Under the pieces are notes generated by a model. The model did not search any database. It saw nothing but the letters and a program-made list of their open reading frames with translations, and had not been told where the DNA came from. The position numbers and the translations under genes were made by a program. Below, one piece after another: positions 1-64,000 of a stretch of 64,000 bases of DNA (its first letter is position 1; each line of letters begins with the position of its first letter). The DNA is taken from positions 1-64,000 of the forward strand of contig JACRHH010000001.1 of the NCBI GenBank assembly GCA_016212095.1, in the 5' to 3' direction. This DNA is from Nitrospirota bacterium. Its GTDB lineage: Bacteria; Nitrospirota; Thermodesulfovibrionia; SZUA-242.

Positions 1-69
1 ATGAGGCGGGTTGTGTTCATCAAAATACATGAAGATAATAATTCCAAGAAACCGTGATATTTCCGGCAT
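1..69 (-). CDS. DUF4160 family protein, 5' part only
   Basis: The gene runs off the left edge, so only the first 23 codons are visible. They begin MPEISRFLGIII and continue with MYFDEHNPPH, the conserved opening of DUF4160 proteins: a short strand, a Tyr/Phe pair, then a HNPPH-type motif. An AAGGAG ribosome-binding site lies at 75-80, five bases before the ATG. DUF4160 proteins are small proteins of unknown function that usually pair with DUF2442 proteins; a second, complete pair lies at 54777-55260. The partner of this copy would lie outside the window. Confidence 0.75.
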   Translation of the reverse strand, partial: MPEISRFLGIIIFMYFDEHNPPH

Positions 70-123
70 GTTTACTCCTTACAATTTCGGCTTCATGAAT
101 GTTTTCATGTTTGCCTGTCGGGA

Positions 124-129
124 ATTATA
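124..129 (-). promoter_or_regulatory. Extended -10 promoter for the DUF4160 gene
   Basis: On the minus strand the sequence TGCTATAAT gives a perfect -10 box with the TGn extension, about 55 bases before the DUF4160 start codon. No good -35 box is seen; TTAAAG lies 18 bases upstream. Extended -10 promoters can work without a good -35. Confidence 0.5.
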
Positions 130-149
130 GCATGGGATTCAGCCAAGCT

Positions 150-251
150 TTAACCGGCCTTCGCCGGAGAATGGGATTTCAGCCAGTCGCGCAGCGCGGC
201 ATTTATGCGGGTTTGCCAGCCGGGGCCGGCGGCGCGGAAAGCGGCCAACAC
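150..251 (-). pseudogene. DUF4415/BrnA-type antitoxin, C-terminal remnant
   Basis: The minus-strand frame after the stop at 252 reads VLAAFRAAGPGWQTRINAAL and then RDWLKSHSPAKAG to a stop. The FRA.G.GWQTRIN.ALRDWLK pattern is the dimerisation/DNA-binding tail of DUF4415 (BrnA-like) antitoxins, which normally control a BrnT-like toxin. The front of the gene is missing: upstream in the same frame is an unrelated AT-rich stretch ending in TAA. No toxin partner is visible. It is therefore a broken antitoxin, probably not expressed on its own. Confidence 0.65.
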
Positions 252-512
252 TTATACCTTGTATTCGTCAACTGGGTACGTTACTCCATCTTTGCTCGCC
301 TTCATTATCTGTGCTCTTGTTAATTTATTGGCAAGAAATAAATTAGCTATAAACTCAACCCAGTCATTTTGATACACATAATCATTATGGGCTTCATCAT
401 AATGACAATAGTCAACATTTGTATCAAACGGATCATCCGATTTCGAGGGAAGCTCAAAACTATCAGTTTTGCGCCGCTCACTGGCGGAGGGTGAGGAAAG
501 CGGCGCATCCGA
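252..512 (-). other. AT-rich open frame, possible C-terminal fragment of an unknown protein
   Basis: An 86-codon open frame on the minus strand has no good start codon. Its last part (residues like WVEFIANLFLANKLTRAQIM, then KASKDGVTYPVDEYKV) looks like genuine protein rather than random reading, with a hydrophobic helix and a Pro-Val-Asp-Glu-Tyr end. It opens right after a stop codon inside the ParD remnant on the other strand and closes just before the DUF4415 remnant, so it looks like a gene fragment caught between two TA fragments. I do not recognise the family. Base composition is clearly more AT-rich than the flanks. Confidence 0.3.
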
Positions 513-564
513 TTACTCGCTGAAGGGGCTGATAGATGAGATAGACGGCGAAAATATGAACTAA
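469..564 (+). pseudogene. ParD-type antitoxin, C-terminal remnant
   Basis: The plus-strand frame ending at the TAA at 562-564 reads LRRSLAEGEESGASDYSLKG and then [11 protein letters not shown]. This matches the C-terminal, toxin-wrapping part of CopG/ParD antitoxins (LR..L.EGE.SG...). The N-terminal ribbon-helix-helix domain is absent; upstream is unrelated AT-rich DNA. Its stop overlaps the next start as TAATG, the usual coupling of parD to parE, and what follows is indeed a ParE head. Confidence 0.65.
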
Positions 565-665
565 TGCCCGGTTTCACTCTCACCAACAAGGCGATGGCCG
601 ATTTGAGAGATATTGGCCGCTACACTCAGAAACATTGGGGGCGTGACCAGCGCAACAAGTATCTG
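564..665 (+). pseudogene. ParE toxin N-terminal remnant, fused in frame to the next enzyme
   Basis: Residues 1-34 of the long reading frame ([20 protein letters not shown] then [14 protein letters not shown]) follow the ParE/RelE toxin opening: x-LT-x-x-A-x-x-DL-x-x-I-x-x-YT-x-x-xWG-x-x-Q-x-x-x-YL. This is the first strand and the helical hairpin. The rest of the toxin fold, including the catalytic or gyrase-binding strands, is missing. The frame then passes without a stop into the oxoprolinase. It cannot be an active toxin. Confidence 0.7.
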
Positions 666-3600
666 AACATGCCGGATGCCTTTACGACCAACAAGGCGGT
701 TCCTTCGGCGGATCGATTAATATACAACATGCCCGACAATGCACCACTGAATTCGGATGCACGCCCATGGCGTTTCGCTATCGACCGTGGCGGCACGTTT
801 ACAGACATTATCGGCATTTCGCCGGATTCCATCAAAACCATGAAACTGCTCTCGGAATCTGCCGCATACGACGACGCTGCAATCGAGGGCATCCGCCGGA
901 TGCTGAATCTGCCGGACAGCGCGGAAATTCCCTCTGGCATTATTTCTGAAATCCGCATGGGCACAACCGTGGCCACAAACGCGCTGCTTGAGCGCAAGGG
1001 CGAGCCGGTTGCGCTCATTACCACCGCCGGTTTCCGCGATCTGATCGAGATCGGCAATCAGGCGCGTCCGGACATTTTCGCTTTGGCGATACGGAAAACC
1101 GCTCCGATTTACTCGCAGGCATACGAAATCCGCGAGCGCATCGGCGCGGACGGGCGAATTTTGCTGCCGCTTGATGAAGCAGATCTTCGCGCCGCGCTCG
1201 AATCGGCGCGGGCGGGCGACATCGGCGCGGTGGCTGTCGTGTTCATGCACTCTTGGAAAAACCCGGCGCATGAGAAAGCGGCGGCGGCCATTGCGCGTGG
1301 CATGGGTTTCGTTCAGGTTTCGGTTTCCCACGAGGTCATGCCGCTGATAAAGATAGTCGGGCGCGGCCAGACAACGCTTGTTGACGCGTATTTAAGTCCG
1401 GTTCTGCGCGAATATGCCGGGCGCGTGCGGCGGCATACCGACGGGATACGGCTCAAATTCATGACCAGCGCGGGCGGGCTTGTAAAAGCAGCCGGTTTTA
1501 CCGGCAGCAACGCGATAATCTCCGGCCCGGCGGGCGGCGTTGTGGGCTGCGCGGCAGTTGCGCGGGCGCACGGCATCGCGGAGGCGATCGGCTTCGACAT
1601 GGGCGGAACCTCAACCGACGTATGCCGCTTCGACGGCGAGTTCGAGCGCATTTTCGAATGCGAAACCGCAGGCATACGCTTTCAGACGCCGATGCTGAAC
1701 GTGAACACCGTGGCGGCTGGCGGCGGGTCTGTTCTGCGCTTCGACGGGCGGAAGCTAACGGTCGGGCCGGATTCATCCGGCGCGTCGCCCGGCCCGGCCT
1801 GCTACGGGCTGGATGGCCCGCTTTCGGTGACAGACGCCAACGCCGTGCTTGGCCGCATCATGCCGGAGCATTTCCCGGAAACCTTCGGCCCGTCGCGCAA
1901 CCTGCCGCTTCAGGTGGAGGCGGCGCGGGAAAAGTTCGCGGCAATGGCGGATGCGGTTCATGGCGCAGCCGGCAAGCCGATGACGGTTGAAGAACTCGCG
2001 CTTGGGTTTCTTCGCATAGCCAACGAAAAAATGTGCCGTCCGATAAGGGAAATCTCGGTCTCGCGCGGGTTCGACATCCGCGCTCACGCGCTCGTATCGT
2101 TCGGCGGCGCGGGCGGACAGCACGCCTGCGCCATCGCCCGCGCTCTTGGGATGCGGCAAATCGTTGTTCCGCGCCTTGCGGGTCTGATGTCGGCGTGGGG
2201 AATCGCGCTTGCCGACGAGCTTCGCACGGCATCGGTCTCGGTTCTGAGGGCGCTCGATGAGGGTTCGCTTGCCGAGCTTGCCAGGCTTTTCGATGAAAAA
2301 GCCGCGCCGCTTATCGACGAACTTCAGTCAGCCGGAACCCCGCCGGAGAAAATCGCTGTTCGCAAGAGCATCGATCTTCGCACTTCCGGCACGGACAGTT
2401 CCATCAATATCGAGTTCAAGCCCGATCCGCATGAGCTGAAATACGACTTTTCCGCCGCGCATATGCGCCATTTCGGATTCGCTCCGAACGACAGAACGCC
2501 TGTTGAAGCCGTATCCATACGGATCGAGGCATCCGGCGGAGGCTCGGCTCCGGAACTGGCGGAAAGCGTCAAGCCCGCGTCGCCGCCCTCCCCCGTGGAA
2601 ATCCGCCGCGTCTGGTTCGACAGCGGCCCGATTGAAGCGCCGGTTTACCGGATCGCGGATATTTCGCCCGGCGCAACAATCACCGGCCCGGCGGTGGTTG
2701 TCGATCCGCATTCCACAATTCTTATCGAGCCGGGATTTGGCGCAGTCGCCGCGTCAAACGGCGATTTGGTGATTAACGCAATCCCCGCAAGCAGGGGTTT
2801 TTACGCAATCCCTGCAAGCAGGGATTGGACAACAGCAACAGCCACAGCCACAGGCGATATTGCGCGGCCCGATCCGGTTCTGGTCGAGCTTTTCAACAAC
2901 CTTTTCATGAGCATCGCCGAGCAGATGGGCGCAACGCTTGCCCATACGGCGCATTCCGTGAACATCAAGGAGCGCATGGATTTTTCCTGCGCCATCTTCG
3001 ACGCCAGCGGCAATCTGGCGGCGAACGCGCCGCACATTCCGGTTCATCTTGGCGCGATGGGCGAATCGGTGAGAGCAATAATCGAGGACTTCAGAGGAAA
3101 CATGCTTCCGGGCGATGTTTACGTCACCAACAATCCGCACCGCGGCGGCTCGCATCTGCCCGATATTACGGTTGTTTCGCCTGTCCGGATTGGAGACGCC
3201 GCCGGGCCGCTGTTTTTTGTCGCAAACCGTGGCCATCACGCAGACATCGGCGGAACCGCGCCCGGCTCGATGCCGCCGGACGCCGCATCCATCCACGAAG
3301 AAGGAGTGGTGATCGACGGCGCAACGCTGGTGCGGGAAGGAAAATTCAACGAAGACGAAATGCGCCGCTTGCTTTCATCCGGCCCATATCCCGCCCGCAA
3401 CATCGACGAGCGCATCTCCGATCTGCGGGCGCAGGTGGCGGCAAACAACACGGGCGCGCGCGAGATTCTGTCTCTGACGGAGAAATTCGGGCCGGATGTT
3501 GTTGAGGCGTACATGGGCCATATCCGCGAAAACGCCGCCGAGGCTATGGCTGAGGCGCTTTCGGAGTTTCTCATAGACCGCCCGGCGTTCGATGCGTCGT

Positions 3601-4478
3601 TCGAAGATTTTCTGGACTGCGGCGCGAAAATCAAGGCGCGTGTCAGAATCGAGCGCCGCCCTGCACTGCGCGCCACAATCGACTTCACCGGAACCGATCC
3701 GCAGCTTGCGGGCAATCTGAACGCGCCGCTTGCGGTCACGAAATCGGCGGTGATGTACGTCTTCCGGACGCTGGTGAAACGCGATATCCCTTTAAACGAC
3801 GGCTGCTTGCGCGATATTGAAATTATCGTGCCGGATGGCTGTCTGCTGAATCCCGCGCCCGGCGCGGCTGTTGCCGGAGGAAACGTCGAGACATCGCAGC
3901 GCGTTGTAGATGTGCTTTACGGAGCGCTTGGCGTGGCTGCGGCATCGCAGGGGACGATGAACAATTTTCTGTTTGGCCAAGCTGGCCAAATTGGCGGAAT
4001 TGGCCAAGCTGGCCAAATTGGCCGCCAGTATTACGAAACAATTGGAGGTGGCGCAGGCGCAACAGAAGGTTTCGGCGGCGCGTCTGCCGTGCAGGTTCAC
4101 ATGACGAACACGCGCATTACCGATCCGGAGGTCTTCGAGCACCGCTATCCGGAGGCGCGGATAGAGGAGTTTTCGGTGCGGCGCGGCTCAGGCGGGGCCG
4201 GCCAATACAGGGGCGGCGACGGAATCGTTCGGGCGATCAGGTTCATCGAGCCGCGAACAGTCACGATCCTCTCGGAACGGCGCAGGTTTCGGCCATACGG
4301 AGCGGCGGGCGGCGAGCCAGGGCTTCCAGGCGAAAATTTCTTGGCTAAAGCCGACGGAACCGTGCTGGAACTTGAAGGCCGCGCCACGATTGAGGCGGGC
4401 GCGGGAGACATGGTTGTGATCAAAACACCGGGCGGGGGCGGATTTGGCGAAAAGGAAACGAAGGCGGTCAGGCTGTGA
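564..4478 (+). CDS. 5-oxoprolinase / hydantoinase A+B fusion
   Basis: This is an ATP-dependent cytoplasmic enzyme opening 5-oxoproline or a related hydantoin. HyuA-type and HyuB-type halves are joined as in eukaryotic-type 5-oxoprolinase, and the 1304-residue length fits that family. The HyuA half begins near residue 70 with the ATP-grip sequence [10 protein letters not shown] and has a second DMGGTSTDV loop near residue 345. The HyuB half starts near residue 765 and holds the [17 protein letters not shown] signature near residue 1160. The first 34 residues are a ParE toxin head. Internal starts at 669 and 729 lack a clear ribosome-binding site, while 564 is coupled to the ParD tail by TAATG, so 564 is kept with reserve. 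Two in-frame 27-bp repeats interrupt the protein, one in the A-B linker and one near residue 1140. The exact substrate is not determined. Confidence 0.85.
2776..2828 (+). repeat. Two-copy 27-bp in-frame repeat with palindromic core
   Basis: The 22-bp unit ACGCAATCCC(C/T)GCAAGCAGGG(G/A) occurs at 2776-2797 and 2803-2824, exactly 27 bp apart, so the reading frame is kept ([16 protein letters not shown]). The second unit contains a perfect hairpin, AATCCCTG-CAAG-CAGGGATT. It sits in the linker between the two halves of the oxoprolinase. Confidence 0.85.
3973..4026 (+). repeat. Two-copy 27-bp in-frame repeat in oxoprolinase
   Basis: The 23-bp unit beginning TTGGCCAAGCTGGCC and ending AAATTGGC is present identically at 3973-3995 and 4000-4022, spaced exactly 27 bp. 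It encodes [16 protein letters not shown] between the conserved NNFLFG and [11 protein letters not shown] segments of the HyuB half, where family members normally have only a few residues. Confidence 0.85.
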
Positions 4479-4510
4479 TATGCTTTCAAAAATCTGGTTT
4501 CAGACGGGGT

Positions 4511-4813
4511 ATGCAAATGAGCTATAAATTTGCCACGACGGTTTCAGCTATTGCCGTGATTTGCGTTGCATTATCACAGGGTTGCTCCAAGAGCGAAGAC
4601 GTCAGGCCGGAAGAAAAACAGGGCCGGGCGGTCTATCTGGAATATTGCAGCCAATGCCATTCGCTACGCGAGCCGAACACCCACACAGCCGCCGAATGGC
4701 CCGATGTGGTCAGACGCATGAGAACGCACATGGCCGAAAAGAAGCGGAAGGAACTGAGCGATGAACAGGCGGGGCAGCTATTGGTTTATCTGAAGGGACA
4801 TGCGAAGAAGTAG
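4511..4813 (+). CDS. Small exported c-type cytochrome
   Basis: A 100-residue protein with an N-terminal hydrophobic signal (about residues 6-23) ending at a Cys (LSQGC). This may be a lipoprotein site, though it is not a perfect lipobox. One haem-binding motif CSQCH lies near residue 46, and the C-terminal part holds candidate Met axial ligands (RRMRTHM) and an ending LSDEQAGQLLVYLKGH typical of monohaem class I cytochromes. It would act in the periplasm as an electron carrier. The start at 4511 was chosen because it gives a clean signal sequence; 4517 is an alternative. It lies 32 bp after the oxoprolinase, but no functional link is evident. Confidence 0.8.
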   Translation: MQMSYKFATTVSAIAVICVALSQGCSKSEDVRPEEKQGRAVYLEYCSQCHSLREPNTHTAAEWPDVVRRMRTHMAEKKRKELSDEQAGQLLVYLKGHAKK

Positions 4814-4858
4814 CGCCAAACCGCCACGTCCTCGCATGTCCAGCAAGGCTTGCTCAGG

Positions 4859-5452
4859 CTATTTGATGAATACGGAGAGTCCTATGCCGGTCTGGTAGCC
4901 GCTGGACTTGTACGTGATACTGTATTTGTCCTCGTCTATTTTCATCGAGTAATAAGCCACCATGAAATTGAAGGCTACGGAATCGGTCGCAAAGTAGTTC
5001 AGCTTGGCGGCTCCGATTGTTGTGTTTCCGCTGTAATCAAGAGATGTATAGCCGGTCTTTTTGGCTTCCTGCGAAGTCAGCGCATACGCTCCCAGAAGCT
5101 GAAGGCTCGTTCTGTCGTTCAGGCTGAAATTCAGGCTGATGGCGGGCCCAACAGAATTACTTGCTGTTTCTAACGTCGTAGCGCCATTTTTTTCCTCTGT
5201 CGCTTGATGCTCCCAATATACGCCGATGCCGACATTCTGGGCCAGATAGTAGAACATGGTAGCCGAAATCTCCGTGGAGTCCCGCTCTGTTTTCGGATCG
5301 TCATCAAAGCCATACTTCTCGGACGACACAGCCAGCGTGAGCCCGCCGTCCATTTCCAGTGTTCCGCGTTCGATGTTTTTCGCGGATGCGGTCGAGACCA
5401 GACCAAAGACAAGCAATACAGACACAAGAATACTGACGATTTGGTTACGCAT
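4859..5452 (-). CDS. Outer-membrane beta-barrel protein
   Basis: A 197-residue protein. The start at 5452 is preferred over upstream candidates because a strong GGAGGGG site lies just before it and it gives a classic signal peptide (MRNQIVSILVSVLLVFGLVS, cleavage after ASA). The mature part alternates polar and hydrophobic residues in short strands, with many Tyr/Ser/Thr (TMFYYLAQNVGIGVYWEHQ), and ends in a strand finishing GIGLSVFIK, as small porin-like barrels do. No specific function can be read. It lies 100 bp beyond asnB on the same strand, so it may be a separate unit or the tail of the polysaccharide operon. Confidence 0.65.
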   Translation of the reverse strand: MRNQIVSILVSVLLVFGLVSTASAKNIERGTLEMDGGLTLAVSSEKYGFDDDPKTERDSTEISATMFYYLAQNVGIGVYWEHQATEEKNGATTLETASNSVGPAISLNFSLNDRTSLQLLGAYALTSQEAKKTGYTSLDYSGNTTIGAAKLNYFATDSVAFNFMVAYYSMKIDEDKYSITYKSSGYQTGIGLSVFIK

Positions 5453-5551
5453 GATTCCCCTCCAAATGAATATGAACGGCGGCATCGCTTCTGCGAGCCA
5501 AACACCGTTTGGATTGCAATGTAATATCTCTATAACAGACTGTATTTCTTG

Positions 5552-7426
5552 CTAATTTAGCACAAATGCGTCGTCGCCATCCACAAAAATCCTGTGCCAG
5601 ATCTCTACGTTGAGCATCTGCCACAAAACGTGCTGCCTGTTTCGCTGCCCGCTTGTATGCTCCTGCAAATATGTCCTGATGATGTCCGGATCGAACACGC
5701 CGCGCGACAGGCATCTGTCGTCCAGTAACAGGCTGCTTACAAATCCGCCCAGCCCCTGTCGAAACCATCTGTCAATCGGCGTCGGAAAACCCATCTTCGG
5801 GCGGTTATAGAGTTCGGCAGGCAGGCGCTCCCGCATCGCCTCCTTTACAATATGCTTGAGGTCGTAGCCGGCAAGCTTGTCCTCAAACGGAACCGATAGC
5901 GCGAAGTCTATCATCTCGTTGTCGCAGATCGGTAGCCGCGCCTCTATCGAATGCGCCATGCCAACCTTGTCCTCCACGATGAAAAGCGACGGAAGATATG
6001 TTTTGAGGTATAGATACTGAACCCTGTCCAGGCGGTCATCGGGCGCGCCGGCAAGAAGCGCTCTCAGGCTGCCAAGCGGATCGTAACCGGCCATGGCCTC
6101 CCTCAATCCGCTGCCCAGCATACCGCGCCATTTTCTGTGGTTACGGGAAAGGTTCAGCCCAAGCCCCATCTCCGGATAGACCAAGGGAAGAAGTATGTTC
6201 ACCACCGCCGCCTTCCATTCGCCAGGCTTCAGGTTGCGGATGAGAGTGAAGGCATGAAGCGGGTTGCGGGCGATAAGCCGCGCGAAATAGTGCATCTTGT
6301 AGAGCGGATAGCCGCAGAAAAGCTCGTCGCCGCCATGCCCGGTGAGCACAACCTTCACGTGCTCCGAAACCAGCTTCGAAACATGGTACTGCGGGAACGC
6401 GCCCGGCCCCACGCGCGGCTCGTCGAGGTGGTAAACGATCTTGAAAATCGTCGATTCGAAGTCGTCCATGCCGATCTCACGTGTATGCGCAACGGCACCG
6501 ATTCGCCGCGCCACATTCATGGCCGCCGACCGTTCGTCGAAGGCGTCGCCCTCGCCGAAATAGCCGGTGAAGGTGTCAAGCTGGCCGCCGTTTAACTCCG
6601 CCGCGTATGAGGCAACCGACGATGAATCGAAACCGCCCGAAAGATACGCGCCAAGCGGCACGTCGCTCATGAGCTGACGCTTCACCGAGGCCCGCAGAAT
6701 CTCGCGGAACGATGCCAGATAATCATCGTGGCGGGGCATACGGCGCTTCTGGAACGACGGATCCCAATACCGCGTTATCGACATCCTGCCCGCGCAGATC
6801 GCCATGTAACATCCCGGAAGCAGCATCCGCACGCCGGAGAAAAACGTCTTGTCGTCGAGCAGGTTCTGAAACACCAGATAATCGCTCAGCGCTTCCGGGT
6901 TCAGCGTTGCCTTAAACAGCGGATCGCCGAGAAACGCCTTGATCTCGGATGCAAAGGCCAGCCTGCCGCGCCCCTCGTCCCACCTGTAATACAGCGGCTT
7001 TATGCCCACGCGGTCGCGCGCGATGAAAAGCCGCGCAGCCTTGGCGTCCCAGACCGCAAACGCGAACATGCCGTTGAACAGGCTCACGCAATCGGCCCCG
7101 TACTGCTCGTATGCGTGCAGAATCACCTCAGTGTCGGTTTCGGTTGTAAATACATGCCCGGCGTCGATCAGTCCGGCGCGAAGCTCCTTGTAGTTGTACA
7201 GCTCGCCGTTATAGACGATTACACACGAGCCGTCCTCGTTGTATATCGGCTGGTGGCCTCTCGAAAGGTCGATGATGCTCAGGCGCTTGTGGCCCAGCGA
7301 CACTCCCGGCGCATCGAAGTACCCATCGTCGTCGGGGCCGCGATGGCGTATGCGCCCGTTCATCGCGCGCACGGCTGGAGATATGTCGCCGCCAGAAAAC
7401 GAATATATGCCGCAGATTCCGCACAT
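5552..7426 (-). CDS. asnB: Asparagine synthase (glutamine-hydrolysing)
   Basis: A 624-residue cytoplasmic amidotransferase. Cys2 (MCGICGIY) is the nucleophile of the N-terminal glutaminase domain, with RHRGPDDDG near residue 28. The C-terminal synthetase domain has the pyrophosphate loop as SGGFDSSS near residue 265 (most relatives have SGGLDSS). AsnB-like genes are regular members of XrtA exopolysaccharide loci, where they probably amidate a sugar acid or another precursor rather than make asparagine for protein synthesis. It is the last gene of the operon, 3 bp after the preceding glycosyltransferase stop. Confidence 0.92.
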   Translation of the reverse strand: MCGICGIYSFSGGDISPAVRAMNGRIRHRGPDDDGYFDAPGVSLGHKRLSIIDLSRGHQPIYNEDGSCVIVYNGELYNYKELRAGLIDAGHVFTTETDTEVILHAYEQYGADCVSLFNGMFAFAVWDAKAARLFIARDRVGIKPLYYRWDEGRGRLAFASEIKAFLGDPLFKATLNPEALSDYLVFQNLLDDKTFFSGVRMLLPGCYMAICAGRMSITRYWDPSFQKRRMPRHDDYLASFREILRASVKRQLMSDVPLGAYLSGGFDSSSVASYAAELNGGQLDTFTGYFGEGDAFDERSAAMNVARRIGAVAHTREIGMDDFESTIFKIVYHLDEPRVGPGAFPQYHVSKLVSEHVKVVLTGHGGDELFCGYPLYKMHYFARLIARNPLHAFTLIRNLKPGEWKAAVVNILLPLVYPEMGLGLNLSRNHRKWRGMLGSGLREAMAGYDPLGSLRALLAGAPDDRLDRVQYLYLKTYLPSLFIVEDKVGMAHSIEARLPICDNEMIDFALSVPFEDKLAGYDLKHIVKEAMRERLPAELYNRPKMGFPTPIDRWFRQGLGGFVSSLLLDDRCLSRGVFDPDIIRTYLQEHTSGQRNRQHVLWQMLNVEIWHRIFVDGDDAFVLN

Positions 7427-7429
7427 GGC

Positions 7430-8662
7430 CTAGTTCATCCTTATAGCTTCTTTGTATATATTTATCATGGAATCGGCGTTCTTCTTCCACGACGCATGGG
7501 CGCGAACCGAAACCGAAGCCGCATCGCCCATTTTTTTCCTGAGTCCGGCGCTTTCGATAAGCATATCCGCCGACTTGACCATAGCGTCCACGTCCTTCAC
7601 ATTCACAAGGCATCCGGTTTCGCCGTCCCGGATGATCTCAGGAATTCCGCCAACTGCCGTGGCTATTACCGGCTTGCCGCAGGCCATAGTCTCAAGCACG
7701 GCGTTCGGCACGCCTTCGTAATGCGTGGGGAATATCATTATGTCGCAGGCGCGAACCCATCTGGAAACCATCGAGTGCGAAACCGAACCCGCAAGCGTAA
7801 TCAGACCGTCCAGCCCCATTTCGGAAATACGGGAACGAAACGCCGCCTCGTGCTTTCCGCCGCCTATCATCACAAGATGAACGCCATCGCCCCATTTAGC
7901 CAACATCCGCTTGTACACTTCAAGCAGTTCGAATATTCCCTTGTTCTCCTCAATGGCGCCAAGCAGAAACAGGATGATACGGTCTTCCGGGAGGTCTAGT
8001 TCGCGCCGAAGCTCCGCAATCTCAACAGCATCCGCCGGTTTGAAGCGCTCGAAGTCGCAGCCGTTATAGACAACCGCAATATTTTCAGGCGTTTGAGGCT
8101 CAAGCCCGCGCGCCACGCGCGCAAGATCGCCGCTTACCGTAACCAGCCTGTCGCATCGCCTGAGCACATACCGGGTGGCCCGCATCGACATCGGGCCGTA
8201 ATGCGGATAGATGTTGAGGTCGCCGCGCGACACGCAGACGCATGGCACGCCATACTTGCGGGCTAGCCATACTCCGGCGAAACCGTCGGGAACAACCGTG
8301 TTTGCATGGATGACATCAAAAGGAAATTCGCTGTGAATTTCGGCAACCGTTCGGCTTATCGCAGCATAAAGCGCAATTCCTGACCAACTGAAATTGATCG
8401 ATCCTGGCATCTCGACATAGCGCGGATAGTTCACCCGCACGCCGTCCACCTCCCCTTCTCGCGGCGCTTCACCGTAGGCGCGCCATTTCGGCTTGAACCA
8501 GAGCGGACGCGGAGCCCACGGAACGCCCGACACCACACGGACATCAACGCCTGCCGCCGCAATATGCCTGACCTGTTGATGCGCGAACACGCCGAGCATT
8601 GGGTTGTAACTTCTGGGATAGAGGACGGAAACAACTAAAACCCGAAGTCTGCCGCCGGTCAT
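7430..8662 (-). CDS. Glycosyltransferase family 4 (GT-B fold)
   Basis: A 410-residue cytoplasmic or membrane-associated glycosyltransferase. The N-terminal Rossmann half starts RVLVVSVLYPRSYNPMLGVF. The C-terminal half has the donor-binding E-x7-E motif (EGVPNAVLE) followed by ACGKPVIATAVGGIPEII, the classic GT4 signature. It would add one sugar to the lipid-linked repeat unit. The ATG overlaps the upstream deacetylase stop as ATGA, showing translational coupling. Donor sugar and linkage cannot be inferred. Confidence 0.9.
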   Translation of the reverse strand: MTGGRLRVLVVSVLYPRSYNPMLGVFAHQQVRHIAAAGVDVRVVSGVPWAPRPLWFKPKWRAYGEAPREGEVDGVRVNYPRYVEMPGSINFSWSGIALYAAISRTVAEIHSEFPFDVIHANTVVPDGFAGVWLARKYGVPCVCVSRGDLNIYPHYGPMSMRATRYVLRRCDRLVTVSGDLARVARGLEPQTPENIAVVYNGCDFERFKPADAVEIAELRRELDLPEDRIILFLLGAIEENKGIFELLEVYKRMLAKWGDGVHLVMIGGGKHEAAFRSRISEMGLDGLITLAGSVSHSMVSRWVRACDIMIFPTHYEGVPNAVLETMACGKPVIATAVGGIPEIIRDGETGCLVNVKDVDAMVKSADMLIESAGLRKKMGDAASVSVRAHASWKKNADSMINIYKEAIRMN

Positions 8663-9684
8663 CTTGCAATCAGGAAAACCGCAGCCAGAATCGACAGCAG
8701 AAACAGCGCGAAAGCTCCGGCGATTGCCATGTTCGCCTTGCCCTTCGCCGGATAGCGGCAGGCGCGCGCAACTGTTCTTGCCACGCCGGACACCGGCATT
8801 CCGCCCTCAAGCGGCGGTTTTGCGCCGGATGCCCGCAATATTTCGTAATACCGGCCAATACCGATCACCTCGAAACCGCCGTCGTTTTGCATGTATTCGA
8901 GCAACCGCTCGAACTTGTTCATGTCGTGCGTGTTCGGCGTGATTGTTCTACGGTCTTTCGAGCGGTTGACGAAGCTGAAGCTGTGCATCAACAGATTTAC
9001 GACAGGAAAGCGCATACGCTTGGCATGGTCAAGCAAAAAGATCATTTCGGAGAGGCTGTTGGTGTTTATGTCGAACGGCTTTACCGGCCTGAAACCGCCA
9101 ACGCGGAACTGCTCGAACACCGAAACCGGAATCTCCAGCACGCCATTGTGAACGCCGACGCCGTTTGGCGGAAACGCCGCCGGGTCGAGGCGGGAATACT
9201 CACCGTTTAAAAACGTGCTGTCAACCATTATGCCGTTTTCGCCAAGCGCAAGAAGCGTATTGGTATCGGCGCCGAAGCCGCCGGCGCGGTGGGCAATCGG
9301 ATAACGCCCGATGCAGCTCTGGATAACATCGCGCCCTTCGGCTATAAGCTCCACCTGTTTGGCAAGCGGATAACCCCACATGAAACGGTGATCGTATATC
9401 CAGTTCGGATGGGTGTGAAGCTGAACCTCGTGGCCGCGCGAATCTATGTCGGCGCAGACCTTCCGCACCGGCTCCATGCCGAGCCGCCGGTGCTCGTAAA
9501 CGCTGACGAAAAAGGTGACAACCGCACCGAACCGGTCGGCGATGTCCATCATGCGGTTTATGCCGTATTCCTGTCCGCCGACGCGCCCGTAGATCATCAG
9601 CTCAGGCGGGATGACCCGGCCATCGCGCATGTCGGCTTCGGTATCGACGGTTATTAAAACCCTTGTTTTCTCGACCGGCATCAT
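8659..9684 (-). CDS. Polysaccharide deacetylase-like protein with C-terminal membrane anchor
   Basis: A 341-residue NodB-type protein opening with VLITVDTEADMRDG, where the DTE pair corresponds to the first metal/catalytic motif of family 4 carbohydrate esterases. HTHPNWIYD (near residue 92) is the metal-binding H-x-H region. The C-terminus carries a hydrophobic segment (MAIAGAFALFLLSILAAVF), suggesting a membrane-tethered enzyme that trims acetyl groups from the nascent polysaccharide. Start and stop both overlap neighbours as ATGA. It is distinct from the second deacetylase of this operon at 15248-16147. Confidence 0.75.
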   Translation of the reverse strand: MMPVEKTRVLITVDTEADMRDGRVIPPELMIYGRVGGQEYGINRMMDIADRFGAVVTFFVSVYEHRRLGMEPVRKVCADIDSRGHEVQLHTHPNWIYDHRFMWGYPLAKQVELIAEGRDVIQSCIGRYPIAHRAGGFGADTNTLLALGENGIMVDSTFLNGEYSRLDPAAFPPNGVGVHNGVLEIPVSVFEQFRVGGFRPVKPFDINTNSLSEMIFLLDHAKRMRFPVVNLLMHSFSFVNRSKDRRTITPNTHDMNKFERLLEYMQNDGGFEVIGIGRYYEILRASGAKPPLEGGMPVSGVARTVARACRYPAKGKANMAIAGAFALFLLSILAAVFLIAR

Positions 9685-10697
9685 GGCTTGAACGCTATCA
9701 CCTGATAGTTTGTTGTGACAGGTTTCAGAAACGCATTCACAAACGCAAGCAGAAACGGCATTTTTTTAACAACCCTGCGCTTGAAGTCTGTGGCGGGGGC
9801 GCTCATGTCGATAAACGGGCCGGTCAGCAGAAATCCATTTCCGAACACAGCCCCGGTAATGCGCCGCAGTTCCCGTATCGAAAGCAGCCGTATCGCGCCA
9901 TATTTCACGCCCTTCATCATGTAAACATAGCCGTCCATCCATGAGCGCGGAATGAAGCCGACGAATCTGACCAGCACATGCGGCTCAGGAGTGAATACGT
10001 TGTAGCGGTTCGGCGAATTGAAATAGAAACCGCCGCCGGAAACAAGCACGCGCCTGATTTCGCGCAGAAAGTCTTCCTGCCCCGGCACAATATGCTCGAT
10101 CACGTCTGTTGCGTTCACAAAATCGAACTGCCCTTCCGCAAACGGCAGCTTTCGCGCATCAGCGCATACAAGCGTGATGTTTTCGATCTTATGCTCCGCA
10201 AGGAATTTCCGCCCTACAATCAGGTCAACAAGCGAGTAATCCAGCCCCACTCCCGCGTCGAACCCTTTCATTATCCAAGGAACCGCCGTGCCGGTTCCGC
10301 AGCCGACGTCCAGAAACACGCGCGAGCCGGAAAGCTTTTTCCCGCTATCGGCAAGAAGCTTGTTGCGCTGGAAACATCTGTACGCACCCTTCGATTCGTA
10401 AGACAGCTCGAACGCCAGATTGAACTCGATAAGGTCGCGCGGGCATTCCTTGCTTCCTCCAAAGCGAATTTTAAGCAGATCCTCGAACGATGATGAGTCG
10501 TATGCGGCAAGCAGGGCGTCGCGAACCTCCACCTCCTTGGCCGACGGGCTGAATTCCTTGCTCACACCGCGAAAATCGGCCACTCTGGCGTAGACCGGAA
10601 ATTTCATCCCGCAAGAGAGGCAGGCTACGGCATCTTTTTTCCAGTCGAGCCCCCCCCTGCATGACGGGCAGACAAGAATTTCGTCATCTATTAACAT
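9681..10697 (-). CDS. SAM-dependent methyltransferase with N-terminal zinc ribbon
   Basis: A 338-residue protein. Residues 9-40 hold two CxxC pairs (CPSC...CLSC), a Trm112-like zinc ribbon common in methyltransferases of polysaccharide loci. The class I Rossmann core follows, with motif I VFLDVGCGTGTAVPW near residue 130 and the post-I segment FVNATDVIEHI. It probably methylates a sugar or a terminal residue of the exopolysaccharide. It lies 6 bp after the flippase stop and overlaps the following gene by 4 bp. Confidence 0.8.
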   Translation of the reverse strand: MLIDDEILVCPSCRGGLDWKKDAVACLSCGMKFPVYARVADFRGVSKEFSPSAKEVEVRDALLAAYDSSSFEDLLKIRFGGSKECPRDLIEFNLAFELSYESKGAYRCFQRNKLLADSGKKLSGSRVFLDVGCGTGTAVPWIMKGFDAGVGLDYSLVDLIVGRKFLAEHKIENITLVCADARKLPFAEGQFDFVNATDVIEHIVPGQEDFLREIRRVLVSGGGFYFNSPNRYNVFTPEPHVLVRFVGFIPRSWMDGYVYMMKGVKYGAIRLLSIRELRRITGAVFGNGFLLTGPFIDMSAPATDFKRRVVKKMPFLLAFVNAFLKPVTTNYQVIAFKP

Positions 10698-10703
10698 GTA
10701 ATC

Positions 10704-12179
10704 TCACCCTCCACGAATCGCCCTGAGCGTAACCCATCTCGAAATAATGTCCCAATCGCTCACGGTGAAAAACCTGAGAGCGCGCATGGCAAAAACATAA
10801 CCGCCGAAATAGACGAGCGTTCCGGCAAGCAGCATCGAAAGCGCCGATACATCAAGATACTTGAGCGGATACACAACAATGCCAACACCGGCGGCACATA
10901 AAAGCGGCTTCACAAGCTGCCCGATGTTTATCAGCTCGGACAACCTGATCTCCGCATGGACGCTGGTTTTCCAGAGCATGTAGCCGCAACCGGAAAGCTC
11001 GCCAAGCACCACGGCGTAGGCCGGGCCGCTTATGCCAAGCGAGCGCTCAAGCAGAATGCCCAGCGCCGCGCTCACCGCAAGCGAAATTGTCACGCCGGTG
11101 AGAATCGGACGTGTCTGGCCTGTGGCCTGCAAGATCGTCCGGTACGAGGCTATGCGTACCGGCAGCAGAAGCAGATAAATCCTGAAAATCGTAACGCATT
11201 CCAGATACTCGGCGGTGAACAGAAGCGTGACAATCTGCTCCGCGAACATGAACGCGAACACAAAAAGCGGAAAGAAAAGAAGCGAAACCTTCCACATCGA
11301 TTCGCCCCAGAGGTGAAGAATGCCCGCCCTGTTACCGGCTGCGTGATATTCGGAAATCCGGGGAATCATGAGCGAACTGAGCGCATACGGCAGTATCGCC
11401 ACGAACGGAAGCTCGAACGCTCCGCGCGAATAGACCGCGAAGTTCACCGGATTGTAGAACGTGGCAACAATAAACTGGTCGATATACCTTCGCGCCGTTC
11501 CGATCATCACCGATCCGCCAAGCGGCAGTCCGTATTTCATCTGCTTCTTCAGCACAGGCAGATCGAAGAAACGCGGCATTCCACCCTCAAGCGTGGCAAA
11601 CACATAAACAAGAATCAGAAACTGAAGCATGTATACGGCAAGCATCGAAAACAGTATCGTCTTCAGATCCTTGCGCATGACAAGAGGTATAAGAACGCAG
11701 AAAAAGTTGAACAGCGCAACTCCGGTGTTCAGCATAGATGCCATATTGGTTCTGCCGAGCGCGATAAGCGTTGTCTGCGTGCATTTACTGGGAAGGAGAA
11801 ACAGAAAAAACAGGCTAAACACCAGTGTGTAGTTCTTCAGGTCAGGGTTATTAAACGAAGCGCTGATGAAATCCCCCAGCATCCAGCAGGCAAACGCAGC
11901 GGCAAAGCCCATCCCGATCAACACCATGAAGACCTGAAACGCAAGCTGCTTCTTCTCTTTCGGGGTCGAGGCGCGCGGAATGAAGTATGACAGGCTTTCC
12001 GGCAGACCAACGGCTATCGATGAAGTTACCAAAACAGCAATCAGCATCACCTGTCTGAACGTTCCATAGTCGTACTTGGTCATGTACCGAACCATCAACA
12101 TGCCTATAACGATCTGCAGGAAGGAGTCCAGAAAACTGCTCCCCATGTAGATAATCGCCTTGTCAGCGAATTTCTTCAT
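10704..12179 (-). CDS. Polysaccharide flippase, Wzx/MATE-like
   Basis: A 491-residue integral membrane protein with about 12-14 hydrophobic segments. Its N-terminus (IIYMGSSFLDSFLQIVIGML then MVRYMTKYDYGTFRQ) is typical of the oligosaccharide flippase superfamily. It would move the undecaprenyl-linked repeat unit across the inner membrane. Within the operon it is the only flippase, as expected for a Wzx-dependent pathway. No Wzy-type polymerase is recognised in the window. Confidence 0.85.
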   Translation of the reverse strand: MKKFADKAIIYMGSSFLDSFLQIVIGMLMVRYMTKYDYGTFRQVMLIAVLVTSSIAVGLPESLSYFIPRASTPKEKKQLAFQVFMVLIGMGFAAAFACWMLGDFISASFNNPDLKNYTLVFSLFFLFLLPSKCTQTTLIALGRTNMASMLNTGVALFNFFCVLIPLVMRKDLKTILFSMLAVYMLQFLILVYVFATLEGGMPRFFDLPVLKKQMKYGLPLGGSVMIGTARRYIDQFIVATFYNPVNFAVYSRGAFELPFVAILPYALSSLMIPRISEYHAAGNRAGILHLWGESMWKVSLLFFPLFVFAFMFAEQIVTLLFTAEYLECVTIFRIYLLLLPVRIASYRTILQATGQTRPILTGVTISLAVSAALGILLERSLGISGPAYAVVLGELSGCGYMLWKTSVHAEIRLSELINIGQLVKPLLCAAGVGIVVYPLKYLDVSALSMLLAGTLVYFGGYVFAMRALRFFTVSDWDIISRWVTLRAIRGG

Positions 12180-12189
12180 CGGCTACCGG

Positions 12190-13347
12190 CTATGCCCTTC
12201 CGGCAAACAACTCTGAGTACGCCCTGAAAAGCGTCTTCTCCGCCTGCGCCCAGTTGTATCTCTCGATCCCGGCCAGCCGCGAATTCGCCTTGAACTCGGC
12301 GATGCGGCCCGGCTCGCGGAAAGTCTTGAACGCTGCCGCAACGCTTTCACGGGTGATTTTGTCCAGCACAACGCCGCATTTTTCGTCGCGCGTGATCTTG
12401 CCGATCTCGCCAAGGTTGCCGGTCAGAAGCGCGTTTCCTGCGGCAAGCGCCTCGAAAAGCTTGTTGGGCGCGCTGAAGCGGTTGTTGCCGCGATTGCCCT
12501 CAAGCCCGTAATAACTCACATCCGAAACGGCTGTGATGAGCGGAACACGCGCCGGGGGGGTGTAGCCGAGGAAAAGAATATTCTCCGCGCCGCCCATCGC
12601 TGCCGTAATCTCCTTCTCCTGCCGCCCCTTGCCGCCCAGAATGAGAAATACGTCCTTGTCCTCGCGCACCGCTTCGATCATCGGAAGCAATATGCGCGAA
12701 TGATCGAAATAGCCCACATACGACACAACAAGCTTGCCCGGCGGAATGCGAAGCTGTTCGCGTGCGGCAGCAAGCTCCGCCTCGGAAAACTTGAACGCAT
12801 CAAGACGCTTCCAGTTGCCCACCACAACGGTCTTGCGCGCGCCGCGTTTTTTATACTCTTCTTCGATAATCGAGCCAACGGTAATCAACAGGTCTATACG
12901 CTTGACGAAATAACGCTCGGCTTTCGCTATTGCCCATTTGATGAGCGGATGGACGTTGTCCTCCAACATCTCGTGATAGCTCTCATGGGCGTCGAAGATG
13001 ACCGGAATATTCAGTTTTTTCCCGATTCGCCAGCCGAGCGGCAGTGTGTTGAAGTCGTGGGCATGGATTACGTCAGGCTTGAACTCCGGCGCGCGCCGAA
13101 ACGCCTCCTTCCAGAACTTCCAGAGGAATCCCATCTGCGACGAACCCCTGCCATAGCTCGACTTTATGAATATCCGCTCGATTTTGATGCCGTCCACAAC
13201 ATCGCTCTCGCGATGCTTCAGTTCCCTGTCCCAGCACAGAATGGTCACGTCGTAACCTGCCCCAACCAGCGAACGGGCCTCGTGATGCACGCGAGGATCC
13301 GGGTCGAAGCCGTTCGGCAGAAGCATCAGCACTCTCTTTTTTTCCAC
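12190..13347 (-). CDS. Glycosyltransferase family 4
   Basis: A 385-residue GT-B enzyme starting at GTG 13347 (VEKKRVLMLLPNGFDPDPRV), with a GGGAGGGC ribosome-binding site just upstream. The longer reading frame to 13647 overlaps the preceding gene and is not a natural N-terminus. DVIHAHDFNTLPLGW near residue 90 and the C-terminal FSAPNKLFEALAAGNALL region mark a GT4 donor site. It follows the GT2 gene by 11 bp. The sugar donor cannot be inferred. Confidence 0.85.
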   Translation of the reverse strand: MEKKRVLMLLPNGFDPDPRVHHEARSLVGAGYDVTILCWDRELKHRESDVVDGIKIERIFIKSSYGRGSSQMGFLWKFWKEAFRRAPEFKPDVIHAHDFNTLPLGWRIGKKLNIPVIFDAHESYHEMLEDNVHPLIKWAIAKAERYFVKRIDLLITVGSIIEEEYKKRGARKTVVVGNWKRLDAFKFSEAELAAAREQLRIPPGKLVVSYVGYFDHSRILLPMIEAVREDKDVFLILGGKGRQEKEITAAMGGAENILFLGYTPPARVPLITAVSDVSYYGLEGNRGNNRFSAPNKLFEALAAGNALLTGNLGEIGKITRDEKCGVVLDKITRESVAAAFKTFREPGRIAEFKANSRLAGIERYNWAQAEKTLFRAYSELFAGRA

Positions 13348-13358
13348 TTCGCCCTCCC

Positions 13359-14543
13359 CTATCTTATCGGCGTCCAGACGCGGTCGCGCCTGCCGATCAT
13401 GAATTTCCAGACTCCGCTTAATACCGCGCCGTTTACAACGCAGAAGTAATACGGAACGTAAAACAGCTTCACCTTCGGCAGCCCAAGCCTGTCCATCGCC
13501 AGCCCGACAAGCGCCGAGCCGTAGAAAAAACATTGCAGTCCAAGCAGCGCCGCATACTTCGCCCCATATTCCGGCCCATGATCCGGCCAGATTGCAAGCG
13601 GAATATTGGCCAGCAGCGCGGCGATCATGAAGACCGGCGCGGCCCACCTGAGTATCTTGTGCGAAAACAGTTCGAAGGAATAGAGCGGATATTTAAACGG
13701 ATTCAGTATCCGGCGCATGAAAACAAGCCCTGAAATCGCCCGCGTTATCACGCGGCTTCTCATGCGAAACTCCTCGTCGCGCCCCTTCGACGCCTTTTCT
13801 ATCGAAATAGCCTCCTCGTCCATCACCGAGCGGAAGCCCATGGTGTACAGATTCAGCGGCGTAAGGAAATCGTCATCGAGCGTCAAACCGCCCCCCTCGT
13901 TGAAAGGCATGTAAAGCTCGCGCCTCATCGAATATATGCACCCAGCCGCGCCCAAAACCGAGCCGATGTCGCTTTCGATCCTCTTGATCCAGCTTTCGTA
14001 TCTCCAGTAGAGCGAGCCGCCCTCACCAACCGCCGAGTTTTCGTCGTTTGTGTAGATGACCTCGCCGGTCACGCAACCTATTGACGGATCGACATAATTC
14101 CGCACCAGCTTGCGAATCGCGTCCGGGCGGTAGATCGTGGGCGCATCGGAAAAAACAAGGATGTCGCCTGTTGCCTGCGTGACCGCATGGTTGCGGGCCA
14201 CCGTCTTTCCGCCACGGTGATCGAGACGCGAAAGCTTCACGTTTCTGTCCGCGTATTCGCGCACAATGTCGTCTGTGGCGTCCGACGAGCAGTCGGACGC
14301 CACGATGATCTCAAGCCTTTCCTTCGGATAATCGAGAGCCAGTGAGTTTTCTATCTTTCCGCGTATGCACTTTTCCTCGTTATACGCGGCAATCAACAGC
14401 GACACCGACGGCGTGATGTCCGCCTGCGCCACCGGCTTCCTCAACCGGCCCCGCAAAAACGCAAGCAGGGCCGGATAGAAGAAATATGTGTGCGCGACCA
14501 GAAACATCGACACCCATAGCAATGCTTCGGCAACAGGCATCAT
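13359..14543 (-). CDS. Glycosyltransferase family 2, membrane-bound
   Basis: A 394-residue protein. The start at 14543 (MMPVAEALLW) is chosen because it overlaps the upstream stop as ATGA; the extra N-terminal frame lies inside the neighbour. The N-terminal membrane segment is followed by the GT-A core: SVSLLIAAYNEEKCI, the DVV-type ILVFSDAPTIY, and a later ALDDDFLTPL-like motif (read TLDDDFLTPLNLY). Two or three C-terminal membrane segments resemble processive hyaluronan/cellulose-type GT2 enzymes. It may act as the initiating or chain-extending transferase. Confidence 0.85.
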   Translation of the reverse strand: MMPVAEALLWVSMFLVAHTYFFYPALLAFLRGRLRKPVAQADITPSVSLLIAAYNEEKCIRGKIENSLALDYPKERLEIIVASDCSSDATDDIVREYADRNVKLSRLDHRGGKTVARNHAVTQATGDILVFSDAPTIYRPDAIRKLVRNYVDPSIGCVTGEVIYTNDENSAVGEGGSLYWRYESWIKRIESDIGSVLGAAGCIYSMRRELYMPFNEGGGLTLDDDFLTPLNLYTMGFRSVMDEEAISIEKASKGRDEEFRMRSRVITRAISGLVFMRRILNPFKYPLYSFELFSHKILRWAAPVFMIAALLANIPLAIWPDHGPEYGAKYAALLGLQCFFYGSALVGLAMDRLGLPKVKLFYVPYYFCVVNGAVLSGVWKFMIGRRDRVWTPIR

Positions 14544-15199
14544 GCCTTGCCGACATGTCCCACAACACAGAAGAGCTTGCCAACCTTTTCGATCTCGACC
14601 CGCGCGAATCCGGCGTCTTTCATCAGGTTGTGTATCTGCTTTCTGGTGAAGAAATAGACGTCGCATTTGCGAAGGCCAAGGCGAATCTTCCTTACAGGCG
14701 CACGCCATGTGAACAGCCGCGGAAACGTAAGGATCACGCGGTCTGACGTTAGCGCGGCCATGCTTTTTATCAGCGGCAGGGGCTCGCTGACGTAATCGAA
14801 CAGTCCAATGCCAATGGACACATCAAACTTCTTCTCCGGCTTGTACTGGAAAAGCTCGACCTTCAGAAACTCGCAGATGTCCGCCACGCCGCTGCTGGCG
14901 GCGTGTTTCTTGGACGTGTCGATCATGCTGTCGGATATGTCGAGCCCCACCACGCGGGCCGCGCCGCGTTTTGCGTATTCCACCGAGTATCTGGCGGTGC
15001 CACAGCCTACGTCGAGAAATGACCGGCCTTTTATCGGCTCCGAATGCTTCATCGTGAACTCGTAACGCTCGTACATATCCTTGCGGAACACCGAGTCCAG
15101 AAAGTTCTGGAAACCGGACTTTTTTCGGCTGTAAATCGAATCGAACGCTTCCTGCTCCGCATCCCAAAAGTTCTTCTGCCTGCGAATTTCTTCACTCAT
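14540..15199 (-). CDS. Class I SAM-dependent methyltransferase
   Basis: A 219-residue cytoplasmic enzyme with motif I FLDVGCGTARYSVEYAKRGA near residue 60 and motif post-I VVGLDISDSMI. No zinc ribbon or membrane segment is seen, unlike the methyltransferase at 9681-10697. The strongest reading is small-molecule or sugar methylation during exopolysaccharide synthesis, inferred from its place in the operon. It overlaps the following GT2 gene by 4 bp. Confidence 0.8.
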   Translation of the reverse strand: MSEEIRRQKNFWDAEQEAFDSIYSRKKSGFQNFLDSVFRKDMYERYEFTMKHSEPIKGRSFLDVGCGTARYSVEYAKRGAARVVGLDISDSMIDTSKKHAASSGVADICEFLKVELFQYKPEKKFDVSIGIGLFDYVSEPLPLIKSMAALTSDRVILTFPRLFTWRAPVRKIRLGLRKCDVYFFTRKQIHNLMKDAGFARVEIEKVGKLFCVVGHVGKA

Positions 15200-15247
15200 T
15201 ACCTTCAGGCTCCTTCGTTGTCTGTTATTTATTAACGCCGTCCGGTA

Positions 15248-16147
15248 TCAGACCGGCGCACTCCCCAAACCATCGAGATACTTCGCGCATGTAATGAACC
15301 GGCAATCTTTAAAACCCGTTACAAAAGACCCCAGCTTCTTCAGCGTCCGATCAAGATTCAGATAATGCATGAACCGGAACATCGCCGACGCCTCGCTCAC
15401 CCTCGGCTGTCCTGGATCGATCTCCCACGGGTGCATGTAAAACAGGTACGCGCCGCAATCATCCAGTATCGACCTGACCCCGGCGCGAAACAGCGGCGAT
15501 GGAATCAGGCGAAAATATCCGCCGCCGCCCCACGGGATTATCCGCCCTGCCGCTTTCAGATTACTGATAGGCAGTTCTCGGATGCCGCTTGGCAGACCGA
15601 CGGCGATGCCGCCGGTTTTGCCGGAATCTCCAGCCTGCGGCATGGCAATCTTTCCGTGCCGCTCGTTCACACCCGATGAGTTATAGCTGGAATCGTATGT
15701 GTAACCGCACTCGGCAAGTGCCGCAACAGCATCGTCGGTTATCGAAAAGCTTGCCGCGCGATAGCCTTTAACCGGAACGCCGACGGTGTCCTCCAGCGCT
15801 TTTTTGGAATCGGCAAGATCGCGCCTCAACTCCTTCGGGCTCTGTTTGGTGCATAACTCGTGAACGTGGCCGTGCGATGCAATCTCGTGGCCGTGCGCAT
15901 GTATCTCGCGCAGAAGGCCTGGCATTTTGTCGCAGAGCCAGCCCAGCACGAAGAAAGTAGCCCGCACGTCATGCCTGCCAAGGAACTCAAGCAGCTCATG
16001 CGTGCTACGCTCAACCCTCAGCTCACGCTGCGGCCAGCTATCAAAAGGAATGCAGCCCTTGAAATTCTCCACCTGAAACCAGTCTTCCACATCGACTGTT
16101 ATCAGAATTGCTCCATTTCCGGAACGAGGAGAATCGGCTGTTGTCAT
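15248..16147 (-). CDS. XrtA-locus polysaccharide deacetylase (DUF3473 type)
   Basis: A 299-residue protein starting at 16147, where ATGA overlaps the epimerase stop; the longer frame lies inside that gene. [16 protein letters not shown] carries the catalytic Asp pair, and [13 protein letters not shown] the metal-binding H-x3-H. The second half has GIRELPISN and [15 protein letters not shown], the DUF3473 tail that is a hallmark of the deacetylase in exosortase-A exopolysaccharide loci (the family modelled as TIGR03006). It removes N-acetyl groups from the chain, acting in the cytoplasm or periplasm. Confidence 0.9.
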
Positions 16148-17190
16148 CCGCCCTGTCCGCCCCACGTGCGGATGTGCTTTGCGTACCAACCTATGCACTC
16201 GGTCATGCCGTTGTAAACGTCGTATCGCGGACGATAGCCAAGAAGGCGCTGCGCCTTCGAGATGTCGGCCTGAGAATGCCTTACGTCACCAGCCCGAAAA
16301 TCGCCGTATCCAGGTTCGATCGACGCTACTTCGGGGCTGTATTGCGAAAGCCCGTCCCGTATCACCCGGAAAAGCTCGTTCAGTGTTGTGCGTCCGCCGA
16401 ACGCCACGTTGTAAACCTGATTCGCTGCCTGGGGATTGTCGGCCACCGCCGCAAGAATGTTCGCCTGCACCGTATTGTCTATGTAGCAGAAGTCGCGGCT
16501 CGTCTCGCCGTCGCCGTTTATGACCGGCGACTTGCCGTCGAGCATCTCGCCAACCCAGCGAGGTATCACCGCAGCATAGGCTCCGTTTGGATCCTGCCTC
16601 CGGCCAAACACGTTGAAATAGCGTAGCCCGATACACCCCATCCCATAGGTGCGGTAGAAAACATCAGCGTACAACTCGTTAACATACTTCGTGACCGCAT
16701 ATGGTGATAGCGGCCTGCCAATTGTGTCTTCCATCTTCGGAAGCGCAGGATGGTCGCCATATGTCGAGGATGAACCGGCATACACAAAACGCTTCACATT
16801 TGCGTCGCGGGCTGCCACGAGCATGTTCAGGAAACCGTCGATGTTCGCCTGATTGGTCGTTATCGGATCGTTTATCGAGCGCGGAACGCTTCCGAGCGCC
16901 GCCTGATGCAGCACGTAATCGGCGCCCTCGCAGGCGCGGCGGCAATCATCGAGCGAGCGGATGTCGCCTTCCATGAATGTAAACCGCTGCCACGCCTCAT
17001 CGCCCGCAAGCTTGCGGACATCTTCCAGATTGCGGCTGTGGCCGGTGGCGAAGTTGTCGAGGCCGACCACCGTCTGGCCAAGCCTGAGCAGCTCCTCAAG
17101 CAGGGCCGACCCGATAAAACCCGCCACTCCTGTTACGACCCACTTGCGGGGTGATGATGCAAGCTGCACCCTGATCGAATCAATGCACAT
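16144..17190 (-). CDS. NAD-dependent UDP-sugar 4-epimerase (WbpP/TviC-like)
   Basis: A 348-residue extended short-chain dehydrogenase. The NAD site is [20 protein letters not shown] near residue 19, and the catalytic Ser-Thr with Tyr-x3-Lys is AGSSSTYG ... [10 protein letters not shown]. The sequence from [15 protein letters not shown] to [15 protein letters not shown] is characteristic of UDP-N-acetylglucosamine 4-epimerases of the WbpP/TviC/WbgU group, which make UDP-GalNAc or its uronic acid form. It probably supplies a nucleotide sugar to the glycosyltransferases downstream. It lies 12 bp after the ATPase gene. Confidence 0.88.
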
Positions 17191-17202
17191 TATTCAACTC
17201 CG

Positions 17203-18366
17203 TTAATTATCGCGTGATTGAAGCCGCAGGCGTCTTTCTTTTTCGACCATTTCGCGCCGTTCCCTTTCGAGGCGAAGTTTCTCGGCCTCAACCTCCATCG
17301 ACTTCGAAGCAATACGCGACCGCTTGCGTTCAAGAAGCTCCATGAGGGAATTCTCCACCGCCTGCATGCCTGAAAGCGGTTCGGCCTCAGGCCCGCTCGG
17401 CTCAGGCCCTTTCAAAAACTTGTCCAGAAGCGCCATGCCAAGCCCGCTCATCATCATTTCAAGGCGCGTCAAACGCTCCTTTATCGACTCGATATCGCCA
17501 ACCAGCACGGTGCGCTCGCGTCCGACGACTTCCTTCTCGACAACCGTATCGGTAGACTGCTTTTCTTCGGCCAGCTCATCGACAATCTCGCGTATCTGCT
17601 TGAGCCCTATGATTTTCACCTGATCGGTAAAGGCGCTCAGAAGCGCATAGTCGCATATCACATTTATAAGCCTTGGTCTTCCGCCGCTGAACTTGAATAT
17701 TTCCGATATTACGCCCGGCTCGAAGCTGACGGCAGTTGCGTTTCCGGCCACGGCCATGCGATGGCGGATGTAACCCTCCAGTTCCTCCTCGACAAGCGGG
17801 CGCAGGTGGCAGCTCACGGTTATTCGCTGTGAAAGCTGTTCAAGCTCCGGGCGGGACAGCGTTGCCCTCAACTCCGGCTGTCCGACAAGAATTATCTGCA
17901 ACAGCTTCGACTTGTCTGTTTCAAGGTTGGAAAGCAGGCGCACCTCCTCGATCAGATCGCTTGAGAGGTTCTGCGCCTCGTCGATGACAAGCACGCACTG
18001 GTTGCGCTCCGCATATTGATTGATAAGGAAATCGTTCAGGTCTCGAAGCAGCTCGATCTTGCCCTTGCCCGATGTTCCAAGGCCAAATTCGTCGTTGATC
18101 ATCGATATGAGGAGATCGGAATCGACCCTTGTGTTGTTTATCCGGGCAAGATGCACGTTGCCCGGAAGCGCCTTCATCATGCTCCTGATGATCGTGGTCT
18201 TGCCTGTTCCGATCTCGCCCGTGATCAGGATGAAACCCGAATTCTCACGTATACCGTAATTCAGGTAATTCATCGCCTTCTTGTGCGTCTTGCTCAGATA
18301 CAGGAATTCAGGATCCGGTGTTATCTGAAACGGCTTGTTGCTGAATCCAAAATATTCCTCGTACAT
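17203..18366 (-). CDS. XrtA-locus AAA ATPase (GspA/ExeA-like)
   Basis: A 387-residue protein opening MYEEYFGFSNKPFQITPDPE, the standard start of the ExeA/GspA ATPases in exosortase-A loci (TIGR03015 type). Walker A is GEIGTGKTT (near residue 50) and Walker B VLVIDEAQNLS, followed by a sensor stretch. The last 70 residues form a charged coiled coil (MEVEAEKLRLERERREMVEK). Its role in exopolysaccharide export is not established; it may energise or organise the export complex at the inner membrane. Confidence 0.88.
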   Translation of the reverse strand: MYEEYFGFSNKPFQITPDPEFLYLSKTHKKAMNYLNYGIRENSGFILITGEIGTGKTTIIRSMMKALPGNVHLARINNTRVDSDLLISMINDEFGLGTSGKGKIELLRDLNDFLINQYAERNQCVLVIDEAQNLSSDLIEEVRLLSNLETDKSKLLQIILVGQPELRATLSRPELEQLSQRITVSCHLRPLVEEELEGYIRHRMAVAGNATAVSFEPGVISEIFKFSGGRPRLINVICDYALLSAFTDQVKIIGLKQIREIVDELAEEKQSTDTVVEKEVVGRERTVLVGDIESIKERLTRLEMMMSGLGMALLDKFLKGPEPSGPEAEPLSGMQAVENSLMELLERKRSRIASKSMEVEAEKLRLERERREMVEKERRLRLQSRDN

Positions 18367-18431
18367 GGTTATACCCGGCTTTCCATTATTTTCGTTTCAG
18401 TTGCGACAAATAAATCCGATTGTTCCGCCTG

Positions 18432-19757
18432 CTAGAATTCGGCATTAACACCAACCATGGCAATATTGTTAACAAATCCCCTTCCGGCTGCGTTCGAGTC
18501 ATCATCGACGTGGCGGCACATGGCTCGAAAAGCCAGATAGCGTGATGCGTTCCATCGGCCCGAAACTTCGGCAGAGAAACGCCTGACCGTCTCATTTTCA
18601 GGATCATATTCGGATATGCCGTACCCGCCGGTAATTTTCGCCTCAATGTTTCTCGATACGGTAAACGCCATGGACGCATTCATGGCGTTTATCCGGTTCC
18701 GGCGTTCCTCCTGAAGATATTCCTCAAGCCTCGATTCCAGTTCCACATGAAACTTCGCGCGACGTCCGAACAAAAGCGCCACCCTGTGCCGACCGATCTT
18801 GTAGACGCCAAGCGTGGTTGCGTTGGCATACGACTGTTCATATGCGTACGCCAATTCGCGCGATTCCGCCGGCTTGTAGCCGACAGCCCCTAACCATAAG
18901 GTGCCTTGTCCGCTGGTGTCCAGATCGGTTTTGATATGCTCGACTCCAACTCCGGCCTTCGCCAGAACCGCCGGGGTAAAATAGTAATCTACGACCATGC
19001 CGAAGTAATTCGAGTCATAGTCGTAAGAGGTATTGTCGGCCAACTCCTTCCTGTACCTGTAAAGAGCTTCCATACCCAGCCGCTTGCCGAATGACAGATC
19101 GACCTTTACGTCGGCCACATGCGACTGCCGGTCGGTAGCAGTTACCTCACTGCTTTCGGCATTGGTATATTTGTATCCGGCTTCCACCACTCCCAGATCC
19201 GGAAGATTTCGTTTCAAGTATGGATGCAGCACGAATTCATTTGCATCCGTCTGACCCACAAAATCACTGACGCCCATGGTGTTTCGGCGCGTATCGAGCG
19301 TAATCCGCTGATAATTGTCCGTCACATCGAAAAACAGCAGATCACGCACAATGGCAACACCGCCCACAAACGTAACCGCATGCCTGAGTTCATCCCTTTC
19401 GTGATTGTCCGCATAATAAGAGTATGAAGGCCTGTAGTTGAAATCAAAATTCCATACCGGGTCTCTACGCTTCCAGCCAAACACGAGTGATGTTTTTGTT
19501 ATGAAATCGCTGTTTTTACCGCTATCGACAAGATAAATGTTGTCATTGTACTCTTCCTCTATATCCAGCCTTATTGCAGGCATTACCGCATCAGCCATCT
19601 CGACGGCATCAGGACCTGCCGCAATTGTTGCGCCGGAATCGTCGGAAGCTGCTTCAACGCATACCACCGACAGGAGCGCGAAGGTCATCGCAATAATGAT
19701 CCGGGCAAGCGGCATCCATCGGCTCCCTGCCGGCAAAGTCACTTCAGATTCCCTCAT
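18432..19757 (-). CDS. Outer-membrane beta-barrel protein of the exopolysaccharide locus
   Basis: A 441-residue exported protein. A signal peptide spans about residues 16-37 (ARIIIAMTFALLSVVCVEA), followed by a short acidic linker and then repeated amphipathic strands rich in Tyr, Asn and Asp (WNFDFNYRPSYSYYADNHER). It ends NNIAMVGVNAEF with the C-terminal Phe recognised by the BAM machinery. Position and style match the PEP-CTERM-system outer-membrane proteins (TIGR03014/TIGR03016 or EpsL-like), thought to guide polysaccharide through or onto the outer membrane. The ribosome-binding site GGAGGAAG supports the start. Confidence 0.8.
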   Translation of the reverse strand: MRESEVTLPAGSRWMPLARIIIAMTFALLSVVCVEAASDDSGATIAAGPDAVEMADAVMPAIRLDIEEEYNDNIYLVDSGKNSDFITKTSLVFGWKRRDPVWNFDFNYRPSYSYYADNHERDELRHAVTFVGGVAIVRDLLFFDVTDNYQRITLDTRRNTMGVSDFVGQTDANEFVLHPYLKRNLPDLGVVEAGYKYTNAESSEVTATDRQSHVADVKVDLSFGKRLGMEALYRYRKELADNTSYDYDSNYFGMVVDYYFTPAVLAKAGVGVEHIKTDLDTSGQGTLWLGAVGYKPAESRELAYAYEQSYANATTLGVYKIGRHRVALLFGRRAKFHVELESRLEEYLQEERRNRINAMNASMAFTVSRNIEAKITGGYGISEYDPENETVRRFSAEVSGRWNASRYLAFRAMCRHVDDDSNAAGRGFVNNIAMVGVNAEF

Positions 19758-19794
19758 CTCGTCTTCCTCCCCCAGAGCTAATCATGATCCGGGG

Positions 19795-20754
19795 TTATTC
19801 CGGTTCAACGTCCCGGCTGTGCTCCTCGTCTCCTCCACCATCTGCGCCGGCGCCAAGACTGTGGTATGACGAGCCGTATCCGTAACCGTATTCATACCCG
19901 TATGACGCAAGCTTGGCGGCAGGCATGGCAAAACGATTCACGTTGTTCATCACCACGCCGTACAGATTGCAGTCCTTAATGAGTTCAAAGCCCTGCTGAA
20001 CGGTTTTCTGATGTATGCGGCCTTCCTGCACAACGAATATGACACCATCCACCCATGAAGCGAGCGTGGCGCACTCAGCCGACAGGAGAAGCGGCCCGGC
20101 GTCGAAAACAATGTATCTGTCGTGGTAACGCCTTTTGAGTTCGGCAATCAGTTCCTTCATTCTTATGGATGTCAACAATTCCGACGGATTTTCCATCGGA
20201 GTTCCTGCCGGCAGAAGCACAAGCTTGCCGATGCCTGTCTTGACGAGCAGATTTGAAAGATCGACGGATTCATCTGCAAGATAGTCTGAAAGGCCGCGTC
20301 CGGACTCGATGCCAAGATATCTCGACACAGCCGGACGCCGCAGATCGGCATCAACCAGCAGAACAGTGTGATCGACACCCTTTGCCATCGCAACCGCAAG
20401 ATTAAGCGACGTTATCGTCTTGCCCTCTCCCATGATCGAGCTGGTCAGCAGGATTGTGCTTCCCTGCCCCTGCCTTGTCTTCGACAGCAGGCTTGAACGT
20501 ATCTTGCGATAATGCTCCGCGTAAACGGAGCGTGGCTGATGAATGGAAACCAGAAACGGCGAGGCTGTGGACGGATCAAACACCGTCTGGACATCGGGGA
20601 ATTCGTGCTTGCGCGTTCCAACGACAAGCGGCTCGCGTTCCCGCACGGTCGTCACAACAGTGGGGGGATGCTGCTTCGGCGACGGACGCGGAACCTCCCT
20701 TTTTTCCTCCCTGAGCTTTAAAGCCTCTTCCAGCGCCTTCTCAATGCGGCTCAT
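19795..20754 (-). CDS. XrtA-locus tyrosine autokinase (BY-kinase)
   Basis: A 319-residue cytoplasmic kinase. It begins MSRIEKALEEALKLREEK, as in the TIGR03018 family. The modified Walker A is SSIMGEGKTITSLNLAVAMA, Walker A' is VLLVDADLRRPAVS and Walker B is YIVFDAGPLL. A tyrosine cluster near the C-terminus (YGYEYGYGYGSSYHS) is the autophosphorylation tail. It partners the chain-length protein encoded just upstream (20794-22350); the phosphorylation cycle sets polymer length and export. No transmembrane part is fused, so the two-protein arrangement applies. Confidence 0.92.
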   Translation of the reverse strand: MSRIEKALEEALKLREEKREVPRPSPKQHPPTVVTTVREREPLVVGTRKHEFPDVQTVFDPSTASPFLVSIHQPRSVYAEHYRKIRSSLLSKTRQGQGSTILLTSSIMGEGKTITSLNLAVAMAKGVDHTVLLVDADLRRPAVSRYLGIESGRGLSDYLADESVDLSNLLVKTGIGKLVLLPAGTPMENPSELLTSIRMKELIAELKRRYHDRYIVFDAGPLLLSAECATLASWVDGVIFVVQEGRIHQKTVQQGFELIKDCNLYGVVMNNVNRFAMPAAKLASYGYEYGYGYGSSYHSLGAGADGGGDEEHSRDVEPE

Positions 20755-20793
20755 TATTTCTTATTCCTTAATGGTGGACTTCAGATCCGTATT

Positions 20794-22350
20794 CTAAAAA
20801 AGAAGCGTCTTGCCGGTTAAACGGATATACAATTCCCTTGCCAGCAACAAAAGAATTATCAGCACATACATGCCGGACGCTCCAACCAACCAGTTAAAGC
20901 GTCTGCGCTGGCTGACATATTCGGGGCCGAACCGCATCTGGCCCACCACACCGATCACCTTCACCCCCAGGTTTTCCTCTACTCCCTTGACATCGTGAAA
21001 TGTCGGGAAAAGAACGTCCAGACCTATCGGCCCTGCAATTGCACCGGCGATGCCTAGTGCAAAGCCAAGCAGTATGGCGGCAACACGGTTGGGCTTGACC
21101 GGGCTGACAGGCAGAATCGCCGGATCCACCACCTTGAATGAATCGCCCTTGTCGGCCTCCTCGACGGCCTTCGACACCCTGGCGCTCTCCATGCGGGCCA
21201 TCAGGGTGTCATACATGGACTGATGCACCTCGCGTCCACGCGTAAGCCTTGCCAGTTCCTCCTGCTCCTTGGGAATATTCGAAAGCGTGTCCTCGTCTCG
21301 CGCAACCAGCAAGCGCCTCTCTGAAAGCCGGGTTTTCAGCAAATCAATATTGGACTGCGCGGTTGCCAGGCGCTCCTTGATCTGCTGATATATCGGATTT
21401 ACTCCAACCTGCTCCTCGCTGGCCGAACCCTCCTTTATTTCCGGCGATTCCTTTCCGGCACGTTCGAGTTCGGCAATTTCGCCCTTGAGCTTGACAACTT
21501 CCGGATGCATCTCGGTATATTGGCCAAGCAGGGCGTTAAGACGTGACCTCGCCTCGTTCAGACGTGTCTGATGCGTGGACAACTGACGCGTGGTGAAGGT
21601 AACGGAAGTCGGCTTCTCGCCCCGCAACTGCGCCTCAAGGCTTTCCTTCTCCTTGCTCAATCCCTTCAGCTCCAGTTCCTGCTCGGCAAGTTGAACCTTG
21701 GCTGTACGAATGCGTTCGGCTATCGCCCCCTGATCGAAGGTTACGACTCCCGGATGCTTTTCCTTAAACTCCCTGAGCTGCTTGTCGGACTCTTCCAGCT
21801 TGTCCTGGTAAACCCGTATCTGCTCCTGTATGAAGTCGAGCGCCTTGTGCGTATCGCCGCGGGCCGATCCCATGTTCTCCTCGATATAGGAGCTGACCAG
21901 TGCGTTGACTATGTCGCGCACCTTCTTCGGATCGGTATGCTGATATGAAACCTCAAACAGATCCGTACCCTGCACCTGAATCGTAACCGTCTTCTGTATA
22001 TCCTCGATGAGTTTCTGGTACTGCGCCTCGTTTTTGATCTCAGCGTCAAGATCGAGCTTCTTTATCACCTTTTCAACTATATTGCGGCTCAGCATGTTCT
22101 GCCGGATAGTGCGCAGCAACGTTGTTGAACGTGAGTCTACAGCCATGCCCTGAAGAAGCGGTGCAAGGATCTGCGCCTTCTCGATAAGCACCAGGGACTT
22201 TGCCTCATACACGTTCCTGTCGAGATAGCTTTTGACGGTCACGGCAGTAAGGATCACGAGAAACAGCAGTATCGCAAGCGTGCGCCAATGATAAATTATG
22301 CCCAGATACTTTCTGATATCGAACTGCGATTGTTTTTCCTCGCCCGCCAC
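20794..22350 (-). CDS. XrtA-locus chain-length determinant (Wzz/GNVR)
   Basis: A 518-residue inner-membrane co-polymerase. Its two transmembrane helices lie near residues 23-42 and near 490-508, with a long periplasmic coiled coil between (residues 160-400). The coiled coil carries two characteristic stretches, one beginning NEARSRLNALLGQYTEMHPE and one before the second helix with LPVSPVKPNR. This matches the TIGR03007 family of exosortase-A loci. It works with the cytoplasmic kinase encoded next and the outer-membrane exporter encoded before it. Confidence 0.92.
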   Translation of the reverse strand: MAGEEKQSQFDIRKYLGIIYHWRTLAILLFLVILTAVTVKSYLDRNVYEAKSLVLIEKAQILAPLLQGMAVDSRSTTLLRTIRQNMLSRNIVEKVIKKLDLDAEIKNEAQYQKLIEDIQKTVTIQVQGTDLFEVSYQHTDPKKVRDIVNALVSSYIEENMGSARGDTHKALDFIQEQIRVYQDKLEESDKQLREFKEKHPGVVTFDQGAIAERIRTAKVQLAEQELELKGLSKEKESLEAQLRGEKPTSVTFTTRQLSTHQTRLNEARSRLNALLGQYTEMHPEVVKLKGEIAELERAGKESPEIKEGSASEEQVGVNPIYQQIKERLATAQSNIDLLKTRLSERRLLVARDEDTLSNIPKEQEELARLTRGREVHQSMYDTLMARMESARVSKAVEEADKGDSFKVVDPAILPVSPVKPNRVAAILLGFALGIAGAIAGPIGLDVLFPTFHDVKGVEENLGVKVIGVVGQMRFGPEYVSQRRRFNWLVGASGMYVLIILLLLARELYIRLTGKTLLF

Positions 22351-22353
22351 GTT

Positions 22354-23196
22354 CTAGAACACCCTTTCCTTGACAATTATGAGATCACCCGGCGCAAGAA
22401 GAATATTGCTTTTGAGGTTCTCTCCCTTTGTAACCTCCGCAACATTCACCTCGATGGTTTCCTTTGCGTCGTTCTCGCCCTTTCTAACCACCAGAACGCG
22501 TTTGAGATTCGCGTACTCGGTAACCCATCCGGCATCCAGCAAGGCATCGAGGATTGTCATTCCCGATCGGAATATAATGTTTGCCGGTTTGGCAACCTCT
22601 CCAATCACCGTAATCTTTGTCTTGGTGGGCTCCAGCAAGTTTATTCGTATTATGTCGCCCGGCATCAGCGCGAAGTCATCGTTCAGCAGCAAACCCTCCA
22701 CAATGCTCTTAAGGTTGACTTCGAGTTTCACATGATTACGGATTATGTACGCGTTCTCAAGATCCATCTTGTCGAAGGAACCCAACTGGGCCAGAAACTG
22801 AAGCGCGGTCATGTTGCTTCGCAGTGGAATGGCGCCTGCCGATGGGTGGTTCCCGACAAGATATACCTTTGTGCTGTTTATTGCTGTTACAACAACCGAC
22901 ACCCAGGGATCTTTAATGTACTTGCGCAATTCCTGTGTCAGCACGTTTCGCAGGTCGGATGCGGTTCTGCCGGCAGCCTGCATGTCGCCGCCAAGGGGAA
23001 TGGATATCTTGCCGTCCGGCCTGATCGGAACTGTGACGCCAAGATCCGGGTTGCCCCATACGGAAATCTGAATGATGTCTTCAGGGCCAAGAACAAAGTC
23101 ATCGGCACAGACAGGATCCGCCATCCCGGCCAATATGGCCGCTGTCAGCAGGAAAAGATATGCAAGAGCAGACAGTTTATTCATTACATTGCCCAT
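22354..23196 (-). CDS. Polysaccharide export protein, Wza/SLBB type
   Basis: A 280-residue exported protein with a signal peptide (residues 8-31, ending near PVCA). The Poly_export domain begins DDFVLGPEDIIQISVWGNPD, and two SLBB repeats follow (VYLVGNHPSAGAIPL and ITVIGEVAKPANIIF). It corresponds to the TIGR03027 exporters of XrtA loci and would form the periplasmic/outer-membrane channel. No lipobox Cys is evident, so unlike E. coli Wza it may not be lipidated. It lies 3 bp before the chain-length gene. Confidence 0.92.
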   Translation of the reverse strand: MGNVMNKLSALAYLFLLTAAILAGMADPVCADDFVLGPEDIIQISVWGNPDLGVTVPIRPDGKISIPLGGDMQAAGRTASDLRNVLTQELRKYIKDPWVSVVVTAINSTKVYLVGNHPSAGAIPLRSNMTALQFLAQLGSFDKMDLENAYIIRNHVKLEVNLKSIVEGLLLNDDFALMPGDIIRINLLEPTKTKITVIGEVAKPANIIFRSGMTILDALLDAGWVTEYANLKRVLVVRKGENDAKETIEVNVAEVTKGENLKSNILLAPGDLIIVKERVF

Positions 23197-23247
23197 GTTA
23201 TCACCATTCGGTACAACATTGATCCGTCTTGAGAACGTTCAGCAGCG

Positions 23248-26025
23248 CTACATTCGCTCCAGATAGCCCTCGACTGCCTTTCGCTCAGGAAACCTGGGCG
23301 TTTTAAGCGCCTTCTGCAACGCTGCCTTGCCCTCATCTTTCTTGCCCTTGGACAGCAACGCCACGCCGAGGTGATACTGCACGGACGGGTTGTCCGGCAT
23401 GGCCGAAGCCGCCGTCTGCAGATGAGCAAGCGAATCGTCCACCTTCCCTGCCTTGTAAAGAGCCCATCCGAGAGTATCCGACAGCGCCGCGTTTCCCTTG
23501 GCCTTGCTCAATGCCTTTTCAGCCATTTTAACCGCTTCATCTGTCTTGGTATCCGTATCCGCATATATGAAGGCCAGATTATTCAGGGAAAGAACGTGGT
23601 CGGGAGACGCCTCAATTGCCTTGCGGTAATAGTCTATAGCGCCTTTCCTGTCGCCCTTTTTCTCAAGCACAACAGCCATGTTGTAGTTGACAAGGCCCGC
23701 CGATCCGGGAATTGTGCGAGCCGTTTCATGATAAGTTGCCAGCGCATCGTCAAACTTGCCCTTCGACGCCTGGATTCCGGCTATCGTCATCTTTATCTGC
23801 CCGTTTCCCGGCGACAGTTTTTCCGCCTTGAGCGTGTAGTTCAGCGCATCGTCTTCGCGTTTCATGCCAAGATAAGACAGTCCTTTCAGGTAGTAACCCA
23901 TACCGTTGTCCGGAGCCATCTTTATCAGCGAATCGGCGGTTGCCGAGGCGGAGCTGAAATCACCCTTTTTAAGCTGCACAGCGGCCATCTGGCCCAAAAC
24001 CTGCTTGTCCTTCGGAGCAACTCGCGCGGCTTCCTTCAACTCCCTTATGGCCGAATCCAGGTTGCCGGTCGCTTCATACGCGGCGGCCAAACGGGTGTAA
24101 CCTATCGGTTGATCGGGCTTGGCGCGCTTGATATCCTCAAATTCCTTCTTGCCCTTTTCCTCGTCCTTCTTCTGGAAATAGAGCATTCCCTTGAAATCGC
24201 GGGCTGAAAGATTGTCCGGCTCCTTTTTCAGAAGCTCGTCGGCCATGTCCTCGGCCTTGCCGGTATCTCCGCTTCTGGCATAGAATGCGCCAAGAGCGAT
24301 GTAACCTTGAGCAGCACCGGAATTCTTGGCCGTCTGATAGAGTTCCCTGGCCTTGTCTGTCTTGCCGAGACGCTCATAAAGAGCGGCTGCTGCAAGCACT
24401 CCCCTCATGTCCTGCGGGTTTGCCTTGACAAGCGCATCGAACTGCGACACAGCCTTTTCCACGCTGCCCTTCGCCATGTAATGCTCCGCCAGGTGCTGAT
24501 ACGGAGCTGCGAATTTCGGAGCCATGCCTATCGCCTTCTCAAAACTCCTAACGCCTGCGGCATCGTCCTTCATGGCCATCTGGGCCATGCCCATGATGTT
24601 GTATAGAAGTGCGTCCGAGGTGTCGCCGGTCATGCCCTTCTGGCATGTTTCAACCGCCCTGGAGAACTGCCCCTGCTGCAACTGAAATACCGCGGCTGTA
24701 AGACGCGGCCTAACATTTTTGGGATCGACCTTGATGGCGGCGTCGAACTCGCGCATTGCAGCGGCGTCGCCCTTGCCGGCCTTGAGCTGCAAGGCGCCCT
24801 TCTGGAGGTAGGCGTCGCTGAAGTTGGGATCGAGTTCGGTTGCCTTCTGATACTCTGCGTAAGCCAGATCGTATTCATTCTTGATCATGTACGCTCCACC
24901 CAGGGCATGATGGGTGACCGCAACATTCGGAGCCTTCTGGACGGCAGCCTTTGCAGCGGTAACCGCATCATCGGCATACCCCTTGGAAGCGTATATCATG
25001 GATAGCATCACATCCGGCTGATACATTCCGGCACCCTCCTCGCGCGCCTTCCGGAGCGCGGTGATAGCCTGCTCGTTCTCGCCCTTCTCAAAAAGCGCCT
25101 GTCCAAGAAAGAAATTTGACGCTGCATGACCTGGGCTTACGCTCAAAACCTTCTGCAGATCGATTATAGCCTCGGCAGGCTTGCCCTTCCGGACATTCAC
25201 AACACCGCGAATGTAGTAGCCCTCCGTCCTGTCCTTGTCGACAACAAGAATCTTCTCGGCAACCTTCATCGCATCGTCAAGCCTGTTCTGGGTAATGCGA
25301 ATCATGCCAATTTCTGTCATGGAAGTAATGTTTTTGGGATCAAGCTCGACAACCTTGTTGAAATATTCTATAGCCTTGTCATCACTGTTCCGTCTACGTT
25401 CCACCAAAGCAAGACTGAAATAGGGGCGAACATCCTTGCCGCCAAGCTCGGCAGCCTTAAGGAATGCCTGACGCGCCTCATCAAGCGCCTCCGCTTTCAA
25501 GGCAAGACCGCCCAGAACAAGATAAGCGGTCATTCGCTTCGGCTCCTTCGCCAAAACATCATCCAGCAGCCTGCGCGCCTCCTTTATCTCGTTTCTGTCG
25601 GCACGGATCATCGCCTCGACTTCGACGGCGTCGATATCCTGAGGGCTGCCCTTGAGACGCTTCTGCACCGTCTCAAGCGCCTCATCCAGCTTGTTTTCGG
25701 CATGGAGGCTCCTGGCAAGCGGCAGAAGAGCGTCGCCGAACGACGGGTTCAGCTTGACTGCCTTCTTCAATTCCCGCTCTGCAGATTCGTATTTTCCGGT
25801 GTTCAGGTAGGCATTTCCCAGATAATATCTTGCCTCGAAATAGTTCGGATCCTTTTCAAGCGCAATCTTGAGCTCGATAATGGCGGTGTTGTTGTCACCG
25901 CTTTTGAAAGCGCTCAGCCCCTTGTTGTAATGCTCAAGCTTGCTTTTGTCCTTGTTTTCGCAAGCGGGCAAGACCAGAAAAAGCGAGAATGCCAGCAGAA
26001 GTGTTGAAAATTTCCGAATCCCCAT
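23248..26025 (-). CDS. prsT: PrsT-type TPR lipoprotein
   Basis: A 925-residue exported protein. The signal ends in the lipobox LPAC near residue 22 (LFLVLPACENKDKS), so it is a lipoprotein. The rest is about 25 tetratricopeptide units (for example YFEARYYLGNAYLNTGKYES), matching the giant TPR protein PrsT (TIGR02917) that marks exosortase-A exopolysaccharide loci. It presumably scaffolds export or sorting in the periplasm. It is the first gene of the 20-kb minus-strand operon, with a GGAGGGC ribosome-binding site at 26031-26037. Confidence 0.93.
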   Translation of the reverse strand: MGIRKFSTLLLAFSLFLVLPACENKDKSKLEHYNKGLSAFKSGDNNTAIIELKIALEKDPNYFEARYYLGNAYLNTGKYESAERELKKAVKLNPSFGDALLPLARSLHAENKLDEALETVQKRLKGSPQDIDAVEVEAMIRADRNEIKEARRLLDDVLAKEPKRMTAYLVLGGLALKAEALDEARQAFLKAAELGGKDVRPYFSLALVERRRNSDDKAIEYFNKVVELDPKNITSMTEIGMIRITQNRLDDAMKVAEKILVVDKDRTEGYYIRGVVNVRKGKPAEAIIDLQKVLSVSPGHAASNFFLGQALFEKGENEQAITALRKAREEGAGMYQPDVMLSMIYASKGYADDAVTAAKAAVQKAPNVAVTHHALGGAYMIKNEYDLAYAEYQKATELDPNFSDAYLQKGALQLKAGKGDAAAMREFDAAIKVDPKNVRPRLTAAVFQLQQGQFSRAVETCQKGMTGDTSDALLYNIMGMAQMAMKDDAAGVRSFEKAIGMAPKFAAPYQHLAEHYMAKGSVEKAVSQFDALVKANPQDMRGVLAAAALYERLGKTDKARELYQTAKNSGAAQGYIALGAFYARSGDTGKAEDMADELLKKEPDNLSARDFKGMLYFQKKDEEKGKKEFEDIKRAKPDQPIGYTRLAAAYEATGNLDSAIRELKEAARVAPKDKQVLGQMAAVQLKKGDFSSASATADSLIKMAPDNGMGYYLKGLSYLGMKREDDALNYTLKAEKLSPGNGQIKMTIAGIQASKGKFDDALATYHETARTIPGSAGLVNYNMAVVLEKKGDRKGAIDYYRKAIEASPDHVLSLNNLAFIYADTDTKTDEAVKMAEKALSKAKGNAALSDTLGWALYKAGKVDDSLAHLQTAASAMPDNPSVQYHLGVALLSKGKKDEGKAALQKALKTPRFPERKAVEGYLERM

Positions 26026-26287
26026 TTAATGCCCTCCATTCATATGTACGTTTCACCGATAGTCAAGACAATACAGAAATGTACACCAATACACGCAACT
26101 CAGGCAAACGCAAACTGCGTAGGCATGGCGCGCAATACCGCCGCAACTCATTAGTGTAACTCGCGGAAAACAATCCGGCTGAAACGGAATATTTCTGTAT
26201 TTAGCCACCGTTTATGCGGATTACAGTACCAGTTCGGCGGCCCAAAAGTCCATATTTTGGACAGGCAAATGATTTGCGCGGCAGCCT
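26026..26287. promoter_or_regulatory. Leader/promoter region of the exopolysaccharide operon, site not resolved
   Basis: This 262-bp gene-free stretch separates prsT from the stress-type gene upstream, both on the minus strand. It must hold the operon promoter but no convincing box set stands out. A TTGACT/TATGAA pair (26061-26066 and 26039-26044) would start transcription inside the ribosome-binding site. A hairpin TCCAAAATATGGA (palindromic, about 26249-26262) might end the upstream transcript. No strong sigma-54 site was seen. Confidence 0.3.
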
Positions 26288-26878
26288 CTACGTGTCGGCC
26301 AGATAAAACACCGGAATGCTTGCCCTGGCAAGCGATTTCGCAAACCCGCGCCCCTGCCGGGCCATGATGAACGCTATCCGTCTGAACTCGCGCATGATCT
26401 CCCGGAGGGCCTTTTCGAGATCGCCGCTTTTTTCCACATACGAAAACGGGATGTTGCGCTCCTCGGCCTTCTTCCTGAACGCTTCCCTCGCCGATTCCGC
26501 ATCGTTCCGGTTTGCGGACGCGCCTCCAACAAGCGAGCGCAAGCCTTTCCCCGACGGAGTGATGCTCATGGCCGCTATGCCATAGTTCATGCGCTCGGCC
26601 ATGCCTATGGCATGTTCGATGATGGATTCGTTGAAGCCCTCATCGCCGGTTATAACAAGCAGCCTGCCGTTTGCGCCTCGCCGCTCCGCCACAATCCGCC
26701 GCGCATGATCCGCAAGACCCTCCTCGGCAAAAGCCGCCGCTTCCATGGCGTCGGCTGCCGTAAGTGAACGGCCATTGAACGCGTCGCCGACCAGACCGCG
26801 CGCGGTGTCGGTGTCGCCAGCCTCCGCAAACGCAACGGCGGTCATCAGGTCTTCGAATTTATTACTCTTCTTTTTCAC
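26288..26878 (-). CDS. UspA-like protein with N-terminal FAEEGD-type motif
   Basis: A 196-residue protein. Residues 7-30 (KFEDLMTAVAFAEAGDTDTA) carry a helix motif also found in the 61-residue protein at 32079-32264. A second copy, AMEAAAFAEEGLADHAR, follows at about residues 42-58. Residues 70-196 resemble a universal-stress-type nucleotide-binding fold (LLVITGDEGFNESIIEHAIG ... IAFIMARQGRGFAKSLARAS ... IPVFYLADT) without the full G-x2-G-x9-GS ATP signature. It starts at GTG 26878, 3 bp inside the end of the response regulator operon. Function unknown; the context suggests a stress or sulfur-response role. Confidence 0.6.
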   Translation of the reverse strand: MKKKSNKFEDLMTAVAFAEAGDTDTARGLVGDAFNGRSLTAADAMEAAAFAEEGLADHARRIVAERRGANGRLLVITGDEGFNESIIEHAIGMAERMNYGIAAMSITPSGKGLRSLVGGASANRNDAESAREAFRKKAEERNIPFSYVEKSGDLEKALREIMREFRRIAFIMARQGRGFAKSLARASIPVFYLADT

Positions 26879-28243
26879 TTACTCTTCCGCCTCCAGCCCG
26901 TAGCGCTTGAGCTTTCTCCAAAGCGACACGCGGTCGATGCCCAGCACCGAGGCCGCGCGGGAGCGGTTGCCGTCAACCTCGTTCAACACCCACTGGATGT
27001 ACGACTTTTCCTGATCGTCAAGCGACGGAATGCGTCCCGCCTGCTTCCGGAAAACCTTGATGCCGATCCGCTTGAGGTCGTCGGGAAGATGCGCCGTCTC
27101 CAGCCTGATTCCCTTTGCCAGCGCAACGCCGCGCTCGATGATGTTTTCCAGCTCGCGTATGTTTCCCGGATAGTTGTATGTATTGAGGATATGCATCACA
27201 TCCTCAGATATTTCGTTCATGTTCCTGCCCATACGAGCCGCGTATTTCTTCAGGAAATGATACGCCAGCATCGGAACGTCGCCCTTGCGGTCGGCAAGCG
27301 GCGGAAGCGGAATGGTGACAACGTTCATGCGGTAGTAGAGATCCTGCCGGAACTCGCCGCTTTCAACCGCCTCGTGAATGCTTCTGTTCGTTGCTCCGAT
27401 GAACCGCACATTCACCTTCACCGGCTCGTTTCCGCCCAGCCGGATGAACTCCTTTTCCTGGATCACGCGCAGGAATTTCACCTGCATCGACGGGCTCATC
27501 TCCGTGATCTCGTCAAGAAACAACGTGCCGCCGTCGGCCATCTCAACAAGCCCCTTTTTCAACAGCGCAGCGCCGGTATAAGCTCCCTTTTCATGGCCGA
27601 ACAGCTCGTTGGCAAGAAGCTCTTCCGAAAACGCGCCGCAGTTTATCGCCAGAAAAGTGGACGGCGCGCGCTTGCTGTGCCGGTGTATGTAGCGGGCCAC
27701 AAGCTCCTTGCCGGTTCCCGATTCGCCGGTCACAAGCACGTTGCAGTCTGTCGGGGCGATGTCGCGCGCGGTGTCGAGCACGCGCAGCATGACCGGATCC
27801 TGAGTTATGATCTCGCCCGATTCCCGGATGGTTTCGAGACTTTCGCGCAGATGCCTGTTCTCTCGCTTCAGCGCCACCTTTTCGGTTGCCTCGCGCACAA
27901 CCTTGCGCACTTCATCAAGCTTGAACGGCTTGGCCACGTAGTGATACGCGCCGTGCTTCATCGCCTCTATGGCTGTTTCAACCGTGGCGTATCCGGTTAT
28001 CATTATCACCTCGATGTCGGGATAGAGTTCCTTGCATCGGCGCAGAATCTGCATCCCGTCGATCTTCTCCATCTTCAAGTCGGTGAGAACGACGTCGAAG
28101 GGCTGTTCCCGCAGAAGCCGAAGCGCAAGCTGGCCGTTCAACGCCGTCGCAACCTCGTAGCCCTCCTTCGCAAGAACATGTTCCAGATTTTTCAGCGCGA
28201 TGCGCTCATCGTCGATTATCAGCAGTTTTGCCGCGTTTTCCAT
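26879..28243 (-). CDS. NtrC-family sigma-54 response regulator
   Basis: A 454-residue transcriptional activator. The start at 28243 (MENAAKLLIIDDE) lies one base past the kinase stop. The receiver domain has the phosphoacceptor in VVLTDLKM and the switch lysine in YVAKPF. The AAA+ domain (about residues 135-370) has Walker A GESGTGKE, the sigma-54 contact loop GAYTGA (Tyr replaces Phe of GAFTGA, as in many family members) and Walker B GGTLFLDEI. A Fis-type helix-turn-helix (NRSRAASVLGIDRVSLWRKL) ends the protein. It is paired with the kinase encoded just upstream and probably activates the TauE operon (see the site at 32328). Confidence 0.93.
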   Translation of the reverse strand: MENAAKLLIIDDERIALKNLEHVLAKEGYEVATALNGQLALRLLREQPFDVVLTDLKMEKIDGMQILRRCKELYPDIEVIMITGYATVETAIEAMKHGAYHYVAKPFKLDEVRKVVREATEKVALKRENRHLRESLETIRESGEIITQDPVMLRVLDTARDIAPTDCNVLVTGESGTGKELVARYIHRHSKRAPSTFLAINCGAFSEELLANELFGHEKGAYTGAALLKKGLVEMADGGTLFLDEITEMSPSMQVKFLRVIQEKEFIRLGGNEPVKVNVRFIGATNRSIHEAVESGEFRQDLYYRMNVVTIPLPPLADRKGDVPMLAYHFLKKYAARMGRNMNEISEDVMHILNTYNYPGNIRELENIIERGVALAKGIRLETAHLPDDLKRIGIKVFRKQAGRIPSLDDQEKSYIQWVLNEVDGNRSRAASVLGIDRVSLWRKLKRYGLEAEE

Positions 28244-28244
28244 C

Positions 28245-29714
28245 CTAAAGCTGCCTCGCATGTTTCGGCAGCCGGATAGTCACCTTCGTGCCGGTTCCCG
28301 AACCGCTTTCCACTTTTATGGTTCCGCTGTGCTGCTCCACGATCTGATGGGTGAGATACAGCCCAAGCCCGGTTCCCTTGCCCACGTCCTTGGTGGAGAA
28401 AAACGGGTCGAACACCTTGTCGAGCAGATGTTCGGATATGCCCTCGCCGGTGTCTGAAAATACGATTTCCACAATGTCCGGCCCAGCCTCGCGGCCTGTG
28501 ATCGTGATCCGGCTTTCGCCGATTCCGGGCCGCATTGCGTCAATCGAATTCTTTATCAGGTTGATAAACGCCTGGAAAAGCTTCTGCCGGTCGGCCTCCA
28601 GAGTGATGCCGGGAGGCACGTCGATGCTCACCGAGACATGCGACGGCATCTCGCCCCGCGCCAGCACCAGCGCCCCCTTCACAGCCGAAAGCAGGTTCGT
28701 TTCCATCTTCTGGAAACGGCGCTCGCGGGTGAACTCCAGCACTGTGCGGATGATGTCGGTGGCCCGGTCGGTTTCCGATATGATCTGCCCCACAAGCTCC
28801 TTTCGGTATTCCGGCTCGCCGCCTTCAAGCTCATCCTCAAGTATCTCGGCGGATGTGGAGATGTTCGACAGCGGATTGTTCACCTCGTGGGCAATTCCGG
28901 CCAGCATCGTGCCAAGCGACGCCAGCTTTTCAGACTGCATCATCTCCTGCCGCTGTTCGAAAATCTCGCGGATCATGCGGTTGAACGCGCTGTTCATCGA
29001 GTCGATGGCGTCGTTGCGGGAAGTTACCGGCAGCATCTCGTAATCGCCAGCCGCAATCTTTTTCATGCCCGTTTCCAGCTCCTTGAGTGGCCGGAGCGCC
29101 ACGCGCAAGACTACCCGCGCGATAAGAGCTGTGCCAAGAAAGAACAGCGCAACCATTACAATGATACTCCGGCGGGTGGAAATCAGCATGGTGTGTATGT
29201 TGCGGCTTTCGGCGGAGGCAAGCCGCTCGGCAATGCTGGTGATCTCGCGCCCGGCCTCGCGTATGGAGCTTTCGATCTCCGGCCCGCGCTCAACTTCGCC
29301 GCCTTTCCTGTAAAGCCCGCAGTATTTATTTATAAGGGCGAGCGTCTTTTCAGGGCTTGCATCCCGAAGTTCCGCAATTGTGTCGCCGTCTGTAAACACC
29401 ATCAGCCAGCCGGAAAGCGATGATGCCGGGGGATGCATCGCAGCGCTTCCGGCGATAAGTTTTCCGGCTGCGTCGGCGTATGAAAGCGCCGCGTTCATGT
29501 CTTCAGGCTTGCCGTAGAGAAAGAAATTCTTTTCATACCGCCGCATTTCGAGCGTTGTGTCCAGAAACCGCGATATGACCGAATAGAATTCGATTCGCTC
29601 TTCGATCACCAACAGCGCGGCAAACAGCGCCGACGCCACAAGAAACAGAAACAGGAAGCTTATCACGAAACCTGTGGTGATCTTGCCGCGTATGCTGGTG
29701 CTTTTTATGAACAT
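28245..29714 (-). CDS. Membrane sensor histidine kinase
   Basis: A 489-residue kinase, with 29714 (MFIKSTSIRGKITTGF) chosen as start; a TTG at 29798 would add 28 residues that read through a palindrome and is less likely. Two membrane helices (about residues 14-36 and 185-208) frame a periplasmic sensor region. HAMP follows (RPLKELETGMKKIAAGDYE). The phosphoacceptor His is in LAGIAHEVNNPLSN, the ATP domain has FINLIKNSID, DTGEGIS and GTGLGLYLTHQIV. It is the cognate kinase of the NtrC-type regulator one base downstream. No sensed signal can be read from the sequence. Confidence 0.92.
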   Translation of the reverse strand: MFIKSTSIRGKITTGFVISFLFLFLVASALFAALLVIEERIEFYSVISRFLDTTLEMRRYEKNFFLYGKPEDMNAALSYADAAGKLIAGSAAMHPPASSLSGWLMVFTDGDTIAELRDASPEKTLALINKYCGLYRKGGEVERGPEIESSIREAGREITSIAERLASAESRNIHTMLISTRRSIIVMVALFFLGTALIARVVLRVALRPLKELETGMKKIAAGDYEMLPVTSRNDAIDSMNSAFNRMIREIFEQRQEMMQSEKLASLGTMLAGIAHEVNNPLSNISTSAEILEDELEGGEPEYRKELVGQIISETDRATDIIRTVLEFTRERRFQKMETNLLSAVKGALVLARGEMPSHVSVSIDVPPGITLEADRQKLFQAFINLIKNSIDAMRPGIGESRITITGREAGPDIVEIVFSDTGEGISEHLLDKVFDPFFSTKDVGKGTGLGLYLTHQIVEQHSGTIKVESGSGTGTKVTIRLPKHARQL

Positions 29715-29740
29715 GGGGGTTATGGTAACGCCGTGCCGGG

Positions 29741-29784
29741 TTGAATGCAATGAAACCGTAACCGATTTGAATGCAATGGAACCG
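29741..29784 (-). promoter_or_regulatory. Direct repeats upstream of the kinase gene
   Basis: TTGAATGCAATGAAACCG (29741-29758) and TTGAATGCAATGGAACCG (29767-29784) are identical but for one base and are 26 bp apart, so nearly on the same face of the helix. They lie 27-70 bp before the kinase start codon and look like tandem operator or activator sites. Confidence 0.45.
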
Positions 29785-29796
29785 GATGACGATGTC

Positions 29797-29820
29797 AACA
29801 GCGGGCTTAAGCCCGCTGTT
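29797..29820. terminator. Perfect 24-bp palindrome between stress-protein and kinase genes
   Basis: The left half AACAGCGGGCTT is followed directly by its exact reverse complement. It lies 29 bp past the stop of the universal stress gene and before the kinase. There is no T tract after it on either strand, so intrinsic termination is uncertain; it could equally be an operator or a repetitive extragenic palindrome. Confidence 0.45.
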
Positions 29821-29848
29821 GAGAAAGGCTAAACACGGAATCCGCCAC

Positions 29849-30697
29849 CTACCGCACAACCAGCACCGGACAGGGCGCGTTTCCTATCACATTTTCGGTA
29901 ACACTTCCCATCAGCAGACGCCGCAGGCCGGTTCTTCCGTGCGATCCCATGACAAGCAGTTCGGCTCCAACCTTGGCGGCGCGCGCGGCAATCACCTCGT
30001 GCGCCTCGCCTTCGGCCACGGTTGCAACCGCCTGCACCCCGGCAGACTGAGCCTCAACGCGCACGGCCTCCACAATCTCTTTCGCCCGCGCAATGATTTT
30101 GTCCACCGTGCCGGGCGATTCGGCGTGAAGCTCCGGGGGTACGTCCACCACGGAAATTACGGTGAGCATCCCGCCGTGGACACGGGCAAGCTCGATTGCC
30201 CGGTCTGTGGCGGCATGGCTGAAGCGCGAGCCGTCTGTTGCCACCATGATTTTTCCAAGGCCGATGGTTGAATGCTCCGGAATCACGAGCACATCGGTAC
30301 GGCTCAGGCCGATAACGCGGGAGGTGGTATTTCCGAGATGCCTCCCGGCCCCGCCTTCGCGCGCTCCAAGAACGATGAGGTCGCTGTTTTCGGCATCTGC
30401 CAGATCGGCTATCCGCTCGTACACAACGCCCTCCTCGCAAACGGTTTTAACCAGCATCCTGCCGGCTTCGGCCAGCGATTTCACCTTCGAAAGCGCCACG
30501 TCGCACGGCTTCCGCAGCGCGGCCATGATGTCGCGGGTTCCGGCCAGTTCAAGCTCGCCCTCGTAGGCCGGAACAACGGACACGGCGGTTATCCAGCTTT
30601 TTTCGCTTCCGGCAAGCCGGAACGATTCGGTGAGCGCATGAAATGACGCATCCGAACCGTTCACGGCAACCAGTATCTTGCGGTAAATGCCCATCAT
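29849..30697 (-). CDS. Tandem-domain universal stress protein (UspA family)
   Basis: A 282-residue cytoplasmic protein with two Usp domains. Domain 1 begins YRKILVAVNGSDASFHALTE and has the diverged ATP motif GAREGGAGRHLGNTTSRVIG. Domain 2 begins KIMVATDGSRFSHAATDRAI and keeps the full nucleotide motif GSHGRTGLRRLLMGSVTENV, so it should bind ATP. It starts 2 bp before the TauE stop region in a run of co-directional genes, pointing to a shared stress or sulfite/sulfonate response. Confidence 0.92.
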   Translation of the reverse strand: MMGIYRKILVAVNGSDASFHALTESFRLAGSEKSWITAVSVVPAYEGELELAGTRDIMAALRKPCDVALSKVKSLAEAGRMLVKTVCEEGVVYERIADLADAENSDLIVLGAREGGAGRHLGNTTSRVIGLSRTDVLVIPEHSTIGLGKIMVATDGSRFSHAATDRAIELARVHGGMLTVISVVDVPPELHAESPGTVDKIIARAKEIVEAVRVEAQSAGVQAVATVAEGEAHEVIAARAAKVGAELLVMGSHGRTGLRRLLMGSVTENVIGNAPCPVLVVR

Positions 30698-30699
30698 GA

Positions 30700-31788
30700 T
30701 TACTTGCCGTGGGCCAGAGCTTCAACCGCCGCTTCAGCGCGCTCAGCCTGCCTGCCCTGCCACATGGCCTTGAGCACGATAAACGCTCCCATGATCAGCG
30801 CGAATCCCATTATGGCGAAGCTTGTGTTTTTGAGAATCTTCACCGTGTCGTCACTGATTTTAGCGATAAGCCCAAGCTGCGACATATAAACCGGAACCAT
30901 CAGGCCGCGGCTGAAAAGAACGATGACCATGATTGTGCCCATAACCAGCTTGATCATGAACGGCTTCACGTATGTCGTGCCGATGGCTCCAAGCTGTATG
31001 CCGAAAAGGGAACCGGCGAGGATAATCATGGCAAGACGGATGTCAACCAGTCCGTGCATCGCAAACTTGAACGAGCCGCCAAGGCCCATAACAAACGCTA
31101 TCACAAGCTCCGTGGCCGAGGCCATGAGGCTTGGAGCGCCAAGAACGTAGATCATCGACGGAACGCCGACGAAACCGCCAACCGCGATGGTTGCCGCAAG
31201 CATTCCGGTGGCAAAGCCAAGCGGAATGGTGAACAGCACCGATACCTTCGCGTCAAGGCTCTTGAAGTAGACCATCGTGCCGGGGATGTTGATCGACTGC
31301 ACCCATTTGGCAAGCTTTGTGGCCTTCTCCTCATCGTTGGTGGTTCCGGAGCGGTGAGTTTTCCATGCGTCCCTGAGCACGAATCCGCCGACGACTGCGA
31401 GAATGACAACGAACGCGGCGCTGACGTAGAGGTTCGATCCGGCGTCGCCATAAGCCTTCTTGATCGCCTCCTGTATGTGCGCGCCATAGAGCACTCCGGC
31501 CTCAGCCGAAACGCCCAGCACAACGCCCAGTTTCACATCAACCTGCCCGTACCGTGCGCGCTTGATCGCGCCGACAAGCGCCTTCGGGAACTTGTGGCAC
31601 ATGTTGCTTGCCACTGCCACAAGGCCGGGAACTCCAAGGCTCATCATGGCCGGGGTAAGCACGAACGCCCCGCCCGAACCGATGAATCCGCTTACAAGAC
31701 CGCCCACAAAGCCCACAACGAAAAGATAAATGATGGTGAGGGCGTCCAGATTTATGAAATTTGAAACTTCCGCAGCAATATCGTGCAT
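30700..31788 (-). CDS. TauE/SafE-family membrane transporter
   Basis: A 362-residue inner-membrane protein with about 8 hydrophobic helices. Start 31788 (MHDIAAEVSNFINLDAL) has a GGAGAACAGG site and follows the small membrane gene stop by one base. The signature VGFVGGLVSGFIGSGGAFVL (near residue 25) and a second repeat ATIAVGGFVGVPSMIYVLG mark the family, which exports sulfite, sulfoacetate or related anions. This long TauE type with two companion small proteins and a Usp is common in anaerobic proteobacteria. Substrate unknown. Confidence 0.88.
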   Translation of the reverse strand: MHDIAAEVSNFINLDALTIIYLFVVGFVGGLVSGFIGSGGAFVLTPAMMSLGVPGLVAVASNMCHKFPKALVGAIKRARYGQVDVKLGVVLGVSAEAGVLYGAHIQEAIKKAYGDAGSNLYVSAAFVVILAVVGGFVLRDAWKTHRSGTTNDEEKATKLAKWVQSINIPGTMVYFKSLDAKVSVLFTIPLGFATGMLAATIAVGGFVGVPSMIYVLGAPSLMASATELVIAFVMGLGGSFKFAMHGLVDIRLAMIILAGSLFGIQLGAIGTTYVKPFMIKLVMGTIMVIVLFSRGLMVPVYMSQLGLIAKISDDTVKILKNTSFAIMGFALIMGAFIVLKAMWQGRQAERAEAAVEALAHGK

Positions 31789-31789
31789 T

Positions 31790-32053
31790 TTACCTGTTCT
31801 CCTTTTTGCGTTTGGCCTCAATGCCGAGTACCGTCCAGAAGTTGCCCGTGAACGAGCCGTGTACAATAGAGAATATGAATGCAGTGATTATAGGCAGGAA
31901 GGCGTTCATACCGCCCTTGCCGAAGGTTTCGTTGATCATCTCCTGATTGCCCAGAAGCGCGGCGTAGAGCGCTGTTGCAGCCGCTCCGGTTAGAAGCATC
32001 TTTCCCACCGGCTTTTTCCTGCCGGAATGTTCTTTTGCCATATGATTATTCAT
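31790..32053 (-). CDS. Small two-helix membrane protein, TauE partner
   Basis: An 87-residue protein with two hydrophobic helices (about residues 18-34 and 50-70) and a basic C-terminus (GIEAKRKKENR). The stop lies one base before the TauE start, so translation is likely coupled. I do not know a named family; its tight linkage to TauE suggests it is an accessory subunit or stabiliser of the transporter. The start could also be the second Met (MAKEHSG) four codons in. Confidence 0.7.
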   Translation of the reverse strand: MNNHMAKEHSGRKKPVGKMLLTGAAATALYAALLGNQEMINETFGKGGMNAFLPIITAFIFSIVHGSFTGNFWTVLGIEAKRKKENR

Positions 32054-32078
32054 TCTCCCTTTGATTTATGCCGGACGA

Positions 32079-32264
32079 TCAGGCTCCGGCCCTTTTTGCG
32101 CCATGCGCTCCGGCAATCTTCGTCTTGTCGCTGAAGACCACTTTTTTAGCCTTTGCCTCGGATGTCTCCCCGCGCATTATCTCGACTGCTGTCTTGTGAT
32201 CGCCCTCCTCGGCAAACGCCGTTGCCATCATCGCGGTCTCGAACTTCTTGAATATCCCTTTCAT
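32079..32264 (-). CDS. Small FAEEGD-motif protein
   Basis: A 61-residue soluble protein; ATG 32264 follows a GGAGG site. It reads MKGIFKKFETAMMATAFAEE then GDHKTAVEIMRG, followed by a Lys/Ala-rich tail. The helix pattern F-E-x2-M-x-A-x-AFAE-x-GD-x2-TA recurs at the N-terminus of the UspA-like protein at 26288-26878, which closes the same gene group. No function is known; it heads the TauE operon and lies directly behind a sigma-54-like site. Confidence 0.7.
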   Translation of the reverse strand: MKGIFKKFETAMMATAFAEEGDHKTAVEIMRGETSEAKAKKVVFSDKTKIAGAHGAKRAGA

Positions 32265-32327
32265 GTCATCCTCCAAACGTTGAAATCCATATCAGCTCTC
32301 ATGCCTAATGGCAGTGCGGCATATATA

Positions 32328-32342
32328 TCAAGCCGCGTGCCA
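32328..32342 (-). promoter_or_regulatory. Sigma-54-like promoter of the TauE operon
   Basis: On the minus strand TGGCACGCGGCTTGAT matches the -24/-12 consensus (TGGCAC-N5-TTGC) in all but the last base of the -12 GC (read GA). It lies about 65 bp before the small FAEEGD gene. It sits inside an 11-bp inverted repeat (ATATATATCAA at 32321-32331, TTGATATATAT at 32366-32376). A sigma-54 activator is encoded by the same gene cluster. Confidence 0.5.
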
Positions 32343-32414
32343 GATGCTTGCCAAGGCTCAACACATTGATATATATAAGTTATTTTCGAGACCGACACAG
32401 ATACTGAAGACGCT

Positions 32415-32435
32415 TGCGATGCAATATGCAACGCA
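32415..32435. promoter_or_regulatory. Dyad upstream of the sigma-54-like site (activator site candidate)
   Basis: A 21-bp imperfect palindrome, TGCG-x-TGCA then ATATGCAACGCA, lies about 110 bp upstream of the inferred start point, the usual distance for NtrC-type enhancer sites. A related dyad (TTGCGTTATGCAA) lies at 32510-32522, about 90 bp further up. Both contain TGCA/TGCAA half sites. Confidence 0.4.
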
Positions 32436-32594
32436 CGAACCGGTTTCAACCGATCAATCCGGGCAGTGAGCGGCGAAATGTCCGGGCCAGGCAGGGCAAT
32501 CAGGGCGCGTTGCGTTATGCAATAGCGATGTTACATGCAATCGAGTAATCGCGATGAGGAAGCGGCGGATGAGGTTCTTGACACCCGAATTCGT

Positions 32595-32623
32595 TTGACT
32601 TCAAAATTAATAGCGGTTAAAAT
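32595..32623 (+). promoter_or_regulatory. Sigma-70 promoter of the large response regulator gene
   Basis: TTGACT (32595-32600), a 17-bp spacer and TAAAAT (32618-32623) form a near-consensus promoter, giving a leader of about 50 bases before the ATG at 32677. The rest of the 412-bp divergent region 32265-32676 holds the sigma-54-like site and dyads but no gene. Confidence 0.7.
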
Positions 32624-32676
32624 CGCTGATTATTACGCGCCCTCAAGATACATAAACATTTATAAGGGGATCAACA

Positions 32677-35034
32677 ATGGCCTACAAGGTACTTCTAGCG
32701 GACGACAGTATCACAATCCAGAAGGTGGTCGAGCTAATCCTCTCGGAGGAGGATGCGATTGTTGAATCGGTCGGCGACGGCTCCGCCGCCATGAACAGTC
32801 TTGAGAGAAAACGTCCGGACATCGTTCTTGCCGACATAGAAATGCCGCGCATGAACGGATACGAGCTCTGCCGCAAGATCAAGGAACGGCGCGAGACAGG
32901 AGGCATCCCGGTCATACTGCTTGCCGGCGCTTTCGAGTCATTCGATGAGGGTCTTGCCCGTTCCGTCGGCGCCGACGATTTCATTATCAAACCGTTCGAG
33001 ACAAACGACCTGCTGGACAAGATCGAGTATTTCCTTTCCGCAACCGAGGGCGAGGTTTTCACAACAGGCGAAACAGTGTCGTTTGAAGGAGCCGCCGCTA
33101 CGTCCGCGGCAGCCCCATATGCGGTTGCCGATGAAATGCAGCAGCGTGAATGGCTCAGCACCGAACCGGTGGCTGAATTGGCCGTTTCTGAAACCATGGG
33201 TTCGGAAACCATGGACTTCGCGCCTGAATCCGGATCGGCAACACAGGCAACAGCCGGAGACGAACGAACGGACGTTCCAGATCTGGTTTCCGACGGCGAG
33301 GAGTTCGGCGATACCGAGGATCTTTGGGATGCGGAGGAGATACCGTTCTCGGAAGCATTCGAAGCAGGCGCATCCGGCGCATCCGACTGGACAGAAGCTG
33401 TGCCTGCAGGCGCGGCTGAAGCCGATGCCGTTATCGAAGGCATGACCGAGTCTGACGAGGAACTCGACACAATGACCGAAGCCGACACTGAATATGCGGT
33501 GGAGTCTGACGCATACGGCGAGATGGTCGAATCCGACAAAACGTTCGAAATCTCCGCCGTAACCGAGGCTGAAACTGTTTTGGACACTGAGGAAGAGGCG
33601 CAGATGCTGACCGAGGCTGAAGAGGAGGAGGAGGTCGTCCCCCTCGAAGTTTTGGAGGAAGAGGTTGTGGAAATAGCGGAAGCGGTTGAGGCGGAAGAGG
33701 AGATTGCGGAAGCCCTTGCTGTTGAGGCGGAGGCGGAAGAAGAGCCGGTTGTTGCCGTGGCCGAGGCCATCGAGGAGGCTCCGGCAGAGGAAGCGATTCC
33801 GGTTGCGGAAGCGGAGGAAACGGCGGAAGCGGTTGAACTTGAAGAGGCGGAGCTCTCGGTCGAGCAGGCCGAAGCCGAGGTTGCGTTCATGGAGGCCATT
33901 GTCGAAGCTGTCGAGGCCATTGACGAAACCGGGGCGATCGATGCCGAGGTGGTCGCCGTCGAGGAAGATGGCGAGGCCGAGGCGGTTGCGGAAGAACCTG
34001 TTGTTTTTGAAACAGCCGAAACTGATGAAGAAGCCGGAATTGCTGAATCCGTCGAGATCGAGGCCGAACTGGAGAAGCTGGAGGAGGCGATTCTGGAGAA
34101 AGCCGCTGAAATATCTCCGGCATCGGTAGCTGGAGCGCCTGCCGCCATGCCTGCAATGAGCCGCGACGAAATCATGCAATGGGTGCGCGAAGCTGTCAAC
34201 GAGGCGCTTGCCGGATTTGCCGAGGCTGAATCGGCGGAGCAGATAGAGGAAGCGCCTGTTGCTCCAGCGATAACCAGGGATGAAATACTGGCGGCGATGA
34301 ATTTGCCCAAGCGCGATGAAATCATCGCGATGGTGCCTACTCACGACGAAATCATCGCGCTTCTGCCCACCCGCGATGAAATCGTTGCCGGAATAGCAGT
34401 TCCCACCCGCGATGAAATCATCGCCGGGATGGATTTACCGAAACGCGATGAGATCATCGCTATGGTGCCAACCCGCGATGAAATTTTATCAATGGCTCGC
34501 GAGACAATCGCCGCCTCGGTTCCGACGCGAGCGGATGTCGATGCGATGATTCGCGAAACCGTGGCCGAAACCGTAAAGGCGTCCCTTGCCGACTCGCTTC
34601 CGACCGCCTCAGCGATAACCGCAATAGCACGCGAGGAGATAGCCACACGCGTTCCCTCCAAGTCCGAGATCGAGGGGCTGGCGGCAACCGCCATGAACGA
34701 GGTTCGGGCGTTTGGCTGCGAGGCGGTTAACCGCGCAATTGCAGACGATTTTATCGCCGATCTGAAGGCGAAGGCTGAAGGAATTCTTTGGGATATAATT
34801 CCCGAAGCGTCCGAACGGTTGATCAACGAAATCATGAAAGACGCGGTTGCCGCCAAAATCCGCGAAGCAGAGATCATCTCGGAGAGCACGAAGGGCGTCA
34901 TTCAGGGTATAATCAGCACCTCGCTGCCCGGCACAATCAAGGAAAGCGTGGAGAAGGTAACGTGGGAAGTAATCCCGGAAATCGCCAAGAATATCATCGC
35001 CGAGGAGATACGGAAGATCAGGGCCGGAAAATAA
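32677..35034 (+). CDS. Response regulator with long acidic tail and TRDEI repeats
   Basis: A 785-residue protein. Residues 1-118 are a receiver domain with acceptor Asp in IVLADIEMPRMNG and switch Lys in FIIKPF. Residues about 125-500 are almost only Glu, Ala, Val and Asp, a disordered acidic region. Residues about 530-620 hold roughly nine copies of a short repeat (T/K)RDEI(I/L)-x-M-x-x-P. The C-terminus has two copies of an amphipathic unit with the core W-(D/E)-(I/V)-IPE (residues near 705 and 763). Receiver proteins with WE(V)(I/V)PE tails occur in Deltaproteobacteria beside motility or chemotaxis genes, but no such neighbour is present. The gene stands alone with its own promoter. Output function unknown. 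Confidence 0.8.
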   Translation: MAYKVLLADDSITIQKVVELILSEEDAIVESVGDGSAAMNSLERKRPDIVLADIEMPRMNGYELCRKIKERRETGGIPVILLAGAFESFDEGLARSVGADDFIIKPFETNDLLDKIEYFLSATEGEVFTTGETVSFEGAAATSAAAPYAVADEMQQREWLSTEPVAELAVSETMGSETMDFAPESGSATQATAGDERTDVPDLVSDGEEFGDTEDLWDAEEIPFSEAFEAGASGASDWTEAVPAGAAEADAVIEGMTESDEELDTMTEADTEYAVESDAYGEMVESDKTFEISAVTEAETVLDTEEEAQMLTEAEEEEEVVPLEVLEEEVVEIAEAVEAEEEIAEALAVEAEAEEEPVVAVAEAIEEAPAEEAIPVAEAEETAEAVELEEAELSVEQAEAEVAFMEAIVEAVEAIDETGAIDAEVVAVEEDGEAEAVAEEPVVFETAETDEEAGIAESVEIEAELEKLEEAILEKAAEISPASVAGAPAAMPAMSRDEIMQWVREAVNEALAGFAEAESAEQIEEAPVAPAITRDEILAAMNLPKRDEIIAMVPTHDEIIALLPTRDEIVAGIAVPTRDEIIAGMDLPKRDEIIAMVPTRDEILSMARETIAASVPTRADVDAMIRETVAETVKASLADSLPTASAITAIAREEIATRVPSKSEIEGLAATAMNEVRAFGCEAVNRAIADDFIADLKAKAEGILWDIIPEASERLINEIMKDAVAAKIREAEIISESTKGVIQGIISTSLPGTIKESVEKVTWEVIPEIAKNIIAEEIRKIRAGK
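34265..34530 (+). repeat. Tandem TRDEI peptide-repeat region
   Basis: Within the response regulator, units coding for TRDEI, PKRDEIIAMVPTHDEI and PTRDEIVAGIAVPTRDEI recur with spacings of 10 to 14 codons. DNA copies of CGCGATGAAATCATCGC are near-identical, showing recent expansion by duplication. Confidence 0.8.
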
Positions 35035-35130
35035 ACGTCCCGCCAAACGATCACGCCAGAAAGTCTCATATCGCGCCCGCCCGGCTACTACGCCTCGCGG
35101 GCGCAATTTCGGCAACACGGAACTAATAAC

Positions 35131-37761
35131 ATGGAAAAGGTTTACAACCCTTCGGGGATCGAAGAGAAGTGGTACGCCCGCTGGCTTGAAGACGGGCTTT
35201 TTTCGGCGGATGACGTTGCACGCGGCAAGCCGCCGTACTCAATAGTCATCCCGCCCCCGAACGTAACCGGCGTTCTGCACATGGGCCATGCCCTGAACAA
35301 CACCCTTCAGGATATTCTTGTCCGCTGGAAACGCATGTCGGGCTATAACGCCATGTGGATGCCGGGCATGGATCACGCCGGAATCGCCACCCAAAACGTG
35401 GTCGAGCGCGAGATAAAGAAGGAAAATCTATCCCGCCACGATCTTGGGCGCGAGAAGTTCGTGGAGCGCGTCTGGAAGTGGAAAGAGCATTCCGGCGGAC
35501 GGATTCTGCACCAGCTCAAGCGGCTGGGCTGTTCGTGCGACTGGGACAGGCAGCGGTTCACGCTGGACGAAGGGCTTTCGGATGCTGTGCGGGAAGTTTT
35601 CGTGCGGCTCTACGAAGACGGACTGATCTATCGCGGCGATTACGTTATCAACTGGTGTCCGCGCTGCCACACCGCGCTAAGCGACATAGAGGTTGAGCAC
35701 GAGGATTTCGCCGGTAATCTCTACCACCTTTCATATCCGCTGAAAGATGGCTCCGGCTCGATAACCGTTGCCACCACGCGGCCCGAAACCATGCTTGGCG
35801 ATACGGCGGTGGCAGTGCATCCCGACGACGAGCGTTACAAAGCCTTTGTCGGCAAAACCCTGATTCTGCCGGTACTTAACCGCGAAATTCCGGTCATCGC
35901 CGACGATCAGGTGGATTCATCGTTCGGAACCGGCGCGGTGAAGGTGACGCCAGCGCACGACTTGAACGATTTTGAGATGGGCCGCCGCCATAACCTGCAC
36001 GCCATTATCGTGATGAAGGAAGACGGCACGATGTCGGCCTATGCCGGGCCATATGCCGGGCAGGATCGCTACGAATGCCGCAAGAATCTTTTGAACGACC
36101 TTGAAACAAGCGGCGTTCTGGTGAAAACCGAGAAGCACGGCATGAGCGTGGGCCACTGCTACCGGTGCAAGACCGTGATCGAGCCGTATCTGTCGAAACA
36201 GTGGTTCGTGCGCATGAAGCCGCTTGCCGAACCGGCCATCGAGGCGGTGAAGTCCGGCAAAATCCGCATTGTGCCCAAAAAATGGGAAACCGACTACCTG
36301 ATCTGGATGGCGAACATCCGCGACTGGTGCATCTCGCGCCAGATATGGTGGGGCCATCGCATTCCGGCATGGCACTGTGAAACCTGCGGCGAGATCAACG
36401 TGGCGCGCACTGCGCCTGAAAGCTGCAAGAAATGCGGCGGCGCGAAGCTGCGGCAGGACGAGGACGTGCTCGACACCTGGTTTTCGTCCGCGCTCTGGCC
36501 GTTTTCAACGCTCGGCTGGCCGCAAGACACTGCGGCATTAAAAACCTTCTATCCAACGTCGGTTCTGGTCACCGGGTTCGACATCCTAACCTTCTGGGTG
36601 GCCCGGATGATCGTTATGGGCCTGAAGTTCATGGACGAGGTTCCGTTCCACGACGTCTACATCCACGCGCTTGTGCGAGACGCGCAGGGGCAGAAGATGT
36701 CGAAATCAAAGGGAAATGTGGTTGATCCTCTCACCATGGCCGACAAGTACGGCACTGACGCGTTCAGGTTCACGCTCACCGCGTTCGCGGCGCAGGGCCG
36801 CGACGTGAAATTCTCGGAAGAGCGCGTCGAGGGCTACCGGAATTTCGCCAACAAGATCTGGAACGCCTCGCGTTTCATCATGATGAACAACGAGGGAAAG
36901 GCCGTTCCGGCTATTGCCGATGCCAGACTCAATCTGATTGACCGCTGGATTTTAAGCCGCCTGAACGCAACCGTTGTCGAGGTGAACGATGCGCTGACGC
37001 AATACCGCTTCAACGACGCGGCGGGGGCGATCTACCAGTTCATATGGAAGGAATTCTGCGACTGGTACATCGAGCTTGCCAAGCCGGTGATGATGCAGGG
37101 GGTTGGAGACGCCGACGCAACACGCGCCACGCTTTCGCATGTGATGGAGACGTCGCTTCGGCTGCTGCATCCGTTCATGCCGTTCATGACCGAGGAGATA
37201 TGGCAGAACCTGCCGCACGAAGGCTCAAGCATAGTTACCGCGCGGTTTCCGCAGCCCGGCGACAACTTGACCGACGCCGACGCCGAGGAGCGCATGGAGC
37301 TTGTGATGGCGGCAACAAACGCGATCCGCACGATAAAGGGCGAGATGAACGTCGCCCCGTCGAAGCGGGTGAACGCGCTCATAAAGGCAGACGGCAAGGC
37401 GCGGCAGACAATTGAAGAAAGCCGCGCCTTGATCGAGGCGCTGGCGCGGGCCGATCTGACGACAGGCCCGGACATCGAAAAACCGCGCGACGCCGCAACC
37501 GAGGTATGCCCGCCGGTTGAGGTTTACGTTCCGCTGGCCGGACTGCTGGATGTTGCAGCCGAAATCGCCCGGATGGACAAAGACCTGAAAAAAATCGAGG
37601 CGGAGCTTGCCGCTATCAACCGGAAACTTGGAAACGAGGATTTCCTCGAACGCGCGCCAGCCGAGGTTGTGGAGAAGGAAAAGGCGCGTTTCAACGAGTC
37701 GAATGAACGCGCCGAAAAGCTGCGTGGCGGCATAGAAAGGCTTCGGGCGTTTGGAGCATGA
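35131..37761 (+). CDS. valS: Valyl-tRNA synthetase
   Basis: An 876-residue class I synthetase that charges tRNA-Val. The HIGH element is PNVTGVLHMGHALNN (near residue 45) and the KMSKS element GQKMSKSKGNVVDP (near residue 523). The CP1 editing domain lies between them (TTRPETMLGDTAVAVHP), and the C-terminal coiled-coil arm binds tRNA. The length is typical of bacterial ValS. The last 11 bp overlap nadC. The tRNA-Val(GAC) gene of this window lies at 51695-51769. Confidence 0.98.
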   Translation: MEKVYNPSGIEEKWYARWLEDGLFSADDVARGKPPYSIVIPPPNVTGVLHMGHALNNTLQDILVRWKRMSGYNAMWMPGMDHAGIATQNVVEREIKKENLSRHDLGREKFVERVWKWKEHSGGRILHQLKRLGCSCDWDRQRFTLDEGLSDAVREVFVRLYEDGLIYRGDYVINWCPRCHTALSDIEVEHEDFAGNLYHLSYPLKDGSGSITVATTRPETMLGDTAVAVHPDDERYKAFVGKTLILPVLNREIPVIADDQVDSSFGTGAVKVTPAHDLNDFEMGRRHNLHAIIVMKEDGTMSAYAGPYAGQDRYECRKNLLNDLETSGVLVKTEKHGMSVGHCYRCKTVIEPYLSKQWFVRMKPLAEPAIEAVKSGKIRIVPKKWETDYLIWMANIRDWCISRQIWWGHRIPAWHCETCGEINVARTAPESCKKCGGAKLRQDEDVLDTWFSSALWPFSTLGWPQDTAALKTFYPTSVLVTGFDILTFWVARMIVMGLKFMDEVPFHDVYIHALVRDAQGQKMSKSKGNVVDPLTMADKYGTDAFRFTLTAFAAQGRDVKFSEERVEGYRNFANKIWNASRFIMMNNEGKAVPAIADARLNLIDRWILSRLNATVVEVNDALTQYRFNDAAGAIYQFIWKEFCDWYIELAKPVMMQGVGDADATRATLSHVMETSLRLLHPFMPFMTEEIWQNLPHEGSSIVTARFPQPGDNLTDADAEERMELVMAATNAIRTIKGEMNVAPSKRVNALIKADGKARQTIEESRALIEALARADLTTGPDIEKPRDAATEVCPPVEVYVPLAGLLDVAAEIARMDKDLKKIEAELAAINRKLGNEDFLERAPAEVVEKEKARFNESNERAEKLRGGIERLRAFGA

Positions 37762-38605
37762 CCTTGCGATAACCCCGGCCATAGTCCGGCTGATCGAGAA
37801 CGCGCTCTCCGAGGACATCGGAAGCGGCGACATCACCACGCTCTGCACCGTTCCGGCGGATCATCGCTCGGAGGGAACCATTCTGGCCAAGTCCGACACG
37901 GTCGTTGCCGGACTGCCGCTCGCGCCGATTGTGCTTGAGGCGGCGGGCGGCGATGCTGCGCTCGAAGTATTGGCCGATGACGGAACACGGGTAAAAGCCG
38001 GGGAGGTTATAGCCCGGCTTTCCGGAAGCACGCGAACCTTGCTCGCTGCCGAACGCGTGATTTTGAACCTGATGCAGAGGCTTTCGGGCATAGCCGCGTT
38101 AACCGGCCTCTACGTTGACGCCGTTTCCGGCCTGCCGGTGAAAATCCTCGACACCCGGAAAACCACTCCCGGCCTTCGCGCGCTAGAAAAATACGCCGTC
38201 CGCGTGGGCGGCGGACATAATCATCGATTCGGCCTGTTCGACGCCGTGCTTATCAAAGACAACCACATTGCCGCCTGCGGGGGCGTTGCCGAAGCAATAC
38301 GCCGCGCGAAGGCGTGCGCGCCGCATATGCTCAAGATAGAGGTGGAGGTAGCAACGCTCGACCAACTGCGCGAAGCGCTCGATTGCGGGGCAGATGTCAT
38401 CATGCTCGACAACATGAGCCCGGAAACCATGCGCGAGGCTGCAAAAATCACCGCCGGGCGCGTTCCGCTTGAGGCATCGGGCAACGTGACGCTTTCAACC
38501 GCGCGCACCATAGCCGAAACCGGCGTGAACTACATCTCGGCAGGCTCGCTCACCCATTCCGCGCCTGCTGCGGATATAAGCATGAAGATACGGCGCATGG
38601 CTTAA
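37751..38605 (+). CDS. nadC: Nicotinate-nucleotide pyrophosphorylase (carboxylating)
   Basis: A 284-residue enzyme of NAD synthesis that converts quinolinate and PRPP to nicotinate mononucleotide. Landmarks are EDIGSGDITT near residue 20, LDTRKTTPGLRALEKYAVRV, GGHNHRFGLFDAVLIKDNH, and the C-terminal ISAGSLTHSAPAADISMKI. The start is TTG 37751 inside valS; no in-frame ATG gives a sensible N-terminus. A second, diverged copy of the last ~57 bp lies downstream of hicB at 39291-39353. Confidence 0.95.
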   Translation: MEHDLAITPAIVRLIENALSEDIGSGDITTLCTVPADHRSEGTILAKSDTVVAGLPLAPIVLEAAGGDAALEVLADDGTRVKAGEVIARLSGSTRTLLAAERVILNLMQRLSGIAALTGLYVDAVSGLPVKILDTRKTTPGLRALEKYAVRVGGGHNHRFGLFDAVLIKDNHIAACGGVAEAIRRAKACAPHMLKIEVEVATLDQLREALDCGADVIMLDNMSPETMREAAKITAGRVPLEASGNVTLSTARTIAETGVNYISAGSLTHSAPAADISMKIRRMA

Positions 38606-38615
38606 ACGTCACCAT

Positions 38616-38650
38616 GGCTTACTGTAACTATTTTACAGTTACAGTAAGCC
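38616..38650 (+). promoter_or_regulatory. 14-bp perfect inverted repeat upstream of hicA
   Basis: Arms GGCTTACTGTAACT (38616-38629) and AGTTACAGTAAGCC (38637-38650) flank a 7-bp loop ATTTTAC. The repeat ends 18 bp before the hicA start, where a HicB-bound operator would be expected; it could also act as the nadC terminator. Confidence 0.6.
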
Positions 38651-38668
38651 GCATTCTCTGTTAATATT

Positions 38669-38923
38669 ATGTCAAGACATCGGAAAGCACTGGAGAAGCT
38701 ATACGCGACACCGCCAGCCTTAGACATCAAATGGGACGAGTTGAAAAGCGTTCTGGAGCATTTAGGTTACACCATGCTTAAGGGTAGCGGTTCGCGCAGA
38801 AAGTTTTTTCATAAAGGCAAGGGCGCCTTGATTATATGCCATGCGCCGCACCCGTCACCAAACGTTGACAAGGGGTGCATTGCGGATGTGAGAGAACATC
38901 TGAAGGCAAACGGACTTATTTAG
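38669..38923 (+). CDS. hicA: HicA family mRNA interferase toxin
   Basis: An 84-residue toxin with the double-stranded RNA-binding-like fold. The conserved stretch is LGYTMLKGSGSRRKFFHKGK, where GSRRKFFH holds the catalytic His, followed by the HAPHPSPNVDKG loop. It degrades mRNA when the antitoxin is lost. It is encoded directly upstream of hicB with 8 bp between them. No strong ribosome-binding site is seen before the ATG, as fits a toxin produced at low level. Confidence 0.9.
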   Translation: MSRHRKALEKLYATPPALDIKWDELKSVLEHLGYTMLKGSGSRRKFFHKGKGALIICHAPHPSPNVDKGCIADVREHLKANGLI

Positions 38924-38931
38924 AGGAAATC

Positions 38932-39336
38932 ATGGATATTCTCAAATACAAGGAATATGAGGGAACCGCCGAGCTGGATATGACTCGCAGGATTTGCCGT
39001 GGAAAGTTGCTGTTCATCGATGATCTAGTGACATACGAGGCGGCATCGCCTACGGAATTGCAGATGGAATTCGAGGCGGCAGTGGACGATTACGTTGAAA
39101 CCTGTGCAACTGTAGGCAAGGAACCGCAAAAGCCATTGAAAGGGCAATTCAACGTCCGCATTCCTCCTGCCTTGCACAAGGCGGCAACCTTGAAAGCCTT
39201 GACCGATAATATATCGCTCAACGATGTTGTGGTACGCGCAATGGATGCTTTTGTAAACGTTCGCGCCGACTCTAACCAGAACATTCGGGCTTCTCAGCCG
39301 GAGCCATCACCCATTCCGCGCCTGCGGCGGATATAA
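38932..39336 (+). CDS. hicB: HicB family antitoxin with altered C-terminus
   Basis: A 134-residue antitoxin starting at ATG 38932 behind GAGGAAA. Residues 1-65 are the partial RNase-H-like HicB domain (YEGTAELDMTRRICRGKLLF). Residues about 78-112 are a ribbon-helix-helix/Arc-type DNA-binding domain (GQFNVRIPPALHKAATLKAL). The last 15 residues (SQPEPSPIPRLRRI) are not HicB-like: they are the nadC-tail copy read in another frame, so insertion next to that copy supplied a new end to hicB. It neutralises HicA and represses the operon. Confidence 0.85.
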   Translation: MDILKYKEYEGTAELDMTRRICRGKLLFIDDLVTYEAASPTELQMEFEAAVDDYVETCATVGKEPQKPLKGQFNVRIPPALHKAATLKALTDNISLNDVVVRAMDAFVNVRADSNQNIRASQPEPSPIPRLRRI

Positions 39337-39353
39337 GCCTTAAGATCAGCTAA
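39291..39353 (+). pseudogene. Displaced second copy of the nadC 3' end
   Basis: In the nadC frame this reads FSAGAITHSAPAADISLKIS and stops at TAA 39351-39353, against ISAGSLTHSAPAADISMKI of the intact nadC. About 57 bp align with 38535-38591, including an identical 19-bp core (TCACCCATTCCGCGCCTGC). The divergence shows it is either an old duplication or came from another strain's nadC. It overlaps the end of hicB in a different frame. Confidence 0.8.
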
Positions 39354-39412
39354 TTTCGCCTTCACCCGATCTTCAAGAAAACGGGTGTATAATCCGAAAA
39401 GCATTGTAACAG

Positions 39413-39439
39413 CGTCTTGGCGTGGTTCGCGCCAAGACG
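39413..39439 (+). terminator. Hairpin after the hicAB/nadC-tail block
   Basis: Arms CGTCTTGGCG and CGCCAAGACG form a perfect 10-bp stem with a 7-base loop, followed by TTATAC rather than a long T run. It probably ends the hicAB transcript or insulates the secreted-protein gene at 39495. Confidence 0.5.
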
Positions 39440-39494
39440 TTATACATAATAATGAGGGGCGACATTGCTATGAATTATCGAAAGAGGTATCACG

Positions 39495-39989
39495 ATGAAA
39501 GCGAGCGGCTTCATTTGCAGCGCAATAATCGTATCGGCACTGTCCTTCTCGTCGGCCATCGCCGGAGCCGCCAACGGCGGAGCCGTTGCGGGATGGGAAA
39601 TGAGACTTAACATAGCTCAGGGCAGCGCGGGTATAAATGTGTATTTGGGTCAGAGGGCGGATGCCACTGACGGAATCGACGGCTATTACGACGTGCCCGC
39701 TTTCACTTCCGAGGGTTTCGACGCTCATCTTTCGCTGGAAGACGGCAGATATTGGCGAGACATCAGGCAATATCGTCAGGGAAGCGCGAAAACATGGCTG
39801 ATTGTGGTGCAACCGTCAGACAGCGATGCCATATCGATAAAGTGGAAGACCGCCGATATTCCAGCAAACCTGACACTGATTCTCTCCGATCCGGATTCCG
39901 GAACGGTTATCGACATGAAGCACTCGACTTCATATGAAGTGCCGGCAGAACATTCGCATCAACTTATGATTGATGCTGTTTCGAATTAA
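39495..39989 (+). CDS. Hypothetical secreted protein
   Basis: A 164-residue protein with a clear signal peptide (residues 1-25, ending AIAG-AANGG) and a ribosome-binding site AAAGAGG. The mature part is rich in beta-strand residues (GWEMRLNIAQGSAGINVYLG and WLIVVQPSDSDAISIKWKTA) and may form an Ig-like or carbohydrate-binding sandwich. I do not recognise the family. The next gene, 11 bp on, encodes a surface lipoprotein with an Ig-like fold, so the two probably work together at the cell surface. Confidence 0.6.
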   Translation: MKASGFICSAIIVSALSFSSAIAGAANGGAVAGWEMRLNIAQGSAGINVYLGQRADATDGIDGYYDVPAFTSEGFDAHLSLEDGRYWRDIRQYRQGSAKTWLIVVQPSDSDAISIKWKTADIPANLTLILSDPDSGTVIDMKHSTSYEVPAEHSHQLMIDAVSN

Positions 39990-40000
39990 GGGGTGTTGTC

Positions 40001-40444
40001 ATGACAAGCAATCGTTTTCCATATATAACCGCCGGATTATTGTTGTTGCTCTGTTTTGCGCTGACAGCGTGTCCGGATGGTGGAAATGGCGAGCCGGTTT
40101 CATGGTTCAGCTCGGTATATCCACTTGACGGAGCCACATGCACCCCTGTCGATGTTCAGGTTAAGGTTGTATTTTCAGACGCGCTCACTCAGGCGCTTGC
40201 AGACACTGCCAAGATAACGCTTTCGGACGGCGCAGCGAACGTGCCGCTCAGTGTTGTCTATAACGACGCCAAAACAGAGGCAACGATTTCACCCTCGACC
40301 GCGCTTGAATTCGGCAAGACCTACACGGCCACGATAGAGCTTGTAGGGCAGGAAACCAAAATCTGGACATTCTCGACGTTTGACGCCGCGGCATGTGATC
40401 CGCCGGGGCCGCCCACAACCACCACGACAACATTGCCGAAATAA
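40001..40444 (+). CDS. Lipoprotein with Big_5/SbsA-type Ig-like domain
   Basis: A 147-residue lipoprotein with lipobox LTAC near residue 25 (LLLLLCFALTACPDGG). Residues about 35-130 follow the Big_5 pattern (VYPLDGATCTPVDVQVKVVF ... ITLSDGAANVPLSV ... LEFGKTYTATI), a small beta sandwich found in surface and S-layer proteins. The end is a Thr-rich stretch (PTTTTTTLPK). It is not a PEP-CTERM tail: no PEP motif or membrane helix is present. Confidence 0.75.
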   Translation: MTSNRFPYITAGLLLLLCFALTACPDGGNGEPVSWFSSVYPLDGATCTPVDVQVKVVFSDALTQALADTAKITLSDGAANVPLSVVYNDAKTEATISPSTALEFGKTYTATIELVGQETKIWTFSTFDAAACDPPGPPTTTTTTLPK

Positions 40445-40456
40445 GCAGCAGCGCGG

Positions 40457-41005
40457 CTAAAACAGTTCCGAGAGTTCCATCCTGAATCCGGCCAGCAGGC
40501 CGGATTCGAGGCTCTCCCATTTCTCGTATCTGCGACTTAGAACAAGCCCCTTTTCGGTTCTCGAAAACACCTCAACCGCCTCGGCGTCGGGAATGACAAT
40601 CCAGTACTCGGCAACGCCGTAACGGTCGTAAAGCCTCTTTTTCCTGCCGAAGTCGATATGCGCCGAACTCTCCGACACTATCTCGACAACAATGTCGGGC
40701 GCGCCCTGAATGTTTGCCTCGCCGATAATCCCGGCGCGTTCGTTCGAGATGAAAAGAACGTCGGGCTGAACCACAACATCGTTGTCCAGCACAACATCGG
40801 TGGGCGCGGAAAACACCCGTCCCGATCTGCGCTGCCTGACGAAGCTTCTGATAGCGAAATCCACTTCTCCTGAAATCATCTGGTGGCGTATAATTGGAGG
40901 AGGTGTCATTATCAGTTCCCCCTCGATCAGTTCATAACGCTTGTCATCGGGCAGCGCGGCGTAATCCTCGTATGTGTATTTCCCTTCGAGCGTGGCTGTC
41001 GGCAT
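40457..41005 (-). CDS. Uma2 (DUF820) family protein
   Basis: A 182-residue protein opening YTYEDYAALPDDKRYELIEG. It has VVQPDVLFI and the PD-(D/E)xK-like core APDIVVEIVSESS ... KKRLYDRYGVAEYWIV, where E and K are the catalytic residues of a restriction-type nuclease fold. The substrate is unknown. Uma2 genes are often mobile and multicopy. An AAGGAGG ribosome-binding site precedes the ATG. It stands alone, convergent with the lipoprotein gene. Confidence 0.88.
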   Translation of the reverse strand: MPTATLEGKYTYEDYAALPDDKRYELIEGELIMTPPPIIRHQMISGEVDFAIRSFVRQRRSGRVFSAPTDVVLDNDVVVQPDVLFISNERAGIIGEANIQGAPDIVVEIVSESSAHIDFGRKKRLYDRYGVAEYWIVIPDAEAVEVFSRTEKGLVLSRRYEKWESLESGLLAGFRMELSELF

Positions 41006-41029
41006 TGTAAGTCCTCCTTGCTCTGCTAA

Positions 41030-41569
41030 TCAGTTCATGTTAGCACGAAGCGCCGCATCGATCTCGCTCCGCAGGCTCTTCTCGTCGTAATAGGTTTTGT
41101 GCTTGCTGAGAATGATCCTGTCTTTGCCTATCACAAACGTTGCCGGAACAGAGCTTATATGCCCGTATGCCGCAGTAACCCTGTCGTTGGCGCGCGCAAC
41201 CGGAAACGTCAGCCCCATCTTGGCCGTCGTTTCGCGCGATACATCGTCGGTTGCGATGGCGATTACCGCAAATCCCCTGTCGGCGTGCTCGCGGTATATT
41301 TTCTCGAACAGCTCAAGCTGATCCTTGCACGGCCCGCACCAGCTCGCCCAGAAGAAAACAACCACAACCTGATCCTTGAACGCGGACAGATCGACCATCG
41401 CGCCATGCACATCGGCAAGCCCGATCTCCGGAGCGATGTCGCCGACAACCGGCGGCACTTTCTCAAAAGGCGTCCGGGCGGACAGAAGATATGCAACAAC
41501 TCCCGCAGCCACGACAGCAACGGCGATAAACCAGACTATTTTCGATTTCACGGATACGCTTCCTTTCAT
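41030..41569 (-). CDS. TlpA-like membrane-anchored thioredoxin
   Basis: A 179-residue protein with one N-terminal membrane anchor (about residues 11-29) and a periplasmic thioredoxin/AhpC-TSA domain. The redox motif is WASWCGPCKDQLELF near residue 75, and the cis-Pro is in SSVPATFVIGKD. Such proteins reduce disulfides during cytochrome c maturation or in the envelope. The small cytochrome at 4511 would be one possible client in the cell, though not linked here. It is divergent from hrpB with 34 bp between. Confidence 0.88.
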   Translation of the reverse strand: MKGSVSVKSKIVWFIAVAVVAAGVVAYLLSARTPFEKVPPVVGDIAPEIGLADVHGAMVDLSAFKDQVVVVFFWASWCGPCKDQLELFEKIYREHADRGFAVIAIATDDVSRETTAKMGLTFPVARANDRVTAAYGHISSVPATFVIGKDRIILSKHKTYYDEKSLRSEIDAALRANMN

Positions 41570-41603
41570 TTAATGACTCAACATCCGTAGTATTCTAGCA
41601 ACA

Positions 41604-44186
41604 ATGAACAAATATCCGATCGATGAAGCCATCCCGCGCCTGATCGAGGCGCTGAAGACGCATTCGTCCGTGGTGCTGGCCGCGCCGCCCGGCGCGGGCA
41701 AGACAACGCGCGTTCCGGTTGCGCTTCTCGACATGATTGCGCCGGAACAGGGCCGGATCGTGATGCTTGAGCCGCGCCGCATCGCCGCGTCAACGTGCGC
41801 CCGCTGGATGGCGAAATCGCTTGGCGAAGCCGTGGGCGAGACCGTGGGCTACACCATAAGGTTCGACAGCCGCGTTTCGCAAAAGACGCGGATCGAGGTG
41901 GTGACCGAGGGCATTCTCACCCGCCGCATCCAGAACGATCCGGCGCTGGAAGGCGTGGCGATGGTGATCTTCGACGAATTTCACGAGCGAAGCATTCACG
42001 CCGACTTGGCGCTGGCGCTCTGCATGGACGCGCGCGCCCATCTGCGAGACGATCTGAAGCTGCTTGTGATGTCGGCCACGCTCGACATTGCGCCGATTGC
42101 CGCGCTTCTTGGAGATGCGCCGATTGTGAAATCGGAAGGAAAAGCGTTTCCGGTCGTGGAAAAACATGTCGTTTCGGACAGCAACAAACGGCTTCCGGAG
42201 AATGTCGCAATCGCAGTATCCCATGCCCTGAGAAAAGACGAGGGCGACATCCTTGTGTTCCTGCCGGGCGCGGGCGAGATTCGCGCCTGCGCCGAATTGA
42301 TTAAGTTACCAACTGCCGCCGGAGGCAGCAGCGGGCCAACTGCCGAAGCTGGCGGCGTATCCGTTCATCCGCTGTACGGCGACATGCCGTTTGAGGAGCA
42401 GGAACGGGCGATTTTGCCCGGCAAAACGCGCCGGATCGTGCTTGCCACAAACATTGCCGAAACAAGCCTTACAATCGAGGGCGTGCGTGTTGTTATAGAC
42501 TCCGGCCTTGCGCGAACGCTTCGCCACGATCCGTCAACCGGCATGAACCGGCTTGTAACCGTATCAATTTCGCAGGCGTCGGCCCGCCAGAGGGCCGGAC
42601 GCGCCGGGCGGCTTGAGCCGGGCGTCTGCTACCGGCTTTACGCGGAGCACGAATTCCGGGCGATGCTTCCGTTTACACCGCCGGAAATACTGGTTTCCGA
42701 TCTTTCCGGGCTTGTGCTGGAGCTTGCGGTCTGGGGTGTGAAAAGCCCCGGCTCGCTTTCATGGCTCGATCAGCCGCCAGCCGCCCAGTGGGAAGCAGGG
42801 AAAAGCCTGCTTGTCGATCTGGGCGCGCTCGACCGAAACGGCAATGTCACCGCGCTTGGGCGCGAGATGGCGCAAATTCCGGCGCATCCGAGGCTTGCGC
42901 GGCTGCTGATGCGCGCGGGCGAACTCGGCTGCGCGGCGCTTGGGGCCGACATCGCCGCACTTCTGTCGGAACGCGATATTTTCAAGGGCCAACAAATAGG
43001 TCAACACACTGGCCGACGCGATCCCGACATCGAATTGAGACTCGACAGCCTGCGGGCTTGGCGCAAGGGAAGCATGTCTGCCGGAGACGGTTCAGCTATG
43101 CGCTCGGCAAGCCTCGCGGACAGTTCCGCTATGCGCTCGGTTGATCGCGTTTCGAAGCAGTTTCAAAGGCTTTCGCGCGAGGACAGTAAAAAATCACACG
43201 CCGATGACCTTGCTTCGCGCCTGCTGCTCCGCGCGTTTCCCGACCGGATTGCGAAGAGGCGCATGGATGGTAACGGAAAATTTGTGACGGCGCGTGGGCG
43301 CGGCGTGCGCGTTCCTGAAACCTGCGCGCTTGCTCAAAGCCCCTACATCGTGGCGGCGGAGCTTGACGCCGGAGTGCAGGCCGAGGGTACGGTTTATCTG
43401 GCCGCGCCGGTTTCGGAAGCCGCAATCCGCGATGAATGCGCCGGGATCATCGAAACCGTGCGGCGAGTGGAATGGGACGCGCGAACTGAAAGAATATCCG
43501 GCGCAATCGAGGAGCGCATCGGCGCGCTTGCGCTGTCCGTCAAAGCCTTCAACCCGTCGGACGATGAAGCCGCGCCGATACTGATCGACACAATTGCCGC
43601 GAACTTCGCGATGCTGCGCTTCAGCGAAGAAGCGCGGCGGTTTCAGGCGCGTGTTGGTTTCGTCCGCCGGGCGTATCCGGAGGAAGAATGGCCCGACATG
43701 TCGGACGAACGGCTTGCAGCAACACTGCCACAGTGGCTTGCCCCATGGCTTGGCGGCGCAAGAAGCGCAAGGGCTGTCGCGGGAATCGACGTGCTTTCGG
43801 CGCTTAAGGCTATGCTCGATTACGAGCGAATGCGCCTGCTCGACGAACGCGCGCCCACGCATATCGGCGCGCCATCCGGGCGGCGCGTCGCAGTCGATTA
43901 CAGCGGCGAGCATCCGGTGCTTGCGGTGAAATTGCAGGAGATGTTCGGGCTTGCCGATTCACCGGCTGTCTGCGGCGGAAGGGCGAAACTGACCATTCAC
44001 CTGCTCTCGCCTGCCGGGCGTCCGCTTCAGATCACGCAGGATTTGAGGGGTTTCTGGAACGGGAGCTATCAGCAGGTGAAAAAGGAGATGAAGGGCCGCT
44101 ACCCCAAACACCCATGGCCCGACGATCCTTGGAACGCCGTGGCTACGAGAAGGACAAAGGCCGGGTTGGAACGGGCGGGGCGGTAG
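41604..44186 (+). CDS. hrpB: ATP-dependent RNA helicase HrpB
   Basis: An 860-residue DEAH-family helicase. Motif I is AAPPGAGKTTRVPVALL, motif II is DEFHERS, motif III is MSATLD and motif VI is QRAGRAGR. The C-terminal HrpB-specific region includes LLSPAGRPLQITQDLRGFWN and the end KGRYPKHPWPDDP. The cellular role of HrpB is poorly defined. Two insertions stand out: PTAAGGSSGPTAEAGG near residue 237 and SAMRSASLADSSAMRS near residue 498, both made of short DNA repeats. Confidence 0.95.
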   Translation: MNKYPIDEAIPRLIEALKTHSSVVLAAPPGAGKTTRVPVALLDMIAPEQGRIVMLEPRRIAASTCARWMAKSLGEAVGETVGYTIRFDSRVSQKTRIEVVTEGILTRRIQNDPALEGVAMVIFDEFHERSIHADLALALCMDARAHLRDDLKLLVMSATLDIAPIAALLGDAPIVKSEGKAFPVVEKHVVSDSNKRLPENVAIAVSHALRKDEGDILVFLPGAGEIRACAELIKLPTAAGGSSGPTAEAGGVSVHPLYGDMPFEEQERAILPGKTRRIVLATNIAETSLTIEGVRVVIDSGLARTLRHDPSTGMNRLVTVSISQASARQRAGRAGRLEPGVCYRLYAEHEFRAMLPFTPPEILVSDLSGLVLELAVWGVKSPGSLSWLDQPPAAQWEAGKSLLVDLGALDRNGNVTALGREMAQIPAHPRLARLLMRAGELGCAALGADIAALLSERDIFKGQQIGQHTGRRDPDIELRLDSLRAWRKGSMSAGDGSAMRSASLADSSAMRSVDRVSKQFQRLSREDSKKSHADDLASRLLLRAFPDRIAKRRMDGNGKFVTARGRGVRVPETCALAQSPYIVAAELDAGVQAEGTVYLAAPVSEAAIRDECAGIIETVRRVEWDARTERISGAIEERIGALALSVKAFNPSDDEAAPILIDTIAANFAMLRFSEEARRFQARVGFVRRAYPEEEWPDMSDERLAATLPQWLAPWLGGARSARAVAGIDVLSALKAMLDYERMRLLDERAPTHIGAPSGRRVAVDYSGEHPVLAVKLQEMFGLADSPAVCGGRAKLTIHLLSPAGRPLQITQDLRGFWNGSYQQVKKEMKGRYPKHPWPDDPWNAVATRRTKAGLERAGR
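42309..42356 (+). repeat. 27-bp-period in-frame repeat in hrpB
   Basis: CCAACTGCCG occurs at 42309 and 42336, exactly 27 bp apart, within a Gly/Ala/Thr-rich insertion between helicase motifs. The repeat contains short inverted pieces (CTGCC/GGCAG). Confidence 0.7.
43091..43140 (+). repeat. 33-bp-period in-frame repeat in hrpB
   Basis: TTC(A/C)GCTATGCGCTCGG occurs at 43091-43107 and 43124-43140, 33 bp apart, giving SAMRSASLADSSAMRS. Relatives of HrpB have a shorter loop here. Confidence 0.75.
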
Positions 44187-44253
44187 AAAAGCTTGACTCC
44201 GGCAATGGAACGGGTTTGCCCGAACCTGCTAATTGCTGTGGTATATTATCCGC

Positions 44254-44532
44254 ATGGCAACGCTCACATTCGACACCCTCAGGTTCGCAAACCGCCTGAA
44301 AAGCGCGGGCGTTCTTCCTGCCCAAGCGGAAGCCGAGGCCGAAGCGCTTTCTGAAGCCTTCGAAGTAAACCTCAAGGACATCGCAACCAAAGGCGACCTC
44401 CGCGAACTCGAACTCCGTGTTGACGCGCGATTTGAGCGCGTTGACGGCGAACTCAAGCTCCTCAAATGGATGCTCGGCGTGGTCATCGGCGGCGTTATCG
44501 CCCTTGTCATGAAGGCCTTCTTCGCGGGTTGA
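44254..44532 (+). CDS. DUF1640-type coiled-coil membrane protein
   Basis: A 92-residue protein starting at ATG 44254. It has an Ala/Glu-rich helix (QAEAEAEALSEAFEVN), the conserved segment IATKGDLRELELRVD, and one C-terminal membrane helix (LKWMLGVVIGGVIALVMKAF). DUF1640 proteins are short coiled coils of unknown function, often multicopy and near mobile or TA genes. A second member lies at 57713-57934. It follows hrpB by 67 bp, in the same arrangement of a small gene right behind a housekeeping gene, but I find no copy of the hrpB 3' end after it. Confidence 0.8.
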   Translation: MATLTFDTLRFANRLKSAGVLPAQAEAEAEALSEAFEVNLKDIATKGDLRELELRVDARFERVDGELKLLKWMLGVVIGGVIALVMKAFFAG

Positions 44533-44605
44533 ATGCCCCGTAAGCCCAAGAGGCAGGGTGAGGTTGTTGAGAACATGGCAGTGGTGGAGGCGTTGAAATT
44601 CCGTT

Positions 44606-44803
44606 TTACTGCTGGAAAGCGGCGGAATCTGAAAGGAATGATTCAGGTTCCTTCACGGCGCACCGAACGCTGGGGAGCTCGCAGTCGAGGTATTCGACAT
44701 CCGGTATGCTCCGGCAAAGCGTGGTCTTGCCCGTTCGCCGAACACCGGGGAGCCAGACCACCAAACGACGCTTCCACTCCTCTCCTATCCTGCCGATCCA
44801 TGT
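44606..44803 (-). pseudogene. DUF4143-type AAA ATPase, N-terminal remnant
   Basis: The minus-strand frame reads WIGRIGEEWKRRLVVWLPGV then RRTGKTTLCRSIPDVEYLDC and ELPSVRCAVKEPESFLSDSA before a stop. GVRRTGKTT is the Walker A loop of ATPases such as the intact gene at 51851-53020. There is a stop directly before the frame and a stop after about 65 codons, so start, Walker B and DUF4143 nuclease-like part are lost. An ATG in the neighbouring frame at its head suggests a frameshift near the start. Confidence 0.75.
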
Positions 44804-44814
44804 TCAGCGAGTAA

Positions 44815-44871
44815 CCAAACGCAATCACTTTAGCGCGTAGTGCTACCAAATGTAAGAGTGATTGCGTTTGG
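44815..44871. repeat. 15-bp perfect inverted repeat
   Basis: CCAAACGCAATCACT (44815-44829) and AGTGATTGCGTTTGG (44857-44871) flank a 27-base loop that itself holds TAGC...GCTA. It abuts the head of the ATPase remnant and could be the end of a small mobile element or a strong hairpin. Confidence 0.75.
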
Positions 44872-44916
44872 ATGCGGAAAGGTCAGCCGTTAGGCGGTTA
44901 AACGTCCTGATCACTG

Positions 44917-45007
44917 ACGAGTGCCACTCCAAAGACGTTGAAGAGCAAAAAGCCGATTTGCGAACCTCAAGTCACCGCTCATCTGAAAAGCGTCCTGTGG
45001 CACTCGT
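44917..45007. repeat. 11-bp perfect inverted repeat plus CGTCCTG direct repeat
   Basis: ACGAGTGCCAC (44917-44927) and GTGGCACTCGT (44997-45007) are exact inverse copies 69 bp apart. CGTCCTG occurs just before each (44902 and 44991). The stretch holds no convincing gene. Confidence 0.6.
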
Positions 45008-45030
45008 TCACGTGCATCTGGTTGTTATGT

Positions 45031-45564
45031 TTACATCCCTTTCGCTTTATTTATTTCTTGAGCTTGTTTTTTAGCCCTTTCCTTCTGTATATCTTCCTTC
45101 ATCAGTGCCTCAAAAGCTTGTAACCTTTCAATCATTGCTGGTATTTTTTTTTGTGATACTTCCGTAATTTTTCTCATAAGGAGTGGATCCTTTTCAACAT
45201 ACGCTCGCCCGGCAGGTGTTTTATAAAATTCTATAAAAGATATAATTTCAGCTTCAGTAAACGTCTCTTGATGAATTTTAATTAAATCGTCCTTAATCTT
45301 ATCCCATCCAAATTGATCTTCCATCGTTCCGAGATACCCGCTTACATATTTATTAAACATGTCAATTTCTTCCTCTGGAACTCCCATCTGCTTTGATAAG
45401 CCAAGCATCATCTTTTCCATTTCTTGAAACATTGGCTTCATCATTTGATCAGTTTTGGTAATAATTAGATATTCCTCTACTGCTGCTCTATGTGATACTT
45501 CATCAGCATATGAAGCTGAAAGAAAAATCAATAGTGATGTAATTGCAGTGATAAATGGTTTCAC
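45031..45564 (-). CDS. Secreted DUF2059 family protein
   Basis: A 177-residue exported protein starting at GTG 45564 behind AAGGAG, with a signal peptide (residues 1-20, ending SASYA). The DUF2059 helical domain is plain: FTEAEIISFIEFYKTPAGRA YVEKDP preceded by a Met-rich helix. The C-terminus is very basic (KERAKKQAQEINKAKGM). Codon use is strikingly AT-rich compared with its neighbours, indicating recent transfer. Function of the family is unknown. Confidence 0.85.
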   Translation of the reverse strand: MKPFITAITSLLIFLSASYADEVSHRAAVEEYLIITKTDQMMKPMFQEMEKMMLGLSKQMGVPEEEIDMFNKYVSGYLGTMEDQFGWDKIKDDLIKIHQETFTEAEIISFIEFYKTPAGRAYVEKDPLLMRKITEVSQKKIPAMIERLQAFEALMKEDIQKERAKKQAQEINKAKGM

Positions 45565-45987
45565 GTTGTCTCCTTTTTATCTTTTGTTAACATAACCAGT
45601 GATTAACTAGTTTTCTCGTTATCTTACAGTCTGTTCCGGCGATTTACAACGAATTGGCCATCTCGAATTGGCCATTTCAGGCTGGTTTGTCCATGCTTCT
45701 AACTCGTTATTCATGCAAAGGGGGTGGATAACGAGTTTCTCGTTATCCACGCATGAAAACCACGCCACCGAGAATGCAGAATCGAATCATCGCATCCCCG
45801 CAGGCCCGGCTGAATGCTCCCCCGATATTCGGCACAACCTGCAACCTCAACTTGCAGATTGCACCAATTGCAGCAATTAAATCCTGGAAAGCGTGGGAAT
45901 CTGAGTGTTACAGCCACGGCAATGGAAACGAGGTTGATCGTGTCTGTCGAAAAGCGGCAGCGGGTTCCAGGCCCACCGAGATAAAAA
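45565..45987. other. Gene-free AT-richer stretch with several small repeats
   Basis: No coding frame is convincing. It contains the tandem CGAATTGGCCATCT/CGAATTGGCCATTT (from about 45650), three CTCGTTAT copies, and a perfect 12-bp inverted repeat GTGGATAACGAG (45724-45735) / CTCGTTATCCAC (45739-45750) with a 3-base loop. The promoter of the DUF2059 gene should lie at its left end. It may be the debris of a small mobile element. Confidence 0.6.
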
Positions 45988-48042
45988 TTATCCCCGCAAC
46001 TCCACGCCGAGCGTATGTTGCAGATGCCCGATCAGCGATGAATGCGCCGCGTCAACCTCGTCATCGGTGAGGGTGCGGTCTGCTGCCTGGTAGCGCACAG
46101 AAAATGCCACGCTCTTCTTGCCGTCCGGAATTCCCTTGCCCTGATAAACGTCGAATACCCGCACGGATTTTATGATTGCGTTGCCGAAACCGAGCACAGC
46201 GTCAATAATCTGCTGCGACTGCGTGTTCAGCGGCGCAAGCAGCGCCATGTCGCGGTCTACCGGCGGGAATTTCGGCAGTTTTGCGTATTTGATCGAAACC
46301 GGAGCCGACTCGATAACCACATCAGCGTACAGTTCGAAAACATATGAATCTGCCGATATTTCGAATTTCTCCAGAACTTCGCGCCTGATTTCGCCGATAA
46401 ATCCGGCGCTTCTGCCGCCGATCAGTATTTCGGCTGAACGCCCGGCTTCCAGATAGCGCTCCGAGTCCGACGCCGCAAACGTTGCGTTTATGCGCAGTTC
46501 GCGCAGAATTGCTTCGAGCGCGCCCTTCAGTTCGTAAAATCCGGCTGCCGGAACCGGGTAAAGCCGTTTTGCGGCTGATGGCGTCAATACGGCGGCTATG
46601 CGGACGTGTTCATCGGGCAGAACGTCGTCGCCGATGTTTATGAAAACCTTCGATATTTCATAGAGTTTCAGCCCGTCGCTTCCCCTGTTCAGGTTCCACG
46701 CGAGGTTAGCAAAAAGCGCCGGAACAAGCGTTGTGCGAAGCGCCGACTCCTCGGCCCGAAGCGGATTGGCAAGCGTAACGATATTGCGTCGCTGGTCGCC
46801 GTCGGCGAAGCCCAGAACATCCAGATGCGCCGGGTTCATGAAGCTGAAGTTCACGGCCTCCGAGAAACCGGCGGAACGCAGGGTTTGGCCCACCCTCTGG
46901 AGAATCTCGCGCCCACGGTTCATTACCGGCATCGGAACAACGCCGGAGGGCATTTTTGAGATGATCTTGTCGTAGCCGTTGATGCGAGCGATTTCCTCAA
47001 TTAAATCAATATCCCGCGCAATGTCGCGCCTGAACGACGGCGGCCTGACATTAATCGCGCCGTAGCCTTCCTCAACATTCATGCCGAGGCGGCGAAGGAT
47101 CGAAACCATCTCCGGAGCGGAAACCTCAACGCCCAGAATCCGCCCGACTTTTTCCACCGCAAGCGAAATCGACGGCGGCTCGTACTTCGACGGATATGCA
47201 TCGATTTTCGCGCCCGAAACAGCGCCGCCCGCAAGTTCGGCGATCATGGCGGCGGCGCGGTCTAGCGCGAACGCCAGCCCCACAATGTCGGTTCCGCGCT
47301 CGAAACGGTATGACGACTCCGAGCGAAGCCCAAGCACGCGCGACGTTTTTCTGATCGACGGAGGGAAAAACCACGCGGATTCAAGCAAAATGTCATGCGT
47401 CTGCGGCGAAACCTCCGAGTTCTGGCCGCCCATCACGCCGGCAAGCGCAACCGCGCCTTCGCCGTCGCGGATTGTGAGCATGTCGCCCGACAGCTTGCGC
47501 TGCACATTATCAAGCGTTGTAAACGCCTCGCCGTCTTCCGCCAGTTTCACAACGATTTTGCCGCCGCGAATACGTGCCAGATCGAAGGCGTGAAGCGGAT
47601 GGCCAAGCTCCATCAGCACATAGTTTGTTATGTCTACAATATTATTTATCGGGCGGATGCCAACGGCTTCAAGCCTGCGCTTGAGCCAGCTTGGCGACGG
47701 GCCGACGGTTACGCCACGGATCATCCGCGCCGTGTAACGGTGGCACAAACCGGGATCGGCTATTTCGATAGCGACAGGCGCGGGATCGTTTGTATCCGTA
47801 ATTTCGACAACCGGCGGCTTGAGCGGCAAGGCAAGAATTGCGGCCAGATCGCGGGCCACGCCGAATACGCTCAGGCAGTCCGAACGGTTGGGCGTTACGT
47901 TCACCTCAAGCACTGTGTCGCCGCCGCCAACCGCTTCCGCGCCCTCGATCTCAAGCCCGGCCATCGTGAGCGCGCGGCTGATCTCGTCAACCGTGGCCGG
48001 TGTTTCGACGTATTCCCTGAGCCATTCAACCGGAACGCGCAT
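45988..48042 (-). CDS. pheT: Phenylalanyl-tRNA synthetase beta chain lacking the tRNA-binding (EMAP-like) domain
   Basis: A 684-residue subunit; family members are usually near 800. It starts [20 protein letters not shown] and runs through MAGLEIEGAEAVGGG straight into VLEVNVTPNRSDCLS. The usual ~110-residue OB-fold (B2, EMAP-like) domain that sits between these two segments is absent. The B3/B4 editing region, the B5 domain and the C-terminal FDX-ACB anticodon-binding domain (KYAKLPKFPPVDRDMALLAP) are present. It is coupled to pheS by TGATG. Confidence 0.95.
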   Translation of the reverse strand: MRVPVEWLREYVETPATVDEISRALTMAGLEIEGAEAVGGGDTVLEVNVTPNRSDCLSVFGVARDLAAILALPLKPPVVEITDTNDPAPVAIEIADPGLCHRYTARMIRGVTVGPSPSWLKRRLEAVGIRPINNIVDITNYVLMELGHPLHAFDLARIRGGKIVVKLAEDGEAFTTLDNVQRKLSGDMLTIRDGEGAVALAGVMGGQNSEVSPQTHDILLESAWFFPPSIRKTSRVLGLRSESSYRFERGTDIVGLAFALDRAAAMIAELAGGAVSGAKIDAYPSKYEPPSISLAVEKVGRILGVEVSAPEMVSILRRLGMNVEEGYGAINVRPPSFRRDIARDIDLIEEIARINGYDKIISKMPSGVVPMPVMNRGREILQRVGQTLRSAGFSEAVNFSFMNPAHLDVLGFADGDQRRNIVTLANPLRAEESALRTTLVPALFANLAWNLNRGSDGLKLYEISKVFINIGDDVLPDEHVRIAAVLTPSAAKRLYPVPAAGFYELKGALEAILRELRINATFAASDSERYLEAGRSAEILIGGRSAGFIGEIRREVLEKFEISADSYVFELYADVVIESAPVSIKYAKLPKFPPVDRDMALLAPLNTQSQQIIDAVLGFGNAIIKSVRVFDVYQGKGIPDGKKSVAFSVRYQAADRTLTDDEVDAAHSSLIGHLQHTLGVELRG

Positions 48043-49073
48043 CAGAACTGCCCCAGAAAGCGGATGTCGTTTTCGAAAAACAGGCGAAGATCGTCAATTC
48101 CGTATTTGAGCATCGCGATTCTCTCCACGCCAAGCCCAAACGCAAAGCCGGTGTAAACCTCCGGATCGTATCCGGCCATCTCGAACACACGCGGATTCAC
48201 CATGCCCGCGCCCAGGATTTCGAGCCAGCCGGTGCGCTTGCATACGCCGCAGCCCGCGCCGCCGCAGATCACGCAGCCGATGTCCACCTCGGCGGACGGC
48301 TCCGTGAACGGGAAAAAGCTTGGGCGAAGCCGAACCGGCGTGTTTGGGCCAAAAATTGTGTGCAGAAACGCCTCCAATATGCCCTTCAGGTCGGCCATCG
48401 ATATGTTTTTGTCAACCAGCAGCCCTTCCACCTGATGAAACATCGGCGTGTGGGTCTGATCGGAATCGCAGCGGTAAACCTTGCCCGGCGCGATGATGCG
48501 GATGGGCGGCCTGCGCTGCTCCATCACGCGCACCTGCACCGGCGATGTGTGTGTGCGTAATAATCTGTTTGCTCCGGTTTCGGCGCCGGCAACATAGAAT
48601 GTGTCTTGCATGTCGCGGGCGGGGTGCTCCGGCGGAATGTTCAGCGCCTCGAAGTTGTGGTAATCGTCCTCAACCTCCGGGCCTTCCTCCACCGAGAAGC
48701 CGAGCGAGACGAAAATGGCCGATATTTCATCGAGAACGGCATTGATCGGATGGCGGCGTCCGGAGGTGATCGAAAATCCGGGAAGAGTTACGTCAATGCG
48801 CCGAGCCGCCGCCAGCCTGTCTTTTTCGGCAAACTTGAGGCTTTCCTCGGCGGATGCGAGCTGTTCTTCGAACCATGCCTTGGCGTCGTTTACGAGCAGC
48901 CCGGCTTCGCGCCGCTCTTCGGGCGGGATGTTTCCGAGGGACTTGAGGAGACCGGTCAGCTCGCCTTTTTTGCCGAGGTATTTAACCCTAAGCTCTTGAA
49001 GGGAGCGCATATCCGCAACAAGCGCAAGCTCATCCTGCGCCCGGTTACGGATATGCCGAACGGTCTCCTCCAT
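48042..49073 (-). CDS. pheS: Phenylalanyl-tRNA synthetase alpha chain
   Basis: A 343-residue catalytic subunit. The start 49073 ([17 protein letters not shown]) follows the rplT stop by 10 bp; the longer frame lies inside rplT. The N-terminal coiled coil is followed by the class II core: [13 protein letters not shown] (motif 1 side), [20 protein letters not shown] (motif 2) and [18 protein letters not shown] (motif 3). It charges tRNA-Phe together with PheT. Confidence 0.97.
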
Positions 49074-49083
49074 GGAAATGAAA

Positions 49084-49443
49084 CTAGGCGGCCAATCCCT
49101 GCCTGGCGGAATCAACCAACGCGCTGAACGCCTGCGCGTCGGCAACCGCAAGATCGGCCATGATCTTCCGGTCGAGCAGAACTCCCGCCTTTTTAAGGCC
49201 GTTCATGAACTGGCTGTAATTTATGCCAAGCTCGCGCGCCGCAGCGTTTATGCGGGTGATCCAGAGCGACCGGAACGTGCGCTTCTTCACGCGCCTGTCG
49301 CGGTATGCGTATACGCCCGCGCGCTCAACCGTCTCGCGCGCCTGACGATAAAGATTGCCGCGGCCTCCAATATAACCGCTTGCCGCCTTCAGATATTTCT
49401 TGTGGCGCTTCCTTGTTTTTACTCCACCTTTAGCTCTCGGCAT
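49084..49443 (-). CDS. rplT: Ribosomal protein L20
   Basis: A 119-residue 50S protein. The highly basic N-terminus ([20 protein letters not shown]) and the end [14 protein letters not shown] are standard. In many bacteria L20 binds its own leader mRNA and represses rpmI-rplT. It lies 18 bp after rpmI. Confidence 0.98.
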
Positions 49444-49461
49444 ATCGATAACCTCCTGATA

Positions 49462-49656
49462 TTACATGTACGGAATGAGCCGCTTGATATTGCGGTTCGT
49501 GTCGTCTGCGACCGTCGATTGACGAAGCTTCCTCGTCACCTTCGAGCGCTTTCCGGTCATGATATGCCGCTTGTTGGCCCTGTTTCTCTTGATCTTGCCG
49601 GAGCCGGTTATCGAAAAACGTTTCGCCGCTCCCCTGTGCGTTTTGATCTTTGGCAT
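49462..49656 (-). CDS. rpmI: Ribosomal protein L35
   Basis: A 64-residue 50S protein, [20 protein letters not shown] at the start and KRLIPYM at the end, preceded by AAAGGAGG. It is the gene directly after thrS here; infC, which normally stands between them, is missing. Confidence 0.98.
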
Positions 49657-49790
49657 TTATATGCCTCCTTTCGTATCTCGCCTCCGTCAGGCTTTCCGGA
49701 TTCGCCAATCCGGACGAAGGCTCCCGGCGCCGATGCTTCACCCGCCGGGCATTGTATTGAAATTCGCGGCGCTATTTGCGCCGCCGCCTG
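49657..49790 (-). promoter_or_regulatory. Structured rpmI leader between thrS and rpmI
   Basis: The 134 bp hold two strong hairpins on the minus strand: GCGGCGC-AAATA-GCGCCGC near 49769-49787 and TCCGGATT-GGCG-AATCCGGA near 49697-49716. This is where an L20 autoregulatory leader would lie. There is no infC coding sequence in it. Confidence 0.5.
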
Positions 49791-51614
49791 TTACCTTTTT
49801 CCAGCTACCTCTTCGGCAACCATCTCGCCAAATGCGTCAACTGTCATCTCGCCGATGTTCTCGCCGCCGCGCCTGCGCACGTTAACAATTCCCTGCTCAA
49901 CCTCGCGGTCGCCCACGGTAAGCAGATACGGAATCTTGTCCATCGCGGCTATTCTAACCTTGTAGCCGATTTTTTCGTTCGTAACATCCACATCGGCCCG
50001 CACACCTGCGGCTCGAAGCGCCTTCACAACCGAGTTCGCATGATCCGCATGGCGCTCCGCAACGGTCATCACGCGAACCTGCACCGGGCTGAGCCAGACC
50101 GGAAACGCCCCGGCGTAGTGCTCGATGAGCACGCCGAAAAAGCGTTCGAGCGATCCCATCAGCGCCCGGTGAACCATTATCGGGCGGTGTTTCGCGCCGT
50201 CGCTTCCCTGAAACGAGATGTCGAAACGCTCCGGCAGGTTGAAGTCAACCTGAATTGTGGAGCACTGCCATGCCCGGCCAAGCGTGTCTTTCACCTTGAT
50301 GTCGATCTTCGGGCCGTAGAAAACTCCCTCGCCCGGATCGACTTCGTACCTTATGCCGCTTTTTTCGAGCGCCTGACGAAGCGCGTCGGTGGCTGTCTCC
50401 CAATGTTCGAGGTCGCCGACGTACTTTTCGGGCCGCGTGGAAAGATAGACGTCGTAGTTTTCGAAACCGAATGTCTTCAGCACAAACAGCGTGAATTCAA
50501 GCACACGCGAGATTTCATCCTGAATCTGGTCGGGAGCGCAAAATATGTGCGCGTCGTCTTGCGTGAAACCGCGAACGCGAAGCAGGCCGTGAAGCGCGCC
50601 TGAGCGCTCGAAGCGATAGACCGTGCCAAGCTCGCAGTAGCGAATCGGCAGGTCGCGATAGCTTCGCAGGTGCGACTTGTAGATGGCGATATGAAACGGA
50701 CAGTTCATCGGCTTGATCTCGAAAAGCTGGCCCTCGACTTCCATCGGCGCATACATGTTCTCGCGGTAGAAGTCCCAGTGGCCGCTCTGTTTCCAGAGGT
50801 CGAGCCGCGCCATGTGCGGCGTGTAGAGGTTCTGGTAGTCGGCCTTTTCGTGCTCGGCGCGCCAGAAATCCTCGATCACCCGGCGGATGGTCGCGCCTTT
50901 GGGGTGCCAGAGCACAAGGCCGGAGCCGGTTTCGTCGCCGATGCTGAAAAGATCGAGATCCTTGCCAAGTCTGCGGTGGTCGCGGCGCTTCACCTCTTCG
51001 AGGAAATCGAGGTGTTTTTTAAGCGATTCCGCGTCGCCAAACGCAGTGCCGTAGATGCGCTGAAGCATCTTGTTCTTTTCGTCGCCGCGCCAGTACGCGC
51101 CGGCGATGCTTAAAAGCGCGAACGCCTTCACCCTGCCGGTGTGCGGCAGATGCGGCCCGCGGCAGAGATCGGCAAAACCGCCCTCTTCGTAGAGGCTAAC
51201 GGTGTCGTCGGCAATCTCGCGGAGAAGCTCAACCTTATAGATTTCGCCCTTTTCCTCGAACATGCGGATGGCGTCGTCGCGATTCATCACGGCGCGCTTG
51301 AACGGATTGGCCGCCTTGATGATCTGACTCATTCGTTTCTCGATCTTTTTCAGGTCTTCCGGCGTGAACGGCTGGGGGGAATCGAAGTCGTAATAGAAAC
51401 CGTCGGCGGTTGATGGGCCGATGGCGAATCTGGTTCCCGGAAAAAGATCGGCAACCGCGTGGGCCATTATGTGCGAGACGCTATGGCGATAGACCGCAAG
51501 CCCTTCCGGATCGTTGCATGTGAGCGCCCGCCCGCCCTCCGGCATATCGCCGGATGCTTCGCAAACCTGCCCGTTGACTAATATCGCTACGGCGTCTTTT
51601 GGAATATTGCCCAT
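49791..51614 (-). CDS. thrS: Threonyl-tRNA synthetase with truncated TGS domain
   Basis: A 607-residue class II synthetase; typical length is about 640. The first residues (DAVAILVNGQVCEASGDMPE) correspond to the second half of the usual N-terminal TGS domain, and an in-frame TAA upstream shows that the first half is absent. The N2 editing domain is kept (HSVSHIMAHA with the H-x3-H site, CRGPHLPHTG). The catalytic core has CPFHIAIYKSHLRSYRDLP and RVRGFTQDDAHIFC, and the anticodon domain ends the protein. It charges tRNA-Thr. Confidence 0.96.
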   Translation of the reverse strand: MGNIPKDAVAILVNGQVCEASGDMPEGGRALTCNDPEGLAVYRHSVSHIMAHAVADLFPGTRFAIGPSTADGFYYDFDSPQPFTPEDLKKIEKRMSQIIKAANPFKRAVMNRDDAIRMFEEKGEIYKVELLREIADDTVSLYEEGGFADLCRGPHLPHTGRVKAFALLSIAGAYWRGDEKNKMLQRIYGTAFGDAESLKKHLDFLEEVKRRDHRRLGKDLDLFSIGDETGSGLVLWHPKGATIRRVIEDFWRAEHEKADYQNLYTPHMARLDLWKQSGHWDFYRENMYAPMEVEGQLFEIKPMNCPFHIAIYKSHLRSYRDLPIRYCELGTVYRFERSGALHGLLRVRGFTQDDAHIFCAPDQIQDEISRVLEFTLFVLKTFGFENYDVYLSTRPEKYVGDLEHWETATDALRQALEKSGIRYEVDPGEGVFYGPKIDIKVKDTLGRAWQCSTIQVDFNLPERFDISFQGSDGAKHRPIMVHRALMGSLERFFGVLIEHYAGAFPVWLSPVQVRVMTVAERHADHANSVVKALRAAGVRADVDVTNEKIGYKVRIAAMDKIPYLLTVGDREVEQGIVNVRRRGGENIGEMTVDAFGEMVAEEVAGKR

Positions 51615-51648
51615 GTTCGTCCTGTCAGGTTATAACCGTATCAACAGC

Positions 51649-51676
51649 AAAAAGGCATCATCTATCGTGATGCCTT
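51649..51676 (-). terminator. Intrinsic terminator of the tRNA-Val gene
   Basis: On the minus strand AAGGCATCA, a 7-base loop and TGATGCCTT form a 9-bp stem followed by a run of five T. It lies 19 bp past the tRNA CCA end and before thrS, so the tRNA is probably a single-gene unit. Confidence 0.8.
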
Positions 51677-51694
51677 CATAATTAACTAAATAAA

Positions 51695-51769
51695 TGGTAG
51701 GCCCGGGCGGTTTCGAACCGCCGACCTCTACCGTGTCAAGGTAGCGCTCTCCCCCTGAGCTACGAGCCT
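51695..51769 (-). tRNA. tRNA-Val (anticodon GAC)
   Basis: A full 75-nt cloverleaf including an encoded CCA: acceptor AGGCTCG/CGGGCCT, D arm GCTC/GAGC, anticodon stem CTACC/GGTAG with loop TTGACAC (anticodon GAC), T arm GGCGG-TTCGAAA-CCGCC. GAC reads GTC and GTT valine codons. Confidence 0.97.
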
Positions 51770-51787
51770 ACACCTAAGGGATCACAA

Positions 51788-51817
51788 ACAATACAGAAAA
51801 ATACGTGGCGGTGTCAA
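51788..51817 (-). promoter_or_regulatory. Promoter of the tRNA-Val gene
   Basis: On the minus strand TTGACA (51812-51817), an 18-bp spacer and TATTGT (51788-51793) lie 18 bp upstream of the tRNA 5' end. Confidence 0.65.
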
Positions 51818-51850
51818 TACGTACGGGCGGATGCTCTTTATAACGGAACG

Positions 51851-53020
51851 TCAGAAAATATCCGGAGATATAACGTTACCGGCGGTTATGCCGTCGGCAA
51901 GCGCATAATCGCTTCTCACCCTGCAGGCAACAATCCCCTTTATCAGGCTGTCGCTTCCGTAATAATCCTTGAGAGCGCCGAATCCCTTCAGCGAATCCAA
52001 TCCCGGCGTTTCGGTCAGCTTGGCCTCAACCGCTACGAATCTCCCGCCTCTTTCCAGCAGGAAGTCAATTTCATGGCCATCCTTCGTTCTCCAGAAGTAA
52101 AGCGGAGGCGATGTCTCGCCAGCCGACAGCAACGCGGCCAATAGCTGGTTGAAAACATACGTTTCCCAAAGCGCTCCGGCCATGGGAGACCTTGCCGCCT
52201 CGTCCCAAGTTCGCAGTCCTGCCAGATGCGCGGCCAGGCCGGTGTCGAGGAAATACAGCTTCGGCGACTTTGCAAGGCGTTTGCCCAGATTTCGGTGGTA
52301 CGGCTCAAGAATCTGGATTATCCGTGACGCCTGAAGCACGGAGATCCACGATTTAACCGTGTTTGGCGACACTCCGACATCGCGGGAAAGATCGGCAAGG
52401 GAAAGAATTTGCGCCGTGCGCGCGGCGGCAGCGCGGAGGAACCGGCTGAAGTCTCGCAGGCTACCCACGTTTATTATGTTTCTCACATCCCGCTCCAGAT
52501 AGGTTGCGATGTATGATGGAAACCAGTATTCCCGATTGATGGCGGGATCTGAATGAAGCGCCGGATACCCGCCGGAGACGATGTACTCCTCAACCGAGGT
52601 CAACCGGCCAGACCTTGCAAGCTCACCGGCTGAAAGGGGTTGCAGATTGATAATTCCGCAGCGCCCGGCAAGGCTTTCCGAAAGATTGCTCATCAGATTG
52701 AAGTTCTGCGAGCCGGTAATGAGAAATTGTCCGTTTTTCCTTGTGCTGTCAACGGCCATCTTTATGTGCCTGAAGAGGCCCGGCGCGTATTGCGCCTCAT
52801 CGATGATTGCCGGGCATGACAGCGACGAAAGGAAATGCGACGGAGCGTTCTCCGCATCGGCTGCCATTGCCGGATCGTCAAGCGTCACGTAGGAATAATC
52901 CGGAAACATGCGAGCAAGAAGGCTCGTCTTCCCCACCTGCCGTGCGCCGCTTACATATACGACAGGGAACTGCCGCCCATATTCCGCAACCAGCTTTTCG
53001 GAGTCCCGCGCAACCCACAT
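51851..53020 (-). CDS. ATPase of the AAA_14/DUF4143 family
   Basis: A 389-residue protein starting at 53020 (MWVARDSEKLVAEYGRQFPV), the position that matches the family N-terminus; longer frames to 53110 exist. Walker A is VSGARQVGKTSLLARM near residue 25, Walker B is PAIIDEAQY, and sensor 1 is FLITGSQNF. The C-terminal half is the DUF4143 part with a restriction-like tail (FWRTKDGHEIDFLLERGGRF then VAVEAKLT), where E, D and K may be catalytic. Function is unknown; such genes are multicopy and mobile. A broken relative lies at 44606-44803. Confidence 0.9.
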   Translation of the reverse strand: MWVARDSEKLVAEYGRQFPVVYVSGARQVGKTSLLARMFPDYSYVTLDDPAMAADAENAPSHFLSSLSCPAIIDEAQYAPGLFRHIKMAVDSTRKNGQFLITGSQNFNLMSNLSESLAGRCGIINLQPLSAGELARSGRLTSVEEYIVSGGYPALHSDPAINREYWFPSYIATYLERDVRNIINVGSLRDFSRFLRAAAARTAQILSLADLSRDVGVSPNTVKSWISVLQASRIIQILEPYHRNLGKRLAKSPKLYFLDTGLAAHLAGLRTWDEAARSPMAGALWETYVFNQLLAALLSAGETSPPLYFWRTKDGHEIDFLLERGGRFVAVEAKLTETPGLDSLKGFGALKDYYGSDSLIKGIVACRVRSDYALADGITAGNVISPDIF

Positions 53021-53135
53021 GCGGATATTATGCAATTCGATTGCAGAATTGTCCACAGTGTGATCGATCCCTTCTTGACCTCGGCGAATCGCCGGGATTA
53101 TCATCACCAATCCAATTATATATAAGGAGCTTGCC

Positions 53136-54614
53136 GTGGAAGACTACAACGAGGTTATCCGTCAGCGGATAGCCGCTATAGAAGATATGCGTGGCGCGGG
53201 AATAGACCCGTATAGCGGGCAACCGTTCGAGGTAAGCGCCTTCGCCGCCGATCTGGCGAAATCGTACGCCGGTCTTGACGCCGAAGCGCTCGAAGCCGCA
53301 CCGGTTCCGTGTTCCATTGCCGGACGCTTGGTCGGCCTGCGCAGTTTCGGCAAGGCGGCATTCGGGCATGTTCAGGACAGCAGCGGCAAGATTCAGGTTT
53401 TCTTTCAGAAAACCGCGCTTGAGGAGTCCTTCGCGCTGGTGAAAAAACTGAACGTCGGCGACATCGTGGGCGCAAGCGGCACGCTTTTCAGGACAAAGAC
53501 CGGCGAGCTTACCGTTAACGTGGCGTCTTTCCGGCTGCTCACCAAGGCCGTCCGTCCGCTTCCGGAGAAATGGCACGGGCTTACCGATGTCGAAATCCGC
53601 TATCGCCAGAGATACGTTGACCTGATTGTGAACCCGGAAGTGCGCGAAACGTTTAAAACCAGAAGCCGCCTTGTGCGCTCGGTACGCGATTTTCTGGACG
53701 CAAAGGGCTTCATGGAGGTCGAAACCCCGATGATGCAGCCGGTTCCGGGCGGCGCTACTGCCCGTCCGTTCAAGACGCATCATAACGCGCTGGACATCGA
53801 TCTTTTTCTGCGAATCGCGCCTGAGCTTTACTTAAAGCGCCTGCTTGTGGGCGGATTCGAGCGAGTTTATGAAATCAACCGCAACTTCCGCAACGAGGGA
53901 ATTTCCACGCGCCACAACCCGGAATTCACGATGGTGGAGTTTTATATGGCCTATGCCGACTACAAGGGCATGATGGATTTGATGGAGGAGCTTATAACGT
54001 CGGTGGCGCAATCGACCATTGGAACATTGAAATTCACCTGTAACGGCAAGGAGATAGACCTCACGCCGCCGTGGCCGCGCATACGCATGACCGACGCGCT
54101 GCTAAACGCCGGAATGCCGGAAGACGCGCTTAAAGACATGGCGAAGGCAAAGGCGTGGGCGCGTGAGAAGGGAATAGACCTGAAGGGCGCGGCGTCGCTC
54201 GGCAAGGTGCTGGATGAGGTTTTTTCGGAGCTTATCGAGCCGGGCCTGGTCAATCCCACGTTCGTGATCGATCAGCCGGTGGAACTTAGCCCGCTTGCCA
54301 AGCGCAAGCCCGATGAGCCGCATCTTACCGAGCGATTCGAGCTTTTCATCGATTCTCGCGAGCTGGCAAACGCGTTTTCGGAGCTTAACGATCCTTTCGA
54401 CCAGAAGGCGCGTTTCGTGTCGCAGCTTGACGACCGCGAGGCGGGCGACGATGAGGCGCACCTCATGGACGATGATTTCGTTCGCGCACTAGAATACGGA
54501 ATGCCTCCGGCAGCCGGGGCGGGGATAGGCATAGACAGGCTGGCGATGCTGCTAACGGATTCGCCGTCAATACGCGACGTTATCCTGTTTCCGCAGATGA
54601 AGCCGGAAGGGTAA
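53136..54614 (+). CDS. lysS: Lysyl-tRNA synthetase, class II
   Basis: A 492-residue enzyme charging tRNA-Lys. It starts at GTG 53136 behind AAGGAG. The N-terminal OB-fold anticodon domain includes GRLVGLRSFGKAAFGHVQDS. The class II core has RFRNEG-type motif 2 read as NRNFRNEGISTRHNPEFTMV and motif 3 GAGIGIDRLAMLLTDS. The length is normal. Confidence 0.97.
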   Translation: MEDYNEVIRQRIAAIEDMRGAGIDPYSGQPFEVSAFAADLAKSYAGLDAEALEAAPVPCSIAGRLVGLRSFGKAAFGHVQDSSGKIQVFFQKTALEESFALVKKLNVGDIVGASGTLFRTKTGELTVNVASFRLLTKAVRPLPEKWHGLTDVEIRYRQRYVDLIVNPEVRETFKTRSRLVRSVRDFLDAKGFMEVETPMMQPVPGGATARPFKTHHNALDIDLFLRIAPELYLKRLLVGGFERVYEINRNFRNEGISTRHNPEFTMVEFYMAYADYKGMMDLMEELITSVAQSTIGTLKFTCNGKEIDLTPPWPRIRMTDALLNAGMPEDALKDMAKAKAWAREKGIDLKGAASLGKVLDEVFSELIEPGLVNPTFVIDQPVELSPLAKRKPDEPHLTERFELFIDSRELANAFSELNDPFDQKARFVSQLDDREAGDDEAHLMDDDFVRALEYGMPPAAGAGIGIDRLAMLLTDSPSIRDVILFPQMKPEG

Positions 54615-54776
54615 GCGTTATTGGCAGAAAGAGGTCTCAGATAGAAGATTAACGGCCTGTCATACGAGCGATTGAGTAAGCTCATGAGGGAATGGACTAT
54701 GGATCGTTAATTTATCTTTCAGGCAAGATTGGGCTGTCGTATAATCAAGCATTATGAATAAACCGAAAAAGGTGAC

Positions 54777-55260
<484 letters not shown>

Positions 55261-55388
55261 CGTGCCGCTTCACTTCCCCCCCTGCGGCATTATGAATGAA
55301 TGCGGTAAACATAAAACGCCGCTGCCGGTAAAGTCCGAGAATCATGCGCCCCTGCAATCCTAATCGGCATTTATGCGATAATAGCCGC

Positions 55389-56621
55389 GTGAATCTTCCA
55401 TACCAGTTTTTCATCGGCATACGCTATCTTCGGGCCAAGAAGCGGAACCGCACCATTTCGGTGAACACCGCCATTTCCATTGCGGGCGTTGCGCTTGGCG
55501 TGATGGCGCTTGTCACCGTGCTTTCGGTGATGACCGGCTTTCAGGACGATCTGCGCCAGAAGATTCTGGGCGTGAATTCGCATGTTGTCGTCATGCAGTT
55601 CGGCGGCGCGATGGCCGACTACGACCGCGTTGCGCAAATTTCCAGGCTTGCGCCGCATGTTACGGCAGCCGCGCCGTTCGTGCTTGGGCAGGTGATGCTC
55701 AGTTCCGGCGAGAAGGTGCATGGCGTGGTGCTGCGTGGCATCGATCCGGCGCTGGAAGCCAAAACAACAGACATCAGAAAAAACCTTGTCGAGGGCGCGC
55801 TGGAATTTGCGCCGCCGAAGCCTGACGCATTGGCGGGAATGGTGATTGGCCGCGAGCTTGCCAACATGCTGAACGTTCACCTGGGCGACCGCATTAACAC
55901 CATCTCGCCGCTTGGCGCAATGGGGCCGATGGGCATGATTCCGCGCGTGAAGGGTTTTCGCGTGACAGGCATATTCGAGGCCGGGATGTTCGAGTACGAC
56001 GCCAATCTGGCCTATATCGACATCGCATCGGCGCAGGATTTTTTGAACATGCAGGGCCGCGTGACCGCCATCGACATCCGGCTGGACGACGTTTACGCCG
56101 CGCCTGACGTGGCTAAACGCCTGCAAAAAGAGCTTGGCTATCCGTTCTACACCCGCGACTGGATGCAGATGAACAAGAACCTTTTCGCCGCGCTGAAACT
56201 TGAAAAACTGGCGATGTTTCTGATACTTGTGCTGATAATTCTAGTGGCGGCGTTCAATATTGTCGGCACGCTGGTTATGGTTGTGAACGAAAAAAGCCGC
56301 GACATCGCCATTTTGAAAACGATGGGCGCAACGCGCGGCGGCATCATGACGATATTCATCACTCAGGGGCTGGTGGTCGGCATAACCGGCACGATGATGG
56401 GGCTGGCCGGAGGCTACACGCTCTGCCGCGTGCTGGCCGAAACGAAACTTATCTCGCTTCCGGCTGACGTCTATTATCTGAGCCATCTGCCTGTGCGGAT
56501 GAACGCAACGGATTTCATCGCGGTTGCGGCGGCGGCAATTGTCATCAGTTTTATCGCAACGCTCTATCCGTCGTTTCAGGCGGCGCGTCTCGATCCGATC
56601 GAGCCGCTAAGGTATGAGTAG
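55389..56621 (+). CDS. lolC: Lipoprotein-releasing ABC permease, LolC/LolE type
   Basis: A 410-residue inner-membrane protein starting at GTG 55389, which gives the classic opening NLPYQFFIGIRYLRAKKRNR; an ATG at 55344 would add 15 unlikely residues. There are four membrane helices (one after the N-terminus, three after residue 270) and a periplasmic MacB-like domain between. With LolD it extracts lipoproteins from the inner membrane. Only one permease gene is present, so a homodimer is likely, as in many non-enteric bacteria. Confidence 0.92.
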   Translation: MNLPYQFFIGIRYLRAKKRNRTISVNTAISIAGVALGVMALVTVLSVMTGFQDDLRQKILGVNSHVVVMQFGGAMADYDRVAQISRLAPHVTAAAPFVLGQVMLSSGEKVHGVVLRGIDPALEAKTTDIRKNLVEGALEFAPPKPDALAGMVIGRELANMLNVHLGDRINTISPLGAMGPMGMIPRVKGFRVTGIFEAGMFEYDANLAYIDIASAQDFLNMQGRVTAIDIRLDDVYAAPDVAKRLQKELGYPFYTRDWMQMNKNLFAALKLEKLAMFLILVLIILVAAFNIVGTLVMVVNEKSRDIAILKTMGATRGGIMTIFITQGLVVGITGTMMGLAGGYTLCRVLAETKLISLPADVYYLSHLPVRMNATDFIAVAAAAIVISFIATLYPSFQAARLDPIEPLRYE

Positions 56622-56623
56622 GC

Positions 56624-56953
56624 GTGAAAAAACGCAAATCCGGCAAATTTGGCAAATCCGGTGGCGGCAAGCGCTTTCCGGTCTTTCGAAGGGGTAAAGA
56701 CGCCATGTTCAAGTGCCTGAGACGCATCATCTGCCTTCTGATTATCGCCGGAATAGCGGCGGCCTATTTTGCCTTCACAAGCGGCGGCACGAAATTCCGC
56801 TGGTTCGGCAAAAAGACGGAGGAAACCGGCAGGGCCATTCATCAGACCATGGACAAGACAGCCGAGAAGGCCGACGAGGTGAAGAAAACCACGGAGGAAT
56901 CGGTGAAAAAAGTGGATAAATTGAGCAAGGACATAAAGAAAAAGATACCGTGA
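56624..56953 (+). CDS. Small membrane-anchored charged protein between lolC and lolD
   Basis: A 109-residue protein from GTG 56624. The N-terminal 27 residues are very basic and low in complexity (KKRKSGKFGKSGGGKRF), then one membrane helix (about residues 33-51) and a long charged helix (TAEKADEVKKTTEESVKKVD). It could start instead at ATG 56705. It is tightly placed, 2 bp after lolC and overlapping lolD by 4 bp, so it is co-translated with the Lol transporter. No family recognised. Confidence 0.6.
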   Translation: MKKRKSGKFGKSGGGKRFPVFRRGKDAMFKCLRRIICLLIIAGIAAAYFAFTSGGTKFRWFGKKTEETGRAIHQTMDKTAEKADEVKKTTEESVKKVDKLSKDIKKKIP

Positions 56954-57645
56954 TTGAAGCCCGTGATCTGAAAAAATCGTTTGTGATGGGCGGAAGCACC
57001 CTGAATGTGCTTAACGGCGTGAACCTGAGCGTGAAAAAGGGCGAGTTCCTTTGCGTGATGGGGCCGTCCGGCGCCGGAAAATCGACGCTTCTTCACATTC
57101 TTGGGGCGCTCGACCACCCCACTTCCGGGGCCGTCACACTTGCCGGACGCGATGTTTTTACCATAACCGAGAGAGAGCTTCCGGCGTTCCGGAACGCGCA
57201 CATCGGCTTTGTGTTCCAGTTTCACCACCTGCTTACGGAATTCACCGCGCTCGAAAACGTGATGATGCCGCTTCTGGTTGGCAGAAAATCTGCCGCGGAG
57301 GCAAAAAAACGCGCCGAGGCGGAACTGGAGCGGGTTGGGCTTGCAGGCCGGACGCTGCACAAGCCGGGCGAGCTTTCAGGCGGCGAACAGCAGCGCGTTG
57401 CCATTGCAAGGGCGCTGGTCACATCGCCCGATATTGTTCTGGCCGACGAGCCGACCGGCAATCTCGACACCAAAACCGGAAGCGACGTGTTCGACCTGAT
57501 GCGCCGGTTCAACCGCGAGTCTGGAACCACGTTCATCATGGTGACGCACAACGAAACCCTTGCCGCGCGCTGCGACCGGCTTGTGCGCATGGTTGACGGG
57601 ATGATGTCACTAACCAGGATGTCAAAATCAGACACCGTAGGCTAA
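56950..57645 (+). CDS. lolD: Lipoprotein-releasing ABC ATPase LolD with extended end
   Basis: A 231-residue ATPase. Walker A is GPSGAGKST, the signature LSGGEQQRVAIARAL, Walker B IVLADEPTGNLD and the H loop MVTHNE. It hydrolyses ATP to drive lipoprotein release by LolC/E. It starts at GTG overlapping the previous stop. The last 13 residues (SLTRMSKSDTVG) come from inserted DNA: the second copy of the same 99 bp downstream (57935-58033) ends RMVDGMM and stops at once, which is the natural LolD end. Confidence 0.95.
   Translation: MIEARDLKKSFVMGGSTLNVLNGVNLSVKKGEFLCVMGPSGAGKSTLLHILGALDHPTSGAVTLAGRDVFTITERELPAFRNAHIGFVFQFHHLLTEFTALENVMMPLLVGRKSAAEAKKRAEAELERVGLAGRTLHKPGELSGGEQQRVAIARALVTSPDIVLADEPTGNLDTKTGSDVFDLMRRFNRESGTTFIMVTHNETLAARCDRLVRMVDGMMSLTRMSKSDTVG
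57508..57606 (+). repeat. 99-bp direct repeat, copy 1 (inside lolD)
   Basis: Begins TTCAACCGCGAGTCTGG and ends GTTGACGGGATGATG; identical base for base to 57935-58033. It codes the last 33 residues of standard LolD. Confidence 0.95.
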
Positions 57646-57712
57646 TGCCGGTTATAATATAATGGTTCCACTGTTGGAATCGGTGCTATGATTGCAGAAT
57701 TGGGGCAGATAT

Positions 57713-57934
57713 ATGGCAGTAATAGCGATACAAAGACATTTACGGGAAAAACTCGGCGACGAGGCCACGGAAGAGCTTGTTGATGTGCTCACCAGAGTTG
57801 AAAGCGAAGCTCAGAGGAATGTTGCAACCAAGGAAGACATAGCCAATCTGGAGTTGCGTCTTATCAAATGGGTCATAGGAACCGGCATAGGCGTGGTCAC
57901 GTCGATATTTGCACTGCTGAAATTGATGAAATAA
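57713..57934 (+). CDS. DUF1640-type coiled-coil membrane protein, inserted behind lolD
   Basis: A 73-residue protein starting at ATG 57713. After an N-terminal helix (LREKLGDEATEELVDVLTRV) it has NVATKEDIANLELRLIKWVI and a membrane helix to the end, the same design as the protein at 44254-44532 (shared ATK-x-D-x-x-x-LELR then a KW-x-x-G helix). Its stop codon TAA directly touches the second 99-bp repeat. A TATAATATAAT stretch at about 57651 may drive it. Function unknown. Confidence 0.75.
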   Translation: MAVIAIQRHLREKLGDEATEELVDVLTRVESEAQRNVATKEDIANLELRLIKWVIGTGIGVVTSIFALLKLMK

Positions 57935-58036
57935 TTCAACCGCGAGTCTGGAACCACGTTCATCATGGTGACGCACAACGAAACCCTTGCCGCGCGCTGC
58001 GACCGGCTTGTGCGCATGGTTGACGGGATGATGTAA
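57935..58036 (+). pseudogene. 99-bp direct repeat, copy 2: displaced lolD 3' end
   Basis: Identical to 57508-57606 and followed by TAA (58034-58036), so it reads as the last 33 codons plus stop of the original lolD. It has no start and is cut off from the gene by the 328-bp insertion 57607-57934. Complete identity indicates a recent event. Confidence 0.92.
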
Positions 58037-58105
58037 GCTGGGCGCGATTGATTGCGCTTTGTCATATATATGCTTCATATGTTTGCCATGTGATATTATT
58101 AATCC

Positions 58106-58375
58106 ATGATTACCACTGTTACCACGAAGAATATGATCTCCATACCTGTCGAGGTGGGGCGGCGGTTTGGGATCAAACCCGGATGGAAGCTGGACTGGCA
58201 GCCGGTTGAGGGAAAGGATGAAATTGTCGTCCGTATAATTCCGGATCGAGGTGAGCTTGCGCGAAGATTGTGCGGCATGGGAGCGCATTTGTCGCCCGAA
58301 CGTGACATAATCGCGGAACTCGATGATGAACGGGACGCGGAAGACAGCGAACGAAACGGGGACGTGCCGGAATGA
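58106..58375 (+). CDS. AbrB/MazE-type antitoxin
   Basis: An 89-residue protein. The first 45 residues (TTVTTKNMISIPVEVGRRFG then IKPGWKLDWQ) are a SpoVT-AbrB swapped-hairpin DNA-binding domain. The acidic C-terminus (ELDDERDAEDSERNGDVPE) would wrap the toxin. Its stop overlaps the toxin start as ATGA. It begins 69 bp after the displaced lolD end. Confidence 0.88.
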   Translation: MITTVTTKNMISIPVEVGRRFGIKPGWKLDWQPVEGKDEIVVRIIPDRGELARRLCGMGAHLSPERDIIAELDDERDAEDSERNGDVPE

Positions 58376-58782
58376 AAGCTTGTTTGCTGGATACTTCCGC
58401 ATTGCTTGCGCTTTACAGAAATGAGCCGGGAGTTGACCGTGTGTTGCCACTTTTTTCCGACACGGGTATCGTAATGTTGCTTTCGGCGGTATCGATAGCG
58501 GAATTTGCACGGAGACTGCGGGATCTTGGGCTGAGCCGGGAAGATGCCGAAAAAACGCTGGAACTTTATCTCCCGCTTTTTTCCGGCATTGTGCCGGTGG
58601 ATGAAGCGGTTGCGAGAGCCTCTTTGCGCTTACGTGAAAGTGTATCGTCAAGACTGCCGATGGTGGATTCTCTAATCGCAGCCTCGGCGCTAACTCATGG
58701 CGCCAGCCTCGTGCATAAAGACCGGCACATGGCCTCCATACCGCCGGAAGTGCTTTCCACTCTTAATCTCGCCGATCCGTAG
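58372..58782 (+). CDS. PIN-domain toxin, VapC-like
   Basis: A 136-residue ribonuclease-type toxin. The PIN acidic residues are in LLDTSALLALYRNE (Asp7), SIAEFARRL (Glu), PMVDSLIAASAL (Asp) and HKDRHM (Asp). It is paired and coupled with the AbrB-type antitoxin. VapC toxins typically cut initiator tRNA or rRNA; the target here is unknown. Confidence 0.9.
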   Translation: MKACLLDTSALLALYRNEPGVDRVLPLFSDTGIVMLLSAVSIAEFARRLRDLGLSREDAEKTLELYLPLFSGIVPVDEAVARASLRLRESVSSRLPMVDSLIAASALTHGASLVHKDRHMASIPPEVLSTLNLADP

Positions 58783-58798
58783 ACCGACGTTTTCCCCC

Positions 58799-59677
58799 TC
58801 ACCCGCCCATCCCCCAGCCCGCCACTACCTCGTTGAAATCCTGGTGCGTCTCTTCGACAATCGTGTCGAGGTCGTCGGACGTTCTTCCGAAACAGCCCCA
58901 GACATCGTCCGGAATCTGTTCGGACGCCTCCCCGATGCCGAATCCGATGCCGGAATGCTTGGCCACCATATTGCCCGCGAACACCGCCGCCACAAGCCGC
59001 TTGTCGCAGGCGGAAGAATCTCCGGTCGCGGCATCGCACGGATTGTGATGAAAACGTATTGCCTCGGCGTATTTCGTGGGGAAGTGCCACTTGTCGGCAA
59101 GATACGCGCCAACTTCGGCGTGCGTGAAGCCAAGTTCATCAATTTCGGCTGCGGAAAGCGACACCGACGATTCCGACGCCATGCGTTTCCGGATCTTCCT
59201 CTGCGCTTCCGGCAGATTCTGGGCGATAACAACCTGTCCGATGTCGTGGACAATGCCGCAGATGAACGCCTCCTCCCTCAGAATCTTTTCCTTCTTGCCT
59301 ACAAGTATCTTTGCCGCTATGGCGCATCCGAGGCTGTGATTCCATAGCCTCCCCACATCGAGCAGGTCTTCCGGAATCCGGCTGAACACCTTGCCCATGG
59401 ACAGCGTTACCGCGATGTTGCGAACAGTGTCGAAGCCGAGCACCGAAACGGCGCGGGTTACGGTGTCAACATTGTACGACAGCCCGTAATAGCTTGAGTT
59501 GGCGATCTTCAGAAGCTTGACCGTGAGCGAGGCGTCCTTTTCTATAATGCCGCCTATTTCGTCGATGCTTACGGACGATTCCTTGAGCGCCCGGTTTACC
59601 TGAAGCACAACCGATGGCAGCGGCGGAAGATCCCTCACCTTGCTAAGCATTTTCTCGATCGTACCGGAGGGGATCAT
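58799..59677 (-). CDS. HDOD domain protein
   Basis: A 292-residue soluble protein. The HDOD core includes LPPLPSVVLQVNRALKESSV, DASLTVKLLKIANSSYYGLS and VTRAVSVLGFDTVRNIAVTL, followed by a His-containing HSLGCAIAAKILVG region. HDOD proteins are HD-GYP-like domains usually without catalytic activity and regulate signalling in concert with two-component and cyclic-di-GMP systems. Start overlaps the upstream receiver gene as ATGA, so the two are co-translated; it closes the operon 64000-58799. Confidence 0.92.
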   Translation of the reverse strand: MIPSGTIEKMLSKVRDLPPLPSVVLQVNRALKESSVSIDEIGGIIEKDASLTVKLLKIANSSYYGLSYNVDTVTRAVSVLGFDTVRNIAVTLSMGKVFSRIPEDLLDVGRLWNHSLGCAIAAKILVGKKEKILREEAFICGIVHDIGQVVIAQNLPEAQRKIRKRMASESSVSLSAAEIDELGFTHAEVGAYLADKWHFPTKYAEAIRFHHNPCDAATGDSSACDKRLVAAVFAGNMVAKHSGIGFGIGEASEQIPDDVWGCFGRTSDDLDTIVEETHQDFNEVVAGWGMGG

Positions 59678-60240
59678 TGTTGCGGCCTCCTGCCTGTTTC
59701 GAATCCGGTCATAAGACTGTAAATGTCATCATCGTCGATTTCCGGAATGATCATATGCCCTTCCGCGTCGCGTTCGAGGCTGGTAATGCCGGGATGCTTC
59801 GATTCGATACGTTCCAGACTAATCTTCTGGCGCTGCACCAGATCGAGCAGCCGCCTGTTCTGCTCCTGAAGGTTGTACTTTTCCAGCGCGCCACGGATGA
59901 CCAGGCTCAGCTCGACATCGTCCCACGGCTTTGTGAGAAACCTGTAAATCTCGCCGCTGTTTATCGCCCGCATCGCCGATTCCACGTTCGCCTGTCCGGT
60001 CAGGATTATGCGTATGGTGTCCGGGTATTCGGAGCGCACGAACGACAGAAACTCCGAGCCGTTCATTCCCGGCATCATTTCGTCGGAAATAACAACCTTG
60101 AATCGCCTGTTTTTGAGAAGGTCAAGCCCTTCCTCGCCGCTTCCGGCAGTGACAATCTCGAACTTCTCGTCCATAAGCGCCCGCCGGATGGCGGAAAGCA
60201 CGCCCAGTTCGTCGTCCACGATTAAAACAGCATCAGCCAT
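59674..60240 (-). CDS. Response regulator, receiver with C-terminal coiled coil
   Basis: A 188-residue protein; start 60240 (MADAVLIVDDELG) has a perfect GGAGGTGG site. The receiver has its acceptor Asp in VVISDEMMPGMNG and the lysine in RFLTKPWDD, a pattern (TKPW) typical of RpfG-type receivers. After about residue 125 a helix (LQEQNRRLLDLVQRQKISLE) and an acidic tail follow; no output domain is fused. Its receiver is closely similar to that of the GspE fusion encoded just upstream. Confidence 0.9.
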   Translation of the reverse strand: MADAVLIVDDELGVLSAIRRALMDEKFEIVTAGSGEEGLDLLKNRRFKVVISDEMMPGMNGSEFLSFVRSEYPDTIRIILTGQANVESAMRAINSGEIYRFLTKPWDDVELSLVIRGALEKYNLQEQNRRLLDLVQRQKISLERIESKHPGITSLERDAEGHMIIPEIDDDDIYSLMTGFETGRRPQQ

Positions 60241-60256
60241 ATGTTCCACCTCCGGC

Positions 60257-62713
60257 TCAATCGGTCTCGACCTCAAGAGCCCCTTTAATCGTCCCGCAAA
60301 ACGGGCAGTTTGTCCATTCCTCGTCCAGCAAAACCATGCATCTGCGGCAATAGTTGCGCTTGAACTCGCCGCAGAACGGGCAGAACAGGAATTTTGCGTC
60401 AACCATTCTGTCGCACCTGTCGCACTTGCGCTCGTGCCGCGTCTGCGCGCCGATCACGCGCACAAGCTCGTCTAGCGTGGTCATGCCAAGACGCACCTTT
60501 TCAAGCCCGTCCTCGATAAGCGTCTTCATGCCTCCGGCGCGAGCCATGTCCACAAGTTTGGCCTCCCGGTAGTCGCCGCTAATGAAATGCCTGAAATCCT
60601 CGTTCATCAGGAAGATCTCGAAGATTCCAAGCCGCCCCTGATAGCCCGTGCCTCCGCACCTGTCGCAGCCGCGCCCGGTGTAGACGGTATTGCCGAGCAC
60701 TTCAGGCCGCACGTTCAAAAGTTCAAGAATATCCGGATCGGGCGTAGTCTCCTCGCGGCAGTAGCGGCAGATCTTCCTCACAAGCCGCTGGGCAAGCACG
60801 CCCTCAAGCGCCGAGGCAATGAGATACGGCTCAACGCCCATGTTCATGAGCCGCGTGACCGAGGCAATGGCGCTGTTGGTGTGCAGCGTGGTGAGCACCA
60901 CATGGCCGGTGAGCGCCGCCTTGAACGACACGTCGGCGGTTTCAGGGTCGCGTATTTCGCCAACCAGTATCACGTCCGGATCCTGCCGGAGCGTTGAGCG
61001 AAGCACCGACGCGAACGACAGCCCGATCTTGGTCTGCACAAAGACCTGATTGGCGTCGTCCAGGTGGTATTCAACTGGGTCTTCGATCGTCTCGAAGTTT
61101 TTCGTGCTCTGGAGCATCTCGTTAAGGATCGAGTAGAGCATCGTTGTCTTGCCGCTTCCGGTTGGGCCGGTTGCAACGATTATTCCCTGCGGCTTTTTAA
61201 TCAGTTTGGCGATGATCTTCTTGTCCACAGGAAGCACGCCAAGCTCGTCAAGCTGCCTTATAGCCGCGCTTTTGTCCAGAATACGCAGAACGATCTTTTC
61301 TCCGGTTATTGTGGGCATCGTCGAGACGCGAATGTCCACCATGCCGGTTCCGGCTTTAACCGTGATTCTTCCGTCCTGCGGCTTTCGGCGTTCGGCTATG
61401 TCCATCTTGGCTAGAATCTTTATGCGCGAGATGGCGGCGGAATGGAGCTCGGCTGGGATTTTTATCTTGCTGTGCAGAAGGCCGTCTATCCGGTAGCGTA
61501 TGACCGTGTATTTGGTCTTCGGTTCGATATGCACGTCGCTTGCCCGGTAGCGCACCGCTTCCGAGATGATCGCGTTTACAATGCGGACAATCGGCGGAAC
61601 GTCGGACGACGACAGGAGTTCCTCGACATCGACGTCGTCTTCCTCCTCTATCACGATGTCGATTTCATCCATCGGCTCGTTTTCGAAGATCGACTCCGGT
61701 TCTTCCTCGGCCTCCTTTTTGCCGTCGCCGTAAACCTGGGCAAGCCGGGCCATTATTTCGGAGCTTCCGGCAATCACCGGAATCACGCGGAAACCGGTCA
61801 TCATCTGGATGTTGTCGCACTTGATGATGTCCGACGGATCGGCCATGGCTATCGTTATCTGGCGTCCGTCGAACTTGATCGGCATCAGCCGGTTCCGTTC
61901 GCATATGTCGCGCGGCAGAAACCGGACAACCGCAGCCGTGATGCCGACCTCGCGGAGATCGATATGCGGCACGTTCAGGCTTTTCTGAAGCGTTTTCACA
62001 ATCGTCTGCTCAGTGGCCAGACCCAGCCGCGCAAGGGTTTCGCTAAGGAATTCATCCTTCTGCCGCTCTTTTTCGGCCCGTTTCAAGGCCGCGTCGTCGA
62101 GCACGCCGGCCTTCACCAGAATGCTTCCCATCATTCCGCGGTTTTCGTTGAAGAGCGCCGAATAGCCCTTTATCTTCTGCTCCTGCTTTTTGGTTATCTC
62201 GCGGAGCTTCCGGTTTTCATGCATAAGCGCATACTGCTGAAGCGCGAGGCTCACCGTGAGGCGCAGGTCTTCGTCGTTCCAGGGCTTCGTGATGAACTTG
62301 TAGACAGCGCCCTCGTTCACAGCGCCCATTATCGACTGCACGTCGGCGTAGCCGGTGAGCATTATCCGGATGGTTTCCGGCCAGCGTTCCTTCACATGGC
62401 GCAGGAACTCCGCGCCTGTCATGCCGGGCATCCGGTGATCGGATATAACCAGATGAATCCTTTTGGCGCTCATGATTTCGAGTGCCTCGTTGCCGGTGGC
62501 TGCGGTCAGAATCTCGTAGTTTTCGTCGAGGAATATGCGCGCAAGCGCCTTCAGGATGCGTTCCTCGTCATCGACGAAAAGAATCGTGTAGCGGCTTGGC
62601 TGGGCATCGGATAAATCCGATGCGACAGCGGCGCCGGATGAATCCGGCGTTAAAGTATCGTCCTGTCTGCCTGCTTCCGGCGACGACTTGAACAGTTCAG
62701 CGTAGCGCGACAT
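60257..62713 (-). CDS. Receiver-GspE/PilB ATPase fusion with C-terminal zinc ribbons
   Basis: An 818-residue cytoplasmic protein. Residues 40-160 are a receiver (ILFVDDEERILKA; acceptor in LVISDHRMPGMTG; TKPW near residue 140). A coiled linker and an MshEN/GspE_N region follow (DDAALKRAEKER ... LNVPHIDLREVG). The secretion ATPase spans about residues 360-690, with Walker A GPTGSGKTTMLYSIL, Walker B DPDVILVGEIRDPET and the CRYC...CDRC zinc motif of GspE/PilB. The last 60 residues hold two more CxxC pairs (CDRCDR ... CPFCGEF ... CRRCM ... CPFCG). It could drive a type IV pilus or secretion machine under phosphorelay control; no pilin or secretin gene is nearby. Confidence 0.92.
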   Translation of the reverse strand: MSRYAELFKSSPEAGRQDDTLTPDSSGAAVASDLSDAQPSRYTILFVDDEERILKALARIFLDENYEILTAATGNEALEIMSAKRIHLVISDHRMPGMTGAEFLRHVKERWPETIRIMLTGYADVQSIMGAVNEGAVYKFITKPWNDEDLRLTVSLALQQYALMHENRKLREITKKQEQKIKGYSALFNENRGMMGSILVKAGVLDDAALKRAEKERQKDEFLSETLARLGLATEQTIVKTLQKSLNVPHIDLREVGITAAVVRFLPRDICERNRLMPIKFDGRQITIAMADPSDIIKCDNIQMMTGFRVIPVIAGSSEIMARLAQVYGDGKKEAEEEPESIFENEPMDEIDIVIEEEDDVDVEELLSSSDVPPIVRIVNAIISEAVRYRASDVHIEPKTKYTVIRYRIDGLLHSKIKIPAELHSAAISRIKILAKMDIAERRKPQDGRITVKAGTGMVDIRVSTMPTITGEKIVLRILDKSAAIRQLDELGVLPVDKKIIAKLIKKPQGIIVATGPTGSGKTTMLYSILNEMLQSTKNFETIEDPVEYHLDDANQVFVQTKIGLSFASVLRSTLRQDPDVILVGEIRDPETADVSFKAALTGHVVLTTLHTNSAIASVTRLMNMGVEPYLIASALEGVLAQRLVRKICRYCREETTPDPDILELLNVRPEVLGNTVYTGRGCDRCGGTGYQGRLGIFEIFLMNEDFRHFISGDYREAKLVDMARAGGMKTLIEDGLEKVRLGMTTLDELVRVIGAQTRHERKCDRCDRMVDAKFLFCPFCGEFKRNYCRRCMVLLDEEWTNCPFCGTIKGALEVETD

Positions 62714-62716
62714 CGG

Positions 62717-63994
62717 CTAGCTCTTCGACACTGAGGCCGGAAGCCGTATCGTGAATGTTGTTCCCATGCCCGGTTCGCTATCCACGCCGATTTCACCGCC
62801 GTAGCGGTTAATCACATCATACGCCACCGCAAGCCCCATGCCTGTCCCAGCGCCAACATCCTTGGTTGTGAAGAACGGGTCAAAGACTCGCGCGATAATG
62901 GACGGCGGAATGCCCGGCCCGTTGTCGGTAATGGTGATAACAATGCGGCCATCGCCATCTTCCGCCGTATTGACAACCAGTTTGAGTCCGGCTCCGCGCG
63001 CTTGGGCCGCGTTCAGGATTATGTTCAGGAAAACCTGACAGAGAAGCGCCGGGTTGCACCGGAAGCCGTGAACGGCTCCGTACTGCCTCACTATCTCGGC
63101 GTCTGGCGGTATTTCATGCGCCAGAACGTTCAACGTCCGGTCTATTTCGGCGTTCAGATCGATCGAGATCTCCTCTCCGTCGTCTATATGGGAAAATCCC
63201 TTGAGGTCTGAAACAATTTTTTTCACCCTCTCCGCGCCTTCGAGGCTTTGGTGAACAAGGTCGTCGATGTCTGCAAAGATATGCTCGATCTTGAGCGAGT
63301 GCCACCGTTTCTCGATGTATTCCCGTTCCGCCCCCGAAGGCCCGTGCGAAGACAGGTCTCGGTATGAGCTCAGCATCTCCCTCATTTTCCCGGCATAGCG
63401 CCCCAGCGTGTTGATATTGCTGGTAATAAATCCCATCGGGTTGTTGATCTCGTGCGCCACGCCAGCGGCAAGCTGGCCGATGGACGCCATCTTTTCCTGC
63501 TGCAAGAGGCGCGTATGCGCAAGTTCAAGCTCCCTTGTGCGATCCTCCACCATGCGTTCGAGTGTTCCGGCCAACTCCCGGTATTTCGACTCGGAAACCG
63601 CAAGCCGCCTGTTAGTCTCGATCAGTTCAGTGTACGACTGCCGCACCACCGATGTGTGCAGGTCTGTTGTGAGCACTCGCTTCATGTTGCTTGAGATGAT
63701 TACCGTCAGAGCGGCATGAATGATCCCGACGGTATCGCGAAGCCGTTCGGCGTCCTCCGCGTCGCCGCGCGCGATTATCGCCCCGGCGGGTTCGCCCTCA
63801 AGCAGGATCTCGTGCCGTTCGGTTATGAAATCTATCTCCGGAGACTTGCCGGACGACGCTATCACGTTGCCGTCGGCGTCGATCACCGAAAGCAGAATGT
63901 TGCCGTGCGCGGCGGCGCGTTCAAGAAGCGGCAGTATCTCATCGCGCCTGATGACGTCGCCAAGCTTCTTGTCGGCGCCGAAGACGTGTTCCAT
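62717..63994 (-). CDS. Soluble sensor histidine kinase (possibly incomplete at right edge)
   Basis: At least 425 residues. It may start at ATG 63994, but the window ends 6 bp upstream, so the ribosome-binding site cannot be seen and the gene could extend further. The N-terminal part resembles a small sensor domain (ILLSVIDADGNVIASSGKSP). A coiled coil leads to the phosphoacceptor His (QLAAGVAHEINNPMGFITSN) and the ATP domain (IILNAAQARG, DNGPGIPP, GTGMGLAVAYDVI). No membrane helix is seen. It probably phosphorylates the receivers of the GspE fusion and the stand-alone regulator. Confidence 0.88.
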   Translation of the reverse strand: MEHVFGADKKLGDVIRRDEILPLLERAAAHGNILLSVIDADGNVIASSGKSPEIDFITERHEILLEGEPAGAIIARGDAEDAERLRDTVGIIHAALTVIISSNMKRVLTTDLHTSVVRQSYTELIETNRRLAVSESKYRELAGTLERMVEDRTRELELAHTRLLQQEKMASIGQLAAGVAHEINNPMGFITSNINTLGRYAGKMREMLSSYRDLSSHGPSGAEREYIEKRWHSLKIEHIFADIDDLVHQSLEGAERVKKIVSDLKGFSHIDDGEEISIDLNAEIDRTLNVLAHEIPPDAEIVRQYGAVHGFRCNPALLCQVFLNIILNAAQARGAGLKLVVNTAEDGDGRIVITITDNGPGIPPSIIARVFDPFFTTKDVGAGTGMGLAVAYDVINRYGGEIGVDSEPGMGTTFTIRLPASVSKS

Positions 63995-64000
63995 GTCGTC

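Follow-up and report, generated by a model that had tools for sequence, protein, structure and literature searches.

What kind of protein joins a receiver domain to a long acidic region, an array of short repeats and a Trp-bearing tail? The question is raised by a single ORF of 785 aa, at 32677..35034 on the plus strand of the window, the 64,000-nucleotide stretch of DNA analysed here. Based on the ORF list, a family alignment, and searches of its own genome and of relatives, the product of this romR-like response regulator gene, from a member of the Nitrospirota, is very probably a polarity hub of the RomR type, with a lineage-specific expansion of the linker. RomR helps bacteria to distinguish front from rear. 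In the published description it consists of a receiver, a disordered linker, and a Glu-rich helical region, RomR-C, in which a Trp and a Pro are invariant (PMC3441718). Probable orthology to Myxococcus xanthus RomR (MXAN_4461) is argued from domain architecture, the spacing of tail residues, and partner genes.

The response regulator of the original prediction was confirmed. The receiver domain, residues 5-117 (32689..33027, plus strand), matches Pfam PF00072 with E 9.8e-25, which is the sole Pfam match above the cut-off for the full 785-aa protein, and it is modelled confidently by AlphaFold2 (pLDDT block means >80 throughout). D9, D10, D53, and K105 are all present, so that the acidic pocket and acceptor are intact; D53 is numbered as in M. 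xanthus, and the Asp of the phosphoacceptor site is kept in 107 of 107 family proteins. At a position that is presumably Thr or Ser in most receivers, Ala is found in the window protein and mostly across the family too, therefore it is uncertain from these residues whether this receiver acts as a conventional phospho-switch. Published accounts disagree on whether RomR is phosphorylated (PMC6428892). In three family members (L029, L032, and L033) the receiver pocket has NN instead of DD and the tail Trp is kept; their genomes gave no MglA, MglB, or MglC match, and it is possible, judging from sequence, that these proteins are pseudo-receivers with another partner.

Behind the receiver lies an acidic linker, residues 123-488 (33043..34140, plus strand), of 366 aa with 27% Glu, a net charge of -114, and five K/R in all, which agrees with the acidic region of about 375 residues proposed earlier. 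The description of this region as almost pure Glu/Ala/Val holds for about residues 311-480 (33607..34116, plus strand), where Glu makes up 36% of residues 316-480 and the longest run confined to E, A, V, I, L, and P measures 69 aa (residues 313-381), but not for the remainder. The linker is mostly disordered in the AlphaFold2 model: pLDDT is <50 over nearly all of residues 127-322, and Glu/Ala stretches at 323-350, 379-418, and 454-478 form helices. It is the fast-changing part of the RomR-like family, and for RomR itself the length and composition of the linker are reported to follow taxonomy and not to be conserved between taxa (PMC3441718). A DLWDAE motif (W217; 33319..33336, plus strand) was located from the family alignment, the DLW pattern being present in 45 of 93 complete members; DLW-x-x-[EDV], in an otherwise unconserved linker, is a candidate docking motif. 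Two antisense ORFs on the minus strand, 32682-34325 (547 aa) and 32938-34344 (468 aa), overlie the Glu/Ala region and are probably a codon-phase artefact.

The linker is followed by eight [STK][RH]DEI units, residues 495-613 (34159..34515, plus strand), identified by repeat detection, motif count, and AlphaFold2 helices. The cores start at residues 495, 533, 545, 555, 565, 577, 589, and 599, with spacings of 38, 12, 10, 10, 12, 12, and 10 residues, and degenerate relatives of the core come after them. About nine units had been predicted; eight cores are counted, plus these relatives, and just some fit the unit form that was claimed. From 533 to 596 the units are modelled as six 7-residue helices (534-540, 546-552, 556-562, 566-572, 578-584, and 590-596) with turns between them; P-[ST]-x-x-E is a classical helix-capping arrangement. 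The DNA copies had been called near-identical, which they are not, being 71-82% identical to their reference copies. They are duplicates nonetheless: of 123 matched residue pairs, 79 use the same codon, compared with 52.1 +/- 6.6 expected when synonymous codons are shuffled gene-wide, and since 0 of 2000 shuffles reached the observed value, protein constraint alone does not account for the units. Chance is likewise excluded as the source of the array, because [RKH]DE[ILV] occurs eight times in the window protein and at most twice in any other of the 93 complete family members. The RDEI units arose by tandem duplication of a short capped helix, and an array of this kind is confined to the window genome. 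Elsewhere in the window, a short tandem array at 3974-4023 has a period of 9/18 and the consensus TGGCCAAAC.

Comparisons with two genera of the same family also show differences in this segment. In one of them (G001), the RomR-like protein is 530 aa long and lacks the array; in the other (G002), a 156-nt (52-residue) unit unrelated to RDEI is found in the corresponding place, its last two copies identical at 154 of 156 positions and the third copy at 110 of 156. The G002 assembly breaks at this repeat and the gene is inferred to resume on another contig, adjoining valS. As the three genomes differ, expansion beside the tail has taken place independently in separate genera. Evolving repeat number, as originally predicted, is therefore supported at the level of genera; among the 60 relatives searched, no second genome of the window genus was found.

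The C-terminal part of the protein, residues 662-784 (34660..35028, plus strand), is a RomR-C-like helical tail, supported by the family alignment and by AlphaFold2 helices at 662-738 and 742-784. The full-length model also has a long helix at 618-657 ahead of these, and when modelled alone the tail is almost entirely helix, with a mean pLDDT of 79.2. No relative of the tail was found among solved structures (best E 0.34 and 0.12). Both predicted WxxIPE units are present. The first, E701-x-x-x-W705-DII-P709-EAS-E713 (WDIIPE; 34777..34815, plus strand), matches the spacing of M. xanthus E390, W394, and E402 (PMC12719032), with E, W, P, and E kept, but Gly at -3. The second, E759-K760-x-x-W763-EVI-P767-EIA-K771 (WEVIPE; 34951..34989, plus strand), has E-K-x-x-W as in M. 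xanthus E390, K391, and W394; E, K, W, and P are kept, but Lys stands at +8, the counterpart of E402. When the 76 family tails with Trp were aligned on the last Trp, in rows that include loci duplicating a genome, Glu was found at W-4 in 74 of 76, Lys at W-3 in 65 (Arg in six), Pro at W+4 in 74, and Glu at W+8 in 60, so that E390, K391, W394, and E402 of M. xanthus have counterparts with identical spacing. These four residues, within RomR 371-420, contact the roadblock protein MglC in a published model, and W394A is reported to abolish MglC binding by M. xanthus RomR (PMC12719032). The number of W units varies between the 93 complete members: 24 have no unit, 32 have a single unit, 36 have two, and L094 has four. 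In this last protein, of 407 aa, the C-terminal end carries four tandem W-E-x-V-P units of approximately 14 residues, an amplification of the MglC-docking element.

At E <= 1e-25, the RomR-like gene is present in 27 of 61 genomes (its own and 60 relatives). In named genomes, 80 loci were found, most of them in Nitrospirota and the rest in Desulfuromonadales, Acidobacteria, and others. Of the 98 family proteins, from 98 genomes, 93 were counted complete; some loci, for example L016, L022, and L034, are cut by contig ends, and L027 and L031 are included in the family counts. The complete members range from 272 to 785 aa (median 344), the window protein being the longest. The downstream neighbour is conserved. 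In the window it is valS, for an 876-aa valyl-tRNA synthetase named from its own sequence (35131..37761, plus strand), and a valS start motif lies within 600 nt downstream of the RomR-like gene in 74 of the 80 loci; three of the other six are cut by contig ends. In L094, L105, and L107 the gene has no adjacent valS despite a long enough flank.

The Mgl partners of RomR are encoded in the window genome (G000). An mglB-mglA operon is located at G000:C9, its Ras-like GTPase matching M. xanthus MglA with E 1.6e-92 and its roadblock GAP matching M. xanthus MglB with E 2.5e-40. The roadblock adaptor MglC is divergent (38% identity) and was linked through the MglC of a relative, which it matches with E 1.7e-13 and which in turn matches M. 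xanthus MglC with E 5e-20. The RomR-contacting MglC residues K104 and R106 have invariant counterparts (K102 and R104) in all 10 Nitrospirota MglCs aligned; by eye, the window genome's own MglC has K, K, and R at the K104, R106, and R110 places of the RomR-binding surface. MglA (E <= 1e-90) is found in 15 of the 61 genomes, all of them among the 27 with a RomR-like gene (0 of 34 without), and an MglC-type roadblock protein in 14 of 61, its own genome included. A link to type IV pili was considered through PilM, which is almost universal (59 of 61) and therefore neither discriminates nor points to a specific motility client. Two other MglA-like proteins were noted in the same genome. One, a 232-aa ORF with 41% identity, is on contig C2 at 64132-64665 (minus strand), just past the end of the window, adjoining receiver and histidine-kinase-like genes; the other, with a Pro/Ala-rich tail, is at G000:C34:22583-23152.

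MglC is confined to genomes whose RomR-like tail has the Trp. In the first set of 27 genomes, MglC was present in 14 of 17 with the Trp and in 0 of 10 without it (Fisher 3.4e-5; here and below, Fisher p values ignore kinship). The prediction was then recorded before 69 further genomes were scored, taken from the 80 loci after nine had been dropped as the same genomes as in the 61-genome set; L050 and L088, the sequences of which end before the tail, were excluded from the Trp test. Among these, MglC was found in 42 of the 54 genomes that have Trp (two batches, of 26 of 35 and 16 of 19) and in 0 of the 15 that lack it (Fisher 3.1e-8). Pooled, the 96 genomes give 56 of 71 against 0 of 25 (Fisher 5.4e-13).

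Kinship was addressed with trees built solely from the family found here, with eight rows per tree lacking ValS. The 95-row tree, of receiver plus ValS, has 7 changes of Trp and 14 of MglC; for both trees together the ranges are 7-8 and 13-14, MglC changing more often. Six independent supported pairs differ in Trp, and MglC differs in the same direction in four to five of these and in the opposite direction in none, giving a tree-corrected sign test p of 0.0625-0.125. The 77-row tree agrees with the 95-row tree; the latter was built without L030 (neither Trp nor MglC), which has a very long branch. Among sister genomes, G001 has both Trp and MglC and G002 has neither, G002 keeping MglA with no roadblock match detected; G006 and G003 differ in Trp and MglC together, G003 having neither, and there is a further such contrast between L099/L101 and L100/L112/L113. 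In 15 of 71 genomes the Trp is kept and MglC was not detected. Six of the 15 (L029, L032, L033, L083, L093, and L095) are of the f12 type or branch with it, magnetotactic Nitrospirota being among this branch, and the absence of MglC in L083, L093, and L095 was as predicted. Others of the 15 may be incomplete assemblies.

Could this be a different kind of protein altogether? PopZ combines an acidic disordered linker with C-terminal helices and has no receiver. A PopZ-like organiser of polar condensates unrelated to RomR would share the general plan of a disordered acidic linker and oligomerising C-terminal helices, the tail resembles the PopZ C-terminus by our eye, and DUF2497, which we take to be the PopZ family, was weakly matched by 7 of 17 tails (best E 0.005). 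However, DUF2497 is above the cut-off in 0 of 21 genomes, the window tail itself has no match, and reversed tails (n=5) match unrelated Pfam families as strongly (best E 0.0057), while five shuffled tails gave one Pfam family at E 0.056. A DUF2497 E of 0.005 is therefore background for such helices. The Trp spacing and the co-occurrence with MglC are explained by RomR and not by PopZ, and identity with PopZ, which is very improbable, was rejected. An ordinary response regulator or spacer without a link to MglA, its co-occurrence with the Mgl proteins due to shared ancestry, would account for the 12 of 27 genomes that have the gene and no MglA at E <= 1e-90, and the tree-corrected test misses p 0.05; yet Trp and MglC are repeatedly absent together in sister genomes, no pair runs the opposite way, and the prediction succeeded on 69 further genomes, which makes this reading improbable too.

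A further alternative bears on the array and leaves the protein's identity untouched. Both the RDEI units and the long acidic linker may be neutral by-products of replication slippage in a GC-rich linker under low constraint, with only the receiver and tail mattering. This is a real possibility, falling a little short of an even chance. Not one of the other 92 complete members (of 93) carries the array in its window form, the sister genus carries its unrelated 156-nt repeat in the corresponding place, and RomR linkers are unconserved between taxa as described in PMC3441718. Against this, copies with diverged DNA (71-82%) still keep the frame, the hydrophobic positions, and the capping box P-[ST]-x-x-E-[IL], a similar motif is present as a single copy in 36 of 93 members, and in M. 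xanthus the linker alone is reported to target the pole and to be required for motility (PMC3441718).

On the favoured identification, as a RomR-type hub, most of the mechanism is drawn from Myxococcus, where RomR-C is reported to be needed for oligomerisation and polar localisation and to provide the interface to MglC (PMC10329633). The tail would oligomerise and hold the protein at the pole, and would bind the MglC dimer via its Trp units; MglB would be recruited and MglA placed as in M. xanthus, and the receiver would take an input that flips or tunes polarity. In the window lineage, the linker has grown to 366 acidic residues, and tandem duplication of the capped-helix segment beside the tail has produced eight RDEI units. 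Our best guess is that linker and helix array form an extended multivalent arm spacing the receiver from the oligomeric tail; alternatively, the enlarged arm may add weak docking sites. The scaffold originally suggested was thus right in kind, the protein being RomR-like and RomR a polar scaffold, but it is the tail and not the RDEI units that has a known partner, MglC. A broader reading is doubtful and is offered as speculation: RomR may be an older, MglA-independent polarity hub that persists in part of the Nitrospirota without MglA, MglB, MglC, and the docking Trp, and where the Mgl module was kept the docking helix and linker may have been amplified, so that binding valency would evolve by tandem duplication. 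Examples of such amplification would be the two W units and RDEI array of the window protein, the four units of L094, and the 52-residue array of the sister genus.

The RomR family is already known; the new elements are its enlarged variant, arrays specific to single lineages, and the covariation of Trp with MglC. In the literature searched, no report of a RomR/MglA/MglB/MglC set in Nitrospirota was found, Nitrospirae being named alongside RomR and MglA just for Rup GTPases; in the main text of PMC3441718, Nitrospir* occurs 0 times and Nitrospirota is not among the RomR groups named. Likewise, titles and abstract openings gave no report of the covariation, with earlier remarks possible in McLoon 2016 (MglC). 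These data place a complete polarity set in a little-studied phylum. That Trp and MglC are repeatedly missing together is support from natural variation for the RomR-MglC interface, which in the accounts cited here had been tested in one species, and matched genome pairs, one member having MglC and the other lacking it, allow direct study of an MglA-independent role of RomR.

Compared with M. xanthus RomR, the window protein is alike in the number of its receiver Asp (D53), the disordered linker, the Glu-rich helical tail, the E-K-x-x-W spacing, and the presence of MglA, MglB, and MglC in the genome. It differs in size, the M. xanthus protein being 420 aa with a Pro-rich linker and the window protein 785 aa with an acidic linker of 366 aa, and in the eight-unit RDEI array, the two W units, and the position of the gene upstream of valS. 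Geobacter/Pelobacter and Acidobacteria are among the groups named as having RomR (PMC3441718). The family members L102 and L108 (Desulfuromonadales) and L114 (Acidobacteria), which may not be the proteins listed in that paper, have the architecture of the window protein, WEVVP in the tail, and MglA and MglC in the genome; they are 460-492 aa long and lack the RDEI array. Bdellovibrio bacteriovorus RomR (Bd2761) is similar by description, with a receiver, a conserved C-terminal region, and a role as a polar hub (PMC6428892; PMC11025332).
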